A DNA stretch of 64,000 nucleotides from Pseudohalioglobus sediminis (GTDB lineage: Bacteria; Pseudomonadota; Gammaproteobacteria; Pseudomonadales; Halieaceae): positions 496,001 to 560,000 of the forward strand of contig NZ_VTUX01000001.1 of assembly GCF_008370495.1 (NCBI RefSeq), given 5' to 3'. Position numbers and translations under genes: made by a program. This document shows positions 1-64,000 of the stretch, piece by piece; positions within the stretch are counted from its first letter, which is position 1; every line of letters begins with the position of its first letter. Below the pieces are notes generated by a model. It did no database searches and was not told the DNA's origin. It saw nothing but the letters and a program-made list of their open reading frames with translations.

Positions 1-1
1 G

Positions 2-2791
2 TCCTTTATTACCGTGCACGTGCAGCTGGGCGAGAGCAGCACCGATGTGCTCAACGAGGTCATTGCCAAGGTCAATGAAGCGCGCGGGGAATTGCCCCGC
101 GGCATCGAGGACCCGGTCATCACTTCGGCCGCCAGCACCGATGCCATGATGTACCTGGGCTTCTACAGCGAGCAGATGAGCATGCACCAGGTAACAGATT
201 TCATGCTGCGCAGCGTGCAGCCGGAAATCGCTACCCTGCCCGGCGTGGGCAAAGCCGAAGTCTTCGCCCTGCGGCTGGCCATGCGGGTCTGGCTGGACCC
301 GGTAAAGATGGCCGCGCTGGGTGTTACCGCCACAGACGTACACGCCGCCATCAGTCGCGATAACTTCATCAGCGCGGCCGGATCCACAGAAAGCAACCTG
401 GTCCGCGTGACGGTGGATGCGCGCACGGACATGCAGACGGAACAGGATTTTCGCGACCTGGTGGTGCGCCAGGTGGGCGACCAGCGCGTGCGCCTGGGTG
501 ACGTTGCCGAGGTCGCGCTGGATGCCGAAACCACGCAGTTAAAAACCCTGTCCAGCGGACGCGACGCGGTGTTCATGTCAATCACGCCAGCGCCCGACGC
601 CAATCCGCTGGACGTCTCCCGGGCCGTACATGCCATTCTGCCCAGGATTGAAGCCAGCCTGCCGGCAGACATGGAAATGCTGCTGGACTGGGATGGCAGC
701 GTGGTGATCGATGAAGCCCTCGGCGAGGTGATCACCACACTCATTGAGGCCGCGGTGATCGTCATCCTGGTGATCTACCTGTTCCTCGGCTCCCTGCGAG
801 TGGTGCTGATTCCCCTGGTGGTCATTCCCCTGTCACTGATCGGCGTGGTGTTCATGATCTACAGCCTGGGCTTCACCCTCAACCTGCTGACCCTGCTGGC
901 CATGGTTATCGCCATCGGCCTGGTGGTCGATGATGCCATCGTGGTAGTGGAGAACGTGCATCGGCACATCGAACTGGGCGCCACGCCCATGCAGGCTGCC
1001 CTGACCGGGGCGCGGGAAGTGGCGCTACCGGTGGTAGCCATGAGCCTGACGCTCGCCGCGGTATACGCGCCGATTGCCTTTATCGGCGGGCTCACCGGGG
1101 CACTGTTCAGTGAATTCGCCCTCACCCTGGGCGGTGCCGTGCTGGTTTCCGGGGTGGTAGCGCTGACGCTGAGCCCCATGATGTGTTCGCGCGTGCTCAA
1201 GGATGCCGACAACCAGGGCCGTTTTGCCACCTGGCTGGATCACCGCTTTGACAAGCTGGTGGCGCGTTACCAGCGCCTGCTTGACCGCTGCCTGGCCAAC
1301 CGTGGCGCGGTACTGCTGCTGGCGACCTGCCTGCTGGCCAGCCTGCCGGTGCTGTTCGCCCTGGCCCAGCAGGAGCTGGCGCCCGATGAGGACAGTGGTG
1401 GCGTGTTCGTGGTCGGCAACGCCCCGCGCCACACCAACGTGGCGTACTCCGACCACTACCTGGCAGAAGTCGTCGACATCTGGCGCAGCATCCCCGAATT
1501 CAGTCATTCCTGGCAGGTCATTCAACAGGACGGCAGCTTCGGCGGCATCACCCTCTTTCCCTGGGACGAGCGCGAACGCACGCAGCAGGAAGTACAAGCT
1601 GAACTGCAGCAAAAACTCGGCCGGGTCGCGGGTATGGAGTTGTTTGCCTTCGCCACGCCGGCCCTGCCCGGGGCCGATGCCGGACTCCCGGTCAGCTTCG
1701 TGGTGGCGTCAACCGCCGGCTACGATGAAGTAAAACGCGTCGGTGATGCGCTGCTGGCGGCGGCAAGGGAATCGGGACTGTTTGCCTTTGTCACCCAGAG
1801 CCTGGACTTCAACCGGCCTGAAATCGTGGTGCACGTGGATCGCGAGGGCGCCGCCAGGTTAGGGGTATCCATGCAGGCGATCGGCGAGACCCTGGCGGTG
1901 ATGCTGGGCGAGGCCGAGACCAATCGCTTCACCCTGGATGGACGCAGTTACAAGGTGATACCGCAGGCGCAAAGGGAGTCACGGCTCGCCCGCGAGGAAC
2001 TGGAGCACTACTACCTGCGCACCAGCAGCGGCGAAATGGTGCCCCTGTCCACGCTGGTGTCGCTGGAGACCAGGGTAGAACCCAACAGCCTGACCCAGTA
2101 CCAGCAGCTCAACAGCACCACTATCGAAGGCATTATCATGCCACCCAACAGCCTGGGTGCGGGGCTTGAATTCCTCGAGCAAACCCTGAATGAAGTCGCA
2201 CCCAGCGGCTTCCGCGAGGGCTACACCGGCGCGTCGCGTCGCTTCGTCCAGGAAACCGCGTCCTTCCCGCTGCTGTTTACGTTGTCGATGATGCTGATCT
2301 TCCTGGTGCTGTCCGCGCAGTTCAACAGCTTCCGTGATCCCCTGGTGGTGCTGGTAACGGTGCCCCTGTCCATTTTTGGCGCCATGGTGCCCATTGCAAT
2401 GGGCTTCGCCACGCTCAACATCTATACACAGATCGGCCTGCTGACCCTGATCGGGCTGATCAGCAAACACGGGATACTGATAGTGGAGTTCGCCAACAAA
2501 CTGGCGCTGACTGGCATGGCACGGCGCGAAGCGGTGCTGCAGTCTGCCGCGCAGCGCCTGCGTCCCATCCTGATGACGACCTTCGCCACCGTGCTGGGCG
2601 TGTGGCCACTGGTGATCGCCAGTGGCGCCGGCGCCAACAGCCGTTTCAGCATCGGCCTGGTAATCAGTGCCGGCATGCTGGTGGGCACCCTGTTCACGCT
2701 GTTCGTGGTACCGGTGTTCTACCTGCCCTTCAGCCGCCGTGGCAAGCGCCGCGATGCGGCGTCGCAACAGGCGGCATTGACTGGTAACTAG
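2..2791 (+). CDS. RND-family efflux permease, 5' end missing
   Basis: Inner-membrane proton-driven pump of the AcrB/MexB superfamily, which normally works with a periplasmic adaptor and an outer-membrane channel. The reading frame is open to the left edge, so roughly the first 100 residues of a ~1030-residue protein are missing. What remains shows the porter domain repeats and two membrane blocks. The TM4 signature VVDDAIVVVEN, carrying the paired aspartates of the proton relay, lies at about visible residue 305. The TM10 block LISKHGILIVEFAN, carrying the relay lysine, lies near residue 817. The adaptor gene is presumably just outside the window to the left. The tail is short and basic. The substrate cannot be told. 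Family call secure. Confidence 0.95.
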   Translation, partial: SFITVHVQLGESSTDVLNEVIAKVNEARGELPRGIEDPVITSAASTDAMMYLGFYSEQMSMHQVTDFMLRSVQPEIATLPGVGKAEVFALRLAMRVWLDPVKMAALGVTATDVHAAISRDNFISAAGSTESNLVRVTVDARTDMQTEQDFRDLVVRQVGDQRVRLGDVAEVALDAETTQLKTLSSGRDAVFMSITPAPDANPLDVSRAVHAILPRIEASLPADMEMLLDWDGSVVIDEALGEVITTLIEAAVIVILVIYLFLGSLRVVLIPLVVIPLSLIGVVFMIYSLGFTLNLLTLLAMVIAIGLVVDDAIVVVENVHRHIELGATPMQAALTGAREVALPVVAMSLTLAAVYAPIAFIGGLTGALFSEFALTLGGAVLVSGVVALTLSPMMCSRVLKDADNQGRFATWLDHRFDKLVARYQRLLDRCLANRGAVLLLATCLLASLPVLFALAQQELAPDEDSGGVFVVGNAPRHTNVAYSDHYLAEVVDIWRSIPEFSHSWQVIQQDGSFGGITLFPWDERERTQQEVQAELQQKLGRVAGMELFAFATPALPGADAGLPVSFVVASTAGYDEVKRVGDALLAAARESGLFAFVTQSLDFNRPEIVVHVDREGAARLGVSMQAIGETLAVMLGEAETNRFTLDGRSYKVIPQAQRESRLAREELEHYYLRTSSGEMVPLSTLVSLETRVEPNSLTQYQQLNSTTIEGIIMPPNSLGAGLEFLEQTLNEVAPSGFREGYTGASRRFVQETASFPLLFTLSMMLIFLVLSAQFNSFRDPLVVLVTVPLSIFGAMVPIAMGFATLNIYTQIGLLTLIGLISKHGILIVEFANKLALTGMARREAVLQSAAQRLRPILMTTFATVLGVWPLVIASGAGANSRFSIGLVISAGMLVGTLFTLFVVPVFYLPFSRRGKRRDAASQQAALTGN

Positions 2792-2830
2792 AGAGAGTCC
2801 GGACCAGACCTGTACCTGCTCAGGCGGTGG

Positions 2831-2891
2831 TCCCCCATCGGGGGATCCAGAAAACACGGAGATATCACTGGATCCCCGCCTGCGCGGGGAT
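2831..2891. repeat. REP-like double hairpin
   Basis: Intergenic stretch after the RND gene. TCCCCC/GGGGGA (2831-2845) forms a tight hairpin, GGATCCAG (2843-2850) is repeated inverted as CTGGATCC (2868-2875), and ATCCCCGC/GCGGGGAT (2872-2891) forms a second hairpin. This GGGGAT-type palindrome resembles extragenic palindromic elements common in proteobacteria; a related hairpin lies at 50508-50529. There is no T-run, so it is not a classical terminator. Nothing else is seen in 2792-3050. Confidence 0.6.
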
Positions 2892-3050
2892 GACGGCTTA
2901 CGGCATAGGCTTTAACAATGTTTTCAACTGCTGCCGCCTGGCCGGGATAACTCGATGCGGAGCTTCCGGAGCCGCACTGGCTAATCGCACGACAGCGTCG
3001 CAAAAGCCAGTCGGCACCAGCGTGGCGAGATTCCAAACCCCGGCCCGTGA

Positions 3051-4607
3051 TCACTCTTCCGGCTTGTCGTTGGCCCTGGCGCCGCCCTTGTACTCTTCCA
3101 TCAGGTGGCGCTTGTAGAGCTTGCCATTGTCGAGGCGCGGCAGCTTGGGATGAAAATCCAGGGCCTTGGGCAGCTTGATGTGGGAGATGCGTTCGCGCAA
3201 CCACTCCATGATCTCGATGGCGGTCTCGTCAGTGGCATCGGCCCAGTTCATGGGCTCCACCACGGCCTGCACTTTTTCACCGAATTCATCACAGGGCACC
3301 CCGAACACGGCGACATCGGCGATCTTGTCATGCCCCACCAGCACGTTTTCGATCTCCTGGGGATAAATGTTCACGCCGCCGGAAATAATCATGTAGTGCT
3401 TGCGATCGGTGAGGTAAAGATAACCCTCCTCGTCGACGTAGCCGACATCACCGGTCGTGGCCCAGCCGCGCTCGTTGTATGCACCCGCGGTTTTCTCTGA
3501 CTCTTTGTGGTATTCGAAGCGCGCCTGTTCGCCACTGAAATAGATTGTACCGGTCTCTCCGGGCGGCAACTCGTTGCCATCGTCATCGACGATATGTATC
3601 TCGCCGGCCAGCGCCCGGCCCACCGAGCCCTTGTGTTGCAGCCAGTCGTCCGAGTCGATAATGGTGGCGCCGATGCCCTCACTTGCAGCGTAATATTCCA
3701 CGATCACCGGCCCCCACCAGTCGATCATTTTTTCCTTCACCTCTATGGGGCATGGCGCCGCCGCATGGATAGCGAACTGCATGGAGCTGACGTCGTAGCG
3801 TTCGCGCACCTCCTGCGGCAGCTTCAACATGCGGATGAACATGATCGGCACCCATTGGCTGTGCGTGGCACGGTGTTCTTCTATCAGCGCCAGTGCGCGC
3901 TCGGGATCGAAACGCTCCATGATCACTGACGTGCCGCCCTGATACAGGTTCATCATGTTGTAGTGCAGCGGCGCGGCGTGATACAGCGGCGCCGGGGACA
4001 GGTACACCGTTTCCTCTGCAAACCCGAAGGCAACACCCAGGGTCATCGCCATCGGGTGGGGGGCATCCACGTCGTCGCTGGTGGGTGGTACGAACACGCC
4101 CTTGGGCTTGCCGGTGGTTCCCGAGGAGTACAGCATGGGCACGCCGTTGTTCTCGTCGGCAATACGCTCTGCCGGCTGTGCGTCCGTGGCCTCCTCCCAG
4201 GATTCATAACCGTCGATAATGCCGCCAACCATGTAGAAGTGACTGGCACCACTGGCCGCTTCGAGCATGTCCTGCGCCACTTCCGCCAGCTCATGCGAGC
4301 CGATGAAAAGCTGCGCGCCGCAATTATCAATGATGTAGGCGGTCTCTTCGCGCTTCAGGTGACTGGAGATCGGCGTATAGATGAGTCCTGCGCGCTGCGC
4401 TGCCCAGCAGATTTCCAGGAAGCGGGCATTGTTCTCCATCATCAGGGCGATATGGTCGCCAGCCTGTAAACCCAGCGAACGGAACAGCTGTGCACCCTGG
4501 TTGGAGCGCTCATCCAGTTGACGGTAGGTCACCATCTCCCCGGAGTCGCCCATGATAATGGCGGGTTTGTGCGGATAGGTTTCTGCTGTGTGGCGGGGAT
4601 GCGGCAT
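3051..4607 (-). CDS. Acyl-CoA synthetase (AMP-binding ligase)
   Basis: Cytoplasmic ATP-dependent ligase that activates a carboxylic acid to its CoA thioester through an acyl-AMP. 518 residues from ATG 4607, chosen because GGAG lies six to seven bases upstream; a TTG five codons earlier is in frame but overlaps that ribosome site. The P-loop SSGTTGKPKG is at about residues 161-170. The YYAASEG motif, the TTGDVGYVDEEGYLYLTDRK hinge and the GGVNIYPQEIE motif follow in order, and the C-terminal catalytic lysine is in LDNGKLYKRHL. Length and motif order fit medium/long-chain fatty-acyl-CoA synthetases. It lies 69 bp downstream of a tesB-type thioesterase on the same strand, suggesting a shared acyl-CoA operon. 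The exact substrate is unknown. Confidence 0.93.
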   Translation of the reverse strand: MPHPRHTAETYPHKPAIIMGDSGEMVTYRQLDERSNQGAQLFRSLGLQAGDHIALMMENNARFLEICWAAQRAGLIYTPISSHLKREETAYIIDNCGAQLFIGSHELAEVAQDMLEAASGASHFYMVGGIIDGYESWEEATDAQPAERIADENNGVPMLYSSGTTGKPKGVFVPPTSDDVDAPHPMAMTLGVAFGFAEETVYLSPAPLYHAAPLHYNMMNLYQGGTSVIMERFDPERALALIEEHRATHSQWVPIMFIRMLKLPQEVRERYDVSSMQFAIHAAAPCPIEVKEKMIDWWGPVIVEYYAASEGIGATIIDSDDWLQHKGSVGRALAGEIHIVDDDGNELPPGETGTIYFSGEQARFEYHKESEKTAGAYNERGWATTGDVGYVDEEGYLYLTDRKHYMIISGGVNIYPQEIENVLVGHDKIADVAVFGVPCDEFGEKVQAVVEPMNWADATDETAIEIMEWLRERISHIKLPKALDFHPKLPRLDNGKLYKRHLMEEYKGGARANDKPEE

Positions 4608-4676
4608 GATGCGCTCCTGCAAGGATAGTGGCTTATGCCTTCGACATTATAAGGTCTCCGGTAACAACGCAACTGC

Positions 4677-5516
4677 TCAGCGCGTGCGCATCAGACCCTG
4701 CTGCATCACCGTTGCCACGTGTACACCCTCGCGGGTGAAAAAGCGGCCACGAACCAGGGTTCGGCCACCGCTGTTGCGCTCGAGGTCAGCGGTGTGCAGC
4801 AGCCACTCATCGGCCCGGCAGGGCGCGTGAAACCAGATGGCATGATCCAGGCTCGCGATCTGCAGGCCGCCCTCCATCCAGGAGCGACCGTGTTGTATAA
4901 GCCCCGCGTCAAGTACCATGGTGTCGGACATGTAGGTCAGCAGGGACAGATGCAGGGCCGGGTCGTCGGCCACCGGGCCGGTGGTTTTCATCCAGTTGCA
5001 GAGTTCACCATCGGCCTGTTGCGGGTTGCGCCAGTCGATCGGGTGCACCATGCGCACATCCAGGTCCTCACCCGTGGTAATCATGAAGTCCTCGTCCAGG
5101 GTGCCGTCTTCAATGGCGCGCTGGCGTTCTGTGGGCAGTTCCTCCGGCGGCGTCACCGCGGGCAGGTCCGGCTGGTACTCGTAACCCTCTTCCGGGCGCT
5201 GGAATGACATCGAAGACACCAGGATCGGCCGCCCCTTCTGCAGGGCGACCACTCGCCGGGAGGTGAAACTGCCGCCGTCACGTGCGCGCTCGACCTCGTA
5301 GACAACCGGCTCGGCGCAGTCCCCGGGGCGCAGGAAATACGCGTGCTGGGAGTGCACCACGCGATCTTCGTCTACCGTCTTCTGTGCCGCACAGACGGCC
5401 TGTGCCAGCACCTGCCCACCATAGATGCGGAAACCGCGCGGGTGCATGTTGCGGCCGCGAAAGCGATCCTCGGCCAGTGTTTCCAGTGCCATTATGTCCA
5501 ATAACTGCTCGAGCAT
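4677..5516 (-). CDS. tesB: Acyl-CoA thioesterase II, TesB family
   Basis: Hydrolyses acyl-CoA to free acid and CoA. 279 residues, close to E. coli TesB (286), with two hot-dog domains. The N-terminal FRGRNMHPRGFRIYGGQVLAQAV and C-terminal SLDHAIWFHAPCRADEWLL blocks are typical. The aspartate of the LDH motif and the glutamine of VMQQGLMR match catalytic positions of TesB. The ATG at 5516 has a good AGAGGAAGC ribosome site. It is first in a two-gene unit with the acyl-CoA synthetase downstream, and divergent from the 5-oxoproline operon across a 101-bp gap that must hold both promoters. Confidence 0.92.
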   Translation of the reverse strand: MLEQLLDIMALETLAEDRFRGRNMHPRGFRIYGGQVLAQAVCAAQKTVDEDRVVHSQHAYFLRPGDCAEPVVYEVERARDGGSFTSRRVVALQKGRPILVSSMSFQRPEEGYEYQPDLPAVTPPEELPTERQRAIEDGTLDEDFMITTGEDLDVRMVHPIDWRNPQQADGELCNWMKTTGPVADDPALHLSLLTYMSDTMVLDAGLIQHGRSWMEGGLQIASLDHAIWFHAPCRADEWLLHTADLERNSGGRTLVRGRFFTREGVHVATVMQQGLMRTR

Positions 5517-5617
5517 GCTTCCTCTTCTGCTGTATCCCTGTCAGGCGAGCCGCCATTATCCAGAAAACCCATTCTGTGCCAAACTTAAGCGATCAATTTC
5601 TGCTATCAGGATAATCG

Positions 5618-6403
5618 ATGCGTCCAGACCTTACCCCCGCCGCCCTGCGCCGGGCAATCCGCAGCGGCGAGTTTACCGGCAACACCTCCGGCCTTGCTCC
5701 CGGTTACGTGCAGTGCAACCTCACCATCCTGCCGGCAGAATGGGCTGGCGATTTCCTGCGCTTCTGCCAGGCCAACCCCCGGCCCTGCCCGCTGCTGGCA
5801 GTGTCCGCAACAGCCGGCGACACAGCCTTACCACTTTTGGGGGATATTGACATACGCAGCGATGTGCCAAGCTATCGCGTCTTCCATGATGGTGTCTGCA
5901 GCGATGAAGTCACGGACATCACCGGGCTATGGCGTGAGGACCTGGTGACTTTTGCACTGGGCTGTTCATTTTCTTTTGAAGAAGCGCTGCTGGCCGATGG
6001 CCTGGAAGTGCGCAACGTCAGCGAGGGCGTCAATGTGCCCATGTACCGCACCGATATAGACTGTGCGGCGGCCGGCCCCTTCCACGGCAAGATGGTAGTC
6101 AGCATGCGACCCTTCAAGGCGCGGGATGCGATACGCGCGGTACAGATTTGTACGCGTTTTCCCCAGGTGCACGGGGCCCCGATACACCTGGGCGACCCGG
6201 CGCTGATCGGCATTGAGTCACTGGCGCGGCCTGACTACGGCGACGCCGTTACCGTGGCAAAGGATGAACTGCCCGTATTCTGGGCCTGCGGTGTCACGCC
6301 CCAGGTGGCCCTGGAGGCGGCGCGACCGCCCTTCGCCATAACCCATAGCCCGGGGCACATGCTGGTCTCGGATCTGCGTAACAGCCAACTGGCAATACTG
6401 TAA
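5618..6403 (+). CDS. DUF1445/YcsI-family putative hydro-lyase
   Basis: 261 residues. Recognised as the DUF1445 family (B. subtilis YcsI; also the N-terminal half of mammalian D-glutamate cyclase DGLUCY). Typical family blocks are [61 protein letters not shown] and [11 protein letters not shown]. The biochemical role of this domain is not established; the hydro-lyase label is a database name. ATG 5618 is preceded by AGGATAATCG. It is the first gene of the pxp operon, 18 bp ahead of pxpA, and the same linkage (ycsF-ycsI-kipI-kipA) is known in Bacillus. I infer a step in D-glutamate or 5-oxoproline metabolism. Confidence 0.9.
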
Positions 6404-6421
6404 CGGGCAGGTGATACACCG

Positions 6422-7156
6422 ATGTACTTGAACTGTGATCTGGGCGAAAGCTATGGCAGCTGGACCATGGGGCTGGATGCAGAGGTGATGCCGCATATCG
6501 ACCAGGCCAATGTGGCCTGTGGTTTTCACGGCGGCGACCCATTGACCATACAGCGCACCCTGGCACTGGCAGCGGTGCACGGTGTCAGCGTAGGCGCCCA
6601 CCCCGCCTACCCCGACCTGGTAGGCTTCGGCCGGCGCTCCATGCAACTCAGCGCCGATGAAATCATCGCCTGCCTGCAGTACCAGGTAGCCGCGCTCGAT
6701 GGCATGGCCGCCAGCGCCGGCATGACGCTGCACTACGTCAAGCCCCATGGCGCCCTCTACAACGACATGATGGCCAGTGCCGAGGTGCGCGGCGCCATCA
6801 TGCAGAGCATTGCCGCCTACCACCGACCTCTCAGTTTGATGCTGCAGGCCACACCGGAAGCCGACGCGCATCGCGAGGAGGCGGCGGCGCTGGGTCTGGA
6901 ACTCCTGTTCGAAGCCTTCGCCGACCGCTGTTATGACGACAACGGCCGCTTGCTGTCGCGGCGGCTGCCCGGCGCGGTACACAGCCGCGAGAAGATGCTG
7001 GCGCAGGTCGCGCAGCTGTGCGACCAGGGCAGCCTTACCACGGTAAGTGGCCATACACTGCCACTGGCTGCCGATACCCTGTGCGTGCACGGCGACAACC
7101 CCGAGGGCGTGCAGGCTATTCGCGAAATACGCGCGCTGGTTAAAGGCAGGGGCTAG
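6422..7156 (+). CDS. pxpA: 5-oxoprolinase subunit A (LamB/YcsF)
   Basis: Subunit A of the prokaryotic ATP-dependent 5-oxoprolinase PxpABC, which opens 5-oxo-L-proline to L-glutamate in the cytoplasm. 244 residues, the family's usual length. Signature blocks are LNCDLGESYG at the N-terminus, ANVACGFHGGDP near residue 40, VSVGAHPAYPDLVGFGRR and YVKPHGALYND. The stop codon overlaps the GTG start of pxpB by one base, so the two are probably translationally coupled. Confidence 0.96.
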   Translation: MYLNCDLGESYGSWTMGLDAEVMPHIDQANVACGFHGGDPLTIQRTLALAAVHGVSVGAHPAYPDLVGFGRRSMQLSADEIIACLQYQVAALDGMAASAGMTLHYVKPHGALYNDMMASAEVRGAIMQSIAAYHRPLSLMLQATPEADAHREEAAALGLELLFEAFADRCYDDNGRLLSRRLPGAVHSREKMLAQVAQLCDQGSLTTVSGHTLPLAADTLCVHGDNPEGVQAIREIRALVKGRG

Positions 7157-7833
7157 TGGAACTGCACAGCGCCGGCGAGAATGCCCTCATACTCTATCTT
7201 GGCGACACCGCCAGTGCCGAGGTATCCGCGCGCGTGCAGGCTGCCGCCCAGGCCGTAGAGCATGTGCTTGGCGCCGACCTGGTTGACCTCGTGCCCTCTT
7301 ACGCCTCGCTGCTGATCATCTACGACCCATTACGTACCGACCATCTTGCGGTAAGCCACAAGGTGCGCGAGTGCGTTGCCACCCTCGATGCCGTGGCGGC
7401 CGGTGAGGGCAAGCTGGTGGTACTGCCGGTTTACTATGACCCCGAGGCCGGCGCGGACCTGGCATCGCTGGCTGAGAACGCCGGGCTGGGTATTGAGCAG
7501 GTCATCGCGCTGCACAGTGATTGCGAATACCGGGTCTACGCGATTGGTTTCGCGCCCGGCTTCGCCTACCTGGGCGAGGTGGACGCGCGCATTGCCGCAC
7601 CGCGACTGGCCACCCCGAGACAAAAAGTGCCGCGCGGAGCGGTGGCTATTGCCGACAGACAGACCGCGGTTTATCCCGCCGTCTCCCCGGGGGGCTGGAA
7701 CCTGATCGGGCGCTGCCCTACCCGCATGTTCGACCCCAGTGCGGAGCCGACCATGCCGGTATCGGTAGGTGACCGGGTGCGCTTTGAACCGGTCAGTCGC
7801 GCGCGTTTTCTCGAGCTCGGGGGTGAGCTGTGA
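7156..7833 (+). CDS. pxpB: 5-oxoprolinase subunit B (KipI family)
   Basis: 225 residues, matching allophanate-hydrolase subunit-1-like KipI/PxpB. Seen are LPVYYDPEAGADL near residue 90, YRVYAIGFAPGFAYLG near 120, and RLATPRQKVPRGAVAIADRQ followed by VYPAVSPGGWNLIGRC. It partners PxpC in the ATP-dependent part of 5-oxoprolinase. The start is GTG 7156, overlapping the pxpA stop (TAGTG). The end overlaps the pxpC start by four bases (GTGA). Confidence 0.96.
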   Translation: MELHSAGENALILYLGDTASAEVSARVQAAAQAVEHVLGADLVDLVPSYASLLIIYDPLRTDHLAVSHKVRECVATLDAVAAGEGKLVVLPVYYDPEAGADLASLAENAGLGIEQVIALHSDCEYRVYAIGFAPGFAYLGEVDARIAAPRLATPRQKVPRGAVAIADRQTAVYPAVSPGGWNLIGRCPTRMFDPSAEPTMPVSVGDRVRFEPVSRARFLELGGEL

Positions 7834-8768
7834 GCCTGCGCGTCGAGCAGCCGGGCATCCTCGCGCTGCTGCAGGATGGTGGGCGTTTCGGGCAGCACCG
7901 CATCGGCCTGACCAACGGCGGCCCGCTGGACCCGCAGGCGTTTGACTACTGCAATCGCCTGTTACAGAACCCGCCCGGCTCGACTGCAGTGGAAATCAGC
8001 TTCGGCGGCGCGGAACTCACAGCCGAGACTGATACCTTCGTCTGCCTCACCGGTGCCGACATGGGACTGCGTATCAATGGCGAACCCGCCGAGCAATGGC
8101 GGGTGTTGCCTGTTCGCGCCGGCGACGTGCTGTCCATGGGCTTCGCAGAGAAAGGCAGCCGGGCTTACCTGGGCGTTGCCGAGGGCTTCAGCGTCGCGCC
8201 GCACTTCGGCAGCAGCGCCACCGTGATGCGTGAAGGCATAGGCGGATTACACGGTGACAAGCTCGGCGCGGGTGATTCACTGCCCTGCCCCACGGTACAC
8301 CAGCGCCACCTGCGCTATCTGCCCCGGGAGCAGCAACCGCACTACCACGATATCGTTACCGTGCGCGTCATTCCCGGCTACCAGCAGAAATTTTTCAGCC
8401 GCTACCAGCAGCGCCGGTTTTTCAGCCACGCCTACCACGTCAGCGCACGCTGTGACCGCATGGGCTATCGCCTGGAAGGGCCGGCGATAGAATGTGATAT
8501 CGACGGCATCCTCTCCGAGGGCATCTGCTTCGGGGCGATCCAGATTCCCGCGGACGGACAACCCATTGTGCTGCTCAATGATCGCCAGACCATTGGCGGC
8601 TACCCGAAAATCGGCGCCGCGCTGTCACTGGACTGCGGCCAGTTGGCCCAGTTGCGGCCGGGCGGGCGGGTACACTTTGCGCCCATTACACCGCACGCCG
8701 CGCATAACGCGCTGCACCTCGCGCACAGCCTGATGTGCAGACAAAGACTGCCGGAGTGGGCACCATGA
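7830..8768 (+). CDS. pxpC: 5-oxoprolinase subunit C (KipA family)
   Basis: 312 residues of the biotin-dependent carboxyltransferase-like KipA/PxpC family. Seen are LLQDGGRFGQHRIGLTNGGPLDPQAF near the N-terminus, the SRAYLGVAEGF block, and the C-terminal IVLLNDRQTIGGYPKIG motif. It completes the PxpABC heteromer. GTG start inside the pxpB stop; its own stop overlaps the ATG of the D-glutamate cyclase gene (ATGA at 8765-8768). Confidence 0.96.
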   Translation: MSLRVEQPGILALLQDGGRFGQHRIGLTNGGPLDPQAFDYCNRLLQNPPGSTAVEISFGGAELTAETDTFVCLTGADMGLRINGEPAEQWRVLPVRAGDVLSMGFAEKGSRAYLGVAEGFSVAPHFGSSATVMREGIGGLHGDKLGAGDSLPCPTVHQRHLRYLPREQQPHYHDIVTVRVIPGYQQKFFSRYQQRRFFSHAYHVSARCDRMGYRLEGPAIECDIDGILSEGICFGAIQIPADGQPIVLLNDRQTIGGYPKIGAALSLDCGQLAQLRPGGRVHFAPITPHAAHNALHLAHSLMCRQRLPEWAP

Positions 8769-9610
8769 CAGAACTGCAATTGAGCACAGCCATCGAACAG
8801 GTACTGGTGGCGCGCAACCCGCGACACATGCAGACCGCACGGGCAGCGCTGCAACCCGGTTATTACCTGCGTGCCGCGCAGCACCTGTTTCGCAATCGGG
8901 GCACCGTGCTGATTGGTACCGGCTTTCCTGTTAGCGAAACTTTCGAGACAGACGGGCCGGTGGGCGCCATCGCACTGTACAAGGCCATGGAGACACTGGG
9001 CGCAAAACCCGTCCTGGCCTGCGGTGCGCCACTGAGCCAGCACCTGCTCGAGGACTACCGCGTACTGCAACTGCAGGCTCGTGACCTTGCCGCCGCGGAG
9101 CGCGAGGCCAGCGACAAGCTCGCGCAACTGCAGCCGGCGGTGGTGGTGTCGATTGAACGCCCCGGCCTCAGCGCCGACGGGCGCTACTACAATATGCGTG
9201 GCGAGGACATCACCCCACGCAGTGCCTTTTTCGACCCGTATCTCCAGCAGGCACAGTGCCCCACCATCGCCATCGGCGACGGCGGCAACGAGATCGGCAT
9301 GGGCAACATTCGTGATGCCATCAGCGGCCTGGACATCACGCCTGCGGTTACCGGCTGTGACGAATTGCTGGTGGCAGACGTATCCAACTGGGGGGCCTAC
9401 GGCCTGATCGCGCTGCTCGGCCTGTGGGCGCAACGCGACCTGCTGGCGGAAGTGTCACCGCTGGCCATACTCGGCTATCTTTCAGCCCGGGGCAGCGTGG
9501 ACGGTGTCACCCGTGAAAACACACTGACAGAGGATGGACTCGACGCCGGACACGGCCAACAGGTCATCGAGGAACTGCGCCAGCTAACCGGTTTTGACAG
9601 CAGCGACTAG
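8765..9610 (+). CDS. D-glutamate cyclase (DUF4392)
   Basis: 281 residues. Recognised as the DUF4392 family, equivalent to the C-terminal domain of mammalian DGLUCY, which converts D-glutamate to 5-oxo-D-proline. Key blocks are LIGTGFPVSETFETDGPVGA, SIERPGLSADGRYYNMRG, AIGDGGNEIGMGNI and DELLVADVSNWGAYGL. The start at ATG 8765 overlaps the pxpC stop; a longer frame from 8735 would intrude further into pxpC and is not needed. In mammals this domain is fused behind a DUF1445 domain; here the two are separate genes flanking pxpABC, which supports a common pathway. Confidence 0.92.
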   Translation: MTELQLSTAIEQVLVARNPRHMQTARAALQPGYYLRAAQHLFRNRGTVLIGTGFPVSETFETDGPVGAIALYKAMETLGAKPVLACGAPLSQHLLEDYRVLQLQARDLAAAEREASDKLAQLQPAVVVSIERPGLSADGRYYNMRGEDITPRSAFFDPYLQQAQCPTIAIGDGGNEIGMGNIRDAISGLDITPAVTGCDELLVADVSNWGAYGLIALLGLWAQRDLLAEVSPLAILGYLSARGSVDGVTRENTLTEDGLDAGHGQQVIEELRQLTGFDSSD

Positions 9611-9677
9611 CGCGCAACATAAGCATTGGACAGCACCCGTAACCGGGTGTAGCAACGGAAAGGAAAGAGCAATCACT

Positions 9678-10535
9678 ATGAGCACGGTTTACCTGAACGG
9701 CGAGTACATGCCGATGGAAGCAGCCCGTATTTCGCCGATGGACCGCGGCTTCCTGTTCGGTGACGGCATCTACGAGGTTGTCCCGTCCTATGATGGCCAA
9801 CTCGTCGGTTTCGCACCGCACATGGCCAGAATGCAGGACGGCCTCGACGCGATCGAGATCAAGTTGCAAGTCGACCGGGACGCCTGGCGCGAGGTCGCAC
9901 GCGAACTCATCGCGCGCAACGGCGGCGGCAACCTGGGCATTTACTACCATGTCAGCCGCGGCGCAGATACCCGGCGTCATCACGCCTATCCCGAGGGGAT
10001 TACCCCGACGATGTATGCCTTCGCCTTCGAGATCCCGCCGGCGCCGCAGCCCGACAAGGCCGCGGCCACGCCCTACACCGTCTCCACGGCGGAGGACCTG
10101 CGCTGGAAGCGCTGCAATATCAAGTCCACCGCCCTGCTCGGCAACGTCATGCACTACCAGCATGGCCACTCCCGCGGGCACTCGGAAACCATTCTCTACA
10201 ACCAGCAGGGCGAGATCACCGAGGCCGCCGCCTGTAACGTGTTCGTGGTGCGCCATGGCATCGTCGCCACGCCGCTGCTGGACCACCAGAAGCTGCCCGG
10301 TATCACCCGCCTGATGCTGCTGGAGATACTGCGCCGCGATGGCAGCATCCCGGTGCAGGAGCGCGTGGTCACGCGCGATGAACTGCATAGCGCGGATGAA
10401 GTGTGGATTACCAGTTCCTCCAAGGAAATCGCACCGGTCATCGAGATCGACGGCAAGCCAGTGGGCGATGGCAGCATCGGGGACGTGTGGCTCGCAGCGC
10501 AAACCCTGTACAGCCGTCACAAGTTCGATTTCTGA
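9678..10535 (+). CDS. dat: D-amino acid aminotransferase (class IV)
   Basis: PLP-dependent fold-type IV transaminase exchanging amino groups between D-amino acids and 2-oxo acids, typically D-alanine + 2-oxoglutarate to pyruvate + D-glutamate. 285 residues. The N-terminal MSTVYLNGEYMPMEAARISP and PMDRGFLFGDGIYEVVP are typical, and the PLP lysine is in LRWKRCNIKSTALLGNV. The C-terminal EAAACNVFVV and LPGITRLMLLE blocks also fit. ATG 9678 is chosen for the AAGGAAAGAG ribosome site. The 67-bp gap to the previous gene holds a hairpin (CACCCG/CGGGTG, 9634-9649). The stop overlaps the alr start by one base. Preference for D-substrates over branched-chain L-substrates is inferred from motif and context. 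Confidence 0.9.
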   Translation: MSTVYLNGEYMPMEAARISPMDRGFLFGDGIYEVVPSYDGQLVGFAPHMARMQDGLDAIEIKLQVDRDAWREVARELIARNGGGNLGIYYHVSRGADTRRHHAYPEGITPTMYAFAFEIPPAPQPDKAAATPYTVSTAEDLRWKRCNIKSTALLGNVMHYQHGHSRGHSETILYNQQGEITEAAACNVFVVRHGIVATPLLDHQKLPGITRLMLLEILRRDGSIPVQERVVTRDELHSADEVWITSSSKEIAPVIEIDGKPVGDGSIGDVWLAAQTLYSRHKFDF

Positions 10536-11620
10536 TGAGTCGCGCAAACCAGGCCAGGCTGGACCTCGATGCCTTGCGCCACAACCTCGGCCTGGCGCGG
10601 CAACTGGCGCCCGGGTCACGCGTCATGTGCGTAGTCAAGGCCAACGCTTACGGCCATGGCGCGGTCACCATTGCCCGGGCACTGGACCCGCACACCGACG
10701 CGCTGGCGGTGGCCTGTATCGAGGAAGCGCTGGAGTTGCGCGAGGCCGGCGTCGTGTCCCCGATCCTCCTGCTGGAGGGGTGGTTCAGCGCAGACGAATT
10801 ACAGGTAGCTGCGGCCCAGAATCTCTGGGTGATGATAGACAACGAACGACAGATGCAGTGGCTGGAGCAGGCTTCGCTGTCGCAACCGGTGACCTGCTGG
10901 CTCAAGGTGGATACCGGCATGCACCGCCTGGGCGTGGCGCCGCAACAGGCGGCGACATTTCACCAGCGCCTGCTGGCCTGCCCGAATCGCCGGGGCGAGG
11001 TGGTTACCTGCACGCATTTTGCCTGCGCCGACGAGCCCGACAATCCCATGACCCGGCGGCAACTGGCACAGTTCGAGGCCGTGAGCGCCGGGCTGCAGGG
11101 ACCGCGCAGCGCGGCAAATTCTGCCGGTGTACTGGCCTGGCCGGATTCCTGTTACGACTGGATCAGGCCAGGCTACATGCTCTACGGCAACTCGCCGCTG
11201 GCGGCGCCACATCCCAATGCCGAGGCACTGCGCCCGGTGATGACGCTGGTATCGTCGGTTATCTCGGTGCGCGAAATCGAATGCGGTGAAACCGTGGGCT
11301 ACGGCGCGACCTGGACAGCGCAGCGCACGTCACGCATTGCCACGGTCAGCATAGGTTACGGTGATGGCTATCCGCGCCTGGCCGGCAACGGCACCCCGGT
11401 GCTGGTCAACGGGCAACGGGCGCCGCTCGCCGGGCGCGTGTCCATGGACATGATTACCGTTGACGTGACCGAGCTCGAGGGCGTGAACATCGGCGATGAG
11501 GTGGTGCTGTGGGGCCAGGGCCTCGCCGCCAGTGAAGTGGCCGCCTGTGCCGATACCATCGGCTATGAACTGACCACGAGAATGCCGGCGCGGACGCCGA
11601 GGGTGGTCCTGGCAAGCTGA
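10535..11620 (+). CDS. alr: Alanine racemase
   Basis: PLP-dependent fold-type III enzyme interconverting L- and D-alanine. 361 residues, the usual length. The PLP lysine is in CVVKANAYGHGAV near residue 35, and the catalytic tyrosine is in GETVGYGATWTA near residue 255. KVDTGMHRLG, IRPGYMLYGNSP and RVSMDMITVDVT also fit. ATG 10535 overlaps the dat stop (TGATG). Placement after dat suggests a catabolic DadX-like or D-amino-acid interconversion role rather than only cell-wall supply, but a housekeeping role cannot be excluded. Last gene of the operon; no clear terminator follows. Confidence 0.95.
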   Translation: MSRANQARLDLDALRHNLGLARQLAPGSRVMCVVKANAYGHGAVTIARALDPHTDALAVACIEEALELREAGVVSPILLLEGWFSADELQVAAAQNLWVMIDNERQMQWLEQASLSQPVTCWLKVDTGMHRLGVAPQQAATFHQRLLACPNRRGEVVTCTHFACADEPDNPMTRRQLAQFEAVSAGLQGPRSAANSAGVLAWPDSCYDWIRPGYMLYGNSPLAAPHPNAEALRPVMTLVSSVISVREIECGETVGYGATWTAQRTSRIATVSIGYGDGYPRLAGNGTPVLVNGQRAPLAGRVSMDMITVDVTELEGVNIGDEVVLWGQGLAASEVAACADTIGYELTTRMPARTPRVVLAS

Positions 11621-11652
11621 TTGCAGTCAGTCACAGGAACCCGGGTCCGCTG

Positions 11653-12054
11653 CTACTTCTCGAGAGATTTCAATGCCTCTGTGTCCACGCCTTTCATGGC
11701 GTCTTTGGCGATTTTCTTCGGATGCGGTTGGGCTTTATCCACCTCCTCGCCAACGCGGTAGCCAGAGTAGGCGCCGCCGGCGGCCTCACCCACGGCGGTC
11801 GCCTGTTGCTGGAGTTTTTTGCCCTCTGCCTCGCCGGCTAGCCAGCCATCACGGTACTCCGCGTCCGACTCGAAACGCTCGACATCCTTGATGTACTGCT
11901 CGAAGTCGTTACCTGCTTCCTGCATACCGCTGTGACGGCCATCGTGAAAGCCGATGATGTAGGCCTGGCTGCGACCCTGCTGCTGCAGACTCGAGTCAGT
12001 GGTACCGCAGGCGACAAGGCTGCAGAAAACAAGGCTCAAAAATAAAACACGCAT
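11653..12054 (-). CDS. Small predicted lipoprotein, unknown function
   Basis: 133 residues. Lipobox LVAC at residues 13-16 after a hydrophobic signal peptide, so the mature protein is probably a lipidated envelope protein. The rest is polar and charged, with a glycine-rich GEAAGGAYSGYRVGEE segment near residue 90 and a lysine-rich C-terminus. The ATG at 12054 has a strong GAGGAG ribosome site. It follows the DUF805 gene on the same strand after 55 bp. I do not recognise a family. Confidence 0.75.
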   Translation of the reverse strand: MRVLFLSLVFCSLVACGTTDSSLQQQGRSQAYIIGFHDGRHSGMQEAGNDFEQYIKDVERFESDAEYRDGWLAGEAEGKKLQQQATAVGEAAGGAYSGYRVGEEVDKAQPHPKKIAKDAMKGVDTEALKSLEK

Positions 12055-12109
12055 GATAATTTCTCCTCTACATGCAAGGCGCTGTATGGGTTCAGTCCGG
12101 CGTCAAGGA

Positions 12110-12502
12110 TCAGGCCGCAGCGGGCGCTGCGCCATAGGCGTTTTCACCCGCATCGCTGGGGCGGGTTAACCACCACAACAACACCAGCGCTCCGATAATG
12201 GGGATGATCTGGATGAGCAACCACCAACCGGAGCGACCCATGTCGTGAAGTCTTCGCGCGGCGACCGCCAGCGTCGGGATAAAAATGATCAGGGAAAACA
12301 GCCAGTTCAGCGGCTGCCCGGCTTCCTCTGCAAAGGGCTCGAAGCCCAGCAATGGGGCCACCAGTGCGCCCTCCACGATCGACAGCACAATACTGACCAG
12401 GACAAGGCCAAGGATCCAGTACCAATATTCCGAACGCGAGGCGCGACCCGCAAACACGGCATACTTTGAAATGACTGAGCGGACTGATTGAGTAAACGTC
12501 AT
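12110..12502 (-). CDS. DUF805 family membrane protein
   Basis: 130 residues from ATG 12502; the frame stays open upstream to 12604, but MTFTQSVRSVISKYAVFAGRASRSEYW is the typical DUF805 beginning. Three to four membrane segments, with the family blocks RASRSEYWYW, LAVAARRLHDMGRSGWW and GALVLLWWLTRPSDAGENAYG. Inner-membrane protein of unknown function. The downstream neighbour is a small lipoprotein on the same strand, possibly co-transcribed. Confidence 0.85.
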   Translation of the reverse strand: MTFTQSVRSVISKYAVFAGRASRSEYWYWILGLVLVSIVLSIVEGALVAPLLGFEPFAEEAGQPLNWLFSLIIFIPTLAVAARRLHDMGRSGWWLLIQIIPIIGALVLLWWLTRPSDAGENAYGAAPAAA

Positions 12503-12650
12503 GCGACGGGCATCCTGTAAAAAAGATGAGATAACGTTACGTGAGCTGCATTGCGCCGTCAATTGCAGGCACCATAGATCGGACAGCATGACCGCCAGCC
12601 CCACTCACCCTGAACCGCACTCACCCCTCCAGCCTTCCGGTCGCGCTGGT

Positions 12651-12678
12651 TTGCAGGCCCGCGCAAAGCTGTTTTAAT
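12651..12678 (+). promoter_or_regulatory. Putative sigma-70 promoter placing the start of transcription at the ATG
   Basis: TTGCAG (12651-12656), a 16-base spacer and TTTAAT (12673-12678). The ATG of the next gene is only eight bases past the -10, so the transcript would be leaderless or nearly so. Not tested. Confidence 0.4.
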
Positions 12679-12685
12679 TCCGGTC

Positions 12686-14755
12686 ATGACTTTGACACTC
12701 CCGCGCCTGGCCCGCGCCCTGCTCTGGCTTGTTGCAGCAATGCTGTTGAGCGCTGTAGCCGCTGCACTGTGGCTGCGCCACGAATTCGCCAGGGTGGCGA
12801 CAGACAGCGCTGACCCCGCGCGATGGCAGCAAGCGGCCACCGTGTCAGTTGCCACCAGGGACCTGCCGGCACCGGCGCCCTGCCGCAACCGCACAGAGTA
12901 TCCGGCGGCGTTTTTTGGCGCCCTGCATGTGCACACAGCCGCCTCCTATGACGCCACCGCCTTCGGCACCCTGGCCAGCGCCGATGATGCCTATCGCTTT
13001 GCTCGCGGCGAGCGCATGCCGCTGCGCCTGCGCGGCGACGCTGCCGGCTTCGAGCCGCCCGGCATAGGGCTGGACAGGCCGCTGGACTTCATGGCCGTCA
13101 CTGATCACGCCGAGTCACTGGGCGAGGTGCGCCTGTGTTACAGCGCAGACAGCGAGGCCTTCGGCAGTCTCGTGTGCCGGCTTTACCGCGGCGACGTGCG
13201 CGTGCCGGCGGCGGCGGACATGCAACCCATACTGCGGTTGGCAACGCTGGCGATATTCGGCCGCGATCGCTCGGCCGGGATATGCGGCGCAGACGGCAGC
13301 GGCTGCCGCGAGCAGGCGGCCCGCGTCTGGCGCGAGAACCAGCTCAGCACGGAGCGCTGGCAGGATCGCAGCGGCGACTGCCGCTTCACCACGCTGCACG
13401 CTTACGAGTACACGCTGGCAGAAGAGTCTTCCAACCTGCACCGCAATGTTATCTTCCGGTCAGCGGCCGTGCCGCAGGCAGCCGTTGGCGCGAAAGACGC
13501 AGCAACACCGGAAGACCTGTGGGCGTGGCTGAAGCAAACCTGTATCGATGGGGATCCCCGGTGTGATGTACTGGCAATTCCGCACAACAGCAACTGGAGT
13601 TCCGGCCGCATGTGGTACCCCTACAGCAATCGTGACCTGGACCCGGCAACGCGCCGGCAACAGGCCGAACTCAGGGCGGAACTGGAACCGCTGGCGGAAA
13701 TCATGCAAACCAAGGGCGATTCGGAATGCCGCAACGGCATTGCCAGCGTGATGGGCGCTGCCGACGAGTTCTGCGACTTCGAGAAGCTGCGCCCGGCAGC
13801 AGAGCAAATCGAGGACTGTGGCGAGGCAGTCGGCAGTGGCGGCATGCTGCTGAGCGGATGCACGTCACGCTACAACTTTGTGCGCTACGCGCTCGCAGCC
13901 GGCCTGAGGGAGCGCCGGGAGCTCGGCGTCAACCCGTTTGCCATGGGCATCATTGCCGCAACCGATACCCACAACGGCCTGCCTGCCGCTGAGGCTGAAG
14001 ACAACTATCTCGGCTCCCACGGCATTGATCGCAACGTACTCAGTCGCCTCCAGGGCAGCAGGGAAGTGCCCGGGGGTATCGGCAAGGGCTCCCCCGTGCG
14101 TTACAACCCGGGCGGACTGGCCGGCGTCTATGCACGTGAAAACAGCCGCAGCGCACTGTTCGATGCCATGCGCAGGCGGGAAACCTTCGGCATCAGTGGG
14201 CCCCGCATCACCCCGCGCCTGTTTGCCGGGTGGGATCAGCAGGCTCTCGATTGCGAGTCGCCGGATCTCATCGCCAGGGCCTACGCGCATGGCGTGCCCA
14301 TGGGCGCGCAGCTGCCACCGCCGCCAGCAGGCTCCGCGGCGCCGGTGTTCCTGGCCAGCGCCAGTCGTGACCCGGGCGCGGGCCTGTTGCAGCGTATCCA
14401 GGTCATCAAGTCCTGGGTGGACGCTGCCGGGCGCACCCACCAGGCGGTCTACGATGTGGCCGGAGATACCGGCAACGGCGCCAGCGTCGATCGCGATACC
14501 TGCGCCGTCAGTGGCAGCGGCTATAACCAACTCTGCGCCAGCTGGCAGGATCCCGATTTCGATCCGGCACAAGACGCGGTGTACTATGCCCGCGTGCTGG
14601 AAAACCCCAGCTGCCGCTGGAGCCGCTGGGACTGTATTCGCCTTGCCGAGGCGGAGCGCCCGCCCAGCTGCACAGACCCGGGGCTGCCGTGGCAGATACA
14701 GGAGCGCGCCTGGACCTCGCCGGTGTGGTACTACGCTGACCAGGGTGAAGGTTAG
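12686..14755 (+). CDS. DUF3604 domain protein (PHP-like metallohydrolase fold)
   Basis: 689 residues. An N-terminal membrane anchor or signal (residues 8-30) is followed by a long DUF3604 region. Metal-ligand-like motifs of PHP type are visible: ALHVHTAASYDA near residue 78, MAVTDHAESLG near 137, LAIPHNSNWSSG near 298 and IAATDTHNGLP near 425. The protein carries many cysteines, consistent with an exported location. DUF3604 proteins are common in marine gammaproteobacteria, but no reaction is established. There is no evident ribosome site, in line with the promoter just upstream. Confidence 0.85.
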   Translation: MTLTLPRLARALLWLVAAMLLSAVAAALWLRHEFARVATDSADPARWQQAATVSVATRDLPAPAPCRNRTEYPAAFFGALHVHTAASYDATAFGTLASADDAYRFARGERMPLRLRGDAAGFEPPGIGLDRPLDFMAVTDHAESLGEVRLCYSADSEAFGSLVCRLYRGDVRVPAAADMQPILRLATLAIFGRDRSAGICGADGSGCREQAARVWRENQLSTERWQDRSGDCRFTTLHAYEYTLAEESSNLHRNVIFRSAAVPQAAVGAKDAATPEDLWAWLKQTCIDGDPRCDVLAIPHNSNWSSGRMWYPYSNRDLDPATRRQQAELRAELEPLAEIMQTKGDSECRNGIASVMGAADEFCDFEKLRPAAEQIEDCGEAVGSGGMLLSGCTSRYNFVRYALAAGLRERRELGVNPFAMGIIAATDTHNGLPAAEAEDNYLGSHGIDRNVLSRLQGSREVPGGIGKGSPVRYNPGGLAGVYARENSRSALFDAMRRRETFGISGPRITPRLFAGWDQQALDCESPDLIARAYAHGVPMGAQLPPPPAGSAAPVFLASASRDPGAGLLQRIQVIKSWVDAAGRTHQAVYDVAGDTGNGASVDRDTCAVSGSGYNQLCASWQDPDFDPAQDAVYYARVLENPSCRWSRWDCIRLAEAERPPSCTDPGLPWQIQERAWTSPVWYYADQGEG

Positions 14756-14845
14756 GTTGAACATCGATTGCGCCGCGTCCATATGCGTACGGGCCACTAA
14801 TCCATTACCATAGGGCCCCGGCGCACACACAAGGACACGCTCAAC

Positions 14846-16354
14846 TTGGCCGCAGACCAACAGGACTCCCTGCCCGATGGCAGCCTACTCGCCGCCGTCG
14901 ACCTCGGCAGCAACTCCTTCCACCTCATCGTCGCCCGCATCGAGCACGGCGAGATGCGTCCCATTGAGGTACTCGCAGAGAAAGTACAGCTGGGGGCCGG
15001 CCTGGAAAACGACAGGCTGTCTGCAGAAGCCATCCAACGCGGCCTGGACTGCCTGTCCCGGTTTGCGCAGTTACTGGACAGTGTTGAACCCTCGAAAATT
15101 CGCGCCGTTGGCACCAATGCCCTGCGCCAGGCGCACAACCGCATGGAATTCACGATGCCGGCAAACGAGATTTTGCGCAGTCGCGTGGACGTCATCTACG
15201 GCCGCGAAGAGGCACGCCTGGTTTACCTCGGTGTCGCGCACACGCTGGCTGATGACGCCAACTCGCGCCTGGTGATCGACATCGGTGGCGGCAGCACGGA
15301 ACTCATTGTTGGCGAGCGCTTCGAACCAAGGCAACTGGAGAGCCTGCAGATGGGCTGCGTGTCCTACGCCCGGGACTGTTTTGCCGACGACCTGATCAAC
15401 GCACAGAACTATCGACGCGCTTACAACTGCGCGCGGGTCGAAACCTCGCATATCCGCCACCGATACCATTCCGGCCACTGGGCCGAATGCGTGGGCTCTT
15501 CCGGCACGCTCAACGCGATTGAGGCCATCGTTATCCAGAATGGCTGGAGCGATGACGGTATCACCCGCAAGGCGCTCAGCAAACTGGAGAAGAAACTCCT
15601 GGGGTTCGAGCGCTTCGACGACATCAACCTTGAAGGTCTCTCCGAAAACCGGCGCAACGTGATCGTGCCCGGTGTGGCCATCACCAGCGCCCTGTTCGAC
15701 ACCCTGGGCATCGAACATATGCGCACCTCCAAGGGGGCGCTGCGCGAGGGCGTTATCTACGACCTGATGGGGCGCCTGAGCCATGAGGACGTGCGCGAAC
15801 GCACGGTGAATGCGCTGGTGCAGCGCTATTCCGCAGACGAGGATACCGCGGCAGTCGTGGAGCGACGCTGTCGCACTTTCTTCTCGGCCACGCAGGGTCC
15901 CTGGGGCCTGCAGAACGAGGACTGGGAACTGCTGCACTGGACTGCGCGTACGCACGAAATCGGCATGGCCATTTCCCACAAACACTTCAATCGGCACTCC
16001 GCCTACCTGCTGCGCAATGCCGACCTGCCCGGCTTCTCACAGCAGGAGCAGGAAACCCTGGCCATCCTGTCGCAGGGCCAGCGCGGCAAATTGTCCAGTG
16101 ACCTGTTGGAGGAGTTGCCCAAGAGCGAGCGCAAGCGCCTGCACTATCTCCTGGTCATCATTCGCCTGGCTGTGCGCTTCAAGTACGTGGAGCCACTCGA
16201 GCAACTGCCCGACTTCGGCGTGCAGGCGGAAAAGAAGTCACTTGCCCTGGGCTTCCCCGAGGGTTGGCTCGAAGCGCATCCACTGACCCTGAGCGAACTG
16301 GAGCAGGAGCAGTCCTATTTGGGGAAACTGGGTGTCGAGTTGAGCTTCTCCTGA
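14846..16354 (+). CDS. ppx: Exopolyphosphatase / pppGpp phosphatase (Ppx/GppA)
   Basis: Cytoplasmic phosphatase of the ASKHA fold acting on polyphosphate or pppGpp. 502 residues, similar to E. coli Ppx (513). The N-terminal AAVDLGSNSFHLIVARI and VIDIGGGSTELIVGE are the two phosphate-binding motifs, and SSGTLNAIE lies mid-protein. The C-terminal half (from about residue 310) is the HD-like Ppx domain. The start is TTG 14846 with AAGGA ten bases before it. Ppx and GppA cannot be told apart from sequence alone; the length favours Ppx. It converges with the hydrolase gene on the other strand 14 bp away. Confidence 0.92.
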   Translation: MAADQQDSLPDGSLLAAVDLGSNSFHLIVARIEHGEMRPIEVLAEKVQLGAGLENDRLSAEAIQRGLDCLSRFAQLLDSVEPSKIRAVGTNALRQAHNRMEFTMPANEILRSRVDVIYGREEARLVYLGVAHTLADDANSRLVIDIGGGSTELIVGERFEPRQLESLQMGCVSYARDCFADDLINAQNYRRAYNCARVETSHIRHRYHSGHWAECVGSSGTLNAIEAIVIQNGWSDDGITRKALSKLEKKLLGFERFDDINLEGLSENRRNVIVPGVAITSALFDTLGIEHMRTSKGALREGVIYDLMGRLSHEDVRERTVNALVQRYSADEDTAAVVERRCRTFFSATQGPWGLQNEDWELLHWTARTHEIGMAISHKHFNRHSAYLLRNADLPGFSQQEQETLAILSQGQRGKLSSDLLEELPKSERKRLHYLLVIIRLAVRFKYVEPLEQLPDFGVQAEKKSLALGFPEGWLEAHPLTLSELEQEQSYLGKLGVELSFS

Positions 16355-16368
16355 TTCGGGGCCCGGTG

Positions 16369-17349
16369 TCAGCTGGCCGCGCGCGCGCCAACATCGGCGA
16401 GGAAATCCAGCAGGATTTCATTCACCGCGGCAGACGCCTCCAACTGCACCATATGCCCGGCCCCCGGTATCATGCGCACCGCCCGCAGATCGGGAAAGAT
16501 GGCGCGCATCAGGCCCACGGGGTCTTCGCCGTGAAAGCCTTCCAGGTCGACATCGTGTTCACTGCCGAGAAAATACGCCGGCACCGCACTCTGTACACCT
16601 TCAAAGGGTTTGCGATCGCGCCATTTGATGTCCATCGCGCGATACCAGTTGAGCCCCCCGGTAAACCCGGTGCGACTGTACTCGCTGACAAAAAACTCCA
16701 TCTCCAGTTCCGACAACCAGGGCCAGGGTAAGGGCGGCGGTTCCGCCATGGCATCCATATAGCTGGTACCCGGCGGAGACTGGAAACAGTCGAAATAATT
16801 GCCCGCGCCACTGAGCGTGTGAAAAACCTGGTGCAGGAAGCGCCTTGGATTTGCCGCCAGTTCCAGGTCTGCGCGCGGCGGTTCGCGAAAGTACTCGATG
16901 TGCAGGAAGTGCTGCTCGCCGATGCGCCGGTACTCACTCAGGGGCGGCTCATCCGGATTGTGCGGCGCAGCGGGGTTCTCGAGCCCGACAACGGCGAGCA
17001 CCCGTTGCGGATGACGCAGCGCCAGGTCGTAAATGGCAAAGGCGCCGAAATCCAGGCCCGCGAAGACGGCGCTCTCTATGCCGAGATGATCGAGCAGCCC
17101 CACCAGGTCAGCAGTGATGGCATCCACGCCATAGGCCTCGGGAGCCGCCGGCGCATCGGTCTGGCCCATGCCACGCATATCCGGCGCAATGACCCGGTAT
17201 CCGGCAGCCGCCAGCGCCGGTATCTGCCGGTGCCAGCTGAACCACAGGTGAGGAAACCCGTGGCACAGCACCACCGGCATACCCTCACCCTGCTCTACAT
17301 AATGCATGTTGATGCCGTTGATCACGGCGTGGTGATGTGTCCACTGCAT
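16369..17349 (-). CDS. Alpha/beta hydrolase, epoxide-hydrolase-like
   Basis: 326 residues. Oxyanion motif VLCHGFPHLWFSW near residue 27 and nucleophile elbow GLDFGA near residue 98 with aspartate as nucleophile, as in soluble epoxide hydrolases and haloalkane dehalogenases. The cap-domain block EYSRTGFTGGLNWYRAMD contains a tyrosine at the epoxide-polarising position. The acid aspartate lies in SEHDVDLEGF, and the base histidine in GAGHMVQLEAS. The HGFP and cap tyrosine favour epoxide hydrolase over dehalogenase. Stands alone on its strand. Confidence 0.88.
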   Translation of the reverse strand: MQWTHHHAVINGINMHYVEQGEGMPVVLCHGFPHLWFSWHRQIPALAAAGYRVIAPDMRGMGQTDAPAAPEAYGVDAITADLVGLLDHLGIESAVFAGLDFGAFAIYDLALRHPQRVLAVVGLENPAAPHNPDEPPLSEYRRIGEQHFLHIEYFREPPRADLELAANPRRFLHQVFHTLSGAGNYFDCFQSPPGTSYMDAMAEPPPLPWPWLSELEMEFFVSEYSRTGFTGGLNWYRAMDIKWRDRKPFEGVQSAVPAYFLGSEHDVDLEGFHGEDPVGLMRAIFPDLRAVRMIPGAGHMVQLEASAAVNEILLDFLADVGARAAS

Positions 17350-17478
17350 AGGCTACCCGCTTGATCGTCTAACCGGTAAACGTCTGCCACTGCGTGGATG
17401 CAGGGCAAGGCGGCAGCGGTCGCGCCGGAGTCAATACCGGCGCCACGGCGGCAGCCTCACACTAGCACAAGTGTGACC

Positions 17479-18801
17479 TCAGAGGTCGTAGCCGCGTTCG
17501 TCGTGCAGCACGAGGTCGAGACCCTGGGTTTCCTGGTCGGAATCCACACGCAGCCCCACCAGGACGTCTACCAGCTTCAGTATCAGCCAGCTGACGACAG
17601 CCGTATAGACAAATGTGCTCACCACGCCGGTGGCCTGCACCATCAGCTGTCCGCCAATGCTGTCGACACCGTCAGAGAAGCCGTTGCCGCTGAACAAACC
17701 CAGCTGGGTGGAACAGAACACCCCGGCAAGCAGGGTACCGAGAATACCGCCCACACCGTGCACCGGGAACACGTCCAGGCTGTCATCGATGCGCAGCTTG
17801 TTCTTGATCCAGTTAGTGGCAAAGTAGCACACCACACCGGCGGTGAGCCCGATGAGCACCGCCGCTGCGGGACCCACGGAGCCGGAGGCAGGCGTGATAG
17901 TGCCCAGGCCCGCCACCATGCCGGTGACGATGCCGAGTACAGAGGGCTTGCCGTGGCGGATCCATTCCATTGCCATCCACGCCAGCGAACCGGCGGATGC
18001 CGACAGGTGCGTTACCAGCATGGCCATGGCGGCGCTGTTGTCGGCAGCCACCGCGGACCCGGCATTGAAACCGAACCAGCCGACCCAGAGCATACCGGCA
18101 CCCATCACGGTCAGGGTGAGGTTGTGCGGCGGCATCGCCACAGTGCCGAAGCCGCGGCGCGGCCCCAGCATCAACGCCGCGACCAGTGCCGCCACCGCTG
18201 CGGTGATATGCACCACGGTGCCGCCAGCGAAATCCTGCAGGCCCATGTTGCCAAGCCAGCCGCCACCCCAGACCCAGTGACAGATCGGCGCGTAGACCAC
18301 CAGCAGCCAGATCGAGCTGAACAGCAACATGGCGGAAAAGCGCATGCGCTCAGCGAAACCGCCAACGATCAGCGCCGGGGTGATGATGGCGAAGGTCATC
18401 TGGAACATGACGAACAGGATCGCGGGAATGCCGCCGTTGAGGCTGTCCATGGTCATACCGGCGAGAAACAGGTTACCGAGGTCACCGATGAAAGGCCCCT
18501 GCTCGACGCCGTCGGAGCCAAAGGCGAGGGTGTAGCCCACTGCAAACCACAATAGCGACATCAGGCAGGTCAGCGCGAAGCACTGCATCAACACCGACAG
18601 CACGTTTTTCACCCGCACCAGTCCGGCGTAAAACAGCGACAGGCCGGGAATAGTCATAAACAACACCAGCGCCGTAGACGTCAGTATCCAGGCGGTGTCA
18701 GCCTGGTTGAGCTCCTGTGCGCTGGCCAGGGCCGGCGCCAGCATGAGACAAACCGGCAGCGCCAGTCGTGAAATTGACTTCATTATTTTCTCCGTATTCA
18801 T
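17479..18801 (-). CDS. amt: Ammonium transporter
   Basis: Inner-membrane ammonium channel of the Amt/Rh family. 440 residues with a cleavable signal (to about residue 30) and eleven membrane segments. Typical blocks are IPGLSLFYAGLVRVKNVLS, DFAGGTVVHITAAVAALVAAL, PHNLTLTVMGAGMLWVGWFGFNAGS and VHGVGGILGTLLAGVF. Its ATG overlaps the glnK stop by four bases, so PII and transporter are co-translated and the PII protein can gate the channel. A short hairpin (CACACT/AGTGTG, 17458-17475) follows the stop but lacks a T-run. Confidence 0.96.
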   Translation of the reverse strand: MNTEKIMKSISRLALPVCLMLAPALASAQELNQADTAWILTSTALVLFMTIPGLSLFYAGLVRVKNVLSVLMQCFALTCLMSLLWFAVGYTLAFGSDGVEQGPFIGDLGNLFLAGMTMDSLNGGIPAILFVMFQMTFAIITPALIVGGFAERMRFSAMLLFSSIWLLVVYAPICHWVWGGGWLGNMGLQDFAGGTVVHITAAVAALVAALMLGPRRGFGTVAMPPHNLTLTVMGAGMLWVGWFGFNAGSAVAADNSAAMAMLVTHLSASAGSLAWMAMEWIRHGKPSVLGIVTGMVAGLGTITPASGSVGPAAAVLIGLTAGVVCYFATNWIKNKLRIDDSLDVFPVHGVGGILGTLLAGVFCSTQLGLFSGNGFSDGVDSIGGQLMVQATGVVSTFVYTAVVSWLILKLVDVLVGLRVDSDQETQGLDLVLHDERGYDL

Positions 18802-19136
18802 AGCGCCTGGTCGCCGGTCTCGCCGGTGCGTATGCGCAGGCTCTCTTCGAGAGGTGTTACAAAGATCTTGCCATCACCTACCTTGCCAGTGGCTGCGGCA
18901 GCGCAAACGGCCTCAATCGCAGACGCCAGCTCAGCATCGCTGACCGCGATCTGGATTTTCACCTTGGGTTGAAACTCGACCACGTATTCAGCACCCCGGT
19001 ACAACTCCGTGTGCCCTTTCTGGCGGCCGAAGCCTTTGACATCTTCCACCGTCATGCCGTCGATCCCGACCTGTTGCAGGGCCTCGCGCACGTCATCAAG
19101 CTTGAATGGCTTGATGATGGCTATCAGCATCTTCAT
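18798..19136 (-). CDS. glnK: Nitrogen regulatory protein P-II
   Basis: 112 residues, the standard PII length. The uridylylation T-loop YRGAEY ends in Tyr51. The N-terminal MKMLIAIIKPFKLDDVREAL and C-terminal GDGKIFVTPLEESLRIRTGE match the family. A cytoplasmic trimer that senses ATP/ADP and 2-oxoglutarate and blocks AmtB when nitrogen is sufficient. First gene of glnK-amt. Nitrogen control (NtrC/sigma-54) is expected for this pair; upstream I find only imperfect -24/-12 candidates. Confidence 0.96.
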   Translation of the reverse strand: MKMLIAIIKPFKLDDVREALQQVGIDGMTVEDVKGFGRQKGHTELYRGAEYVVEFQPKVKIQIAVSDAELASAIEAVCAAAATGKVGDGKIFVTPLEESLRIRTGETGDQAL

Positions 19137-19163
19137 AGATTATTCCCCGGTTAATTATTGTCA

Positions 19164-19186
19164 GGCAGGGACCCGAGAGCCCTGCC
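19164..19186 (-). promoter_or_regulatory. Hairpin in the glnK leader
   Basis: GGCAGGG and CCCTGCC form a perfect 7-bp stem around a 9-base loop, 28 bases upstream of the glnK start. It could lie in the 5' untranslated region or be an operator; nothing in the sequence decides this. Confidence 0.35.
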
Positions 19187-19393
19187 ATGCACTGTCGCAC
19201 CATACGCAGCTGCGAAAGTTGACCGATCGTGCCACAACGGCGACCAAAACTTAAGCACCCAGCCTCCCTTTTGGCTGCGCTGGTCCGGCGATCCGCCCAT
19301 ATATCGCCCTCGTGACCGGATATCGCAGATGCATCTGCGCGCGCATCATGCTAACAATTGCCCCTCCTGTCTCATCAGCCTCGGATAGAAAAG

Positions 19394-20824
19394 ATGAAGC
19401 CACTCACTCTAGCGATATGCACGGCAGCCCTGTTGGCAAGCCTCGGCCCGGGCACCAGCCACGCCGCCGGCAGCGGGACCGGGCAGCCGCGAAACATCAT
19501 CCTGCTCATCGGGGACGGCATGGGCGAGCAGCAGCTGGCTATTGCCCGTAACTATCTCCGGGGTGCGCGCGGGCGCTTGCTGATGGACACACTGCCTGTA
19601 CGCAGTGCCGCCCAGGTGCTCACCATCGAGGACCGGGGCGCGGGCCAACCCATGTACGTGGCGGACTCAGCCAATACCGCCACCAGCATGGCCACCGGCG
19701 CAGTCACCAGCCGCGGGCGCATTGCCACCAGCGCCGGCAGCGATGAAGATCTCCCCACCATTGTCGAGCTGGCCGCTGCGGCAGGCTATCGCACCGGGCT
19801 GGTCAGCACCGCCAGCGTCACCGATGCCACGCCCGCGGCCTTTGCCGCACACATCAGTGAACGCCTCTGTGAAAATCCGGATAACGTGGAACGCGTGGTG
19901 CAAGCGACCCCCTACAAGGATATCGAACTCGGCGGCTGCCCCGCGGATGCCATGCGCAATGGCGGGCCGGGGGCGATCTCCGAGCAGCTGGCGCAATCAG
20001 GTTTGCATGTCCTGCTGGGCGGTGGTCGCAAGCACTTCACCGTAGCGTCAGAAACCGGCCCGGGCAGCGTACTGGAACTGGCCGTCGACAAGGGTTTTAC
20101 CAGCGTGAGTACGCGGCAGCAGTTGCTGGCCAGCCAACCCGGCGCGCGTTTGCTGGGGATTTTTGCCAGCGGGCACCTGCCGGTACGCCTGCAGGGAGAA
20201 GGCGGGCGCATCGCCGAGTTGCCCAAACCCAGCCTGCTGAATCGCCTGCATCCCTATCTCGGGGACGTCAGCCTGCCACCGACGATGGTCTGTGAACCCA
20301 ACCCGGCTTTCGCCGGCACACCCAGCCTGCAGGAGATGACCGGGATCGCCCTGCGCCACCTCTCTGCCGACAATGACAGGGGCTTCTTCCTGATGGTGGA
20401 ATCAGCGTCCATTGACAAGCAGGCGCACAGGCGCAATCCCTGTGGTTCCATCGGTGAAGTGGCGCAACTGGACGAGGCCCTGGGTAGCGCGCTGGCTTTC
20501 GCCAGGCAGCATCCGCACACCCTGGTACTGGTCACGGCCGATCACACCCATGCGGCACAGTTGATCCCCTACGTCAGCCTGTACGACAGAGTTCCAGTGC
20601 CCATCTACACGCCGGGCTACCTGGCCCGTATCGAAACACCGGAAGGCGGGTACATGGCGGTCAATTACGCCACCACCAGTTTCAGCAGGGAAGAACATAC
20701 GGGTGCGGCGGTGCCGGTGCTGGCCAACGCCGAGGGCAAGGGCCGTTTGCCGGGCTTCATTGCCCAGCCTGACCTGTTCCGGATTATGGCCGCCTACCTG
20801 GAGCTACCGGCGGCTAGAGATTAA
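19394..20824 (+). CDS. Alkaline phosphatase
   Basis: Exported zinc/magnesium phosphomonoesterase of the PhoA superfamily. 476 residues from ATG 19394 with a signal peptide ending near THAAGS. Metal-ligand and catalytic motifs appear in order: LLIGDGMGEQQ, ADSANTATSMATG (catalytic serine in DSA), VESASIDKQAH, TADHTHAAQ and SREEHTGAAVPV. An earlier in-frame start at 19358 would hide the signal peptide. It supplies phosphate from organic esters in the periplasm. I find no convincing Pho box in the 257 bp shared with glnK. The last 11 bases overlap the convergent gspB end. Confidence 0.93.
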   Translation: MKPLTLAICTAALLASLGPGTSHAAGSGTGQPRNIILLIGDGMGEQQLAIARNYLRGARGRLLMDTLPVRSAAQVLTIEDRGAGQPMYVADSANTATSMATGAVTSRGRIATSAGSDEDLPTIVELAAAAGYRTGLVSTASVTDATPAAFAAHISERLCENPDNVERVVQATPYKDIELGGCPADAMRNGGPGAISEQLAQSGLHVLLGGGRKHFTVASETGPGSVLELAVDKGFTSVSTRQQLLASQPGARLLGIFASGHLPVRLQGEGGRIAELPKPSLLNRLHPYLGDVSLPPTMVCEPNPAFAGTPSLQEMTGIALRHLSADNDRGFFLMVESASIDKQAHRRNPCGSIGEVAQLDEALGSALAFARQHPHTLVLVTADHTHAAQLIPYVSLYDRVPVPIYTPGYLARIETPEGGYMAVNYATTSFSREEHTGAAVPVLANAEGKGRLPGFIAQPDLFRIMAAYLELPAARD

Positions 20825-21692
20825 CCCAGCTGTTGAGTGCGCGCAGGCGGAACTGCGTGCCGCGGTAGTCGAGCACCACCGAATCGGAGAGTATTTCTTC
20901 CACCCGCATTCCGGCGGCGGGGCTGCCACCTTTCTGCAGGGTTTTGCCGTTGAGCACCACCCGCGACTGCCCGGCCTGGCCTGAATACTCGTGCCGCTGG
21001 TAGTAAACCGATGGGATATTGTCCTTGGTTTGCTGGGAGAGCTCGCTGACGAATGGCGCCGGGTGCTCCTCCAGCCTGGCGTCTGCGAGTTCGCTTTCGG
21101 CCTTGCGCACCATCTGCTCGATATCAACCGCCTGCTCCTGCGCGGGCGCCCGCTGCGGGGCCGCTGCCGGGGCAGTCTCCGCGGGTAACACCCTGGCGGG
21201 GGCTGTACTCGCCGCGGGCGCCTGCGCAACCGCATCCGGCTGCGATGTATACAACGCGCTCACCGCAGGGTCTGCGACGGGGTCTGCGCCCGCCTCCGTT
21301 GCACTGGCGGCGGCACTATCCGCTGTCGCCTCCGGCGAGTCGACCACCACCGACTGCACCGCAACCGCCGGTTGCGCGGGGGCTGGCTCTGCAGCAACCG
21401 TGACCGGCGCTTGCGTAATCGCCTGCTCCTGCGGCGGCGGTTGCTGCGCAGCCGGCTGTGCACCGACCGTGGCCGGGAGCGATACATTGGCCTGGGCCGG
21501 AGGCTGCTCCTGCCCGCGATCCCAGAACAGCCACAGAATGAGCAGCAAACAGCCAATCAGTGCCACGCTCAATACAAACACCAGCCAGCGCCGGCCCGGG
21601 GTCCCGGAGGCATAATCATGGCGCGTGGCCAGGTCGGGCATGCCGCTGTTGTCATCACGCGAACGGTTCAGCGCATCCAGTATCAATGACAT
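20814..21692 (-). CDS. gspB: Type II secretion assembly protein, GspB-like
   Basis: 292 residues. The N-terminal MSLILDALNRSRDD is typical of GspB/ExeB. It is followed by one membrane segment (about residues 35-55), a long Pro/Ala/Gln-rich periplasmic spacer, and a C-terminal GspB domain (from about residue 215) with VYYQRHEYSG, VVLNGKTLQKGG and DYRGTQFRLRALNSWV. With GspA it helps the secretin cross or assemble in the peptidoglycan. It starts three bases after the gspA stop, so the two form an operon. No core gsp genes are in the window. Confidence 0.9.
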   Translation of the reverse strand: MSLILDALNRSRDDNSGMPDLATRHDYASGTPGRRWLVFVLSVALIGCLLLILWLFWDRGQEQPPAQANVSLPATVGAQPAAQQPPPQEQAITQAPVTVAAEPAPAQPAVAVQSVVVDSPEATADSAAASATEAGADPVADPAVSALYTSQPDAVAQAPAASTAPARVLPAETAPAAAPQRAPAQEQAVDIEQMVRKAESELADARLEEHPAPFVSELSQQTKDNIPSVYYQRHEYSGQAGQSRVVLNGKTLQKGGSPAAGMRVEEILSDSVVLDYRGTQFRLRALNSWVNL

Positions 21693-21695
21693 GGC

Positions 21696-23426
21696 TCAGC
21701 CCTCCCCCGCCCGGGCAAATCGCGCGCGCGCCTGCTCGGCGTTGACGTCTATCCCCAGCGCCGCATTCAGTTTCAGCAAGGTCTGCACACCCACCACACC
21801 ATCGTCCTCGAGGCCATTGGCCCGCTGGAACAGGATCACCCGCTGTTTCAGTGCCGCATTGAAGCGGGTATCGGTCAACGGCCTGGACTGCTGGTCGAGC
21901 TGCGCGAACAACAGTGCGACCGCAGCCACCGCCGGGCCGGAATCACCCTGCGCCAGCGGGCGTTCAAAACCGACAGGGACCTGCCACAGGTGGCGGTAAC
22001 CGCCGGTCCAGAGCGGCGCGAGGTCCGCCAGCGCGACTTCACTGACGCCGGCGTCCAGGGCCACCCACGCGCGCCGTCCCTCTATTCCCAGCAACAGGGT
22101 GGCCGCCGCAAAGCGCTCCGGCGTCACCATGTCGAGCAGCAGCGGCTGGGACAGGGCCGCCAGTTCATCCCAGGTAGCCGCTTCACCTTCAACACAGGCA
22201 ATTCGCCCGGCCGGGTCGGCACACAGTTCCGCCGGCACGGGCAGGTCGCTGTAGAGTGCCCAGAGCTGCGCCTGAGCCTGCTGTGGCGGTTGCAGCCATG
22301 CCAGCGGCGTTGCCGGCGTCGCGGCCATCCCCGCCGGATCGGCATCGGGCACTGCTACCTGTGGAACAGGCGCTTCTGCCCCAGCCAGCGTGGCCGGCTG
22401 CTCCGCCGTGACCGCAGCGCTTGCAGCCGCCGCCGGGGCTGTCGCCACCGCAGCAGGTTGCTCAGCCGGAGCGGGTGCCGGGGCAACGACTTCAGGCATC
22501 GCCGTGGCTGTCGGTTCCTGCTGCAGATCGAGCACCCACCAGGCGATGCCACAGCCGATCAGGACCAGGGCCGCCAGGGCCCAGGGCCAGCGCGCGGCAT
22601 GTCGCCGGCGGTCCTCGCCCAGCACCTCGCGGGCGGCATCACGCAGGGTGGCGCGGTCGGCGCGTTGTTTGTTGCGCCCGTATGCGCCCAGCAGGATTCG
22701 ATCGCAGAGCACATTGATCAGGCGCGGTACGCCGTGCGTGTGCCGGTAGATACCGCGCACCACCGCGGGCGGAAAAATCTGTCGGTCCGGGGTCATGCCG
22801 GCCACCTGCAGCCGATGCTGGATATAGGCGCCGGTTTCCGCCAAGTTGAGCGGTTCGAGATTGTAGCGCGCAGTGATGCGCTGGTTCAGCTGGCGCAGTT
22901 CCGGCCGCGCCAGCATCTGCGCCAGCTCTGGCTGCCCGATCAGTATGATCTGCAGCAGCTTCTCGCTGTGGGTTTCGAGGTTGGTCAACAGGCGAATCTG
23001 TTCCAGCACATCGAAATCGAGGTGCTGGGCCTCGTCGATCATCAATACTGTCTTGCGCCCCTGTTCATAGTTATCCAGCAGGAAGCGGTGCAGGGCATCT
23101 GTGAGACTCTTCAGGGTGTGCTGTTCGGTGTTGTAGGCCACCCCCAACTCATCACAAACCGTGGCCAGCAGTTCCATGGCATTCAGCGCCGGGTTGAGAA
23201 TAATGGCGACGTCGGTATCGTGCGGCAACTGTTCCAGCAGGCAGCGGTTGAGCGTGGTTTTGCCGGTGCCGACCTCGCCGGTGAGCAGGATAAAACCACC
23301 GCCCGCGCCGACCCCGTACAACAGGTGCGCGAGGGCATCGCGATGCCGCGCACTCATAAACAGGTAGCGCGGGTTCACGGCGATGGAGAACGGGGCCTCG
23401 CTGAGGCCAAAGTATTGTTGATACAT
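21696..23426 (-). CDS. gspA: Type II secretion ATPase, GspA/ExeA-like
   Basis: 576 residues. The N-terminal MYQQYFGLSEAPFSIAVNPRYLF is the ExeA signature. An AAA ATPase domain follows with Walker A GEVGTGKTT near residue 48 and Walker B VLMIDEAQHL near 130. One membrane segment lies near residues 275-297, then an Ala/Pro-rich linker. A C-terminal peptidoglycan-binding domain contains FQRANGLEDDGVVGVQTLLKL. The protein couples ATP hydrolysis in the cytoplasm to remodelling of peptidoglycan for secretin insertion. Good ribosome site GAGGG. Divergent from the patatin gene. Confidence 0.92.
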   Translation of the reverse strand: MYQQYFGLSEAPFSIAVNPRYLFMSARHRDALAHLLYGVGAGGGFILLTGEVGTGKTTLNRCLLEQLPHDTDVAIILNPALNAMELLATVCDELGVAYNTEQHTLKSLTDALHRFLLDNYEQGRKTVLMIDEAQHLDFDVLEQIRLLTNLETHSEKLLQIILIGQPELAQMLARPELRQLNQRITARYNLEPLNLAETGAYIQHRLQVAGMTPDRQIFPPAVVRGIYRHTHGVPRLINVLCDRILLGAYGRNKQRADRATLRDAAREVLGEDRRRHAARWPWALAALVLIGCGIAWWVLDLQQEPTATAMPEVVAPAPAPAEQPAAVATAPAAAASAAVTAEQPATLAGAEAPVPQVAVPDADPAGMAATPATPLAWLQPPQQAQAQLWALYSDLPVPAELCADPAGRIACVEGEAATWDELAALSQPLLLDMVTPERFAAATLLLGIEGRRAWVALDAGVSEVALADLAPLWTGGYRHLWQVPVGFERPLAQGDSGPAVAAVALLFAQLDQQSRPLTDTRFNAALKQRVILFQRANGLEDDGVVGVQTLLKLNAALGIDVNAEQARARFARAGEG

Positions 23427-23651
23427 GTGCCCTCATTATGCATCAACGCTGTGTTTACTTGAACGATTCCCGGTATGCTGTGCTGCTTTTCTTTTCCACC
23501 CGTTTCCCGCCTGCTGCAGCGAGAAAAACGGGAGGCAGCAAGCCACCTCAGCGACCACATCATCGCGCTGCCCGGCTAACCGCCAACAACAGAGATAGAC
23601 CTGCCATCCCACGGCTGGGATAATCGCCCGAGCTGAACCCTGGAACCTCAC

Positions 23652-25901
23652 ATGCAACGCATCTCGCGACTTTTCTCCCTTGTACTGGCACTTGCGCTCG
23701 CACCGCCACCCGCCTTCGCCAGCGGCGATAGAATCAACCTGGTGCTGGCGGGGGGCGGCGCGCGCGGCATCGCCCATGTGGGCGCCATCACCGCCCTCGA
23801 GGAGATGCAGGTTCCCATCCACGCGGTGGCGGGCACCAGCATGGGAGCACTGGTAGGCGGGCTTTACGCCATCGGCATGGACAGTGCGCAGCTGAAAGAG
23901 GTTGTGGACAACATGGCCTGGGAAGACGCCTTCGCCGATTCACTGGATCGCAGCGAACTGCCACAGCGGCGCAAGAGCGACGATTACGATTACCCCACCT
24001 CCGTCAGCCTGTCATTCCAGGGTGGACAGATATCCATCCCTCTGGGCCTGGTGCAGGGCCAGCAGGTGCGTCAGATCATCAAGCGGCTGACCTTAGAAGC
24101 AGAACATGTGCGCAACTTTGATGAACTGCCTACCCCCTACCGGGCCGTAGCCACCGACATCGAGACCGGCGATGCCTATGTCTTCAGCGAAGGCAATATC
24201 GTCACCGCCATGCGCGCAAGCATGTCGCTGCCGGCGCTGCTGGCACCGGTGGAGCACGATGGCAGGTTACTTGTTGACGGCGGCCTGGCCATGAACATAC
24301 CGGTGCAGGTGGGACGCGACATGGGTGCGGACCGCCTCCTGGTAGTCGATATCGGCACTCCCCTGCGCGGCCGCGACGAAATCAACAGCGTACTGGGCGT
24401 AACCGACCAGATGCTGGGCTTCCTTACCCGCAGGAATTCTCTCGAGCAACTGGCCACGCTCACCGACGAGGACATTCTCATCAGTCCCGATCTCACTGGT
24501 ATCGGCATGCTCGACTTCGAGCGGACGCAGGAAATCTACGAGCGCGGCTACCAGGCCACCATGGCGCTGCGGGAACAGCTCGCCCCGCTGGCACTGAACA
24601 ATGCAGAGTGGGCGTCCTACCTGGCCAGCCGCGACCGGCCGGCGCCGGCGACGCCGGTAATTGATCGCATCGTCATCAACAACGACAGTTTGTTGCGCGA
24701 CGATCTGATTCGCGTGCGCCTGCGCCAGCAGGTGGACGAGCCGCTGGATACGGAGCAGCTGCGCGAGGATATCGCTCAGATCTATACCCTTGGCCACTGG
24801 CAGATTATCGACTATGACGTGGTCGGCGAACCGGGTGGCGAGAGCGTGCTGGAGATCAATGCGCAGGCCAAAACCTGGGGCGACGACCAGCTCAAATTTG
24901 GCATCAACCTGGTCAGTGATTTTGAGGGCGGCAGCGAGATCAACATTGGCGCCAGTGCCATCTGGGAGGGCGTCACCGACCTGGGCGGCGAACTGTATGC
25001 GCGGGCGCAGGTGGGCGACAATATTCTTCTCGGCGGCGAGTTCTACATGCCTCTGGACCTGCAGTCACGTTTTTTCCTGCTGCCGCAGCTGCACTATCAC
25101 GATTACGACGTGACCAATATCAACCCGGATTTCGATTTCGAGTCCACTCTTGGCAGCTGGCGCGTGCGCCGCTTTTCCGGGCAATTCAACGCCGGCGCAA
25201 ACCTGTTCGATAACAGCCAGGTCAGCATGGGGCTGTTCCGCAATGTCGGTGAGTATGTCGCCGATATCGAAGTGGGAGGGTCCCTGCCCGAGTCCCGTTT
25301 CGACGAGGGCGGCATGTTGCTGGGCCTGCGCTACGATTCACTGGACAACCCCTTCTTCCCCACCCAGGGCGGTTTTGCCAACGCCGAATACCAGCTGATG
25401 CGCGATGAAGTGGGGGCGGATAACGACTTCGAGCGCTGGCACGCCTCCGCCCTGGGCGCCATCAGCTGGGGTGCAGACCAGCGCAACACGCTGATCCTGA
25501 CCGCTCGCACCGGGCAATCCATCGATGCGAGCAACGAGCCACAGAACGCCTACCAGCTGGGCGGACTGTTTAACCTGTCGGGGCTGAGCCACAACCTGCT
25601 CTCCGGACGCCAGATGGCATTTGCCATGGCCCAGTACCAGCGCCGCCTCACGGCCAACAGCGTGCTGCCGATCGACGTGCCTACCTACGTCGGCGTCTCC
25701 ATCGAGGGCGGGAACGTGTGGTCTGATCGCGCCGATGTCAGCACCAGCGATTTCGCCAATGCGGGCAGTCTCTACCTGGCGCTGGATACGCCCGTCGGTC
25801 CCATCTACATTGCCTATGGTCGCTCCGAGGGCTCGCGCGATGCCCTGTACCTGGCAATTGGCTGGCCGTTCCTCAACAACCAGCTGCTGATGGGGCGCTG
25901 A
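23652..25901 (+). CDS. Patatin-like phospholipase with POTRA and beta-barrel (type Vd secretion)
   Basis: 749 residues. Signal peptide (1-24), then a patatin domain with oxyanion loop AGGGARGIAHVGA near residue 37, lipase elbow GTSMGALVGG near 62 and dyad aspartate in LVDGGLAMNIP near 206. A POTRA-like domain (about 340-400) precedes a BamA/Omp85-type 16-strand barrel (400-749) that ends IAIGWPFLNNQLLMGR. This architecture matches PlpD-type (type Vd) autotransporters, in which the barrel translocates the lipase. The GXSXG serine and the aspartate are both intact, so it should be active. Ribosome site GGAACC; monocistronic or followed by the M48 gene 39 bp downstream. Confidence 0.92.
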   Translation: MQRISRLFSLVLALALAPPPAFASGDRINLVLAGGGARGIAHVGAITALEEMQVPIHAVAGTSMGALVGGLYAIGMDSAQLKEVVDNMAWEDAFADSLDRSELPQRRKSDDYDYPTSVSLSFQGGQISIPLGLVQGQQVRQIIKRLTLEAEHVRNFDELPTPYRAVATDIETGDAYVFSEGNIVTAMRASMSLPALLAPVEHDGRLLVDGGLAMNIPVQVGRDMGADRLLVVDIGTPLRGRDEINSVLGVTDQMLGFLTRRNSLEQLATLTDEDILISPDLTGIGMLDFERTQEIYERGYQATMALREQLAPLALNNAEWASYLASRDRPAPATPVIDRIVINNDSLLRDDLIRVRLRQQVDEPLDTEQLREDIAQIYTLGHWQIIDYDVVGEPGGESVLEINAQAKTWGDDQLKFGINLVSDFEGGSEINIGASAIWEGVTDLGGELYARAQVGDNILLGGEFYMPLDLQSRFFLLPQLHYHDYDVTNINPDFDFESTLGSWRVRRFSGQFNAGANLFDNSQVSMGLFRNVGEYVADIEVGGSLPESRFDEGGMLLGLRYDSLDNPFFPTQGGFANAEYQLMRDEVGADNDFERWHASALGAISWGADQRNTLILTARTGQSIDASNEPQNAYQLGGLFNLSGLSHNLLSGRQMAFAMAQYQRRLTANSVLPIDVPTYVGVSIEGGNVWSDRADVSTSDFANAGSLYLALDTPVGPIYIAYGRSEGSRDALYLAIGWPFLNNQLLMGR

Positions 25902-25940
25902 GCCAGCGCCCCAGTTCTGAACACAAAAGGAAACTCTGCC

Positions 25941-27401
25941 ATGCCACATCGACTTCCCGTAAAAACCTGCATGAAACGGCTTTCGCTGGCGGCCGGCGCA
26001 CTGCTGCTGAGCGCCTGCGTCACCTCGGTGGTGTCACCCGAGATGGAACAGGAAGCCGGCGCCGCCATGTCACAACAGGTTGCAGACCAGATTGGTCTCT
26101 ACGACGACCCGGCCCTGCAGCGCTATCTCGACACCGTCGGGCAGCGCCTGGTGCAGGCCCTCGGGGAGACGCCTTACCAGTTCCGCTTCGACATTGTCGA
26201 CCAGTTCGAACCCAACGCCTTCGCCACTCCCGGCGGCTACATCTATGTTTCCCGCGGTTTGCTCGCACAAACCAATAGCGAGGCGGAGCTGGCGGGCGTG
26301 CTGGCGCATGAAATCAGCCACGTCACCCAGCGCCATCACGTGCGCCAGGCTGGCCGCGCCATTGGTACAGGGCTGCTGACCCTGCCCGGGAGGGCGGTAG
26401 GCGTTGTCAGCGAAGACCTCGGCAACATGATCAACAGCCCAATTGAATTCGCCGGCAATGTGTATCTCTCTTCCTATTCGCGCGGCCAGGAGAGTGAAGC
26501 AGACCAGGTCGGCATGCGGCTGGCCGCCAGGGCGGGCTATGAGCCGGTGGCGCTGGCCAGCGCCCTGGAAGGCATTGAACGCAGCGTGTTCCTGTTGACC
26601 GGTGAGCAGCACGAAAAAAACTACCTCGACAGCCACCCCACCACCCCGCAGCGGGTGGCGGACATCAACAACCTGGCCAGTCAGTTACAGCCGACAATAA
26701 CCCCGCCACTGGCTGACAGGACACAATTCCTCGGCTACCTCGACGGCCTGTGGTGGGGCCAGCAGAATCCCCAACAGGGGGTATTCCGCGGGCAGCGCTT
26801 TCTCAGCGCGGACATGAACTTTGCCGTCGATTTCCCCAGCGCATGGGAAACACTCAATACACCCCGCTTCGTGGGTGCGATGGAACCCGAGCAAGGCGCC
26901 TACCTGGCACTGGGCTCCAACGCGGGAGAGTTCTCGCCTGAGGGCTATGCAGCAGCCCTGGTGACGCGCATGCGCGAGCGCGCCGGCCTGTCTCCAGACG
27001 TGAGCCGTGCTTTCACACTCCAGGGCTGGCCGGCTCACCTGGTGCGCTATGACGACACCTCGGGTGAGGAAGCCATCAGCCTGTTCTATGTGTTCCTGCA
27101 GACACCCCAACAAAGCTTCACGTTCATGGGAATGGGGCTGGCACATTTCCAGGGCGCCCTGCGCGCTGCGGTAATGAGCATGCGACCGCTGACGGACCAG
27201 GAGCGCAACGGCACCGGTGGCTCGCGCTTGCGTGTGGCAACCATGCAACCGGGCGAGTCGCTGGCCAGCTTCGCAGGGCGTGTAAACACCACCTGGTCGC
27301 CGGATCTGCTGGCCGCCATCAACGGTGTGACAACGCAATACCGCGGCAACGGTGAGCTGATGAAATATGCGCGCACCGAGCGCTACCAACCCCGGGAATG
27401 A
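25941..27401 (+). CDS. M48 family metalloprotease lipoprotein, BepA-like
   Basis: 486 residues. Lipobox LLSAC near residues 22-26. Zinc motif HEISH beginning at residue 123, third ligand in ESEADQVGMRLA near residue 190. Similar periplasmic M48 proteases (BepA/YfgC) check outer-membrane protein assembly. Instead of TPR repeats the C-terminal half resembles a ligand-binding and LysM-like tail (VATMQPGESLASFAGR ... ELMKYAR). It follows the patatin/barrel gene and overlaps the DMT transporter start (ATGA), so the three may be co-transcribed. The association with a neighbouring outer-membrane barrel fits an envelope quality-control role. Confidence 0.88.
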   Translation: MPHRLPVKTCMKRLSLAAGALLLSACVTSVVSPEMEQEAGAAMSQQVADQIGLYDDPALQRYLDTVGQRLVQALGETPYQFRFDIVDQFEPNAFATPGGYIYVSRGLLAQTNSEAELAGVLAHEISHVTQRHHVRQAGRAIGTGLLTLPGRAVGVVSEDLGNMINSPIEFAGNVYLSSYSRGQESEADQVGMRLAARAGYEPVALASALEGIERSVFLLTGEQHEKNYLDSHPTTPQRVADINNLASQLQPTITPPLADRTQFLGYLDGLWWGQQNPQQGVFRGQRFLSADMNFAVDFPSAWETLNTPRFVGAMEPEQGAYLALGSNAGEFSPEGYAAALVTRMRERAGLSPDVSRAFTLQGWPAHLVRYDDTSGEEAISLFYVFLQTPQQSFTFMGMGLAHFQGALRAAVMSMRPLTDQERNGTGGSRLRVATMQPGESLASFAGRVNTTWSPDLLAAINGVTTQYRGNGELMKYARTERYQPRE

Positions 27402-28312
27402 CACAGGCGCAGCGCACCCGGCAGGCAATCTATATCTCCCTGCTGATGGTCATCATTGCCAGCACCGCCGCCGTAGCCACCAAGTTCGCCTCCGCCCGCG
27501 CCAGCACCGAGGCTATCGTCACGGTGCAATATGCCGTCTGCCTGCTGCTTTGCCTGCGCATCACCCTGCGCCCGGGGCTGGCCAACCTGCGCAGCCAGCG
27601 CATGGGCCTGCACCTGTTTCGCGGTGCCGCGGGCGTACTGGGCTTCTACCTGTTTTACGCGGCACTGGAACATATCCCCATGGTTGATGCCGTGCTGCTC
27701 CGCCAGAGCGCCCCGCTGAGTGTGCCCCTGGTGGTCTGGTTGTGGAACCGGGAAAGCATCGCAGCGAGCGCCTGGCTGCCCCTCGTCATCGGCTTCGCCG
27801 GCGTGGCGGTGATCCTGAGACCGTCACCAGCGGGCTTGAGTTGGTGGCATGCCGGCGGATTTATCTCCGCCTTGTGTCTCGCCGTGTCAATGGTGGCGAC
27901 GCACCGGCTGGCGCGCACGGAACCGGCCTCGCGCATCCTCTTCTACTACTTCCTGCTCTCGCTCCTGTGCGTGGCGCCGTTCAGCGTCGCCGACTTCCGC
28001 GGCCTGCGCTGGCAGGAATGGGCGGCCATGCTGTATATCGGCATCACCATCTACCTTACGCTGCGGCTCTACACGCGCGCCTATGCCATGGCGCCGGCTC
28101 ATGCTATCGCACCGGTAAATTATCTTGCCGTCGTACTCGCCGCGGGCTGGGGCTGGCTGTTGTGGGGACAGGTCCCCGACTTCTGGTCCGTACTGGGCAG
28201 CGCCCTGGTGATCGCCGGTGGCCTGCTGACCATTGCCCTGGCAAGGACGCCTGCCCCAGGTAACGCCTCGCCAGGTCCGGCCGCATCGGGCCAGGGAAGC
28301 CAGAAAGCATGA
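27398..28312 (+). CDS. DMT-superfamily transporter (EamA)
   Basis: 304 residues with about ten membrane segments in two EamA repeats. Blocks such as GAAGVLGFYLFYAALEHIPMVDAVLL and APAHAIAPVNYLAVVLAAGWGWLLWG are typical of drug/metabolite exporters. ATG 27398 overlaps the protease stop. Substrate unknown. The C-terminal 20 residues are polar, rich in Pro, Gly and Ser. Confidence 0.88.
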   Translation: MTQAQRTRQAIYISLLMVIIASTAAVATKFASARASTEAIVTVQYAVCLLLCLRITLRPGLANLRSQRMGLHLFRGAAGVLGFYLFYAALEHIPMVDAVLLRQSAPLSVPLVVWLWNRESIAASAWLPLVIGFAGVAVILRPSPAGLSWWHAGGFISALCLAVSMVATHRLARTEPASRILFYYFLLSLLCVAPFSVADFRGLRWQEWAAMLYIGITIYLTLRLYTRAYAMAPAHAIAPVNYLAVVLAAGWGWLLWGQVPDFWSVLGSALVIAGGLLTIALARTPAPGNASPGPAASGQGSQKA

Positions 28313-28419
28313 AATTCGCCCCGTCCGGGAAATTGTAAAAAAGTGCAGTTTTTTCAGACAGCACCCACACGATGGGGTATTTTTGCTATGAGCGGCTATT
28401 ACTTTTTACAGGCGGGTAT

Positions 28420-29652
28420 ATGCTCCAGACTGTGAAGGTCCCCACTACGGACCTCACCAAGGGAATGTTTGTCAGCGGGCTTGACCGGGACTGGTTGGGC
28501 ACTCCTTTCCTGACCCAGGGTTTCCTGCTGCAATCGGACTCCGACATAGAGCGTGTGCGCGACTATTGCGAGTACGTGTGGGTAGATATCCACAAGTGCG
28601 TCTATGTGAGCGCCAAACTCCAGCGCCGGGCCCAGGGCGAACGCCCGCGCGTGCCGCTGCCGGAAATTTTCAAGGGCCGCACGCTGCAGGTCTACTCGGA
28701 CCAGGCCGAGTGGAAAGAAGAGCACCCCCGCGCTACACGCGCCCTGAACAGCCTGCTGCATGACATCACCGATATCTTCGACAAGGCTGCCGAGAGCGGC
28801 AAACTCGACGCCATCCGCCTGAAAACCGCGGCCGACCCGATCGTCGGCAGTATCAGCCGCAACCCGGACGCCTGCCTGTGGCTCGGACGACTGAAACAAC
28901 ACGACGAATACAGCTACCAGCACTCACTCAGTGTGGCCATCTGGGCCGTTGCCCTGGGCCGCCAGATCGGCCTGCACAAACGGGACCTGCGCTCCCTGGC
29001 AACCGGGGCCATGCTCATGGATGTAGGCAAGTTGCTGGTCGACCCGGAATTGCTGCGTGCCAATCGTGCACTCACGGAAGAGGAAACCCGGGAGATGCGC
29101 CATCACGTTGCCCACGGCGTTCACCTGGTGAAAAAGAGCGGCATTATCAACCAGGACATACTCGACATGGTGGGCTTTCACCACGAGCGCCACGATGGCA
29201 GTGGCTATCCGCGCGGACTTAAAGGCGACCAGATTCCGCCGTTTGCGCGCATTGCCGGCATCGTCGACACCTACGACGCTGTCACCTCCAATCGTTCCTA
29301 TGCCACTGCGCGCGCGCCGGCAGATGCCATCAAGGTCCTGTACGAGCAACGTGACAAGCACTTCCAGGCCGAGTTGGTCGAAGCCTTCATTCAGGCCATC
29401 GGCATCTACCCGGCGGGTACTATCGTCGAACTGACATCAGGCGAAGTGGGTATCGTAGTGGCCGAAAGCCGTAAACGCCGGCTGCTGCCCAAGGTGATCC
29501 TGGTGCTGGACCGGAAAAAGAAGCCCTATCCACGCCCGAAAATCGTCGACCTGCAGGATACCCAGACGCCCTACCAGGATAAACCGATTTCCATTGCCCG
29601 CAGCCTTGAGCCAGGCGCCCACGACATCGATATCGCGCGCTACCAGTTCTAG
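28420..29652 (+). CDS. HD-GYP domain protein with DUF3391, catalytic HD degenerate
   Basis: 410 residues. N-terminal DUF3391 (about 1-130) beginning MLQTVKVPTTDLTKGMFVSG, then an HD-GYP phosphodiesterase-like domain (about 150-340). The GYP loop is intact (HHERHDGSGYPRGLKGDQIPP). The HD dyad that binds the metal reads Met200-Asp201 in GAMLMDVGKLLVDPE, so one metal ligand is missing. It may be a c-di-GMP binding or scaffold protein, or retain altered activity. ATG 28420 is preceded by GGCGGG; the frame upstream to 28372 lacks family similarity. Stands alone. Confidence 0.9.
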   Translation: MLQTVKVPTTDLTKGMFVSGLDRDWLGTPFLTQGFLLQSDSDIERVRDYCEYVWVDIHKCVYVSAKLQRRAQGERPRVPLPEIFKGRTLQVYSDQAEWKEEHPRATRALNSLLHDITDIFDKAAESGKLDAIRLKTAADPIVGSISRNPDACLWLGRLKQHDEYSYQHSLSVAIWAVALGRQIGLHKRDLRSLATGAMLMDVGKLLVDPELLRANRALTEEETREMRHHVAHGVHLVKKSGIINQDILDMVGFHHERHDGSGYPRGLKGDQIPPFARIAGIVDTYDAVTSNRSYATARAPADAIKVLYEQRDKHFQAELVEAFIQAIGIYPAGTIVELTSGEVGIVVAESRKRRLLPKVILVLDRKKKPYPRPKIVDLQDTQTPYQDKPISIARSLEPGAHDIDIARYQF

Positions 29653-29754
29653 CTCCCGCTACAATTTCGACACGCAACCATGTTATCCTCAGCCCACTGA
29701 ACACTCCCGTAAGCAACTAAATAACCTCAGGAAACCTGGCAGCGGAGCCCTTTC

Positions 29755-30858
29755 TTGCTAGCGCAAATCACACACACTTTGCTACTGGCGCTGTTGTTTG
29801 TCTGTACATTCTCGCCAGCCCAGGCTGAGGACGTCGCCTATACCCGGTTCACCGTGGACCTGGGTGAAATCGTCAACACAGATGATGGCCTGACCGTTTT
29901 GGCCAACGAACAGGGGCAGGTACTGCTGCGAGTGCCCGCCGCCAATCTCGAGCTCGATCCAAACCAGCGCGTGCGCTTTCGCTTCGGCGGACAACCGCCG
30001 GCAGAAATCTACCTGCTCTGGCAACCCGAGGGCGCCGGGCAACTGCTGCAGCACGGCTTCGTCAATTACGGCAACCCCACACCCTTCATCGAACTGAACA
30101 CGGTAGCGGGCTGGGAAGGCAGGGTTGAACATTTGCAGTTCGGGTTCCTGGTAGCGCCAAATGCCGAGGTCACGCTGCGCGATATTCGTATCAGTCTGCC
30201 CCGCTGGAGCGACAAATTATCTGATACGGTAGCCAGCTGGCTGGTCTTCCGCCCGTGGATTCCACGCGACATCAACGTCTACACCGGCACCCGCGACTTT
30301 AACGTGGGCCCCTTCCCCGCACCGGTAATTGCGGCGGGCATCGCGCTGCTCCTCGCCTGCTACCTGCTGCTGCGCCGTCGCCGGGCGCGGTGGACGGTGA
30401 TCGCACTGCTGGTTTTCTGCGGCTGGCTGGTGCTGGACGGCCTGTGGCAGTGGCGTCTCTGGCAGCAACTGGAAGTGACCCGGGATCGCTACGCGGGCGT
30501 GGACAGCGAGCGCAAGCCGCTGGTTTCAGAGGATGCGTTGATCGCCCGCTTCGCCGCACGCGCCGCTGAGCAGATCAACCGGGAAGACGCGCGCGTATTC
30601 ATCGCCAGCCTGTCCGACAGCGACGGCATGCGCGCCGCGTACTATATGTCGCCGTTGAATACCTACTGGAACCGGCGCGGCATTGAATTACCGGAGAAGC
30701 GCTACCTGCGGCAGGGTGATTATATTCTTGTCGTCGGCGGTTCCCGTCTGCTCTACAACCGCGGTCTGGGACTCGTTCGCCTGCCCAGCGGCGAAGACGT
30801 GGCTGTGCATGAGCGCCTGGTGGACAATGTCGGCCTGCTGCTGGAGGTGAAGGAATGA
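29755..30858 (+). CDS. Predicted envelope protein, unknown function
   Basis: 367 residues, family not recognised. Signal peptide ending near PAQAED, an N-terminal beta-rich periplasmic region (25-170) and two membrane segments (about 185-235). The C-terminal soluble domain contains FIASLSDSDGMRAAYYMSPLNTYWNRRG and GDYILVVGGSRLLYN. TTG start at 29755 with CGGAG eight bases before; no ATG start preserves the signal peptide. Its stop overlaps the start of the multi-spanning protein downstream (ATGA), and the two are likely partners in envelope glycan or polymer work. Confidence 0.75.
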   Translation: MLAQITHTLLLALLFVCTFSPAQAEDVAYTRFTVDLGEIVNTDDGLTVLANEQGQVLLRVPAANLELDPNQRVRFRFGGQPPAEIYLLWQPEGAGQLLQHGFVNYGNPTPFIELNTVAGWEGRVEHLQFGFLVAPNAEVTLRDIRISLPRWSDKLSDTVASWLVFRPWIPRDINVYTGTRDFNVGPFPAPVIAAGIALLLACYLLLRRRRARWTVIALLVFCGWLVLDGLWQWRLWQQLEVTRDRYAGVDSERKPLVSEDALIARFAARAAEQINREDARVFIASLSDSDGMRAAYYMSPLNTYWNRRGIELPEKRYLRQGDYILVVGGSRLLYNRGLGLVRLPSGEDVAVHERLVDNVGLLLEVKE

Positions 30859-32261
30859 TCACACTGCAGCTATTGCTGGCACTGCTACTGACCGTCGCGC
30901 CGGCGTGGATCTGGCTACATCGACTGGTGCCCCTGGAGACTCCCGCCCGCAACTGGCTGCTGGCCGGTTACAGTGCCGCGCTCGGTATGCTGGCCACCAC
31001 CCTGATCATGCGCCTGCTCAGCGTTATCGGCCTGCCCTTCTCGCTGTACAGTATCGGCGCAGTTGCGCTACTGCTGTGTGCCGCGGGGCTCTTAGCACCA
31101 GCCAGTTGGCGATCCGGGCCCGCCATTGTACAACCGCGAGCGGAACTGCCCCTGTCCCGCTGGCAATACCTCTTCATAGGCCTGTGCCTGGCACTGCTGG
31201 CGGCACGGCTGCTGAGCCTCGGTCTGGAACTCGGTACACGCCCGGTTACCTCCTGGGATGCCAAGCAGCACTGGACCAAGCAAGCCCGGGTGTTCTTTGA
31301 GCTGGGCGCCGTGGCGCCCTATGTCAGCCTGCAGCAGTGGCTGGAGCTGGGCGGCAGCGGCGTCTACACCAACATGCACCCCGACTACCCCATCGCCACG
31401 CCACTCCTGCAGGCGTGGACAGCAACAGCCTTAGGCAGCTGGCATGAGAGCCTGGTTAACCTGCCCTGGCTGGTGATCTGGGCGGCCACCGGCCTGGTCT
31501 TCTACAGCCAGGCGAGACTTGCCGGCGCGAGCGCGGCTGTGGCCATCGGCGCAACCTACATGGTGCTGTCGATGCCCTACCTGAACATTCACATTGCCCT
31601 GGCCGGTTACGCCGATGCACTGATGGCATGTTGCTATCTGGGCGCGGTTGCCGCGCTCTATAACTGGAGCCAGCAGCGTTCCGCCTTCCAGTTGTTGCTG
31701 GCGCTGCTCTGTGGTGCTGGTTGCATGCTGATCAAGAACGAGGGCTTTTACTGGTTCCTGACGCTGTTCCCGGGCATCCTGCTGGTACTGGTTGGCATAC
31801 GCCGGGGCCTGATGGTACTGGCCGTGTTGGCACTACTGCTGGTGCTGGCAATCTGGCTGATGCCCGCAGACCTGGAAATTGCCGGACACTCGCTGGCAGA
31901 GACCCGGATTCGCTATCGCCCCGACAGCTGGCTGTCGATCTACCTCAGTTTCCTGGTGCATGCTAACTGGCATGTGCTGGCCTATATCGCACTCGCCGCC
32001 CTGGCCGCCGTGCCGCTATTTGCACGCGCTGCGCTGCCAGTGGCTGCAGTCGTCGTATCGGCACTGCTGCTCTACCTGGCGCTCTACCTGTTTACCAAGA
32101 ACGCGGTAGGTGCCGTGCAATTCACTTCGCTCAACCGCGTCGCCCTGCAATTGATGCCGGCCTTGGGCTTCTTCAGCCTGGCCGTGTTCACCCTGCTGGC
32201 CAACCGCACCCAGGGTAGCGCCAAGGCAAACGGCGCCGCATCCCCTGCCGCTGCAGGCTAA
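30855..32261 (+). CDS. Multi-spanning membrane protein, GT-C glycosyltransferase-like
   Basis: 468 residues with about a dozen membrane segments. A first periplasmic loop holds an acidic motif, PVTSWDAKQHWTKQARVFFE near residue 130, followed by MHPDYPIATPLLQAW. This resembles the Asp-containing loop of GT-C enzymes (ArnT/PMT type) that use polyprenyl-phosphate sugars. The assignment rests on topology and this loop only. Co-translated with the preceding envelope protein. Confidence 0.65.
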   Translation: MITLQLLLALLLTVAPAWIWLHRLVPLETPARNWLLAGYSAALGMLATTLIMRLLSVIGLPFSLYSIGAVALLLCAAGLLAPASWRSGPAIVQPRAELPLSRWQYLFIGLCLALLAARLLSLGLELGTRPVTSWDAKQHWTKQARVFFELGAVAPYVSLQQWLELGGSGVYTNMHPDYPIATPLLQAWTATALGSWHESLVNLPWLVIWAATGLVFYSQARLAGASAAVAIGATYMVLSMPYLNIHIALAGYADALMACCYLGAVAALYNWSQQRSAFQLLLALLCGAGCMLIKNEGFYWFLTLFPGILLVLVGIRRGLMVLAVLALLLVLAIWLMPADLEIAGHSLAETRIRYRPDSWLSIYLSFLVHANWHVLAYIALAALAAVPLFARAALPVAAVVVSALLLYLALYLFTKNAVGAVQFTSLNRVALQLMPALGFFSLAVFTLLANRTQGSAKANGAASPAAAG

Positions 32262-32328
32262 ATATAATCCTTTTATGCAAGGGGCATTTCCCCTACCCTA
32301 GACGCGGGATAGCAACGGAGATCTGTCT

Positions 32329-33633
32329 ATGACCCTGCGATTTGTTCGCCAGCGCGTGCAGGCGCGATTCAACGCCACCCCGCTTCCCGCGGATCTCGAT
32401 GAAATTACCCGGGTAGATGAGCGCAACGAGGTCTCGCCAGAGCTGGCCGAGCTGTCGCAACGGGAAGTTGACGCCATCTGGCAGGATGCCGTCAAACTGT
32501 ATCGCAAGGGCATGCACCCCATGTTCAGCCTGTGTGTGCGGCGTCGCGGCCAGATCGTCCTCAATCGCAGCATCGGTTATCAAAGCGGCGATGCCAGCAG
32601 CAAAGACGCGGTGGTGGGCGACCTGAATACACCGATCTGCCTGTTCTCTGCCTCCAAGGCCGTCAGCGCAATGTTGGTGCACCTGTTGGCAGAGCAGGGA
32701 AAAATTCACCTGCTGGACCCGGTCAGCTATTACATCCCGGAGTTTGCGGCCAACGGCAAGGGCTATATCACCATCTACCAGTTGCTGGCGCACCGCGCCG
32801 GTGTGCCGGGCCTCGGTGAAGAGGTAGACACATCACTGCTGTTTGATCGCGAGGCCGCCGTTGCAGCGATCTGCGCCGCGGACCCCATTGACCACCTCGG
32901 GCGTACCTCGGCCTACCACGCCATCACCGGCGGTTTTATCATCGATGAACTGATTCGTCGCACCACCGGCCTGACGGCGCAGCAATATCTCGACCGGTAT
33001 ATTCGCAAGCCGATGGGCATGCGGTACTTCCGCTACGGACTGACCAAACGGGATATGCCCAGGGCCGCGGAAAATCGCTTTACCGGCCTGCCGCTGGGCC
33101 CATTGGCGCCGGTGCTCAAGAATGCCCTGGGCCTGGATTACAATGAGGTTATTCCGCTGACCAACACCGAGCAATTCATGCAGGCGGTACTGCCGGCCGG
33201 CAATATTTACGCCACCGCAGAAGAGTCCAGCCGCTTCTTCCAGATGCTGCTCGACTACGGCCGCTGGCAGGGTCAGCAGATCATGCAGCCGCTGACCGTG
33301 CACCGCGCCATACAGGAGGCGGGCAAGGCGGAAATTGACGCGTCATTGAAAGTGCCCATGCGCTACAGCCCCGGATTCATGCTGGGCGGCAGCCCGGCGG
33401 GCATCTACGGCAAAGACAGTCACTACGCCTACGGGCACCTGGGTCTGTCCAATGTATTTTGCTGGGCAGACCCGCAGCGCGATATTTCCGTGGCCATTCT
33501 GAACAGTGGCAAACCGGTGCTGGGCAGCCATATGGCAGCCCTGCCCCGCCTGCTGTTCAGCATCGCCAGACACTGTCCGATCGTGCGCGACATGCGCGAG
33601 GATTCCCTGGACTTCCTGAACGCCCCCGCCTAA
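32329..33633 (+). CDS. Beta-lactamase-fold serine hydrolase (class C/EstB-like)
   Basis: 434 residues without a clear signal peptide, so probably cytoplasmic. SXXK motif in LFSASKAVSAML near residue 107, the second (Y-x-x) motif in TSAYHAITGGFIIDELI near 200, and a third motif HLGLSNVFCWADP near 370. These fit family VIII esterases and related hydrolases rather than true beta-lactamases. Ribosome site CGGAG, with a small AGGGG/CCCCT hairpin just upstream (32280-32294). It converges with padR, overlapping by four bases. Confidence 0.88.
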   Translation: MTLRFVRQRVQARFNATPLPADLDEITRVDERNEVSPELAELSQREVDAIWQDAVKLYRKGMHPMFSLCVRRRGQIVLNRSIGYQSGDASSKDAVVGDLNTPICLFSASKAVSAMLVHLLAEQGKIHLLDPVSYYIPEFAANGKGYITIYQLLAHRAGVPGLGEEVDTSLLFDREAAVAAICAADPIDHLGRTSAYHAITGGFIIDELIRRTTGLTAQQYLDRYIRKPMGMRYFRYGLTKRDMPRAAENRFTGLPLGPLAPVLKNALGLDYNEVIPLTNTEQFMQAVLPAGNIYATAEESSRFFQMLLDYGRWQGQQIMQPLTVHRAIQEAGKAEIDASLKVPMRYSPGFMLGGSPAGIYGKDSHYAYGHLGLSNVFCWADPQRDISVAILNSGKPVLGSHMAALPRLLFSIARHCPIVRDMREDSLDFLNAPA

Positions 33634-34166
33634 ACCGTCGCCAGCAGCTCCAGGGCCTGGTCACACCAGGCAAGGAACTGCTCGCCCTGGTGTATGCCTG
33701 ATTCCAGCGCCAGGTACACGCCCTTGTGGCGCACTGGCAAAGCCGCCGGATCGGCGTAGTGGCGCCGGCGGATGGTCTCGTAAAGGTACAGGCGCTGCAT
33801 CACTTCCTCTCGCCTCTGGGTGATCTCGCCAATCAGGTGCTCGGCATTTTCCTCGCTCAGGTTGTACAGCTTCAGCAGCAACTCGTCCTTGGTGGGCTGC
33901 ACCCGGGTGGGGCCGTATACCCAGTCCGCCAACGCTTTCCTGCCGGCGAGGGTAAGGCCGTAGAGTATCTTGTTGGGTTTGCCTGTCTGGTTAACTTCCC
34001 GCTTGTTGAGCCAGCCTTTCTGCGACAGCTTGCGCAGTTCCTGGTAAATCTGCTGGTGCGATGCCTGCCAGAAAAAGCCCATGGACTTCTCGAAGTCGCG
34101 GGCTAATTCCGACCCGGAGAGGTCGGCATCCAGCAGAGAGGTCATGATTGCCTGGGCCAGAGCCAT
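33630..34166 (-). CDS. PadR-family transcriptional regulator
   Basis: 178 residues. N-terminal winged helix: MALAQAIMTSLLDADLSGSELARDFEKS, then HQQIYQELRKLSQKGWLNKREV and NKILYGLTLAGRKALADW. A C-terminal helical dimerisation domain carries the effector pocket. Such repressors commonly respond to aromatic acids or drugs. No obvious partner gene: it converges with the serine hydrolase and is separated from fadH by 310 bp containing a repeat. Confidence 0.9.
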   Translation of the reverse strand: MALAQAIMTSLLDADLSGSELARDFEKSMGFFWQASHQQIYQELRKLSQKGWLNKREVNQTGKPNKILYGLTLAGRKALADWVYGPTRVQPTKDELLLKLYNLSEENAEHLIGEITQRREEVMQRLYLYETIRRRHYADPAALPVRHKGVYLALESGIHQGEQFLAWCDQALELLATV

Positions 34167-34348
34167 GATTCAATACACACTTATTTTGCATGGGGATTAG
34201 CTAACAGCATAGTCGCTTTGGCGAAGCATGCAAAAAATTGCAGCAGCTTCTCCCCAGAAGCCCCCACCCCGTCACTACCAGAATATGCTGTCGCGTCGCT
34301 GACGATCCGGCCTGGCACCGGGGAGCCGACCGGGGCCGGCGTGGCCTC

Positions 34349-34396
34349 GGGGTATCTGCTGAGTGAGTGCGCTTTCCGATCGAAGGGGATATCCCG
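34349..34396 (-). repeat. Dispersed 48-nt hairpin repeat, copy A
   Basis: Read on the minus strand this 48-base stretch matches 45765-45812 at 44 of 48 positions. The ends form an inverted repeat (CGGGATATC with GATACCCCG, one mismatch), and the loop holds TTCGATCG and CACTCACTCAGC. It lies in the 310-bp gap between padR and fadH (34167-34476), which holds no supported gene. Confidence 0.75.
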
Positions 34397-34476
34397 ACGG
34401 CGCGGCGGCCGGCCAGCACGCAAATATCCTGTCTTTGGCGGCCACGGAGACACGTCGGGGCATGGCGGCGAACCAA

Positions 34477-36513
<2,037 letters not shown>

Positions 36514-36557
36514 CTAGACGGCGTCAAGTTACTTTCAGATTACTTTAGCGAGGGATT

Positions 36558-36586
36558 TTGACACTGTCAAGATTGCGCGGTAAATT
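36558..36586 (+). promoter_or_regulatory. tetR promoter with overlapping palindromic operator
   Basis: TTGACA (36558-36563), a 17-base spacer and TAAATT (36581-36586) make a near-consensus sigma-70 promoter. The -35 is half of the palindrome TTGACA-C-TGTCAA (36558-36570), a likely operator for autoregulation and perhaps for the divergent fadH. The ATG starts seven bases past the -10, so a leaderless mRNA is predicted. Confidence 0.6.
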
Positions 36587-36592
36587 GCACCC

Positions 36593-37192
36593 ATGGCAGA
36601 AAAATCCACCTATCACCACGGCGACCTGCGACGCACCCTGCTGGACCAGGCCGCGGGCCTGCTGCGGGAAGAAGGCGAGAAAGGACTGTCCATGCGCGCC
36701 CTGGCGGCGCGGGCGGGTGTTTCACGCACGGCGCCCTATCATCACTTCGCAGATAAACAGCAATTGCTTTGCGCCATCGCCGAGGAAGGTTTTCGGCGCT
36801 TTGTCGGCGTCTTGCGCATCGAAAGTGCGGCCTTGTCGGAACAGCGCTTGCAGCAGTTCGTGCGCAACTACCTGGAATTCGCCGTGAACAACGCTGAGTA
36901 TTATGACCTGATGTTCGGCAGCCAGTTGTGGAAATCCGGGCACATCAGCAGCGCGCTGCAGGATGAGGCCCACAGTTCGTTTCGGTTCTACGTGGCCCAG
37001 GTGCGCGCGTGGCAGGACCAGCAGCGCATCAGCCCGACGCTGGATGCCCTGCGTTATGCCCAGGTGACCTGGAGTACCCTGCATGGCATGTGCCGGCTGC
37101 TGATAGACGGCATCTATCTCGACACCGCCACCATGGGCCCCATGTGCGATCAGGCGGGAAGCATGTTCTGGCGCGAGCTGCAGGTGCCATGA
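36593..37192 (+). CDS. TetR/AcrR-family transcriptional regulator
   Basis: 199 residues. N-terminal helix-turn-helix (about 10-55): HHGDLRRTLLDQAAGLLREEG, LSMRALAARAGVSRTAPYHHFADKQQLLCAIAEEGF. A C-terminal ligand-binding domain follows (WHG-type, AQVTWSTLHGMCRLLIDG). It probably represses itself and the divergent FadH-type gene, with an acyl-CoA or enone-like ligand as an unproven possibility. Stop overlaps the next gene (ATGA). Confidence 0.92.
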   Translation: MAEKSTYHHGDLRRTLLDQAAGLLREEGEKGLSMRALAARAGVSRTAPYHHFADKQQLLCAIAEEGFRRFVGVLRIESAALSEQRLQQFVRNYLEFAVNNAEYYDLMFGSQLWKSGHISSALQDEAHSSFRFYVAQVRAWQDQQRISPTLDALRYAQVTWSTLHGMCRLLIDGIYLDTATMGPMCDQAGSMFWRELQVP

Positions 37193-37965
37193 CAACTCCC
37201 CGCGGTGGGCTGCGCGTAGCGCTACTGCTGTTGCTGACCAGCCTCCTGGCCAGCGGCTGTGCGCTGCCCCAGCAACGCCTCTCAGCGGACGCAATCCGCG
37301 CCGCCGAACAAGCCATCGAGCGCCCACGCACCATTGCTTTGCTGGGTGGCACCGGCCTGGCCGGCAGCTACCTGCTGCGCGAGGCACTGGCGCGAGGCTA
37401 CCCGCTGCGGGTGCTGTCACGCTCCCCGCAAAAACTGGCCTACCTCGGTGACCGGGTGACGGTGATAGAGGGCGATGCACGTGACCCTGCGGTGCTGGAC
37501 TCACTGTTGCAAGGTGCCGATGCCGTAATCAGCGCCATCGGGCCGGTACCCGCCGACGGCGCGGCGGCGAAAGGTATCAGCTCCGCCGTGACCGGCAAAC
37601 TCATAACGGCAATGCAGCGACACGGCCTTACCCGCTACCTGGTGGTGTCCGGGGCGGGCGTCGCGGCCCCCGGCGATGATCGTAATGCCACCGGCTGGTG
37701 GATGCGGCAGCTGGTGAAAATCCGCTACCCGGAAATACTCCGTGACAAACAGGCGGAATACCAGTTGCTCGCAGACAGTGACCTGCAGTGGACGGTGGTG
37801 CGCTGCCCACTCATCGAGTCGGGCCCCTATGTACAGCCGGCGATAGTGTCACTGGCGACGCCGGCCACATTCCGGCTGCGGGCGGCCGAGCTGGCCGAAT
37901 TCGTGCTGGAGCAACTGGAAACAGCGGACTACCACCGTCGCGCGCCTTTCGTTTACAGCCGGTGA
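37189..37965 (+). CDS. NAD(P)-binding SDR/NmrA-like protein with lipoprotein signal
   Basis: 258 residues. A hydrophobic N-terminus with LLASGC (lipobox-like, cysteine at about residue 24) is followed by the Rossmann motif IALLGGTGLAGSYLLREAL near residue 48. The rest resembles atypical SDR/NmrA proteins (SAIGPVPADG, YLVVSGAGVAAPGD, WTVVRCPLIESGPY). A nucleotide-binding oxidoreductase with a lipidation signal is unusual because periplasmic NAD(P) is scarce. ATG 37189 overlaps the TetR stop; the two are co-transcribed. Role unknown. Confidence 0.82.
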   Translation: MTTPRGGLRVALLLLLTSLLASGCALPQQRLSADAIRAAEQAIERPRTIALLGGTGLAGSYLLREALARGYPLRVLSRSPQKLAYLGDRVTVIEGDARDPAVLDSLLQGADAVISAIGPVPADGAAAKGISSAVTGKLITAMQRHGLTRYLVVSGAGVAAPGDDRNATGWWMRQLVKIRYPEILRDKQAEYQLLADSDLQWTVVRCPLIESGPYVQPAIVSLATPATFRLRAAELAEFVLEQLETADYHRRAPFVYSR

Positions 37966-37998
37966 CTGGCGCGGCCCGCTATCTGTTGGCCCGCAATT

Positions 37999-40053
37999 TC
38001 ACTCCTGCATGCGCTCTGCGTAGTGCTCGCTGAGCACCTCGAACGCAAGTTTTTCCTGCCCCGTTTCAGACAACAGGCCCTTGCGGTTCCAGTAGTCCTG
38101 CTTGTGCGTGTTGAGCCGATAGGGTGCGCGAAAATCCTTGAGAATCCAGGGCGAAATGCCGCGCAATGCAGGGCTGTTCTGCAGCATCTTCAACTGTTGC
38201 CGGTAGACGCGCGCCTGGTAGTCTTCGCTCCACACATGCAGCGGCCCGCCGCGCATGCCAGCCTTGGCGCCAGCGCCGAATTCGCTGATCACCAGCGGCT
38301 TGTCGAAATCCGTATCAATGGTGAAGCGCACCATTTCCGTCAGCATCAGCTCGCGCACGTCGGCCTCGCTGACCTCCATGCCGCGCTCGCGCAGCGCATC
38401 GGCGATCATGCCGGACATATACCAGCCCAGGTATTCGTTGTAGCCAATCACGTCGACGATATCGCCCAGCGGGTCATCAATCGTCATCGTGACCGGCTCC
38501 GGGTCAGTGAAGAAGGCCACCAGCTTGCTGTCCCTGGCGGCGAGCAGGGTGCCGATATACTTGCCCACGGCCTCCATACCACCGAAACCGAGCAACGCGG
38601 CTGTAAGCAGGCGGGTATTATCTTCGCCGCGCACATGCTCAGCCATCGCTTCAAAGAAAGCGTCTCGCGCAGGCGTTTCCGGCGTTTCGTTACCCAGGCT
38701 CCAGAGAATCACCGCGGCGCGGTTGTGGTCCCGCGCTATCAGTTCACTGTATTGTTTTTTGGCGCTGGTCAGGGTGCAGGGGTCAGCAAAGGTGATATTG
38801 TGGTAAACCGGTAGTTCGGCCCAGACCAGCATGCCGGCGCGATCTGCGGCGCGCACCATGTGCTCGTTGTGCGGGTAGTGGGCCAGGCGCACGAAATTGG
38901 CGTTAAGCGCCACCAGCCGCTCAATCACGGCCTCGGCGTCAGCCTTGCTGTGTGCCCGCCCCGGGCGCAACAGTGACTCCTCGTGCAGGGAGATACCACG
39001 CAGGAAAATCGGCTCGCCGTTCAGCAGTATGTCCTCACCACGCGTCTCGACAGTGCGGAATCCCACCTGGTCACGCAAGGTGTCAGCTTCAGTCGACCAC
39101 GCCACGTCGTACAAACGCGGCTGTTCCGGAGACCAGAGCCCCACCTCGGCCTCGAACTCAAACTCGGCGCGCCCGAGACGGTCAACGCGAAAGCTGCGCG
39201 CGATATCGGCTTCCGGTATTTCCAGGCGTACGCGCTGCCCCGCGCTGGCGCCATCCAGTTGCACCCAGCCCTGCAGGGTGTCGAGACTGCCCGGGCGCAG
39301 CTGCAGCTTGAAGTTGCGCACAAACGTCTCCGGCGTTTCCACCAGCAGGACATCGCGGGTTATGCCCCCGTAGTTCATCCAGTCGTTGTACTCCGTTGGC
39401 ACTTCGGCGGCGCTGCTCATGCTGTCGACCTTGACCACGAGACTGTTGCGTCCCGGGCGCAGGTGCTCGGTTATTTCACTGTTGAAGGGTGTGAAGCCAC
39501 CTTTGTGGCGCGCAATCAGCCGACCATTCAGGTACACGTCCTTGGCAAAATTGGCGCCGCCAAAATACAGGAACAGGCGCTTGCCCTGGGCTCGCGCGTA
39601 CTCAAAGTCGCGCTGGTACCAGACGATACCGCGGTACCAGAACAGCGAGTCCTGCTGGCTGTTCCAGTCGCCCGGCACTGTCAGCGTGTCACCACCGGCG
39701 AAACTGTACTCGAGCAGTTCGTAGGGCAGGTAGTCGGCATCTTCGCCAACACCACCGCGCAGCAAGGGGCTGGCATCACCGACACCCAACTGATCGACGA
39801 TGAAATTCCATTCCCCGTTCAGGGAGGTGACGGTGCGGTTTCTGACACTGTTCAGCAGCGGGCTGAGCGGGCCTGCAGGTTGCCGCTCCAGGGGCTGAAA
39901 CAGCGGGTTTTCCTCGTGTTCACCCGCATGCTCTGAGCTGACACTGCACGCCGCATTGGCCTCCAGGCTTGTGTAGTGGCTTGGCGCCGGGTCACATGCA
40001 GCCAGCAGTGCCGCACTGGCGAATAGAATCAAAAGCCGGAAAATATGCATCAC
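37999..40053 (-). CDS. Glycoside hydrolase family 2 lipoprotein (beta-glucuronidase/galactosidase-like)
   Basis: 684 residues. Lipobox LLAAC near residue 20. The family 2 order is visible: jelly-roll sugar-binding domain (about 60-240, PGDWNSQQDSLFWYRGIVWYQRDF), immunoglobulin-like domain (240-340) and a TIM barrel. The acid/base glutamate is in ILWSLGNETPETP near residue 450 and the nucleophile glutamate in PLVISEFGAGAKAG near 595. It removes terminal beta-linked sugars or uronic acids, anchored in the envelope. No other carbohydrate gene is adjacent. Substrate unknown. Confidence 0.92.
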   Translation of the reverse strand: MMHIFRLLILFASAALLAACDPAPSHYTSLEANAACSVSSEHAGEHEENPLFQPLERQPAGPLSPLLNSVRNRTVTSLNGEWNFIVDQLGVGDASPLLRGGVGEDADYLPYELLEYSFAGGDTLTVPGDWNSQQDSLFWYRGIVWYQRDFEYARAQGKRLFLYFGGANFAKDVYLNGRLIARHKGGFTPFNSEITEHLRPGRNSLVVKVDSMSSAAEVPTEYNDWMNYGGITRDVLLVETPETFVRNFKLQLRPGSLDTLQGWVQLDGASAGQRVRLEIPEADIARSFRVDRLGRAEFEFEAEVGLWSPEQPRLYDVAWSTEADTLRDQVGFRTVETRGEDILLNGEPIFLRGISLHEESLLRPGRAHSKADAEAVIERLVALNANFVRLAHYPHNEHMVRAADRAGMLVWAELPVYHNITFADPCTLTSAKKQYSELIARDHNRAAVILWSLGNETPETPARDAFFEAMAEHVRGEDNTRLLTAALLGFGGMEAVGKYIGTLLAARDSKLVAFFTDPEPVTMTIDDPLGDIVDVIGYNEYLGWYMSGMIADALRERGMEVSEADVRELMLTEMVRFTIDTDFDKPLVISEFGAGAKAGMRGGPLHVWSEDYQARVYRQQLKMLQNSPALRGISPWILKDFRAPYRLNTHKQDYWNRKGLLSETGQEKLAFEVLSEHYAERMQE

Positions 40054-40210
40054 GAGTCGGTTTCCCGTTGTTATTTGACCGAATGAGAACGTTAGCTTGC
40101 TTCAAGGCGTGAACACTGTCCAGCCGTGCGCGAGAACCGGCTGCGCTCACCCAGGCCCATGCTGTATCTCACGGACACCGACACCGGACTGATGGCGCCC
40201 TGGTGGCGAG

Positions 40211-40232
40211 ACCGGGGAGGCAAAACCCCGGT
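40211..40232. terminator. Hairpin directly after the exonuclease gene
   Basis: ACCGGGG (40211-40217) and CCCCGGT (40226-40232) form a 7-bp stem immediately past the exonuclease stop. No T-run follows, so it is a weak terminator or an mRNA-end stabiliser. Confidence 0.4.
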
Positions 40233-40901
40233 TTAAAGTAACTGGCCGAGAGTCAGTGACTGGCCGGCACTGCGACGGGAAGCCAGGGCAATAAGCAACT
40301 CAGCGGTAGACAGCGCGTCCAGCAGCGCATTGTGCCCGTGAAAATGCGGTAGGCCGTAGCGGTCACGGCAGGCCTGCAAGCGCAGTTCGCCCGGCTTGAT
40401 GGGCTTGTCCCGGCGCCGCAACAGCTTCTCTTCCTGCAGCAGCGTATCCACCACCGGCATCATGATAGGCGCGTCGAATTCACGTCGACTGATCTTGTTG
40501 AGGAAAGCCATGTCCAGCGCGGCGTTGTGAAACACCAGCACCTTGCCCGCGGCCACCTGCAGGAATTCACCGAGCACCCTGTCCTTGGTGTCGGCATCCA
40601 GCAGGTCGTGATCGCGCAGGTTGTGAATGGTGGCGCTCTGGCCGACGGAGTTTTCCGCCTTTATCAGGTGGTGCTGGGCGCTACTGAGCATGATCCCGCC
40701 CTGTTCCACCACTACCCAGCCGACGCTTAGCAGCTCACCGGTGTTGGCGTCCAGGGAAGACATCTCCGCATCCGCCACCAGGAAAGACACCGCCCGCCAG
40801 TCGCTCGAAGTGGATGGCAAGGGCGCCTGCCAGCAGCGCTGCAGCGCCGTGCCTGCAATCCGGCGCTGATACATCAGGCGCCGTAACCGCAGCCGCCACA
40901 T
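40233..40901 (-). CDS. DnaQ-like 3'-5' exonuclease
   Basis: 222 residues. DEDDh exonuclease motifs are intact: FLVADAEMSSLDANTGELLSVG (Asp/Glu pair) near residue 44, VLVFHNAALDMAFLN near 128, and HGHNALLDALSTAELLIAL (final His and Asp) near 195. Similar to the DNA polymerase III epsilon exonuclease domain, without the polymerase-binding tail. The start overlaps the stop of the DUF294 gene (TGATG), making it the last gene of a three-gene overlapping operon. This exonuclease/DUF294 pairing recurs in proteobacteria; I infer nucleic-acid or nucleotide turnover. Confidence 0.88.
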   Translation of the reverse strand: MWRLRLRRLMYQRRIAGTALQRCWQAPLPSTSSDWRAVSFLVADAEMSSLDANTGELLSVGWVVVEQGGIMLSSAQHHLIKAENSVGQSATIHNLRDHDLLDADTKDRVLGEFLQVAAGKVLVFHNAALDMAFLNKISRREFDAPIMMPVVDTLLQEEKLLRRRDKPIKPGELRLQACRDRYGLPHFHGHNALLDALSTAELLIALASRRSAGQSLTLGQLL

Positions 40902-42820
40902 CAGCCCATTCCCGCTCGGTAGGTTTGCCGCACCGAGGACTGGGCTTCATCGATAATGGTGAATGCATCGCGCAGCTGCTCCTTTGCCATCTTGGCCAGG
41001 TCACGGGGATTAACAAAATTGGACACCTTTTCAGCGCGGGTAATCTGCTCGCACTGGTGCTTGATGCGCAACTGCTGGATGAAGTGCAGGGCATCGGCCA
41101 GGTTGCGGCTACCGGCGATTGTCAGGTGCTTTTCTGCGGCCAGGGCCTTGAGGCGCTCGTCCGTGTTCACCGCTGTAATCTTGTGCGCCAGCGCGTGCAG
41201 GCGCACGATCTCGGTCACCGGCAATACGCCGCGCTTCTTCAGGTCGAGCTCGGAACGGTGCTCGCCATCGCGGTCCACCACAAAGCGGCGGAAGATCCCC
41301 AGCGGCGGCTTGGTATCGAGCACGTTGGCAGCCAGGGCGGCAAGGAATATGGAATTGCGCGACGCCTGGTCGAGCATGGTTTCCTGGAGTTTCTCGGCCA
41401 GCTTGCAGTCGCCGTAGATGCAGCGGATGTCGAAGAAAATACTCACGCGCATCACCGCATCCGGGGTCGGCGCCCGGGCCCATTTACGCACTGTGTCCTG
41501 CCACCTGGCCAGGGGCTGGCGCCACTCGTCGTTCTTGGCCATGATCCCGCCCGGGCAGTACACGTAGCCCACGTGATCGAGGCCATCGCAAACAAAATCA
41601 GCCACCTGGCGGAACCAGGGCAGTTGTTCCGCGGTAACGCTGTCGTCAATGACCAGGCCATTGTCCTGGTCGGCGCCGAGCAGTTGTTCGGCACGCGCCT
41701 GGGAGCCAAACCCGGTCCAGCACCAGGGCACCGGCGCAGGACCAAACTTTTCTTCCGCCAGCTGGATCAGGCGGATGGTGATGGCGTCGGATATGGCGGT
41801 TAACACCTGGCTGACCTGCTGTGCCAGCATGCCGGAGTTGACCCACTGCACCATCAGGTTGGCCATGCCGGAGACCAGTTCCTTAATGCTGTCGACGTCG
41901 TGTTGCCGCGAAATATGCTGCACCAGGTACACTGGATCATCCTGCTTGGCCAGGATAAGGTCCGAGGTAGTCACGATGCCCTTGGTGACGCCGTTGATTT
42001 TCACCGGCAGGTGGTGAAACCGCCGCTGCGTCATCAACAGGGTGGTGGCGAAGATGGTTTCCGAGCCATCCACCCACTCGAGGTCCGGCGTCATGATCTG
42101 GCTGACAGGGGTATCAAACGGCAAACCCGCCGCGACAAAACGCACCCGCAGGTCGCGGTCAGTCACGATGCCCAGCAGCACGTCATCCTCTACCACGAAG
42201 GCAGAGGAAACACGTCGCTCCGCCATGGCCTTTGCCGCGTCCTGCACGGTACAGGATGGCGCCACCGTGAGCAGGTTGGAACTCATAACCGTGCGCACTT
42301 CCTGCATCATGGTATTGGGTTCCGGCTGGTAGCGTGCCGCCCGGCGCAGCCGTCGGTTACGCTGTCCGGAGAAGTAGCGGTCAAAGCCGCGATCGGCTTC
42401 ACGCAGCTCGCGATAGACCTCGTCAGGCACAAAGTAGAACAGCGCGTCCTCTATCACCGTGGCAATCACTTCACCACGCTCGGCGTTCAGCCCGGCGATG
42501 TGGAAACTCTCTCCTTCACCGAGCCGATCCAGCAGTTTGTTATCGCTGTCGCGCAATTCCACGGCACCGCTACGCAGGATACGCAGCCCGCGCTCGGGCG
42601 TCCGGGCATCGAAGGCGTCACCCTGGCAGTGATACTGGATCACGATGCGCGAGATAACCGGGTACAGTATTTCCTCTGGCAATTCGTTGAACGGCAAAGT
42701 TTGCTGGATAAATTCCGCTACCGTCACCAGTTCCGGTGTATCCAGCCCCGGATACCTGTTTTCATTGCGGTCTTCGGCGGCGGTCTGCTGGTTGTTCTCT
42801 GTACTCATGTCAGGGGTCAT
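40901..42820 (-). CDS. cNMP-binding / CBS / DUF294 nucleotidyltransferase-like protein
   Basis: 639 residues. N-terminal cyclic-nucleotide-binding-like domain (about 45-160) and two CBS repeats (about 175-295: VMSSNLLTVAPSCTVQDAAKAM, QIMTPDLEWVDGSETIFATTLLM). DUF294 nucleotidyltransferase-like region (about 340-480, WTGFGSQARAEQLLGADQDNGLVI) and C-terminal substrate-binding-like domain follow. The GSxAR...D.D pattern of nucleotidyltransferases is present. Probably a cytoplasmic sensor enzyme that responds to nucleotides. ATG 42820 overlaps the upstream stop (ATGA); an internal ATG at 42808 is possible. Confidence 0.88.
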   Translation of the reverse strand: MTPDMSTENNQQTAAEDRNENRYPGLDTPELVTVAEFIQQTLPFNELPEEILYPVISRIVIQYHCQGDAFDARTPERGLRILRSGAVELRDSDNKLLDRLGEGESFHIAGLNAERGEVIATVIEDALFYFVPDEVYRELREADRGFDRYFSGQRNRRLRRAARYQPEPNTMMQEVRTVMSSNLLTVAPSCTVQDAAKAMAERRVSSAFVVEDDVLLGIVTDRDLRVRFVAAGLPFDTPVSQIMTPDLEWVDGSETIFATTLLMTQRRFHHLPVKINGVTKGIVTTSDLILAKQDDPVYLVQHISRQHDVDSIKELVSGMANLMVQWVNSGMLAQQVSQVLTAISDAITIRLIQLAEEKFGPAPVPWCWTGFGSQARAEQLLGADQDNGLVIDDSVTAEQLPWFRQVADFVCDGLDHVGYVYCPGGIMAKNDEWRQPLARWQDTVRKWARAPTPDAVMRVSIFFDIRCIYGDCKLAEKLQETMLDQASRNSIFLAALAANVLDTKPPLGIFRRFVVDRDGEHRSELDLKKRGVLPVTEIVRLHALAHKITAVNTDERLKALAAEKHLTIAGSRNLADALHFIQQLRIKHQCEQITRAEKVSNFVNPRDLAKMAKEQLRDAFTIIDEAQSSVRQTYRAGMG

Positions 42821-43281
42821 TTACTGGGCTGCAGGAAGGTCGTTGAAGCTTCGGCGAAATAGCTACTGCCGGCCGCCCGCGCCACCAGGCGTATGCGCTG
42901 GTCGGGCGTCGGTTTCTCGCCAAGGACGATACGCCACTGCAGGCCCTGGCCGTCGGACGCACGCATCGGCGCCGGTTGGGCTTCCGCATCGGCTGCGCCC
43001 ACTGACAATACCACACCCTCCAGGGTATGGGACGAGGTCAACAGGAATTCGGGGCCGGTTACGCCATCCTGCAGGGTCAGGCGCAACCTGAAGTCTTCAT
43101 TCTCAAGATCGCAAGCGCCGCTTTCATAGCGGCAGTTACTCTTCTCCACCAGCGGGTAGGACTGCCCGGGTTCGGCGACATGCGGCTGCTCTCCCGTGAG
43201 CTGACCCACGGCAAACCAGGCGAGTACCGCCAGGATAGGCGCCACGATCATGGCGATAATGACGTGCTTGTTGGTAAACAT
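42817..43281 (-). CDS. Membrane-anchored protein of unknown function
   Basis: 154 residues. One N-terminal membrane segment (about 7-26) and a soluble periplasmic domain with two cysteines in NCRYESGACDL. Family not recognised. First gene of the overlapping operon with the DUF294 protein and the exonuclease; the four-base overlap suggests coupled translation, so a functional link to the sensor protein is likely. Confidence 0.75.
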   Translation of the reverse strand: MFTNKHVIIAMIVAPILAVLAWFAVGQLTGEQPHVAEPGQSYPLVEKSNCRYESGACDLENEDFRLRLTLQDGVTGPEFLLTSSHTLEGVVLSVGAADAEAQPAPMRASDGQGLQWRIVLGEKPTPDQRIRLVARAAGSSYFAEASTTFLQPSK

Positions 43282-43423
43282 GTTGCGTTATTTTCCCTCT
43301 ACGGTGATGTCTTCACGGAGCAGTAATCATAGCAATGCGAATGCTATGCCCCCTCCCCATCACTGTTGCACGATCGCCACTTTCTTGAAATACAGGCAAA
43401 TGGCGATTGGGCAAAAGTGACAA

Positions 43424-43457
43424 ATAAAAAAGGGAGGCATCGCAAGCGATGCCTCCC
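43424..43457 (-). terminator. Strong intrinsic terminator of the symporter operon
   Basis: GGGAGGCATCGC pairs perfectly with GCGATGCCTCCC (43432-43457). On the minus strand it is followed by a T-rich tract (TTTTTTATTTG). It ends the DUF4212-symporter transcript. Confidence 0.92.
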
Positions 43458-43474
43458 GAGTCAGGACGACTGGA

Positions 43475-45211
43475 TCAGTGGCCAGTGGCTTCACCCGCAC
43501 CAACCGGTACGCGGATGTGCTCCACCAGCTCCTGCACGCGCTCGGGCGGTGCAGCAGTGACCTTGGATACCGCGAAGGCGACCACGAAGTTCACGATGGC
43601 GCCAACACAGCCAAAGGCGTTGGGCTCGATTCCGAGGAACCAGTTCTCACCGCCAGGCTGCACCCAGGCAGTACCCGGGATGAACATGATGCCCTTGTGC
43701 TGGAACACGTAGAACAGGGTGACACCGATGCCGCCGATCATGCCGGCTATGGCGCCTTCCTTGGTAATACCCTTGGAGAAGATACCCATCATCAGTGCCG
43801 GGAAGATCGAGGACGCCGCCAGGCCGAAGGCCAGTGCCACGGTACCCGCCGCGAACCCTGGTGGATTCAAGCCTAGATAACCCGCCCCGGCGATGGCAAA
43901 GGCCATGGCTATCCGGGATGCGTTCAGCTCCGCTTTCTCACTGATATTCGGCGTTAACATACCCTTGAGCAAGTCATGCGAGATTGCCGACGAGATCGCC
44001 AGTAGCAAACCCGCCGCAGTGGACAGGGCGGCAGCGAGACCACCGGCAGCCACCAGTGCAATTACCCAGTTGGGCAGCTTGGCAATTTCAGGGTTGGCCA
44101 GCACCATGATGTCGTTGTCGATCTTGACCATCTCGTTGGTTTCTTTGTCCGCGGAGTACTGGATACGACCGTCACCGTTCTTGTCTTCGTACGCCAGCAG
44201 ACCTGTTTTCTCCCAGTTCTTGAACCACTGGGGACGCTCATCGATCGCCAGGTATTGGCCAGGTGAAGGCTCCAGGGTCTGCATCAGGTTCAGGCGAGCC
44301 ATACCAGCAACTGCGGGAGCAGTGGTGTAGAGGATCGCAATGAAGACCAGTGCCCAACCAGCGGAGGAACGCGCGTCCCTGACCTTCGGCACGGTGAAGA
44401 AGCGGATAATCACGTGGGGCAGGCCCGCGGTACCGATCATCAGCGACAGGGTGTAGGCGAACATGTTGATGCCGCTCAGGCGCACGTTGGTGGTGTACTC
44501 CTTGAAGCCCAGGTCAGTGACGACCATATCCAGCTTGTCCAGCAGGTATACGTCAGTGCCAACCAGGGTGCTACCCAGGCCGAGCTGCGGCAGCGGGTTG
44601 CCGGTCAACTGCAGGCTGATGAAGATGGCAGGAATGGTGTACGCCAGGATCAATACGCAGTACTGGGCAATCTGGGTGTAGGTGATACCCTTCATGCCGC
44701 CGAGTACGGCGTAAAAGAACACGATAGTCATACCCACGTACAGGCCGGTGTCATAATCCACTTCCAGGAAGCGGGAGAACGCCACACCCACACCTTTCAT
44801 CTGGCCGATTACATAGGTAACGGAACAGATGATCAGGCAGATAACCGCCACGGCTCGCGCCGAGTTGGAGTAGAATCGGTCGCCGATAAACTCGGGCACG
44901 GTGAACTTGCCATACTTACGCAGGTAAGGCGCAAGCAACATGGCGAGGATCACGTAGCCACCGGTCCAGCCCATCAGGAACACCGAACCACCGTAGCCGC
45001 CATAGCTCAGGGCGATCAGGCCCGCCATGGAGATAAACGAGGCTGCGGACATCCAGTCAGCCGCTGTGGCCATACCGTTCTGTATGGGGTTGATACCGCC
45101 CCCGGCGACGTAGAAGTCCTTGGTAGAGCCCGCACGGGCCCAGATTGCGATTCCAATGTAGAGGGCAAAGGTAAAGCCCACCACAATGTACGTTAATGTT
45201 TGCAGATCCAT
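43475..45211 (-). CDS. Sodium:solute symporter, large subunit (ActP-like)
   Basis: 578 residues, about 13 membrane segments, SSS family of the VC_2705 type that is encoded with a DUF4212 small subunit. Typical blocks are FYVAGGGINPIQNGMATAADWMSAASFISMAG, KYGKFTVPEFIGDRFYS and AALSTAAGLLLAISSAISHDL. Relatives of ActP carry acetate or other short carboxylates with sodium. An inserted soluble loop (about 300-370) has an acidic YEDKNGDGRIQYS segment resembling a calcium-binding EF-hand loop. It lies 11 bp after the small subunit and ends in a strong terminator. Substrate inferred, not shown. Confidence 0.92.
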   Translation of the reverse strand: MDLQTLTYIVVGFTFALYIGIAIWARAGSTKDFYVAGGGINPIQNGMATAADWMSAASFISMAGLIALSYGGYGGSVFLMGWTGGYVILAMLLAPYLRKYGKFTVPEFIGDRFYSNSARAVAVICLIICSVTYVIGQMKGVGVAFSRFLEVDYDTGLYVGMTIVFFYAVLGGMKGITYTQIAQYCVLILAYTIPAIFISLQLTGNPLPQLGLGSTLVGTDVYLLDKLDMVVTDLGFKEYTTNVRLSGINMFAYTLSLMIGTAGLPHVIIRFFTVPKVRDARSSAGWALVFIAILYTTAPAVAGMARLNLMQTLEPSPGQYLAIDERPQWFKNWEKTGLLAYEDKNGDGRIQYSADKETNEMVKIDNDIMVLANPEIAKLPNWVIALVAAGGLAAALSTAAGLLLAISSAISHDLLKGMLTPNISEKAELNASRIAMAFAIAGAGYLGLNPPGFAAGTVALAFGLAASSIFPALMMGIFSKGITKEGAIAGMIGGIGVTLFYVFQHKGIMFIPGTAWVQPGGENWFLGIEPNAFGCVGAIVNFVVAFAVSKVTAAPPERVQELVEHIRVPVGAGEATGH

Positions 45212-45222
45212 GTCAGAGCTCC

Positions 45223-45492
45223 CTATTCTTCTTCTTCGACACCGAACTCACGGTCCAGGTCGCCCATTTTCTTGGCGTAGTAAAAAATCAATGCTACAAA
45301 CACGTAGATTGAACCCTGCTGGGCAAACCAGAACCCAAGCTTGTAACCACCTATCTGGATCTGGTTCAGCACATCGACCAGGATAATGCCGAAGCCGTAG
45401 CTGACGACAAACCAGACCACCAGGCACCTGATCATCAATGACAGGTTGCGGCGCCAGTACTCCTTGGCCTGCTCTTCATTTAGTGGGGACAT
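45223..45492 (-). CDS. DUF4212 sodium symporter small subunit
   Basis: 89 residues with two membrane segments (LMIRCLVVWFVVSYGFGIIL and the block ending VFVALIFYYAKKMG). This is the small partner of VC_2705-type symporters. ATG 45492 is preferred over the GTG one codon earlier because AGGAGG lies six bases before it. First gene of the symporter operon. A 14-bp palindrome (45566-45579) sits 31-32 bp upstream of a TAACAT -10 candidate (45536-45541), the geometry of an activator overlapping the -35 region. Confidence 0.93.
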   Translation of the reverse strand: MSPLNEEQAKEYWRRNLSLMIRCLVVWFVVSYGFGIILVDVLNQIQIGGYKLGFWFAQQGSIYVFVALIFYYAKKMGDLDREFGVEEEE

Positions 45493-45565
45493 CACACACC
45501 TCCTATCGGTGTTGTTATCGTTTCATGCCTGGCAGATGTTACTCCGCCGGGTCGATCCATACTCT

Positions 45566-45579
45566 TAGACCTTGGTCTA
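45566..45579. promoter_or_regulatory. Perfect palindrome TAGACC-TT-GGTCTA, copy 1
   Basis: A perfect 6+2+6 inverted repeat upstream of the DUF4212/symporter pair. Its centre is 31.5 bp from the first base of the TAACAT -10 candidate on the minus strand, so it lies about -42 relative to the predicted start. The same motif recurs at 45636, 46022 and 49541. Candidate site for a LuxR-type response regulator such as the one at 49804. Confidence 0.6.
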
Positions 45580-45635
45580 TCCACAGCTAAGAACACGTTG
45601 CCGCATACTGACACTGCCATCGTCAACGGGGGTAT

Positions 45636-45649
45636 TAGACATTGGTCTA
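45636..45649. promoter_or_regulatory. Palindrome TAGACA-TT-GGTCTA, copy 2
   Basis: Second copy of the motif with one changed base, centred 70 bp upstream of copy 1 (close to seven helical turns). Probably an auxiliary site of the symporter promoter; no -10 is seen at the usual distance on either strand. Confidence 0.5.
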
Positions 45650-45661
45650 CGCGGGCTTCGG

Positions 45662-45681
45662 GTGCGTCGGAGCTGACGCAC
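45662..45681. repeat. Hairpin GTGCGTC/GACGCAC
   Basis: Perfect 7-bp inverted repeat with a 6-base loop in the 570-bp gap between the symporter and porin genes (45496-46065). Apart from the palindromic sites, the 48-nt repeat and the CGGTGCAG/CTGCACCG palindrome (45834-45849), no gene is supported in this gap. Confidence 0.45.
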
Positions 45682-45750
45682 GGGGCCAGGAGTGTTTCGA
45701 ATTACGATGTCAGGCGTAGCGGCGCTTCGCGGGCTGGTGAATCGGCTGCC

Positions 45751-45827
45751 GGCCGTCGATGCGCCGGGGTATCCCCTTCGATCGAAAAGCTCACTCACTC
45801 AGCGGATACCCCGGCGCACCGCCGGCC
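45751..45827 (+). repeat. Dispersed 48-nt hairpin repeat, copy B, with long stem
   Basis: The core 45765-45812 matches copy A at 34349-34396 (44 of 48, opposite orientation). Here the arms are perfect: GCGCCGGGGTATCC (45761-45774) pairs with GGATACCCCGGCGC (45804-45817). The stem extends to 45751/45827 with only two mismatches over 24 bp. The loop contains TTCGATCGAA. Confidence 0.8.
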
Positions 45828-46021
45828 TGATTACGGTGCAGCTGCACCGCCCGAATCCACACGCAACCGGCGCTTTGGGCCGAGGCCGGTTATCGACTGG
45901 CTGTGAGAGGCGCCGACAGGTTTCCCGGCGTTTCGTGTCACGCTGCTTTTATAGCCCGACGCTGCGAGACAAGCCGGCAGCACCTTTTATACGCTGCCGG
46001 GTTGTGTGATTTTTCCGCGTT

Positions 46022-46035
46022 TAGACTAAGGTCCA
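46022..46035. promoter_or_regulatory. Palindromic motif TAGACT-AA-GGTCCA, copy 3
   Basis: Related to the perfect copy at 45566; 64-77 bp upstream of the porin start. A further half-site TGGACC lies at 46044-46049. The -10 is not clear at the spacing seen for the symporter; TGTTAT at 46071-46076 is a candidate. Confidence 0.45.
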
Positions 46036-46098
46036 ATTGGTTTTGGACCTAAAACAACAGAGTCTGTGCGTGTTATCCGACAACACATGGAGACTGTC

Positions 46099-47223
46099 AT
46101 GAACACCATAAAAATGAAAACCCTGGCTGCTGCCGTAGGCCTGTGCACCGCATCGCAGGCATTTGCCGGTTATGAATTCAACCTCGAGAACGGTGACCAG
46201 ATCACCTTTGGTGGTTATATCAAGGCCGATGCTCGCTACGTCGACGGCGATGTGAAGTACCAGGACTACTGGCGTGGCAACAACCCGGGATTCGAAGATA
46301 CTTCGAAGTTCGGCATGACCGTCAGCGAAACCCGTTTCAACACCAAGTACGTGCATGGTGACGTGACAGCCTTTATCGAAATGGACTTTTACGGTGGTGA
46401 CGGTAACGAGGTCGCCACCAACAGCACCAATCCGCGCCTGCGCCACGCGTTTGTGAAGTACAAGGGCTGGATGGCGGGCCAATACTGGTCCACGTTCACG
46501 CCGATGGCAGCATGGATGGACGCACTGGACTTCGGCGGCCCGATCGTCGGTGAAGTGTTCGTACGCCAGCCACAGATTCGTTATACCGTTGGCGGTTTCA
46601 AGTTCGCCATTGAGAACCCCGAAACCTGGGGTAACGACTATCTGGATGCCGGCGGCAATGGTGGCGGCAACAACCCGGCCACCGTTGATTCCGACGCTAA
46701 ATACCCTGACCTCGTGGCAGCTTACGCTTTCTCCGGCGACTGGGGTGAAGTGCAGTTCAGCGCTCTGTATCGCACGCTCGAAGGCGACGCCAATGAAGCA
46801 GGTCGCAGGGCGATCGACGAATCAGCGCTGGCCGGCAACATCGGCGGCAAGATCAACATCGGCCGCGATGACATCCGCTTCCAGGTGAACTTCGGTGAAT
46901 CAGGTCGTTACGTGGGTGCAGGCATGGTGCGCGACATCGTGCTGGATTCCAACGGCCAGTATGAAGTGGAAGAAACCACCGCCTTCACCGTGGCCTACCG
47001 TCACCTGTGGAGCGACAACTGGCGCAGCACCGCTTACTACGGTTATGCGGAAACCGACACCACTGACTTCGAGCGTGCTCACTGGGGCGTCAACCTGATT
47101 CGCCAGCTGACCCCTGCACTCTCCGTCGGTGTTGAACTGGGTAACTTCGACATCTCCGATGGCGGCGACGCCGAGAACGGCGATTCCAACTACTTCCAGT
47201 TGTCCGCCAAGTTCGGCATCTAA
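46099..47223 (+). CDS. Outer-membrane porin, DcaP-like
   Basis: 374 residues from ATG 46099 with GGAG before it. Signal peptide ending near ASQAFA-G, then a beta-barrel with alternating aromatic/polar strands: ITFGGYIKADARYVDG, SETRFNTKYVHGDVTAFIEMDFYGG, RHAFVKYKGWMAGQYWSTFTP. The C-terminus SNYFQLSAKFGI has the usual outer-membrane ending with a terminal hydrophobic residue. DcaP-type trimeric porins take up small carboxylates and other anions. Location beside the symporter and shared palindromic motif suggest joint uptake of a carboxylate across both membranes. Followed by a strong terminator. Confidence 0.88.
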   Translation: MNTIKMKTLAAAVGLCTASQAFAGYEFNLENGDQITFGGYIKADARYVDGDVKYQDYWRGNNPGFEDTSKFGMTVSETRFNTKYVHGDVTAFIEMDFYGGDGNEVATNSTNPRLRHAFVKYKGWMAGQYWSTFTPMAAWMDALDFGGPIVGEVFVRQPQIRYTVGGFKFAIENPETWGNDYLDAGGNGGGNNPATVDSDAKYPDLVAAYAFSGDWGEVQFSALYRTLEGDANEAGRRAIDESALAGNIGGKINIGRDDIRFQVNFGESGRYVGAGMVRDIVLDSNGQYEVEETTAFTVAYRHLWSDNWRSTAYYGYAETDTTDFERAHWGVNLIRQLTPALSVGVELGNFDISDGGDAENGDSNYFQLSAKFGI

Positions 47224-47242
47224 ACCGAACCCACCACAACAC

Positions 47243-47279
47243 AAAGGGTGTCAGCCATAAAAGGCTGACACCCTTTTTT
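47243..47279 (+). terminator. Strong intrinsic terminator of the porin gene
   Basis: AAAGGGTGTCAGCC and GGCTGACACCCTTT form a perfect 14-bp stem around ATAAAA, ending in six Ts. It lies 20 bp past the porin stop. Confidence 0.95.
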
Positions 47280-47297
47280 ATGTACAGGATGTACGGT

Positions 47298-47494
47298 ACG
47301 TCCCCGGGAGCCAGGGAGAGCCCACCCCGCCGTATCGGGTGTGGCGGAGGGGACGCGGTCGGGATTGGAACCGATTTTCGGGCAAGCGTCCCCGGGAGCC
47401 AGGGAAGGCGGAGGGGACGCGGCTGGGGATAATCACCCAACTCTGCATAGACGTCCCCGGGAGCCAGGGAGAGCCCACCCCGCATTATCGGGTG
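47298..47494. repeat. Local repeat cassette with CGTCCCC...GGGGACG hairpins
   Basis: CGTCCCCGGGAGCCAGGGA occurs exactly at 47299, 47387 and 47452. Around copies 1 and 3 a 44-base unit (47298-47341 and 47451-47494) matches at 42 positions. GGCGGAGGGGACGCGG occurs exactly at 47343 and 47407, and its GGGGACG pairs with the upstream CGTCCCC of copies 1 and 2. The 326-bp gap between porin and lipoprotein holds only this and the porin terminator. Confidence 0.8.
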
Positions 47495-47549
47495 AGGTGA
47501 TAGCAGCGAATGCCCCAGGACGCGCGGCACGGTCTTCCCGGGCAAAGCC

Positions 47550-48536
47550 TTACTGTTCAGGAAGCAACTGGTAGGTATTTTCGAGGTTATCGGTGACCAC
47601 CCGCGCTATGCCGTCCACGCTGGGTAACTGCAGCGCTTCATCGAGAATATAGCTGCGAAAGCGCCAGCCCGGCGGCAGTTGCAGCCGGCTGCCGAGATCC
47701 GCGAGTTCGGTGATATCCTGGCGCTGCTTCACCGCCTGGCTGAAGGACTGCATGAGGTAGCGGCTGCCGGCAGGATCTTCGAGCTCGTAAACGCGTCGCC
47801 CCTTGACGAAGGTAAACAGTGTGCCTCGCGCCACCTCCGCGACCTGGTAGCCGCCCGCCGCCAGCAGGCCCTGCACGCCTGACAGGCGCACTGAGGTGAT
47901 CAGGCGCATCTCGATGCCGCCAAATTCCCGGCGTATGTCCTCAGGCGCGCGAAACCCCGGCGGTATGCTGGTCAACTGCAGGTTGTCGATAACCCAGTAG
48001 CGGGGCCCGTTGATATTGGCCCATTCGGCATCATTCTCTCGGGCTATCGCGACAGGATCGAGTGCCCGCACCTTGGCCTCCGGGCAATCGTTCAGGCTCT
48101 GTGAACCCCAGACCTCTGCTTCAAAACCGTCATCCACAGCCCTGCCGATCAGCACTTCGCAATAGCGTACATTAAAGGAAGGCCCGCCAGTGGGTGCGAA
48201 CACCGGTTGCAGAAAAAAGGTCTCATCCGAGGCCAGCAGCCCGGCCAATGCTGCGTCGCCCGCAAACGCCGAGGTACTCAGCTCACAGGGCGCGGCGGTG
48301 CCGCCGCAAAGCCCCCGATCGCGCTTGCGCCAGCCCAGGAACACCTGCCCTGCCCCCGGCACGGCGGTGAATGTCTCCTCGAAGAAGGTGTCCGAGACGT
48401 CGAACTCACAGGTTTCACCGGGCCCACAGTCACGGGCGCCGGAGAGACTGACAACACGGCCATCATCACTGACCGGCATGTTGATCTTGCACGCGGCGAG
48501 CAAGGCGGTTGAGAACAGCAACAGTGATTTACGCAT
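47550..48536 (-). CDS. Predicted lipoprotein of unknown function
   Basis: 328 residues. Lipobox LLAAC near residue 16. The mature N-terminal part has paired cysteines (RDCGPGETCEF, GLCGGTAAPCEL), which may form disulfides, and an FLGWRKRD segment resembling InlB/bacterial-repeat-type beta folds. The C-terminal part (about 190-328) contains GIEMRLITSVRLSGVQGLLAAGGYQVAEVARGTLF. Family not recognised. Ribosome site AGAGGA. Stands alone. Confidence 0.72.
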   Translation of the reverse strand: MRKSLLLFSTALLAACKINMPVSDDGRVVSLSGARDCGPGETCEFDVSDTFFEETFTAVPGAGQVFLGWRKRDRGLCGGTAAPCELSTSAFAGDAALAGLLASDETFFLQPVFAPTGGPSFNVRYCEVLIGRAVDDGFEAEVWGSQSLNDCPEAKVRALDPVAIARENDAEWANINGPRYWVIDNLQLTSIPPGFRAPEDIRREFGGIEMRLITSVRLSGVQGLLAAGGYQVAEVARGTLFTFVKGRRVYELEDPAGSRYLMQSFSQAVKQRQDITELADLGSRLQLPPGWRFRSYILDEALQLPSVDGIARVVTDNLENTYQLLPEQ

Positions 48537-48701
48537 CGGCTAATTCCTCTCTGGCGGAGAGCGCGCGGAAAACACTGTTTCGGCTTGAAAGAACCACCCT
48601 GCCGTTCACCCGCGCCTGGCTGGGGCATTCATTTTAGGCGCAACCACCAGGCCGGCACAGCGAGGCCGGCGTGATAGCGAGAGCCCTTCGGCACGCCTGT
48701 C

Positions 48702-49391
48702 TCAGAGCTGCTTTATCGCCCAGGCCAGGAAGTCCCGGCGCGTCTGCTCGTCAGCGCGTTGCCACCAGAGACGCAGCATCTGCTCCGGTGAGGCATTGCT
48801 TTCCCCTGCCTCCACGCCCGCCGACGCAGCGGCCGCCGCAACGGGTGCAGACTGCAACTGCGACGGTTCCGTGGGCGCTGCTGCCGCCATCGCCGTGGTA
48901 GGCGCGGTGGTGGCGACAACGGCAGGTTTGGCCGGCTGCGCCTCCTGCCCATACAGGTGCGTGGCGAAATCCTTGTCCGTGATCCGGGTATGGGTGAGCG
49001 TGTAGTCAACCTGCCCACCGTCCTTGCGGATAATTTTCACGTCGGGCGCCCTGGCAAACTCTTTGGCGTTTCTTACCGGTTTGCCATCCGCCGTGGTGAG
49101 GAAGTAATCAACATCCTCAACCGCGTCGAGGGTGATAATAAAAGCCGGTGACTTCACGCTTTCCGGTGTTTCCATGGCATTGGCTTCCACCATATCGCTA
49201 TAGCGCAAGGCGATTTCGTGCTGTCCCTGCGACAGGTCCAGCCTGGACTTGTGCATGACGACACTTCTCTTGACCTGCTGACCATCCACCGCCAGGTACT
49301 CGAAGGCCATGGGGATGTTAAGGCTGGCAGCAAACAGTGACGACGATGCGAACAGACCGATACCGGTTATGGCAGCTAGCAGTGGTTTCAT
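48702..49391 (-). CDS. DUF2057 family exported protein
   Basis: 229 residues. Signal peptide (to about residue 21, SSLFAAS), then the DUF2057/YccT pattern: LNIPMAFEYLAVDGQQV, LSQGQHEIALRYSDMVE and a central FIITLD strand. A low-complexity Ala/Pro/Thr segment (about 155-195) separates it from a C-terminal helical tail LRLWWQRADEQTRRDFLAWAIKQL. Periplasmic, function unknown. Strong AAGGAG ribosome site. A long hairpin lies 50-100 bp upstream. Confidence 0.85.
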   Translation of the reverse strand: MKPLLAAITGIGLFASSSLFAASLNIPMAFEYLAVDGQQVKRSVVMHKSRLDLSQGQHEIALRYSDMVEANAMETPESVKSPAFIITLDAVEDVDYFLTTADGKPVRNAKEFARAPDVKIIRKDGGQVDYTLTHTRITDKDFATHLYGQEAQPAKPAVVATTAPTTAMAAAAPTEPSQLQSAPVAAAAASAGVEAGESNASPEQMLRLWWQRADEQTRRDFLAWAIKQL

Positions 49392-49439
49392 TCTTTCTCC
49401 TTGCGAACACGGCTATTGTTAAATTTATCGAAGCAGCGC

Positions 49440-49492
49440 CGGCGTGATCTCCTGCACCTGCGGTCTCACGCAGCCGTGCAGGAATCACGCCG
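49440..49492. repeat. Long imperfect hairpin upstream of the DUF2057 gene
   Basis: CGGCGTGAT pairs with ATCACGCCG, CCTGCAC with GTGCAGG, and CTGCG with CGCAG, giving 21 paired bases with small internal bulges around GTCTCA in 53 bases. It could be a 5' leader structure of the DUF2057 mRNA or an extragenic palindrome. There is no T-run on either side. Confidence 0.7.
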
Positions 49493-49540
49493 ATACACTA
49501 GCTTACCTGCGCACCGCGGCCGCCGCTAGCACGCGGCGCA

Positions 49541-49554
49541 TGGACCAAAGTCCA
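49541..49554. promoter_or_regulatory. Palindromic motif TGGACC-AA-AGTCCA, copy 4
   Basis: Same 6+2+6 design as copies at 45566, 45636 and 46022. Its centre lies 30.5 bp from the first base of TACACT (49578-49583), one base different from the symporter promoter geometry. It would activate transcription to the right, into the candidate small RNA. Confidence 0.6.
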
Positions 49555-49589
49555 ATGGCAAGTACACGGCGCTTCCTTACACTGGGTAC

Positions 49590-49658
49590 CGTGTTTCTCA
49601 CCCCCACAGACCCACTTGGGTCACTGTGTTCAACCGGGCTTTTGGCCCGGTTTTTTTT
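49590..49658 (+). ncRNA. Candidate small RNA with intrinsic terminator
   Basis: Predicted start near 49590, seven bases past TACACT (49578-49583). A C-rich single-stranded stretch (CTCACCCCC) is followed by a stem-loop, CACAGACCCA with TGGGTCACTGTG (two-base bulge, 49605-49628). A Rho-independent terminator ACCGGGC/GCCCGGT with eight Ts ends at 49658. There is no reading frame of note inside. The roughly 70-base length, terminator and activator-like site make a regulatory RNA plausible. Alternative: a leader/attenuator for the regulator gene 145 bp downstream. Confidence 0.5.
49632..49658 (+). terminator. Strong intrinsic terminator
   Basis: AACCGGGC (49632-49639), loop TTTTG and GCCCGGTT (49645-49652) followed by a T-run to 49658. 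No protein gene on this strand ends upstream, which argues for a short transcript. Confidence 0.92.
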
Positions 49659-49803
49659 GCCTGTCATACCGCAAACCGCGCCCGCAATCCGCAACACCTG
49701 ACAGACCAGGGCGCAGGGGCTTCTACGAGCCGATTTCCTGCCCCTTTACACGCTCTCGCTGTATCGCCAGAATAGACCTGATAACAACAACGGATAAAGA
49801 CCA

Positions 49804-50481
49804 TTGAGTTCTGCAGTTCAATCTATCCTGGTGGCGGACGACCACCCGCTGTTTCGTGGTGCACTACAACAGGTAATTGCCCAGTTGTATCCACAGGCCA
49901 CGCTCTACCAGGCGGCCAGCGTCGCCGAGTTGCAGCAGCAGGTCGATCAACATCCGGACATCGAGCTGTTGCTGCTCGACCTGCATATGCCGGGGGCTTT
50001 GGGTTTCTCGGCACTGTCCTGGTTTATCGGCCAGCACCCCTCAACACCGGTGATCATGATCTCGGCCAACTCGCATCCGGAGACGGTGCGGCGAGCCATC
50101 GACCACGGCGCTGCCGGCTTCCTGTCAAAATCGGCCGATGTGGCTGATATGGAAGACTGCATAGGCAAGGTCATGGCGGGCGCGCGCGGCCTGCATCCGG
50201 GTCTCGACGCCAATGCCTCCGGTGCGAGCCTGCAGTCCCTTGATGTAGCTGACGCCCTGGCCAGTCTCACGCCACAGCAGTTCAGGGTCGCCTCCATGCT
50301 GGTTGAGGGCTTGCTGAACAAACAGATCGCCTACGAACTGAACGTCAAGGAGGCCACCATCAAGGCTCACATGACGGAAATTTTTCGCAAGCTGGGGGTA
50401 CACTCCCGCACCCAGGCGGTACTGGCCCTGGGCAGCCTGTCCGTAGAAACGCCCCAGGACCTGGTAGAACCACCCAGATAG
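49804..50481 (+). CDS. LuxR-type response regulator, CrbR/ErdR-like
   Basis: 225 residues. A receiver domain (1-125) has the acidic pair in LVADDHPLFR, the phospho-acceptor aspartate in LLLLDLHMPG near residue 60, and the conserved lysine in GFLSKSADV. The C-terminal helix-turn-helix (about 155-220) reads LTPQQFRVASMLVEGLLNKQIAYELNVKEATIKAHMTEIFRKLGV. It resembles regulators of the CrbR/ErdR group that control acetate and carboxylate genes in Pseudomonas and Vibrio. TTG start at 49804; no cognate kinase is in the window. I infer that it binds the 14-bp palindromes near the symporter, porin and small RNA. Confidence 0.9.
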   Translation: MSSAVQSILVADDHPLFRGALQQVIAQLYPQATLYQAASVAELQQQVDQHPDIELLLLDLHMPGALGFSALSWFIGQHPSTPVIMISANSHPETVRRAIDHGAAGFLSKSADVADMEDCIGKVMAGARGLHPGLDANASGASLQSLDVADALASLTPQQFRVASMLVEGLLNKQIAYELNVKEATIKAHMTEIFRKLGVHSRTQAVLALGSLSVETPQDLVEPPR

Positions 50482-50507
50482 CGAGCATCAGGAAACACCC
50501 AGTTTGT

Positions 50508-50529
50508 CATCCCCGTGCAGCCGGGGATG
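50508..50529. repeat. REP-like hairpin between convergent genes
   Basis: CATCCCCG and CGGGGATG form an 8-bp stem around TGCAGC, related to the element at 2872-2891. It lies between the convergent regulator and glycine-zipper genes and may protect both mRNA ends. Confidence 0.55.
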
Positions 50530-50586
50530 AAGATGTGACATGTTTCCTGGGGCCGGCCTTGTGCAGGGGCAGTAGTCAGTTTACCG

Positions 50587-51753
50587 CTACGGCCCCTTGA
50601 CTTTGGTCCACCCTGCCGGGACTTCGAAACGCTCCGGCGGCACGGTCACTTCGCTCCAGTTGGTTACTTCGGTGCTGATGCGGAAGAGTGTCACCTGCTT
50701 GTTGCCATCAGTTACAGGCTGCGCCGGCTCGGCCTCCACCGGTTTTTTATCCTTCTTGAACATACCGGTGAAGCCACCGATCAACTCGCCTGCCGCGGCG
50801 CCGACCGCGGCACCTCCGATCCTGCCGGCGATGCTGCCGCCAAGGGATTCACCCACCGCCTGGCCGGCAGCGCTGCCCGCTTCATACCCGGCCTGGTCCA
50901 GTGCCGCGTTGTAGGCTGAGGTGGAGGCATCCGCCCACACCTGGTCCATGGCGATCGGCTGCCCGGATGCCGTTGTGCACTGCTCGCCACCCATGCCCAT
51001 CTGCATCACCGTACGCAGCGGATAGCCCTTGATGTCCTGCAGCTCGTCGACCACTGTCTCCCAGTTATCACCGAACATACCGAGCATGGCCTGGGCCGGA
51101 CCCTGCATGTGTTGCGCCGCATCCCCCAGCCCCATGGCGTCCAGGTAACGTTTCTGGAAGGCGCGCACCTCTTTCTCGCCGGGCACACGACTGGCCAGCC
51201 AGGTCTCCATTACCCAGGTCATATCACAGGTTTTGCCGCTTTGCGGGTCGGTGCAGGACTGGCGCATGCGGATAACGTGCTTGCGCGTCTTGATACCGGT
51301 GATCTTTTCCTTTTCGCCGGTCTTGTCCACTTCCACCTTGCCATCACTCCACTGGCAACCGTCTTCGCTGACCGGCAACACACCGCCTCCGGACTGTTCC
51401 ATCGCATCCATGGCCTTGGCAAGTTGCGCCCTGGCCTGGGCAAACGTGACTTCCTGGTACTGCTGGTCTTCCGGCTGCAGGTTCCAGGTCAGTGCCTTGT
51501 CCAGGCGCACAATGGTGACGCTGTTGCCGCTGCCCGCGGCGAGGCGGGCCAGCCGCGACTTCATGTTCATCTGCGTCTCACTGCGGGATTTGTCACCCGC
51601 CAGGTGATTGATCACAGTGCCCTCGGACGAGAACATGGACATGGCGCCGCCGCCCTCCACGATGATCTTCTGTGAGTAGCTCAGATCTGCCAGCGCCGGA
51701 GCCGAAGCGGCGCACGCGGCGGTTGCGAGCAGCAGTTTGCGAGTATTTTTCAT
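50587..51753 (-). CDS. Exported glycine-zipper protein, DUF4412-like
   Basis: 388 residues from ATG 51753; the ATG two codons earlier abuts the AGGGA ribosome site, so the second is preferred. Signal peptide ending ASAPALAD. The N-terminal domain (about 25-230), SYSQKIIVEGGGAMSMFSSEG with KSRSETQMNMK, resembles DUF4412. A glycine-zipper membrane segment follows near residues 275-330 (AGSAAGQAVGESLGG, GGAAVGAAAGELIGG). The C-terminal domain is about 40 residues. Envelope protein of unknown function. Confidence 0.75.
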   Translation of the reverse strand: MKNTRKLLLATAACAASAPALADLSYSQKIIVEGGGAMSMFSSEGTVINHLAGDKSRSETQMNMKSRLARLAAGSGNSVTIVRLDKALTWNLQPEDQQYQEVTFAQARAQLAKAMDAMEQSGGGVLPVSEDGCQWSDGKVEVDKTGEKEKITGIKTRKHVIRMRQSCTDPQSGKTCDMTWVMETWLASRVPGEKEVRAFQKRYLDAMGLGDAAQHMQGPAQAMLGMFGDNWETVVDELQDIKGYPLRTVMQMGMGGEQCTTASGQPIAMDQVWADASTSAYNAALDQAGYEAGSAAGQAVGESLGGSIAGRIGGAAVGAAAGELIGGFTGMFKKDKKPVEAEPAQPVTDGNKQVTLFRISTEVTNWSEVTVPPERFEVPAGWTKVKGP

Positions 51754-51903
51754 CGTCATTCCCTGATTAAGAAAAAGTAAATGGATCCCCGCTAAGGGAT
51801 GATTCGCCCACTTCCATAGTAGCTCAGGATAGCGACGCTGCCAGTCCAGCGCTGGCGACAGGCTGTTTCACGCCAGCAGGCCGAACCGGCGCCCCTGATA
51901 GGG

Positions 51904-51909
51904 TATACT
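51904..51909 (+). promoter_or_regulatory. -10 box adjacent to the recQ start
   Basis: TATACT lies eight bases before the recQ ATG with no ribosome site between, suggesting a leaderless or near-leaderless transcript. The -35 is not recognisable. Confidence 0.35.
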
Positions 51910-51917
51910 GCCGCGCC

Positions 51918-53720
51918 ATGAAATCCGCCAGCCAGATCCTGCAGACCGTATTCGGTTACGAGTCCTTCCGTCCGCCCCAGGACGCCATTATTGACACGGT
52001 CATCGCCGGCCGGGATGCGCTGGTGCTCATGCCCACCGGTGGCGGTAAATCCCTGTGTTACCAGATTCCCGCGCTCGCCCGTCCCGGCTGCGGGGTGGTC
52101 ATCTCCCCGCTGATCGCCCTGATGCAGGACCAGGTCAACGCCCTGCGCCAGCTGGGTGTGAGGGCGAGCTTCCTCAACTCGACACTGGGCCCCGCCGAGG
52201 CCGCAGCAGTGGAGACAGCGCTGCAGTCCGGTGAACTGGACCTGCTCTACATTGCACCGGAACGGCTGACCCAGGAACGGACGCTGGCACTGCTGGCGCG
52301 TTCACAGGTCGCACTGTTTGCCATCGACGAGGCCCACTGTGTGTCCCAGTGGGGTCACGATTTCCGCGCCGATTACCTGCAACTTGACCTGTTGCACCAA
52401 CGCTTTGCGGACGTGCCGCGCATCGCCCTGACCGCCACGGCGGACGAGCGCACCCGTGAAGAGATAGCACTGCGCCTGGACCTGGCGGCAGCCGAACGCT
52501 TCATCGCCGGGTTCGACCGCCCCAACATCCGCTATCGCATCACGCTCAAACACAATGCCAGGCAACAGCTGCTGCGGTTTCTCAAAGAGGAACACCCCCA
52601 CGACGCCGGCATTGTCTATTGCCTGTCGCGCAGGAAAACCGAGGACGTGGCATTCTGGCTGCAGGAGCAGGGCTTCAATGCCCTGCCCTACCATGCCGGG
52701 CTCGACAGCGACATCCGCGCTGACTACCAGGCCCGTTTCCTGCGCGAGGAAGGCATTATCATGGTTGCCACCATTGCCTTCGGCATGGGCATCGACAAGC
52801 CGGATGTGCGCTTTGTCGCCCACCTCGACATGCCCAAGACGGTGGAGGCCTACTACCAGGAAACCGGTCGCGCCGGCCGCGACGGCGCCCCTGCCAACGC
52901 GTGGATGTTGTACGGCCTGCAGGACGTGATAAAACTGCGGCAGATGGTGGATGGTTCGGACGGCAGCGAGGCGCACAAACGCGCAGAGCAGCATCGGCTC
53001 AATGCCATGCTGGGGCTGTGTGAGATCACCGCCTGCCGCCGCCAGAGCCTGCTGGCGTACTTTGGCGACCAGCTGCCGCAACCCTGCGGCAACTGCGACA
53101 ACTGCCTGGAGCCGGTCACCACCTGGGACGGCACCGAAGCCGCACGCAAGGCGCTGTCTGCCGTGTACCGCACCGGGCAGCGTTTTGGCGTCAATCACCT
53201 CATCGATGTATTGCGCGGTAGCGAAGCCGAGCGCATTTACCAGTACGATCACCACCAGCTGCCCACCTATGGCGTGGGCAAGGACCTGGATGCCAACCAA
53301 TGGCGTTCCGTGTTCCGGCAGCTGGTAGCGCGTGGTTACCTGCGCGTGGACATGGACCGCTTCGGCGCGCTGTGCCTGGAGGAAAAATGCCGCGACTTGC
53401 TGCGCGGTGACGAGACCATAGACCTGCGCCGCGATGTCGCCCGCAAAACCGCCCGGCAACAAACCCGCACGGCACTGCCCGAGGATATCGACGTCGGCCT
53501 GTGGGAGGCCCTGCGCGAGAAACGCAGGCTACTGGCCGAGGACCAGGGCGTACCGCCCTATGTGATCTTCCACGATCGCACGCTACAGGAAATGTGCGCA
53601 GCGATGCCGCGCAATGCGGTGCAGTTCGGCCGCCTTACCGGCGTTGGCGAGCGCAAGCTCAACAAGTACGGCGATGCCTTTATCGAGGTGATCGAGAATC
53701 ACCTGGCGGCAACGGGCTAG
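51918..53720 (+). CDS. recQ: ATP-dependent DNA helicase RecQ
   Basis: 600 residues, E. coli RecQ length. Walker [17 protein letters not shown] near residue 40, DEAH box [17 protein letters not shown] near 140, and motif [17 protein letters not shown] near 315. Then come the zinc-binding cysteines [24 protein letters not shown] near 370-395, the RQC winged helix, and a C-terminal HRDC domain (about 520-596). A 3'-5' helicase in recombination and replication-fork repair. Monocistronic. Confidence 0.97.
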
Positions 53721-53754
53721 CCGCGATCCTGCGCCCGCACCCCTTGCCCGCTGG

Positions 53755-55356
53755 CTAGCGACAAAGGCCGCCCCCGGCGAAACGGTAGGGCGCGCAATTG
53801 TAGATCAGGCGACCGGCCTCGCCGTGCTGCCAGTCCAGCGGCTGCAGTGCGTGCGGCGGCGGCATACCCGGCGCGGCCGCATCCTGGGTGTCCTCGAACG
53901 AGCGCGGGTAGGTGGCCCAGTCCTTCGGTGCCCGCCAACCCGGCGGCGGCACCAGTTCCGAGCGCGCCCCCGCTACCGGGTGCAAGGTACGCCAGTAGTG
54001 AATTTCTCGCGCCAGTTCCGCCACCACCTCTGGAAACTCCGCGGCGAGATTGTTGTATTCGTTGGGATCCTCGTCGATCCGGAACAGGTAGTTGCTGACG
54101 GTGGCGGATAGCAGGCCCTGCTCCACTTCCTGCACCAGCTTCCAGTGCTCGTTGAAGGCCGTGAGCATGAATGAGCCGCGTATTGGCGTTTCCGAGGCGA
54201 AGAACAGCAGGTCTTCCCTGGGTTGGCGCTGGCCATGGGCGATCGCCGGCCACATGCTGCGTCCGTCCAGGGCGAAGCGCTCATTGCGGGTCTCGATTCC
54301 AGCGGCCTCGGCCAGGGTCGGGAACACGTCCATCGCGCTCATGATCTGCTCCATTTTGCCGCCGGCGGACAGCCGCTGCGGCCAGCGCAGCAGGGACACC
54401 ACGCGAATGCCTCCCTCCCAGGTCTCACCCTTGCCACCGCGCAGCGGCACATTGTCCGCCCCGCCCGTGGCATAGGCGGCGCCGCCATTGTCACTGAAGA
54501 ACAAGACTATGGTGTCATCGGCGATGCCCTCCTCGTCCAGCGTGTCCAGCACCGTGCCGATCGCCCTGTCCATGCCCTCCACCACCGCCGCGAACATGGG
54601 TCGGGCACTGGGCTGCCCCGAGAGCCTGGCAATGAGTCGCGTCTGGTCGGTGTTTTTGCTGCGTGCGGGTTCGCGCCTGTCTTCCATGTCCGCATACTTC
54701 TGCACCAGGTCCTCAGGTGCCTGCAGTGGCGTGTGCGGGGCAATAAACGGCATGTAGATGAAAAACGGCTGGTCGCGTTCACGCTCGCGGATATAACGCG
54801 ACACCTCGTCAGCGAGGATGTAGGACTCGTAACCGTCGCGCTCGATGGAGACGCCATTCTGCTGGAAGTCCTTGCCGCCCTGATTGGCAAAGGGCGGGAA
54901 GTATCCCACCTCGGTGTGCAGGTGGCCGTAGAAGTGCTGGAACCCGCGCGCGTTGGGGTGGTAGGCCTGCAGGGAGTGACCCAGGTGCCACTTGCCTACC
55001 ATCGCCGTCTGGTAGCCGGCAGCCAGGAAACTCTCCGGCATAAAGTGCTCATCGGGATGTATGCCCGCATTGGACCAGGGCCAGATGACCGCATAGGCCA
55101 CGCCCAGGCGCATCGGGTCCCGGCCGGTCATCAGTGCCGCTCGCGTGGGCGAGCAGATCGGCATGGTATAGAACCGCGAGAGCTCGACGCCCTCTGCTGC
55201 CAGGCGATCCAGCGAGGGAGTGTCAATGTCGCCACCGTGAAAGCCGACATCAGACCAGCCAAGGTCATCTGCCACCATGATTATGACATTCGGTTTCCCC
55301 GCCGCGATTGCCAGCAACGGCTGAAACAAGAGCAGCGATATGAGCAGCATGCGCAT
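53755..55356 (-). CDS. Sulfatase (arylsulfatase-like)
   Basis: 533 residues from ATG 55356. Signal peptide (to about residue 20, LLAIAAG), then PNVIIMVADDLGWSDVGFHGG with metal-binding aspartates. The CSPTRAALMTGRDP motif near residue 70 contains the cysteine converted to formylglycine. VGKWHLGHS and FFSDNGGAAYATGG are also typical. Hydrolyses sulfate esters in the periplasm or outside the cell. Needs a sulfatase-maturating enzyme, not seen here. The frame upstream of 55356 lacks a plausible signal. Substrate unknown. Confidence 0.92.
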   Translation of the reverse strand: MRMLLISLLLFQPLLAIAAGKPNVIIMVADDLGWSDVGFHGGDIDTPSLDRLAAEGVELSRFYTMPICSPTRAALMTGRDPMRLGVAYAVIWPWSNAGIHPDEHFMPESFLAAGYQTAMVGKWHLGHSLQAYHPNARGFQHFYGHLHTEVGYFPPFANQGGKDFQQNGVSIERDGYESYILADEVSRYIRERERDQPFFIYMPFIAPHTPLQAPEDLVQKYADMEDRREPARSKNTDQTRLIARLSGQPSARPMFAAVVEGMDRAIGTVLDTLDEEGIADDTIVLFFSDNGGAAYATGGADNVPLRGGKGETWEGGIRVVSLLRWPQRLSAGGKMEQIMSAMDVFPTLAEAAGIETRNERFALDGRSMWPAIAHGQRQPREDLLFFASETPIRGSFMLTAFNEHWKLVQEVEQGLLSATVSNYLFRIDEDPNEYNNLAAEFPEVVAELAREIHYWRTLHPVAGARSELVPPPGWRAPKDWATYPRSFEDTQDAAAPGMPPPHALQPLDWQHGEAGRLIYNCAPYRFAGGGLCR

Positions 55357-55619
55357 ACGATTACCATCAACTGTGCGAATTTCGCCCGAAGTATGCCACA
55401 TTGCTGGCACGGCACCTTGCCCCGGGGCAGCGCTGTGCACAAATCACCGCGCCGGCACAAATTGTTATGCAAGGCGCGCCGTGACCGGCTGCCTGGCACA
55501 CCACAGGCAAGGCAGCAGCCGCGCGATTTCATTGTTATCATTGCGCCACAAGCACAGCGCGCAGCGGCGGCCCGGAGGCCGCGGTGGCGGTAAACCCATT
55601 CCCGGCAGAGTGCCCAGCC

Positions 55620-56039
55620 ATGAAGTCCCTGCAAATATCCTCCAACGTGACCCTGCCGTTGAGCGAGATCGACATCCAGGCGATACGGGCCCAGGGTGCC
55701 GGCGGCCAGAACGTCAACAAGGTCGCGTCGGCCGTGCACCTGCGATTCGATATCCACGCCTCTTCACTGCCGGATTTCTACAAGCAGCGCCTGTGCCAGC
55801 TGCGTGACTCCCGCATCAGCGTAGAGGGCATCATCGTGATCAAGGCGCAACGCTTTCGCAGCCAGGAAAAAAACCGCGCGGATGCGCTGGATCGCCTGGG
55901 CGACCTGATTCGCTCCGTGGCCGTAACGCAGAAAGCGCGGCGCGCGACCAAACCCACCCGCAGCTCACAACAAAAGCGCATGGACAGCAAAACCCGGCGC
56001 GGGCGCGTCAAGAACCTGCGCGGCAAAGTCACGGATTAG
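55620..56039 (+). CDS. arfB: Alternative ribosome-rescue factor ArfB
   Basis: 139 residues, matching E. coli ArfB/YaeJ (140). GGQ motif in RAQGAGGQNVNKVASAVHLRFD near residue 25, which hydrolyses peptidyl-tRNA on ribosomes stalled without a stop codon. The basic C-terminal tail (about 105-139) is the part that enters the empty mRNA channel. ATG 55620 is chosen because the upstream frame has no homology. 16 bp ahead of the CbiM-like gene, probably co-transcribed. Confidence 0.93.
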   Translation: MKSLQISSNVTLPLSEIDIQAIRAQGAGGQNVNKVASAVHLRFDIHASSLPDFYKQRLCQLRDSRISVEGIIVIKAQRFRSQEKNRADALDRLGDLIRSVAVTQKARRATKPTRSSQQKRMDSKTRRGRVKNLRGKVTD

Positions 56040-56055
56040 GCCAGGCGCTGCTACT

Positions 56056-56724
56056 GTGTTTGTTGATGCCGCATTGATCCCCGAGTCGCTTTCCTGGTGG
56101 CTGGCGGCGCTGGCAGCCGCGGTGCTGCTGCCCTGCCTGCGCTATGCCGAATGGCGCGCCATGCTGCAGGTACCCCTGCGGCAGCACCTGCTGTTCGCCA
56201 GTCTGCTGTTCCTGGTTGTCCTGTGGTTGATATCTGTACGCATGTTCGATGGCCTGTGGCTGCACTTCATGGGTGTGACCACCGTGACCCTGCTGGTTGG
56301 CTGGCGTTTTACCCTGCTGCTCGGCGCACTGGCCAGCTGTGTTTACGCGCTGCTGATCTCGCAACCCCTGGCCGCGGTGCCAGCGGCGTGGCTGATAACG
56401 GTGCTGGTACCCGCCTCACTGTCACGCTTGCTGGTGTACTGGTTGCGACGACGCCCGCAGAGCAACCTGTTCATCTACCTGCTGGGTGCGGGCTTTGGTG
56501 GCGGGGCGCTGTCCTCACTGGGTCTCGCGGCCAGCGGCCTGCTCCTGCTGGAACTGGTCGGACAGCAGGCCCAGGTGACAGCCGCATTGGAAAACTGGCC
56601 GATGATCACCCTGGTCATGTTTCCGGAGGGTTTCATCAACGGCATGGTACTGAGCGTGATCGTGGTGCTGAACCCGGAGGCGGTGAAAACCTTCGACTCG
56701 GACAAGTACATGGGGGAAGGCTGA
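56056..56724 (+). CDS. CbiM-like energy-coupling-factor permease, orphan
   Basis: 222 residues with about six membrane segments. The C-terminal MFPEGFINGMVLSVIVVLNPEAVKTF and central IYLLGAGFGGGALSS blocks resemble ECF transporter S/CbiM-type permeases for cobalt or nickel. The usual N-terminal MHIxDG metal-binding start of CbiM is absent (here FVDAALIPESLSWW), so the metal site may be altered. No CbiQ/CbiO partners are near. GTG start at 56056. Confidence 0.72.
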   Translation: MFVDAALIPESLSWWLAALAAAVLLPCLRYAEWRAMLQVPLRQHLLFASLLFLVVLWLISVRMFDGLWLHFMGVTTVTLLVGWRFTLLLGALASCVYALLISQPLAAVPAAWLITVLVPASLSRLLVYWLRRRPQSNLFIYLLGAGFGGGALSSLGLAASGLLLLELVGQQAQVTAALENWPMITLVMFPEGFINGMVLSVIVVLNPEAVKTFDSDKYMGEG

Positions 56725-56742
56725 GCCCTCCCCGCCAGGGCG

Positions 56743-57876
56743 TCAGCCCTGGGCCGCGCCGTCGAACCAGTCGGTGAAGCCGTGCGTGGGCGAGGGCCCG
56801 ATGTGCAGCTGTTCCAGCACACCATGGCCAACCTTGTCGCCGCAGCGGGCAACCACAACCTGCTGTATATGCAGGTTTTCCAGCGCCAGTGGATCCAGGT
56901 CGCTGTCCGTCCAGCTCTCGCCGGCAATGGCCAGTTCACCGTGCCACTTGCCGTGCCCCCACTCGGGGTGCTGGTATCCCAGCCCCTTCATACGATGCAG
57001 CAACACCGGTTCCAGGCTGATTTCCATGCTCTCGCCGGAACGGTCGTGCATGGTGATGACTCCAGAAGATGCGCGCCGGGTGCCCGGGGCCATCTTGAGG
57101 CTGTGCTCCACATTGCCCTGCCAGGTGCGTGCCGCGGGGTCGTTGGTGCCGGGAATGTCTTCCATACCCGGATAATGCGGCAAAAAGCCCTGGTCGGTGT
57201 GCCACTGCTGCCCATCGCCGTCCTCGAACCAGCCGGCCAGGCTGCATTGGTCTTCCCAGTGAATCGGCACCCAGTTGAAATGAATGGCCTGGAACTCGGA
57301 CAGCGGCGCACCACCGGTATAGGCATCCCCCACCGGGCGAATACCCCAGGAACGATCCTTGAGGCCGAAAGTCGTGGCGCCATCGACTTTCAGTTCCTTG
57401 CCGTCGTAACGAATCCAGCCCGACCAGAAGCCGAACTGATCGAGCCGGGTGGCGTCCATCACCACGTGGCGTTCGTTGCGCAGGGTCTGCCGGCCCTCCT
57501 CGATGCAGGCGGTGCGCGGGGTAAACAGCAGGTCGCAGGAGATACCGGTCTCGTTCTCCTCAATCAGCAGGCGATGGCGCCCCATGGGCTCGAGTATCTG
57601 TAACGCCATGGGCCCTATGCTCAGGTCGGTGGGTTCGTGGGGTGCCCGGCAGGAGCCATGGAAAGCATACTGCCTGCCATCGATAGCCAGGCTGAGACTG
57701 CCGTCGAGGATACCCAGGTTGGGGTAACGACAGAGCCCGACACCGAAATAGAAACTGCCGTCCAGGGCATGCGCGTTGTACCAGTAGCGATCGTAGTGAA
57801 AGCGATCACTGGACGCCGTGTGAAAAACGGGCTCTGCGGTCTGGTGAATCGGGTAGTCATCGAACTTGGACAGCAT
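56743..57876 (-). CDS. Conserved protein, unrecognised (possible CrtC/AttH-like beta fold)
   Basis: 377 residues, no signal peptide or membrane segment. Rich in aromatic residues and beta-like blocks: RFHYDRYWYNAHALDGSFYFG, DLLFTPRTACIEEGRQ, GLKDRSWGIRPVGD and AIHFNWVPIHWEDQ. The WGxR and NWV blocks recall lipocalin-like CrtC/AttH hydratase relatives, but I do not claim that. Strong AGGAG ribosome site. Converges with the CbiM-like gene and is divergent from the haem N-demethylase gene. Confidence 0.7.
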   Translation of the reverse strand: MLSKFDDYPIHQTAEPVFHTASSDRFHYDRYWYNAHALDGSFYFGVGLCRYPNLGILDGSLSLAIDGRQYAFHGSCRAPHEPTDLSIGPMALQILEPMGRHRLLIEENETGISCDLLFTPRTACIEEGRQTLRNERHVVMDATRLDQFGFWSGWIRYDGKELKVDGATTFGLKDRSWGIRPVGDAYTGGAPLSEFQAIHFNWVPIHWEDQCSLAGWFEDGDGQQWHTDQGFLPHYPGMEDIPGTNDPAARTWQGNVEHSLKMAPGTRRASSGVITMHDRSGESMEISLEPVLLHRMKGLGYQHPEWGHGKWHGELAIAGESWTDSDLDPLALENLHIQQVVVARCGDKVGHGVLEQLHIGPSPTHGFTDWFDGAAQG

Positions 57877-58053
57877 ACCTTGCTCCTGTTGTTTTTTTGG
57901 CAGCGTACCCGCCTAGACTAGACAACCGGCACCAGCCCCGCCAGAACCCGCACAGACTCTGTCGCGGAAATCCTCACCAGAGTCTGCATAGTTGGTGCAT
58001 CCCCGCCGGGCGTGCACAACTGGCGTGCGTGGCGCAGCACCCGCGCAGGCGCT

Positions 58054-58059
58054 TATACT
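58054..58059 (+). promoter_or_regulatory. -10 box adjacent to the DUF3445 gene start
   Basis: TATACT lies eight bases before the ATG at 58067 with no ribosome site between, another near-leaderless arrangement. The -35 is poor. Confidence 0.35.
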
Positions 58060-58066
58060 GTGCCCA

Positions 58067-59038
58067 ATGATCTACGACAACGCACGCCCCCGCTACCTGC
58101 CGCATATGGCCAATCCCGAAGTGCTGTTGATGGGGCTGTCACCCCTGCGCGAAACACCCTGGATAGAGACTGACACCGATATCGGCCGCTACCACCGTCA
58201 CAAGCTGGCGCAGCGACGCGAGCGCGGTGACGCGGTGTACCGGGCCGCGGCTCGGTCCCTGCCGGCACAGCGGGAGCTCAGTACACTGCTGCGCCAGCAC
58301 CTGCTGGAAGCCCACAGCGCACACTACGAGACACGTGACCGCGGACTGCACTGCCTGCCGGGCGACTTTTACGCGGAACTCAGCGGGGCCGAGTCGCCGT
58401 GCGCAGAGGATGGCGAAACCCTGTGGCGGACGTCACTGTGCGTTGCCGATGACCTGGTGATCATGCAGGAAGAGGCCGGCCAGTATGTGCTGACCGCGGC
58501 CAGCCTGTGCTGTCCAAGCCACTGGTACCTGGCTGACAAGTTCGAACAGCCGATGCGGGCAATACACGACCCCATTCCCGGCTTCCACGATGCGCTGAGC
58601 GACCGGATAGAGCGCTTTTTCTCCCACCTGCGCGCGCAACACCCCGTGGTGCGCTTCAACTGGTCGCTGCAGGCAGACGATGCCCTGGCCCAGTTACCGC
58701 ACCTCGAACCCGAGGTGGATGCCGATACACCCCTGTTCTACCGCAGCGAACGCCAGACGCTGGTGCGCCTGCCGGAGTCCGGCGCGATCGCCTTTACCAT
58801 CCGCGTGTGCATTCACCCGCTGGACATGCTCCACGAAGTTGAGGGGGCACTGCCGGCGCTGTTCGCGGCAATCGAGAACACCCCGCCGGCCCTGCAGCAT
58901 TACAAGGGCTTTGACGAGTTGGCACCGGCATTGCAAAAGTACAAAGAGGGGTACAGAGAGGGGTACAGAGAGGGGTACCGCGAAAAGCAAGGAGAGAAGC
59001 CCGCTTGCCGCGACCACCAGGAGAACCAGCAGGCATGA
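58067..59038 (+). CDS. Haem-dependent oxidative N-demethylase family protein (DUF3445)
   Basis: 323 residues. Recognised from the DUF3445 pattern: MGLSPLRETPWIETDTDIGRYHRHK, the DLVIMQEEAGQYVLTAASLCCPSHWYLADKFEQP core, HDPIPGFHD, FFSHLRAQHPVVRFNWSLQ and ERQTLVRLPESGAIAFTIRVCIHPL. Characterised relatives oxidatively demethylate dimethylamine-type substrates using haem. A tandem YREG repeat (about residues 292-307) ends the protein in a charged tail that is not part of the domain. ATG 58067. The stop overlaps the TonB receptor start (ATGA). Confidence 0.9.
   Translation: MIYDNARPRYLPHMANPEVLLMGLSPLRETPWIETDTDIGRYHRHKLAQRRERGDAVYRAAARSLPAQRELSTLLRQHLLEAHSAHYETRDRGLHCLPGDFYAELSGAESPCAEDGETLWRTSLCVADDLVIMQEEAGQYVLTAASLCCPSHWYLADKFEQPMRAIHDPIPGFHDALSDRIERFFSHLRAQHPVVRFNWSLQADDALAQLPHLEPEVDADTPLFYRSERQTLVRLPESGAIAFTIRVCIHPLDMLHEVEGALPALFAAIENTPPALQHYKGFDELAPALQKYKEGYREGYREGYREKQGEKPACRDHQENQQA
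58939..58986 (+). repeat. 12-bp tandem repeat inside the DUF3445 gene
   Basis: Unit GTACAGAGAGGG, about 3.7 copies: one variant, two exact, one partial. It encodes YKEG-YREG-YREG-YREK near the C-terminus. Unit length is a multiple of three, so slippage would change the tail length without shifting the frame. Confidence 0.9.
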
Positions 59039-60711
59039 CCCGGCGCCGGCCGCACCTCGCGCTGGCCTGCCTGGCGCTGCCACAATTTGTCTGGGCGCAC
59101 ACCCTGCAAGAACAGGTGATTCTGCCGGCACCGGCACCACAGCTGGCGCACGCACCACTTTCCACCAGTGTCTTCAGCGGCACGCAGCTGGATCGCTATG
59201 GTGTCGACAGCGCCGGCGAATTGTCGGTGCGGGCGCCGGCACTGGCCAGTGATCGCGCCGGCAGCATACTGCGCATTCGCGGCGTGGGGGCCACCCAATC
59301 ATCGCCGGTGGCGGTATTCCTGGATGATGTGTACGTGGGCGATCTGGGCTTTACCGACGCCGCCAATTACTTTGACCTGGAAAGCGTAGAGGTCATTCGC
59401 GGCCCCCAGGGCATGCGTTCAGGCTTCAACGCGCTGGGCGGCGTGATCAACCTGCGCAGCGCTGCCCCCTCACCGACCTGGCAAAGCAAGGTGGTGGCAG
59501 AACTGGGCAGCGACGACTACCGCGCCCTGCAGGGCCTGATTCGCGGCCCGATCACCGACCAGTTCTACATGTCCGTGGCGGGCTCCACACTGGCCCGCTC
59601 ACGCGTCCGGGCGGCGGCCCCGGGCCAGGACGGCGGTGCGCTCGACAACCAGTACCTGCGCGGTGCGTTTAGTTATCACTGGAATAATCTCTGGTATTCG
59701 ACACTACAGGGCAGCAGCGCAGACACGGCGGACGGGCGGCTGGAGACCGCCCTGCTGGTCAACGAAGTCGCGCTGGGCGCTTACCGGGTGAAGTACCTCG
59801 GTAGCTGGTACTCCCGCGACCGTATCCAGGAGAAGGAGCGGGGCCGCAGCCATACCGTGCAAGTCTACTCGGACCTCTCCGGGCCGGTGAATTTCGATGC
59901 GGGCCTGGTCTACCGCGATAGCGAACGCGAGCAGGCAGACAGCCCGCGGGCACCCGAGCGCGACAGCCTTGCCGCCTGGACCGATCTGCGCTGGTCCCTG
60001 GCCCCTGTGCTCGAGTTGCAGGCCGGCCTGCGCTACAGCGACGAACAAGGGCAGGATCCTGCGGCCCCGTGGGGCGCGCCGGACGCAGACTACTGGGACT
60101 GGCGGGTGAGCCTGGATTACCAGTGGCGTGACCAGCTGTTCTATGCCAGCACCAGCACCGGCCATGGCAGCGGGCCACGCGAACAGGGAGGCGCCATCGC
60201 CACCCCCGACAACCGGCTGCTGGCATTCGAGATCGGGCACAGGGCGCACTTCCTGCAACAACGCCTGCAGACGGCAGTGTCACTGTTCCGCTATGAACTC
60301 GACCAGTTTGCACAGGGCGCGGGCAGCGCTCACGGTTTGGAGGCTGAGGCGAGCTGGGCAGTTAACGACACCCTGACACTGGGCGGCAGTTGGGCGCACA
60401 ACGATGGCCACCTGCCTGGTCCGCGCCAGCAGCTCGCGCTGTTCGGCTCGGCGCGATGGCAGTGGCGATGGGCTGCCATGGAGGCCCTGCTGCAATTCCT
60501 GTACAGCGACGCGGCCTGCCCGTGCCAGGACCTCAGTGCCCGCCAGTGGGACGCCAGTATCAGCGCGGGCTATGGCCTGTGGCGGCTCACCGCCTACGTG
60601 GACAACCTGGCGGATGAGCAGAGTGCCGGACAACCGGACCCTCCCGAACTGACGGGCCCCTACGCCGATTACCCGCGTTCCTTCGGGCTGCGCCTGAGTT
60701 ACCGGCTCTGA
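59035..60711 (+). CDS. Short TonB-dependent outer-membrane receptor
   Basis: 558 residues, shorter than most TonB receptors (650-800). Signal peptide to about residue 22 (FVWAH). The plug domain has RAPALASDRAGSILRIRGVGA, VAVFLDDVYVGDLGF, FDLESVEVIRGPQGMRSGFNALGGVINL. The beta-barrel ends SFGLRLSYRL, without the usual terminal aromatic residue. No clear TonB box. Start overlaps the upstream gene stop. Coupling to the DUF3445 enzyme suggests uptake of its substrate or of haem/iron for it; this is inference. Confidence 0.88.
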   Translation: MTRRRPHLALACLALPQFVWAHTLQEQVILPAPAPQLAHAPLSTSVFSGTQLDRYGVDSAGELSVRAPALASDRAGSILRIRGVGATQSSPVAVFLDDVYVGDLGFTDAANYFDLESVEVIRGPQGMRSGFNALGGVINLRSAAPSPTWQSKVVAELGSDDYRALQGLIRGPITDQFYMSVAGSTLARSRVRAAAPGQDGGALDNQYLRGAFSYHWNNLWYSTLQGSSADTADGRLETALLVNEVALGAYRVKYLGSWYSRDRIQEKERGRSHTVQVYSDLSGPVNFDAGLVYRDSEREQADSPRAPERDSLAAWTDLRWSLAPVLELQAGLRYSDEQGQDPAAPWGAPDADYWDWRVSLDYQWRDQLFYASTSTGHGSGPREQGGAIATPDNRLLAFEIGHRAHFLQQRLQTAVSLFRYELDQFAQGAGSAHGLEAEASWAVNDTLTLGGSWAHNDGHLPGPRQQLALFGSARWQWRWAAMEALLQFLYSDAACPCQDLSARQWDASISAGYGLWRLTAYVDNLADEQSAGQPDPPELTGPYADYPRSFGLRLSYRL

Positions 60712-60724
60712 CGCCGGCACCGGC

Positions 60725-61495
60725 TCAGGAACAGGGCATTCCCGGACTGCGCATGCCGGCGAACCAGCCGCCATCGGCGACAAATTCCGAGCCGGTACTG
60801 TAGCTCGCCTCGTCTGTGGCCAGGAACAGGGTCACCTGCGCCACCTCCTCCGGCTGGCCGACGCGCGGAATCGGGAAGTGCTTGTAGACGGACGCGTTCA
60901 TATCCTCTTCCGACAGCGCCCCCTTGCCGCCCATCTCGGTATAGATACCGCCCGGGTGTACGGTGTTGACGCGAATGCCGTACTGCCCCAGCTCAATGGC
61001 CGCGGACTTGGTCAGGCCACGCAGGGCCCACTTTGTCGAGGAATAGGCGCTAAGGCCGGCCGATGAGTGCAGGCCATCGACAGAGGACACATTGATAATG
61101 GAGCCACAGCCCGCGGCTTTCATCGGGTTGATCACCGCGCGGATACCCAGGAATGCGCTGAGCTGGTTGACCTTGACCACGCGCATATAATCCTCCGGCG
61201 TGGTGTCGAGAATAGACGCCATGTGCAGGATGCCCGCGTTGTTCACCAGCACATTCAGCGGCCCCAGTGCCTGGGCCGCGGCAACGGCGCGCTCCCAGTC
61301 CGCTTCCGAGGTCACGTCCTGCCGGCAGAACACCGCGGCGTCACCCAGCTCCTCCGCCAGCGCCCTGCCCTCTTCCTCGAGGATGTCGCCAATGACTACC
61401 CTGGCACCCTGTTCAACAAACAGGCGCACGGTACTTTCGCCCATGCCGCGGGCGCCCCCGGTAACAATGGCCACTTTTCCTGCCAGACGCTGCAT
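60725..61495 (-). CDS. Short-chain dehydrogenase/reductase
   Basis: 256 residues, classical SDR. NAD(P) motif KVAIVTGGARGMGES near residue 6, NNAG at 85-90, and the catalytic serine and Tyr-x-x-x-Lys in NVSSVDGLHSSAGLSAYSSTKWALRG near 138-160. Aspartate after the second strand (VIGDILEEEG) favours NAD over NADP. ATG 61495 is chosen for the family start; the frame remains open upstream to 61708. Divergent from the D-aminoacylase gene. Substrate unknown. Confidence 0.9.
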   Translation of the reverse strand: MQRLAGKVAIVTGGARGMGESTVRLFVEQGARVVIGDILEEEGRALAEELGDAAVFCRQDVTSEADWERAVAAAQALGPLNVLVNNAGILHMASILDTTPEDYMRVVKVNQLSAFLGIRAVINPMKAAGCGSIINVSSVDGLHSSAGLSAYSSTKWALRGLTKSAAIELGQYGIRVNTVHPGGIYTEMGGKGALSEEDMNASVYKHFPIPRVGQPEEVAQVTLFLATDEASYSTGSEFVADGGWFAGMRSPGMPCS

Positions 61496-61680
61496 ACGCT
61501 TATCTCCCTCGCTGAAAACCCCGCAGTATATAGGGCCTCCGTCAGTCACCCAGTCCAACAGATTGGACCAGCCCCGGGCGCAGGCACTTCTGCGGGCTGC
61601 CACGGTGCCGCGGTAGTGTATTTCGTACCTGCCCGGCGTATTGTTTAGCTCCCAGGCAACAAGCACAGGAGAGTGACACC

Positions 61681-63417
61681 ATGTACGACCTGCTGATACG
61701 TAATGCACAGATAGTGGACGGCACCGGCCGCGCCGCTTTTCACGGCAACCTCGCAGTCCGCGACGGCAAGATCGCCGCCGTAGGCGAGGTCGACGGCGAG
61801 GCCCGCAAAATCATCGACGCGGACGGCAAGCTGCTGACGCCAGGCTGGGTCGACGTGCACTCGCACATGGACGGCCAGGCCACCTGGGACCCCCTGTGCA
61901 GCCCGGCGGCCAACCACGGCATCACCACCTTGATTATGGGCAACTGCGGTGTCGGTTTCGCGCCCTGCGAGCCCAATGATGCCGCCCACGACCGGCTGAT
62001 TGCGGTCATGGAGGACGTGGAGGATATTCCCGGCTCGGCGCTGCATGAGGGTGTGAGCTGGGACTGGGAGTCATTCCCTGAATACCTGGACGCCGTCGAG
62101 CGCTTCCCGCGCGCCATCGATGTGGGCGCCCAGGTACCGCACTGCGCGGTGCGCACCTATGTCATGGGCGACCGCGGCACCAACAATGAAAAAGCCACAG
62201 CGGAAGACATCAGCAAGATGGCCACGATCGTGCGTGAAGGTATAGAGGCCGGCGCGCTGGGTTTCACCACCTCCCGCACCGAACTGCACACCACGCGGGA
62301 AGACCAGGCCATGCCCGGCACCTACGCTGACGAAGACGAACTGCTGGGCATCGGCAAGGCGATAGGCGAACTGGGCGGCAAGGGCATCTATGGCGTGGTC
62401 TCGGACTGGACCAACTGGGAACAGGAGATGGACTGGATGAAACGCCTCTCCATCGACAACCAGTGCCAGATCAACTTCGTACTGTTCTTCCGTGAGGAGG
62501 CTGACTGGCCCCGGGTCAAGGCCCAGCTGGACTATGTGCGCGAGGCGGCAAAAGAAGGCGCCCGGCTGATTCCCCACGTGGGCGCCAGGCCGGTCAACAT
62601 CCTGCTGTCATGGGACGGCACCATCAATCCGTTCAGCTTTCACGCCAACTATGCCGCCCTGTCGATACTGTCTCACGAGGAGCGCCTGGCGGAGCTGCGC
62701 AAACCGGAGGTACGGGCGGCGATACTGGCGGAGGACCTGCCACTGATGGGTGACGAGTTCATGGACACCATTATCGGTGGCTATGACAAGCTCTACGAAC
62801 TCGGCAACCCGCCCAACTACGAACCGGCCCCCGAGGACAGCATTGCCGCGCGCGCGGCTGCCGCGGGTGTACCGCCCCAGGAGCTCTGCTATGACCTGAT
62901 GATGCAGCGCGACGGCAAGAACGTGATCTACTTCCCCTGCTTCGGCTACAGCGCCGGCGACCTGAGCCGCCAGATGGCGTTGCTGGAAGACGAGAGCACC
63001 GTGCTGTCACTGGCCGACACCGGCGCCCACTGCGGCGTGCTCTGTGATGCCAGCGTACCCACCCAGATGCTCTCCTTCTACGTGCGCGACCGCCAGCGCG
63101 GCCACCGCCTCGCGCTGGAACAGGCGGTGAAAATGCAGACCATGGAAACCGCCCGCTGTGTCGGCCTGGAGGATCGCGGCACCCTGGAGGTCGGCATGAA
63201 AGCGGACCTCAACCTGATTGACTTCGACGCCCTGCAGCTGGAAGCACCGGAGATTATCTTTGACCTGCCCGCCGGCGGCCGGCGTATGTTCCAGGGCGCC
63301 AAAGGCTACCTGGCCACCATCGTCAGCGGCGAGGTGATCATGGAAAACGGTGAGCCTACCGGCGCCGTTCCCGGCGAACTGATTCGCGGTACGCGAGCGG
63401 CGCCCGTAGCAGCCTGA
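61681..63417 (+). CDS. N-acyl-D-amino-acid deacylase family amidohydrolase
   Basis: 578 residues. The N-terminal beta-sandwich reads MYDLLIRNAQIVDGTGRAAF, and the metal-binding TPGWVDVHSHMDGQATWDP lies near residue 57, where HSHMD gives two histidines. NHGITTLIMGNCGVGFAPC and LADTGAHCGVLCDAS are also typical of D-aminoacylase relatives, which remove acyl groups from N-acyl-D-amino acids. GGAG ribosome site. Relatives of this subfamily are often annotated as D-aminoacylase without proof. Could feed the D-amino-acid operon at 5.6-11.6 kb. Confidence 0.9.
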   Translation: MYDLLIRNAQIVDGTGRAAFHGNLAVRDGKIAAVGEVDGEARKIIDADGKLLTPGWVDVHSHMDGQATWDPLCSPAANHGITTLIMGNCGVGFAPCEPNDAAHDRLIAVMEDVEDIPGSALHEGVSWDWESFPEYLDAVERFPRAIDVGAQVPHCAVRTYVMGDRGTNNEKATAEDISKMATIVREGIEAGALGFTTSRTELHTTREDQAMPGTYADEDELLGIGKAIGELGGKGIYGVVSDWTNWEQEMDWMKRLSIDNQCQINFVLFFREEADWPRVKAQLDYVREAAKEGARLIPHVGARPVNILLSWDGTINPFSFHANYAALSILSHEERLAELRKPEVRAAILAEDLPLMGDEFMDTIIGGYDKLYELGNPPNYEPAPEDSIAARAAAAGVPPQELCYDLMMQRDGKNVIYFPCFGYSAGDLSRQMALLEDESTVLSLADTGAHCGVLCDASVPTQMLSFYVRDRQRGHRLALEQAVKMQTMETARCVGLEDRGTLEVGMKADLNLIDFDALQLEAPEIIFDLPAGGRRMFQGAKGYLATIVSGEVIMENGEPTGAVPGELIRGTRAAPVAA

Positions 63418-63420
63418 ACG

Positions 63421-63446
63421 AAAACGGGCCCCGCGGGGCCCGTTTT
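63421..63446. terminator. Bidirectional intrinsic terminator
   Basis: AAAACGGGCCCC pairs perfectly with GGGGCCCGTTTT around GC, between two convergent genes, with T-rich tails on both strands. Confidence 0.92.
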
Positions 63447-63464
63447 ATTTAACAGCTGTCGCTA

Positions 63465-64000
63465 TCAGTCCTGTGCGGACTGCCAGTCCGGCGAATCATC
63501 CAGCATCAGCTGAATCCACTCCAGCAGCGGTACACCGCCGGCGCTGCGTTCTATCTCATCAGACTGCAGGAAGGTGTGCCCGGTGGCGATCGGAATCCAG
63601 TACTTGCTGCGCTCGGGATGCGCATCTTCCAGCTGCTGCATTTCCGGATACAGCGCTTCTTTCCAGGCATCGAAGCCGATCATCAGGAAACCCAGGGCAA
63701 AGGTGGGATCGTCGCTGTGGCTGAGCATGCCTCGGCGCACGTCGGGATCCTGGTCCATTTGCCAGATATGGTAATCGCTGAAGTGACCGTCTTCGGGGAT
63801 ACAGTTTTCGCAGCTCTCCGGGATGAAGGCACGCGCGTTCCAGTCGTCGAACAACAATTCCAGATAGTCAGGCTGACCCGGGCGACCAACGCCAACGCCA
63901 GCGTCGTTAATCACATCAATACGCACGCCGGGGTACTGCAGGCGCACCAGCGGCAGCGCGAAGGTACTGCCCAGACCACCGGCACTGGATCCGGACAAGA
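63465..64000 (-). CDS. Pectinacetylesterase-like serine hydrolase, 5' end missing
   Basis: The C-terminal 178 codons are visible and the frame is open to the right edge. The first visible residues SGSSAGGLGS match the catalytic-serine motif of pectinacetylesterase/NOTUM-type hydrolases. Paired cysteines (SCENCIPEDG) and a conserved GHTFLQSDEIER block (a His near the C-terminus) are consistent with the triad's base. Probably exported, but the signal peptide lies outside the window. Substrate unknown. Confidence 0.78.
   Translation of the reverse strand, partial: LSGSSAGGLGSTFALPLVRLQYPGVRIDVINDAGVGVGRPGQPDYLELLFDDWNARAFIPESCENCIPEDGHFSDYHIWQMDQDPDVRRGMLSHSDDPTFALGFLMIGFDAWKEALYPEMQQLEDAHPERSKYWIPIATGHTFLQSDEIERSAGGVPLLEWIQLMLDDSPDWQSAQD

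Follow-up and report, generated by a model that had tools for sequence, protein, structure and literature searches.

A seven-gene operon with a putative route from D-glutamate to L-glutamate in Pseudohalioglobus sediminis

A run of seven genes on the forward strand (5618–11620) of the window, the 64,000-nucleotide stretch of Pseudohalioglobus sediminis DNA analyzed here, encodes in this order a DUF1445 protein, PxpA, PxpB, PxpC, a DUF4392 protein, a D-amino acid aminotransferase (Dat) and an alanine racemase (Alr), as read from the sequence and its open reading frames. On balance, the operon probably combines a supply of D-glutamate with an outlet from D-glutamate to L-glutamate in a bacterium that lacks MurI. 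On the supply side, Alr would convert L-alanine to D-alanine, the amino group of which would be transferred by Dat to 2-oxoglutarate, yielding D-glutamate for MurD. On the outlet side, surplus or recycled D-glutamate would be cyclized to 5-oxo-D-proline by DUF4392, a putative two-metal enzyme; DUF1445 would invert the product to 5-oxo-L-proline, with Cys116 and Cys224 as the acid-base pair and His243 assisting, and PxpABC would convert the L form to L-glutamate at the expense of ATP. Because this ring opening is ATP-driven, the outlet would be one-way, and it would replace the reverse reaction of MurI, which is missing here. We infer that the flux runs in the D-to-L direction, and that DUF4392, DUF1445 and PxpABC together constitute a one-way return path from D-glutamate to L-glutamate. 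The points in favor are the gene order and its conservation, the lack of a MurI match, the single alr gene, the near-exclusion of Dat and MurI, the presence of DUF4392 in genomes with Dat or next to murL, and the preserved PLP and metal-site residues.

Gene families and conservation of the gene order

The features of the operon are collected in Table 1. The Pfam matches of all seven proteins exceed the gathering scores (PF07286, 219.4 bits with a cut-off of 25; PF03746, 296; PF02682, 235; PF02626, 286; PF14336, 223.3 with a cut-off of 27.9; PF01063, 172; PF01168/PF00842, 239/156), which confirms the gene identities proposed in the sequence-only reading. Its claim of tight packing is likewise borne out by the reading-frame coordinates, with overlaps at four of the six junctions (in order, a gap of 18 nt, overlaps of 1, 4 and 4 nt, a gap of 67 nt and an overlap of 1 nt). 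The genes of PxpABC, whose discovery is reportedly described in a 2017 paper, are adjacent, and all three subunits score over the cut-offs of their NCBIfam models; the narrower PxpC equivalog NF045499 is not reached (212.4 of 500). The PxpABC substrate given in the literature is 5-oxo-L-proline. No RNA element within the window reached the gathering threshold, and a promoter and terminator scan of 5400–11800 gave counts no higher than in shuffled sequence.

Table 1. Features of the seven-gene run, in window coordinates
Feature	Position	Strand	Family, score or remark
DUF1445	5618..6403	+	PF07286 / NF003969 'putative hydro-lyase'; structures 2pif, 3db9
pxpA, 5-oxoprolinase subunit A (LamB/YcsF)	6422..7156	+	NF003816, 333.6 bits (cut-off 213)
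pxpB, 5-oxoprolinase subunit B	7156..7833	+	GTG start; TIGR00370, 164.2 bits (cut-off 145.55)
pxpC, 5-oxoprolinase subunit C	7830..8768	+	GTG start; TIGR00724, 249.7 bits (cut-off 230.2)
DUF4392, resembling D-glutamate cyclase (DGLUCY, C-terminal half)	8765..9610	+	PF14336
DUF4392-dat spacer, 67 nt	9611..9677	+	site of a LysR-family regulator gene in several related genera
dat, D-amino acid aminotransferase (fold IV)	9678..10535	+	PF01063; PLP lysine K149
alr, alanine racemase	10535..11620	+	TIGR00492

Conservation of the order was followed in 80 named loci retrieved with the DUF4392 protein, the best 80 of 266 confirmed relatives, which were picked by similarity and are hence kin (58–77% identity). 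The order DUF1445-pxpA-pxpB-pxpC-DUF4392 is kept in 70 of the 71 loci with at least 3300 nt upstream. In L056, DUF1445 is missing while the remaining six genes are present. A dat gene lies downstream in 76 of the 78 loci with at least 950 nt on that side (the exceptions being L094 and L097), alr is present in 48/69 loci with 4600 nt downstream, and the complete seven-gene order is found in 42 of the 63 loci in which both flanks are long enough. The order is therefore old and more than a chance association. A LysR-type gene lies between DUF4392 and dat in all eight long-gap loci inspected, six of them confirmed by Pfam, and a TRAP transporter gene is found upstream in Marinomonas (L079). The co-occurrence with dat and alr, for which the sequence-only reading had called for a survey, is seen in nearly all of these loci for dat and in most of them for alr.

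Known pxpABC operons provide a comparison. Those of Bacillus subtilis and Corynebacterium glutamicum (pxpTABC) share pxpABC with the window but contain a transporter gene, which the operon of the window lacks. The B. subtilis genome has a PF07286 match, and we take its gene order to be pxpA-ycsG-ycsI-pxpB-pxpC, with ycsI as the DUF1445 gene. PF14336 had no match in any of 14 control genomes; B. subtilis is named in the control set of the PF07286 search. One report places ycsI in the pxp operon, downstream of ycsG (PMC10448178).

Probable D-glutamate supply and DUF4392

A profile search of the host genome found no match to MurI, and a single TIGR00492 match, the alr gene of the operon (387.6 bits, cut-off 168); both the absence of MurI and the sole alr had escaped the sequence-only reading. 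MurI over the cut-off was found in none of the 37 genomes searched from the host's family, the host included, four of which have weak matches below it. Among the host and 57 relatives, where Dat was called at E < 1e-50 in 44 of the 58 genomes, 42 have Dat only, 13 have MurI (over the cut-off) only, two have both and one has neither. This near-exclusion is significant (Fisher 4e-10), also with one entry per family (2e-4). Given the lack of a MurI match and the single alr in the host, and the near-exclusion of Dat and MurI, dat and alr are most likely the essential supply of D-glutamate and D-alanine for the cell wall.

The NCBIfam Dat models TIGR01121 and NF005209 remain below their cut-offs (217.3 of 277.45 and 235.9 of 320, respectively) but are nevertheless the top-scoring families, and the closest structures in the comparison belong to D-amino acid aminotransferases. 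Residues K149, Y32, R100 and H102 are kept in 103/103 rows (107 found, 102 kept after exclusion of short pieces, plus the window). We take Y32 and R100/H102 to be the Tyr and Arg-x-His carboxylate trap; a pairwise alignment places the trap on the neighboring R99/H101, but these vary between rows. The use of Dat as an alternative to MurI is described in PMC8788868 and PMC5885031. The window shares Dat and Alr as the D-glutamate source with this known supply, and differs in joining them to a 5-oxoproline return path in one tight run.

DUF4392 is accompanied by Dat in all 38 DUF4392 genomes among the host and its relatives. In the phylum sample of 398 genomes it occurs in ten, eight of which also have DUF1445, more than expected by chance (Fisher 1e-5, uncorrected for kinship). 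Both of the remaining two are distant and have DUF4392 adjoining murL: in L199 it lies 13 nt before a murL homologue, and L200 shows the run murL-murD-unknown-DUF4392. The MurD2/MurL pathway of Xanthomonas is an unrelated MurI-independent route to D-glutamate; by contrast, the operon of the window has no murL, and a 9-kb murL-murD stretch of X. sacchari has no annotated DUF4392. DUF4392 was absent from the murL stretches inspected in Xanthomonas sacchari and Pseudonocardia. A strict two-way link between Dat and DUF4392 was rejected, since DUF4392 is missing from 6 of the 44 Dat genomes. Rejected too was the idea that MurI absence is special to DUF4392 genomes: MurI exceeds the cut-off in just 64 of the 203 genomes of the class and DUF4392 occurs in one, so that the absence of MurI alone does not demand DUF4392, and 7 of the 30 DUF4392 genomes checked for MurI (from the 80 named loci) have it over the cut-off. 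DUF4392 had no match in phages. Rhizobial copies show about 30% identity and different neighbors. Plasmids hold four records of MurL relatives, of which two stretches were inspected, and a search by sequence found no solved MurL-like structure.

The six metal-site acids of DUF4392 (E61, D63, E131, D172, E176 and D257) are common to TON_0340, the Thermococcus DUF4392 protein (5GKX, 4DWZ, 5GL4), and occur in 111/111 rows (the window and all of the 110 found; the residue rows for DUF1445, DUF4392 and dat recount the window's own genome, and some other genomes may be double). TON_0340 was reported as an archaeal Mn-dependent phosphatase, the physiological substrate of which the authors leave open (PMC5132392). 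The conversion of D-glutamate to 5-oxo-D-proline was assayed with the recombinant mouse protein 9030617O03Rik (PMC5339696). The link from D-glutamate to 5-oxoproline made in the sequence-only reading is supported. DGLUCY carries both domains, and we infer that its cyclase activity belongs to DUF4392 alone. The family, a phosphatase according to one group and a D-glutamate cyclase according to another, would thus gain a setting in the handling of D-glutamate during MurI-less wall building.

DUF1445 and the proposed inversion of 5-oxoproline

The step from 5-oxo-D-proline to the L form is tentatively assigned to DUF1445, which on its sequence features may be a 5-oxoproline racemase. The protein scores 403.7 bits with NF003969 (cut-off 324). 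PF07286 is currently named 'D-glutamate cyclase' in Pfam and NF003969 'putative hydro-lyase' in NCBIfam; these are names only, and no assayed reaction was found in the open PMC literature. The earlier statement that DUF1445 lacks a proven reaction thus stands as to assays, while the databases do carry function names. Cys116, Cys224 and His243 are candidate catalytic residues. Two of the 47 rows (L122 and L188) lack all three, with Ser in place of both cysteines. The cysteines are kept in the other 45 rows and also appear in the alignments of the crystal structures 2pif and 3db9, which became available in 2007 and 2008; Arg164 and Asn34 are present in 47/47 rows. This set counts one gene twice (L002 = L206), leaving 46 distinct; another set of DUF1445 residue rows comprises 74 kept of 76 found, plus the window, short pieces being excluded.

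DUF1445 occurs in 64 of the 398 genomes of the phylum, frequently without DUF4392 and with or without adjoining pxp genes, and is therefore not tied to D-glutamate in general. We read 36 neighborhoods, 35 of them chosen for spread from 67 matches of the phylum sample plus one other, and pxp genes lie near DUF1445 in 14 (by tblastn, which divergent pxp genes may escape). In two phyla, Bacillota and Pseudomonadota, DUF1445 adjoins pxp genes in stretches without DUF4392, which places it at 5-oxoproline rather than at D-glutamate itself. Elsewhere it lies near genes for TRAP binding proteins or LysR regulators (20 neighbor proteins were family-scanned), and on an Agrobacterium plasmid near a dihydropyrimidinase gene, with one SDR gene intervening.

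The structural comparison counts against a racemase. The joint retention or loss of a cysteine pair is as expected of the two-cysteine racemases DapF, proline racemase and MurI, but none of their folds is among the best 50 of 352 Foldseek rows for the DUF1445 model (pLDDT 89.9), and no kinship with known racemase folds was found. At E ≤ 0.001 these 50 rows hold solely DUF1445 structures and an NrpR-like protein, MJ0159 (E 2e-5, TM 0.35–0.46). In the model, each cysteine sits at a strand-to-helix junction. The best half-to-half alignment pairs the two cysteines; its profile comparison score of 13.3 lies within 30 permuted controls reaching 18.8 and lends no support to an internal duplication. 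Four DUF1445 proteins searched against the whole of Pfam with a permissive threshold matched their own family alone, apart from two chance-level matches for one relative. With somewhat greater reserve than for the assignment itself, we consider it possible that DUF1445 is a cofactor-free racemase of a new racemase fold which, with DUF4392 and PxpABC, forms an ATP-driven one-way pathway to L-glutamate in place of the reverse reaction of MurI where D-glutamate has another source. Such sources would be Dat here and MurL in some other bacteria, which have DUF4392 alone.

The mammalian evidence speaks against inversion by DUF1445 in mammals. DGLUCY (C14orf159), the mammalian D-glutamate cyclase, resembles the window in having DUF1445 and DUF4392, which in the window are separate genes that flank pxpABC and stand together with dat and alr; in contrast to the route proposed here, the mammalian enzyme is reported to end at 5-oxo-D-proline. 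5-Oxo-D-proline was reported as the product of mouse DGLUCY with both domains, a legend giving D and L standards, and humans excrete this form and far less of the L form (PMC5339696). The suggestion that DUF1445 supplies the missing inversion survives as the best candidate, by virtue of the jointly lost Cys/His set and the pxp neighborhood, and is weakened by the mammalian product and the fold.

A rather unlikely alternative is that DUF1445 is a metal-dependent hydro-lyase or lactam enzyme which, with Zn on Cys116, Cys224 and His243, makes or opens 5-oxoproline, alone or with DUF4392. Cys/His zinc sites are found in beta-carbonic anhydrase and cytidine deaminase, and the loss of a Cys2His set as a unit is equally compatible with metal binding and with acid-base catalysis by the cysteine pair. 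The database names, the hydro-lyase class of D-glutamate cyclase (EC 4.2.1.48), the nearby dihydropyrimidinase gene and the two-domain mouse protein fit this explanation too, but it would double the D-glutamate cyclase, since DUF4392 has a conserved metal site of its own and is found next to murL in genomes that lack DUF1445, and an ATP-independent lactam hydrolase would be redundant next to the ATP-driven PxpABC. Less probable still is that PxpABC of this lineage takes 5-oxo-D-proline (giving D-glutamate) or either enantiomer, with DUF1445 serving as a chaperone, a channeling partner or a sensor of a glutamate-like ligand. NrpR senses 2-oxoglutarate, and the likeness to MJ0159, together with the six genes retained in L056, is in keeping with such a role; the conserved Cys/His set, Arg164 and Asn34 look catalytic, however, and a cycle from D-glutamate through 5-oxo-D-proline back to D-glutamate would merely burn ATP.

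It is also unlikely that two modules merely share a neighborhood, dat-alr serving the wall and DUF1445-pxpABC-DUF4392 the repair or use of 5-oxoproline, with no D-to-L route; 5-oxoproline would then be a damage product or food. The 67-nt gap preceding dat allows separate transcription and so counts against the joint pathway, and the LysR-type genes of the long-gap loci, the incomplete presence of alr, and the TRAP and LysR genes in Marinomonas and near DUF1445 elsewhere argue in the same direction. The constant company of DUF4392 and Dat, its position beside murL elsewhere and the dat gene downstream in nearly all loci do not agree with two modules. Against the preferred supply-and-outlet pathway, Dat is reversible, so that D-glutamate could return via D-alanine without any outlet. 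Locus L056, two of the eight genomes with both families (G324 and G416), in which DUF4392 lies away from DUF1445, and the murL stretches without DUF4392 speak against it as well.

DUF1445 occurs in the phylum sample and Bacillus and, according to PMC5132392, in fungi and vertebrates. It has crystal structures, and the pattern seen here opens its function to a direct test with 5-oxoproline and the residues Cys116 and Cys224. For mammals, the question arises of the role of the DUF1445 half of DGLUCY and of the intactness of its cysteines.

Organization and conservation of the operon

The open reading frames and the family profile matches agree with the sequence-only reading of a seven-gene operon on the plus strand. 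Its six junctions consist, in gene order, of a gap of 18 nt, overlaps of 1, 4 and 4 nt, a gap of 67 nt and an overlap of 1 nt. The N-terminus of the 133-aa protein encoded downstream resembles, by eye, a lipoprotein signal.

The operon and its flanking genes in the window
Feature	Position	Strand	Basis
Operon DUF1445, pxpA, pxpB, pxpC, DUF4392, dat, alr	5618-11620	+	ORFs and family profile matches
tesB-type thioesterase gene, divergent, upstream of the operon	4677-5516	minus	family profile match
133-aa protein gene, downstream of the operon	11653-12054	minus	ORF; without Pfam match

Co-occurrence was surveyed by scoring the seven window proteins at 80 named loci, the best 80 of 266 confirmed relatives retrieved with the DUF4392 protein, which belong to Halieaceae and other, mostly marine, Gammaproteobacteria. 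By DUF4392 sequence, most of the nearest named relatives belong to Halieaceae (Halioglobus, Seongchinamella, HTCC2148), the best four with 74-77% identity. Of the 71 loci with sufficient DNA, 70 hold the five-gene core from DUF1445 to DUF4392 in order; dat lies downstream in 76/78 (exceptions L094 and L097), and the complete seven-gene order is found in 42 of 63. The operon is real and conserved. The exception for the core, L056, lacks DUF1445 between tesB and pxpA (around 7410-7640) and retains the other six genes, which makes it a natural test of the need for DUF1445. The gap before dat measures at least 900 nt in 14 of 76 loci, and all eight long-gap loci opened carry a LysR-type gene within the insert (L112 and L113 by eye; Pfam-confirmed in 6/6 scanned).

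D-glutamate makers and the distribution of DUF4392

The metal-binding acids described for TON_0340, a Thermococcus DUF4392 protein of solved structure, are Glu59, Asp61, Glu115, Asp157, Glu161 and Asp246 (PMC5132392), and alignment places E61, D63, E131, D172, E176 and D257 of the window protein at these positions. All six are invariant in 111/111 DUF4392 rows and retained in eight divergent copies. The D-glutamate cyclase activity is ascribed through work on recombinant mouse DGLUCY, which consists of two domains (PMC5339696); TON_0340 itself is assigned as a phosphatase (PMC5132392).

The window Dat falls below the NCBIfam cut-offs for Dat; its K149, Y32, R100 and H102 are invariant (103/103 rows). 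We take the last three to correspond to the Tyr / Arg-x-His trap of the Bacillus enzyme, a match that would rest on conservation because pairwise alignment favours the variable R99/H101 over R100/H102 at the trap.

No MurI match was found by profile search in the host genome (estimated completeness 100%), and MurI exceeded the cut-off in none of the 37 family genomes searched, host included, four of which have weak matches below it. The operon alr is the sole TIGR00492 match of the host; among the matches listed, two other host class IV aminotransferases share 24 and 28% identity with Dat, and a third exists. With Dat counted at E<1e-50 and MurI at the profile cut-off, the two are nearly exclusive in the host and 57 relatives, 37 of these 58 being from one family: Dat only in 42, MurI only in 13, both in two (G239, G244) and neither in one (G213, 88% complete). 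Fisher's test gives 4e-10, or 2e-4 at one entry per family, for genomes that are not independent. D-amino acid aminotransferases are known more generally to take the place of MurI (PMC8788868). The chemistry of the sequence-only reading, conversion of D-alanine and D-glutamate through 5-oxoproline, is plausible; its setting is most probably cell-wall D-glutamate in a bacterium with no MurI match and one alr. In G205, of the same genus and likewise with no MurI match, dat is found as two overlapping pieces (C1:3387585-3388438), one with an internal TGA; this is likely a sequencing error, and would matter if it were not.

Two counts speak against a tight link between DUF4392 and the lack of MurI: no more than 64 of 203 class genomes have MurI above the cut-off, and 7/30 named DUF4392 genomes do have it. 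Since Dat is present in 38/38 DUF4392 genomes of the host and its 57 relatives, DUF4392 accompanies Dat and not the absence of MurI as such. Outside the group of named loci DUF4392 is rare, occurring in 1/203 class genomes (the host) and 10/398 phylum genomes. Two of these ten (G338, G387) have no DUF1445 match, and in both a murL homologue adjoins DUF4392 (L199 8122-10441; L200 8254-13211), with NF041275 scores of 434 and 267 bits, below the model's Xanthomonadales cut-off of 700. In the MurD2/MurL route, MurL acts as the ATP-dependent epimerase. DUF4392 lies 13 nt upstream of murL in L199; the L200 run comprises murL, a murD-type ligase (TIGR01087, 294 bits; cut-off 212), a 415-aa gene with no Pfam or NCBIfam match, DUF4392 and a methyltransferase. 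No DUF4392-MurL connection was found in the open-access literature (PMC). The association is not reciprocal: around murL in Xanthomonas sacchari and in Pseudonocardia alni, the incomplete gene tables do not list DUF4392. Because DUF4392 is found with Dat in one set and beside murL in L199 and L200, it accompanies D-glutamate makers of two unrelated kinds. In the simplest reading, DUF4392 is a putative outlet for D-glutamate in cells that would be unable to racemise it back.

Two rhizobial plasmids (L119 6827-10265; L120 6779-10358) carry two DUF4392 genes close together, alongside genes for an aldehyde dehydrogenase, an oxidoreductase and an ABC transporter of amino acids; here the family is put to a different use. 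A 3573-aa open frame in L181 (3180-13901), which contains DUF4392 twice as well as a stretch of DUF4781, adjoins a DUF1445 gene; alanine-rich and coiled-coil-like at its start by eye, it looks like a giant multidomain protein.

DUF1445 as a candidate racemase

The PxpABC substrate is described as 5-oxo-L-proline (PMC13274462), a source whose searched text returned neither D-proline nor D-glutamate. If DUF4392 yields 5-oxo-D-proline, this product would need inversion before PxpABC could convert it to L-glutamate, and DUF1445 would be the candidate for the step because it is the only operon gene without an assigned role.

The DUF1445 model (pLDDT 89.9) matches the solved DUF1445 structures 2pif and 3db9; beyond these, the sole match at E<=0.001 among those listed is NrpR-like MJ0159 (TM 0.35-0.46). 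In 47 rows (46 distinct) from diverse genomes and plasmids, Asn34 and Arg164 are invariant, while Cys116, Cys224 and His243 are each absent in the same two, L122 and L188, where both cysteines are replaced by serine; Cys57 is absent in two other rows. Cys116 and Cys224 lie at strand-to-helix junctions in the model (E109-115/H119 and E217-223/H227). This pattern would fit a cofactor-free two-thiol racemase and equally a Cys2His metal site; half-to-half comparison gave no sequence sign of internal duplication. The strongest fact against a racemase is that mammalian DGLUCY is reported to yield the D product and that humans excrete 5-oxo-D-proline (PMC5339696). Either the mammalian DUF1445 domain has lost racemase activity, in which case its cysteines should reveal the loss, or the function of DUF1445 is a different one. 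That DUF1445 is a 5-oxoproline racemase appears possible, if somewhat doubtful, and a racemase of new fold would be a sharp, testable idea, offered strictly as an idea. The paralogues devoid of the cysteine pair and histidine (L122 7001-7765, beside pxpA; L188 7662-8549) are possibly inactive or re-purposed.

Elsewhere, DUF1445 lies beside pxp genes on stretches without DUF4392 in Lactiplantibacillus, Kluyvera and Azospirillum plasmids. Pxp genes occur in 14 of 36 sampled DUF1445 neighbourhoods, two of which also have DUF4392 (L179, L180); in L182 and L183 DUF4392 adjoins DUF1445 and pxp genes were not found, and in G324 and G416 DUF4392 is distant from DUF1445 or on another contig. Other neighbourhoods place DUF1445 near TRAP binding proteins, LysR regulators or M20 peptidases, or near a dihydropyrimidinase. 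Settings of these kinds point to an enzyme acting on cyclic or N-acyl amino acids more readily than to one tied to D-glutamate.

The run in L126 (1899-8796, an Agrobacterium plasmid) comprises GntR, ABC transporter, dihydropyrimidinase, SDR, DUF1445 and heme-binding-protein genes. In L182, a D-cysteine desulfhydrase-type PLP enzyme (6865-7752; TIGR01275, below cut-off) is encoded directly upstream of DUF1445-DUF4392. A GH3 glycosidase gene directly precedes DUF1445 in L118 (4612-6420, Pseudoalteromonas) and in L180 (10019-11872, another genome of the class), the latter NagZ-like (NF003740, 202.7 bits versus a cut-off of 207), hinting at a link to peptidoglycan recycling.
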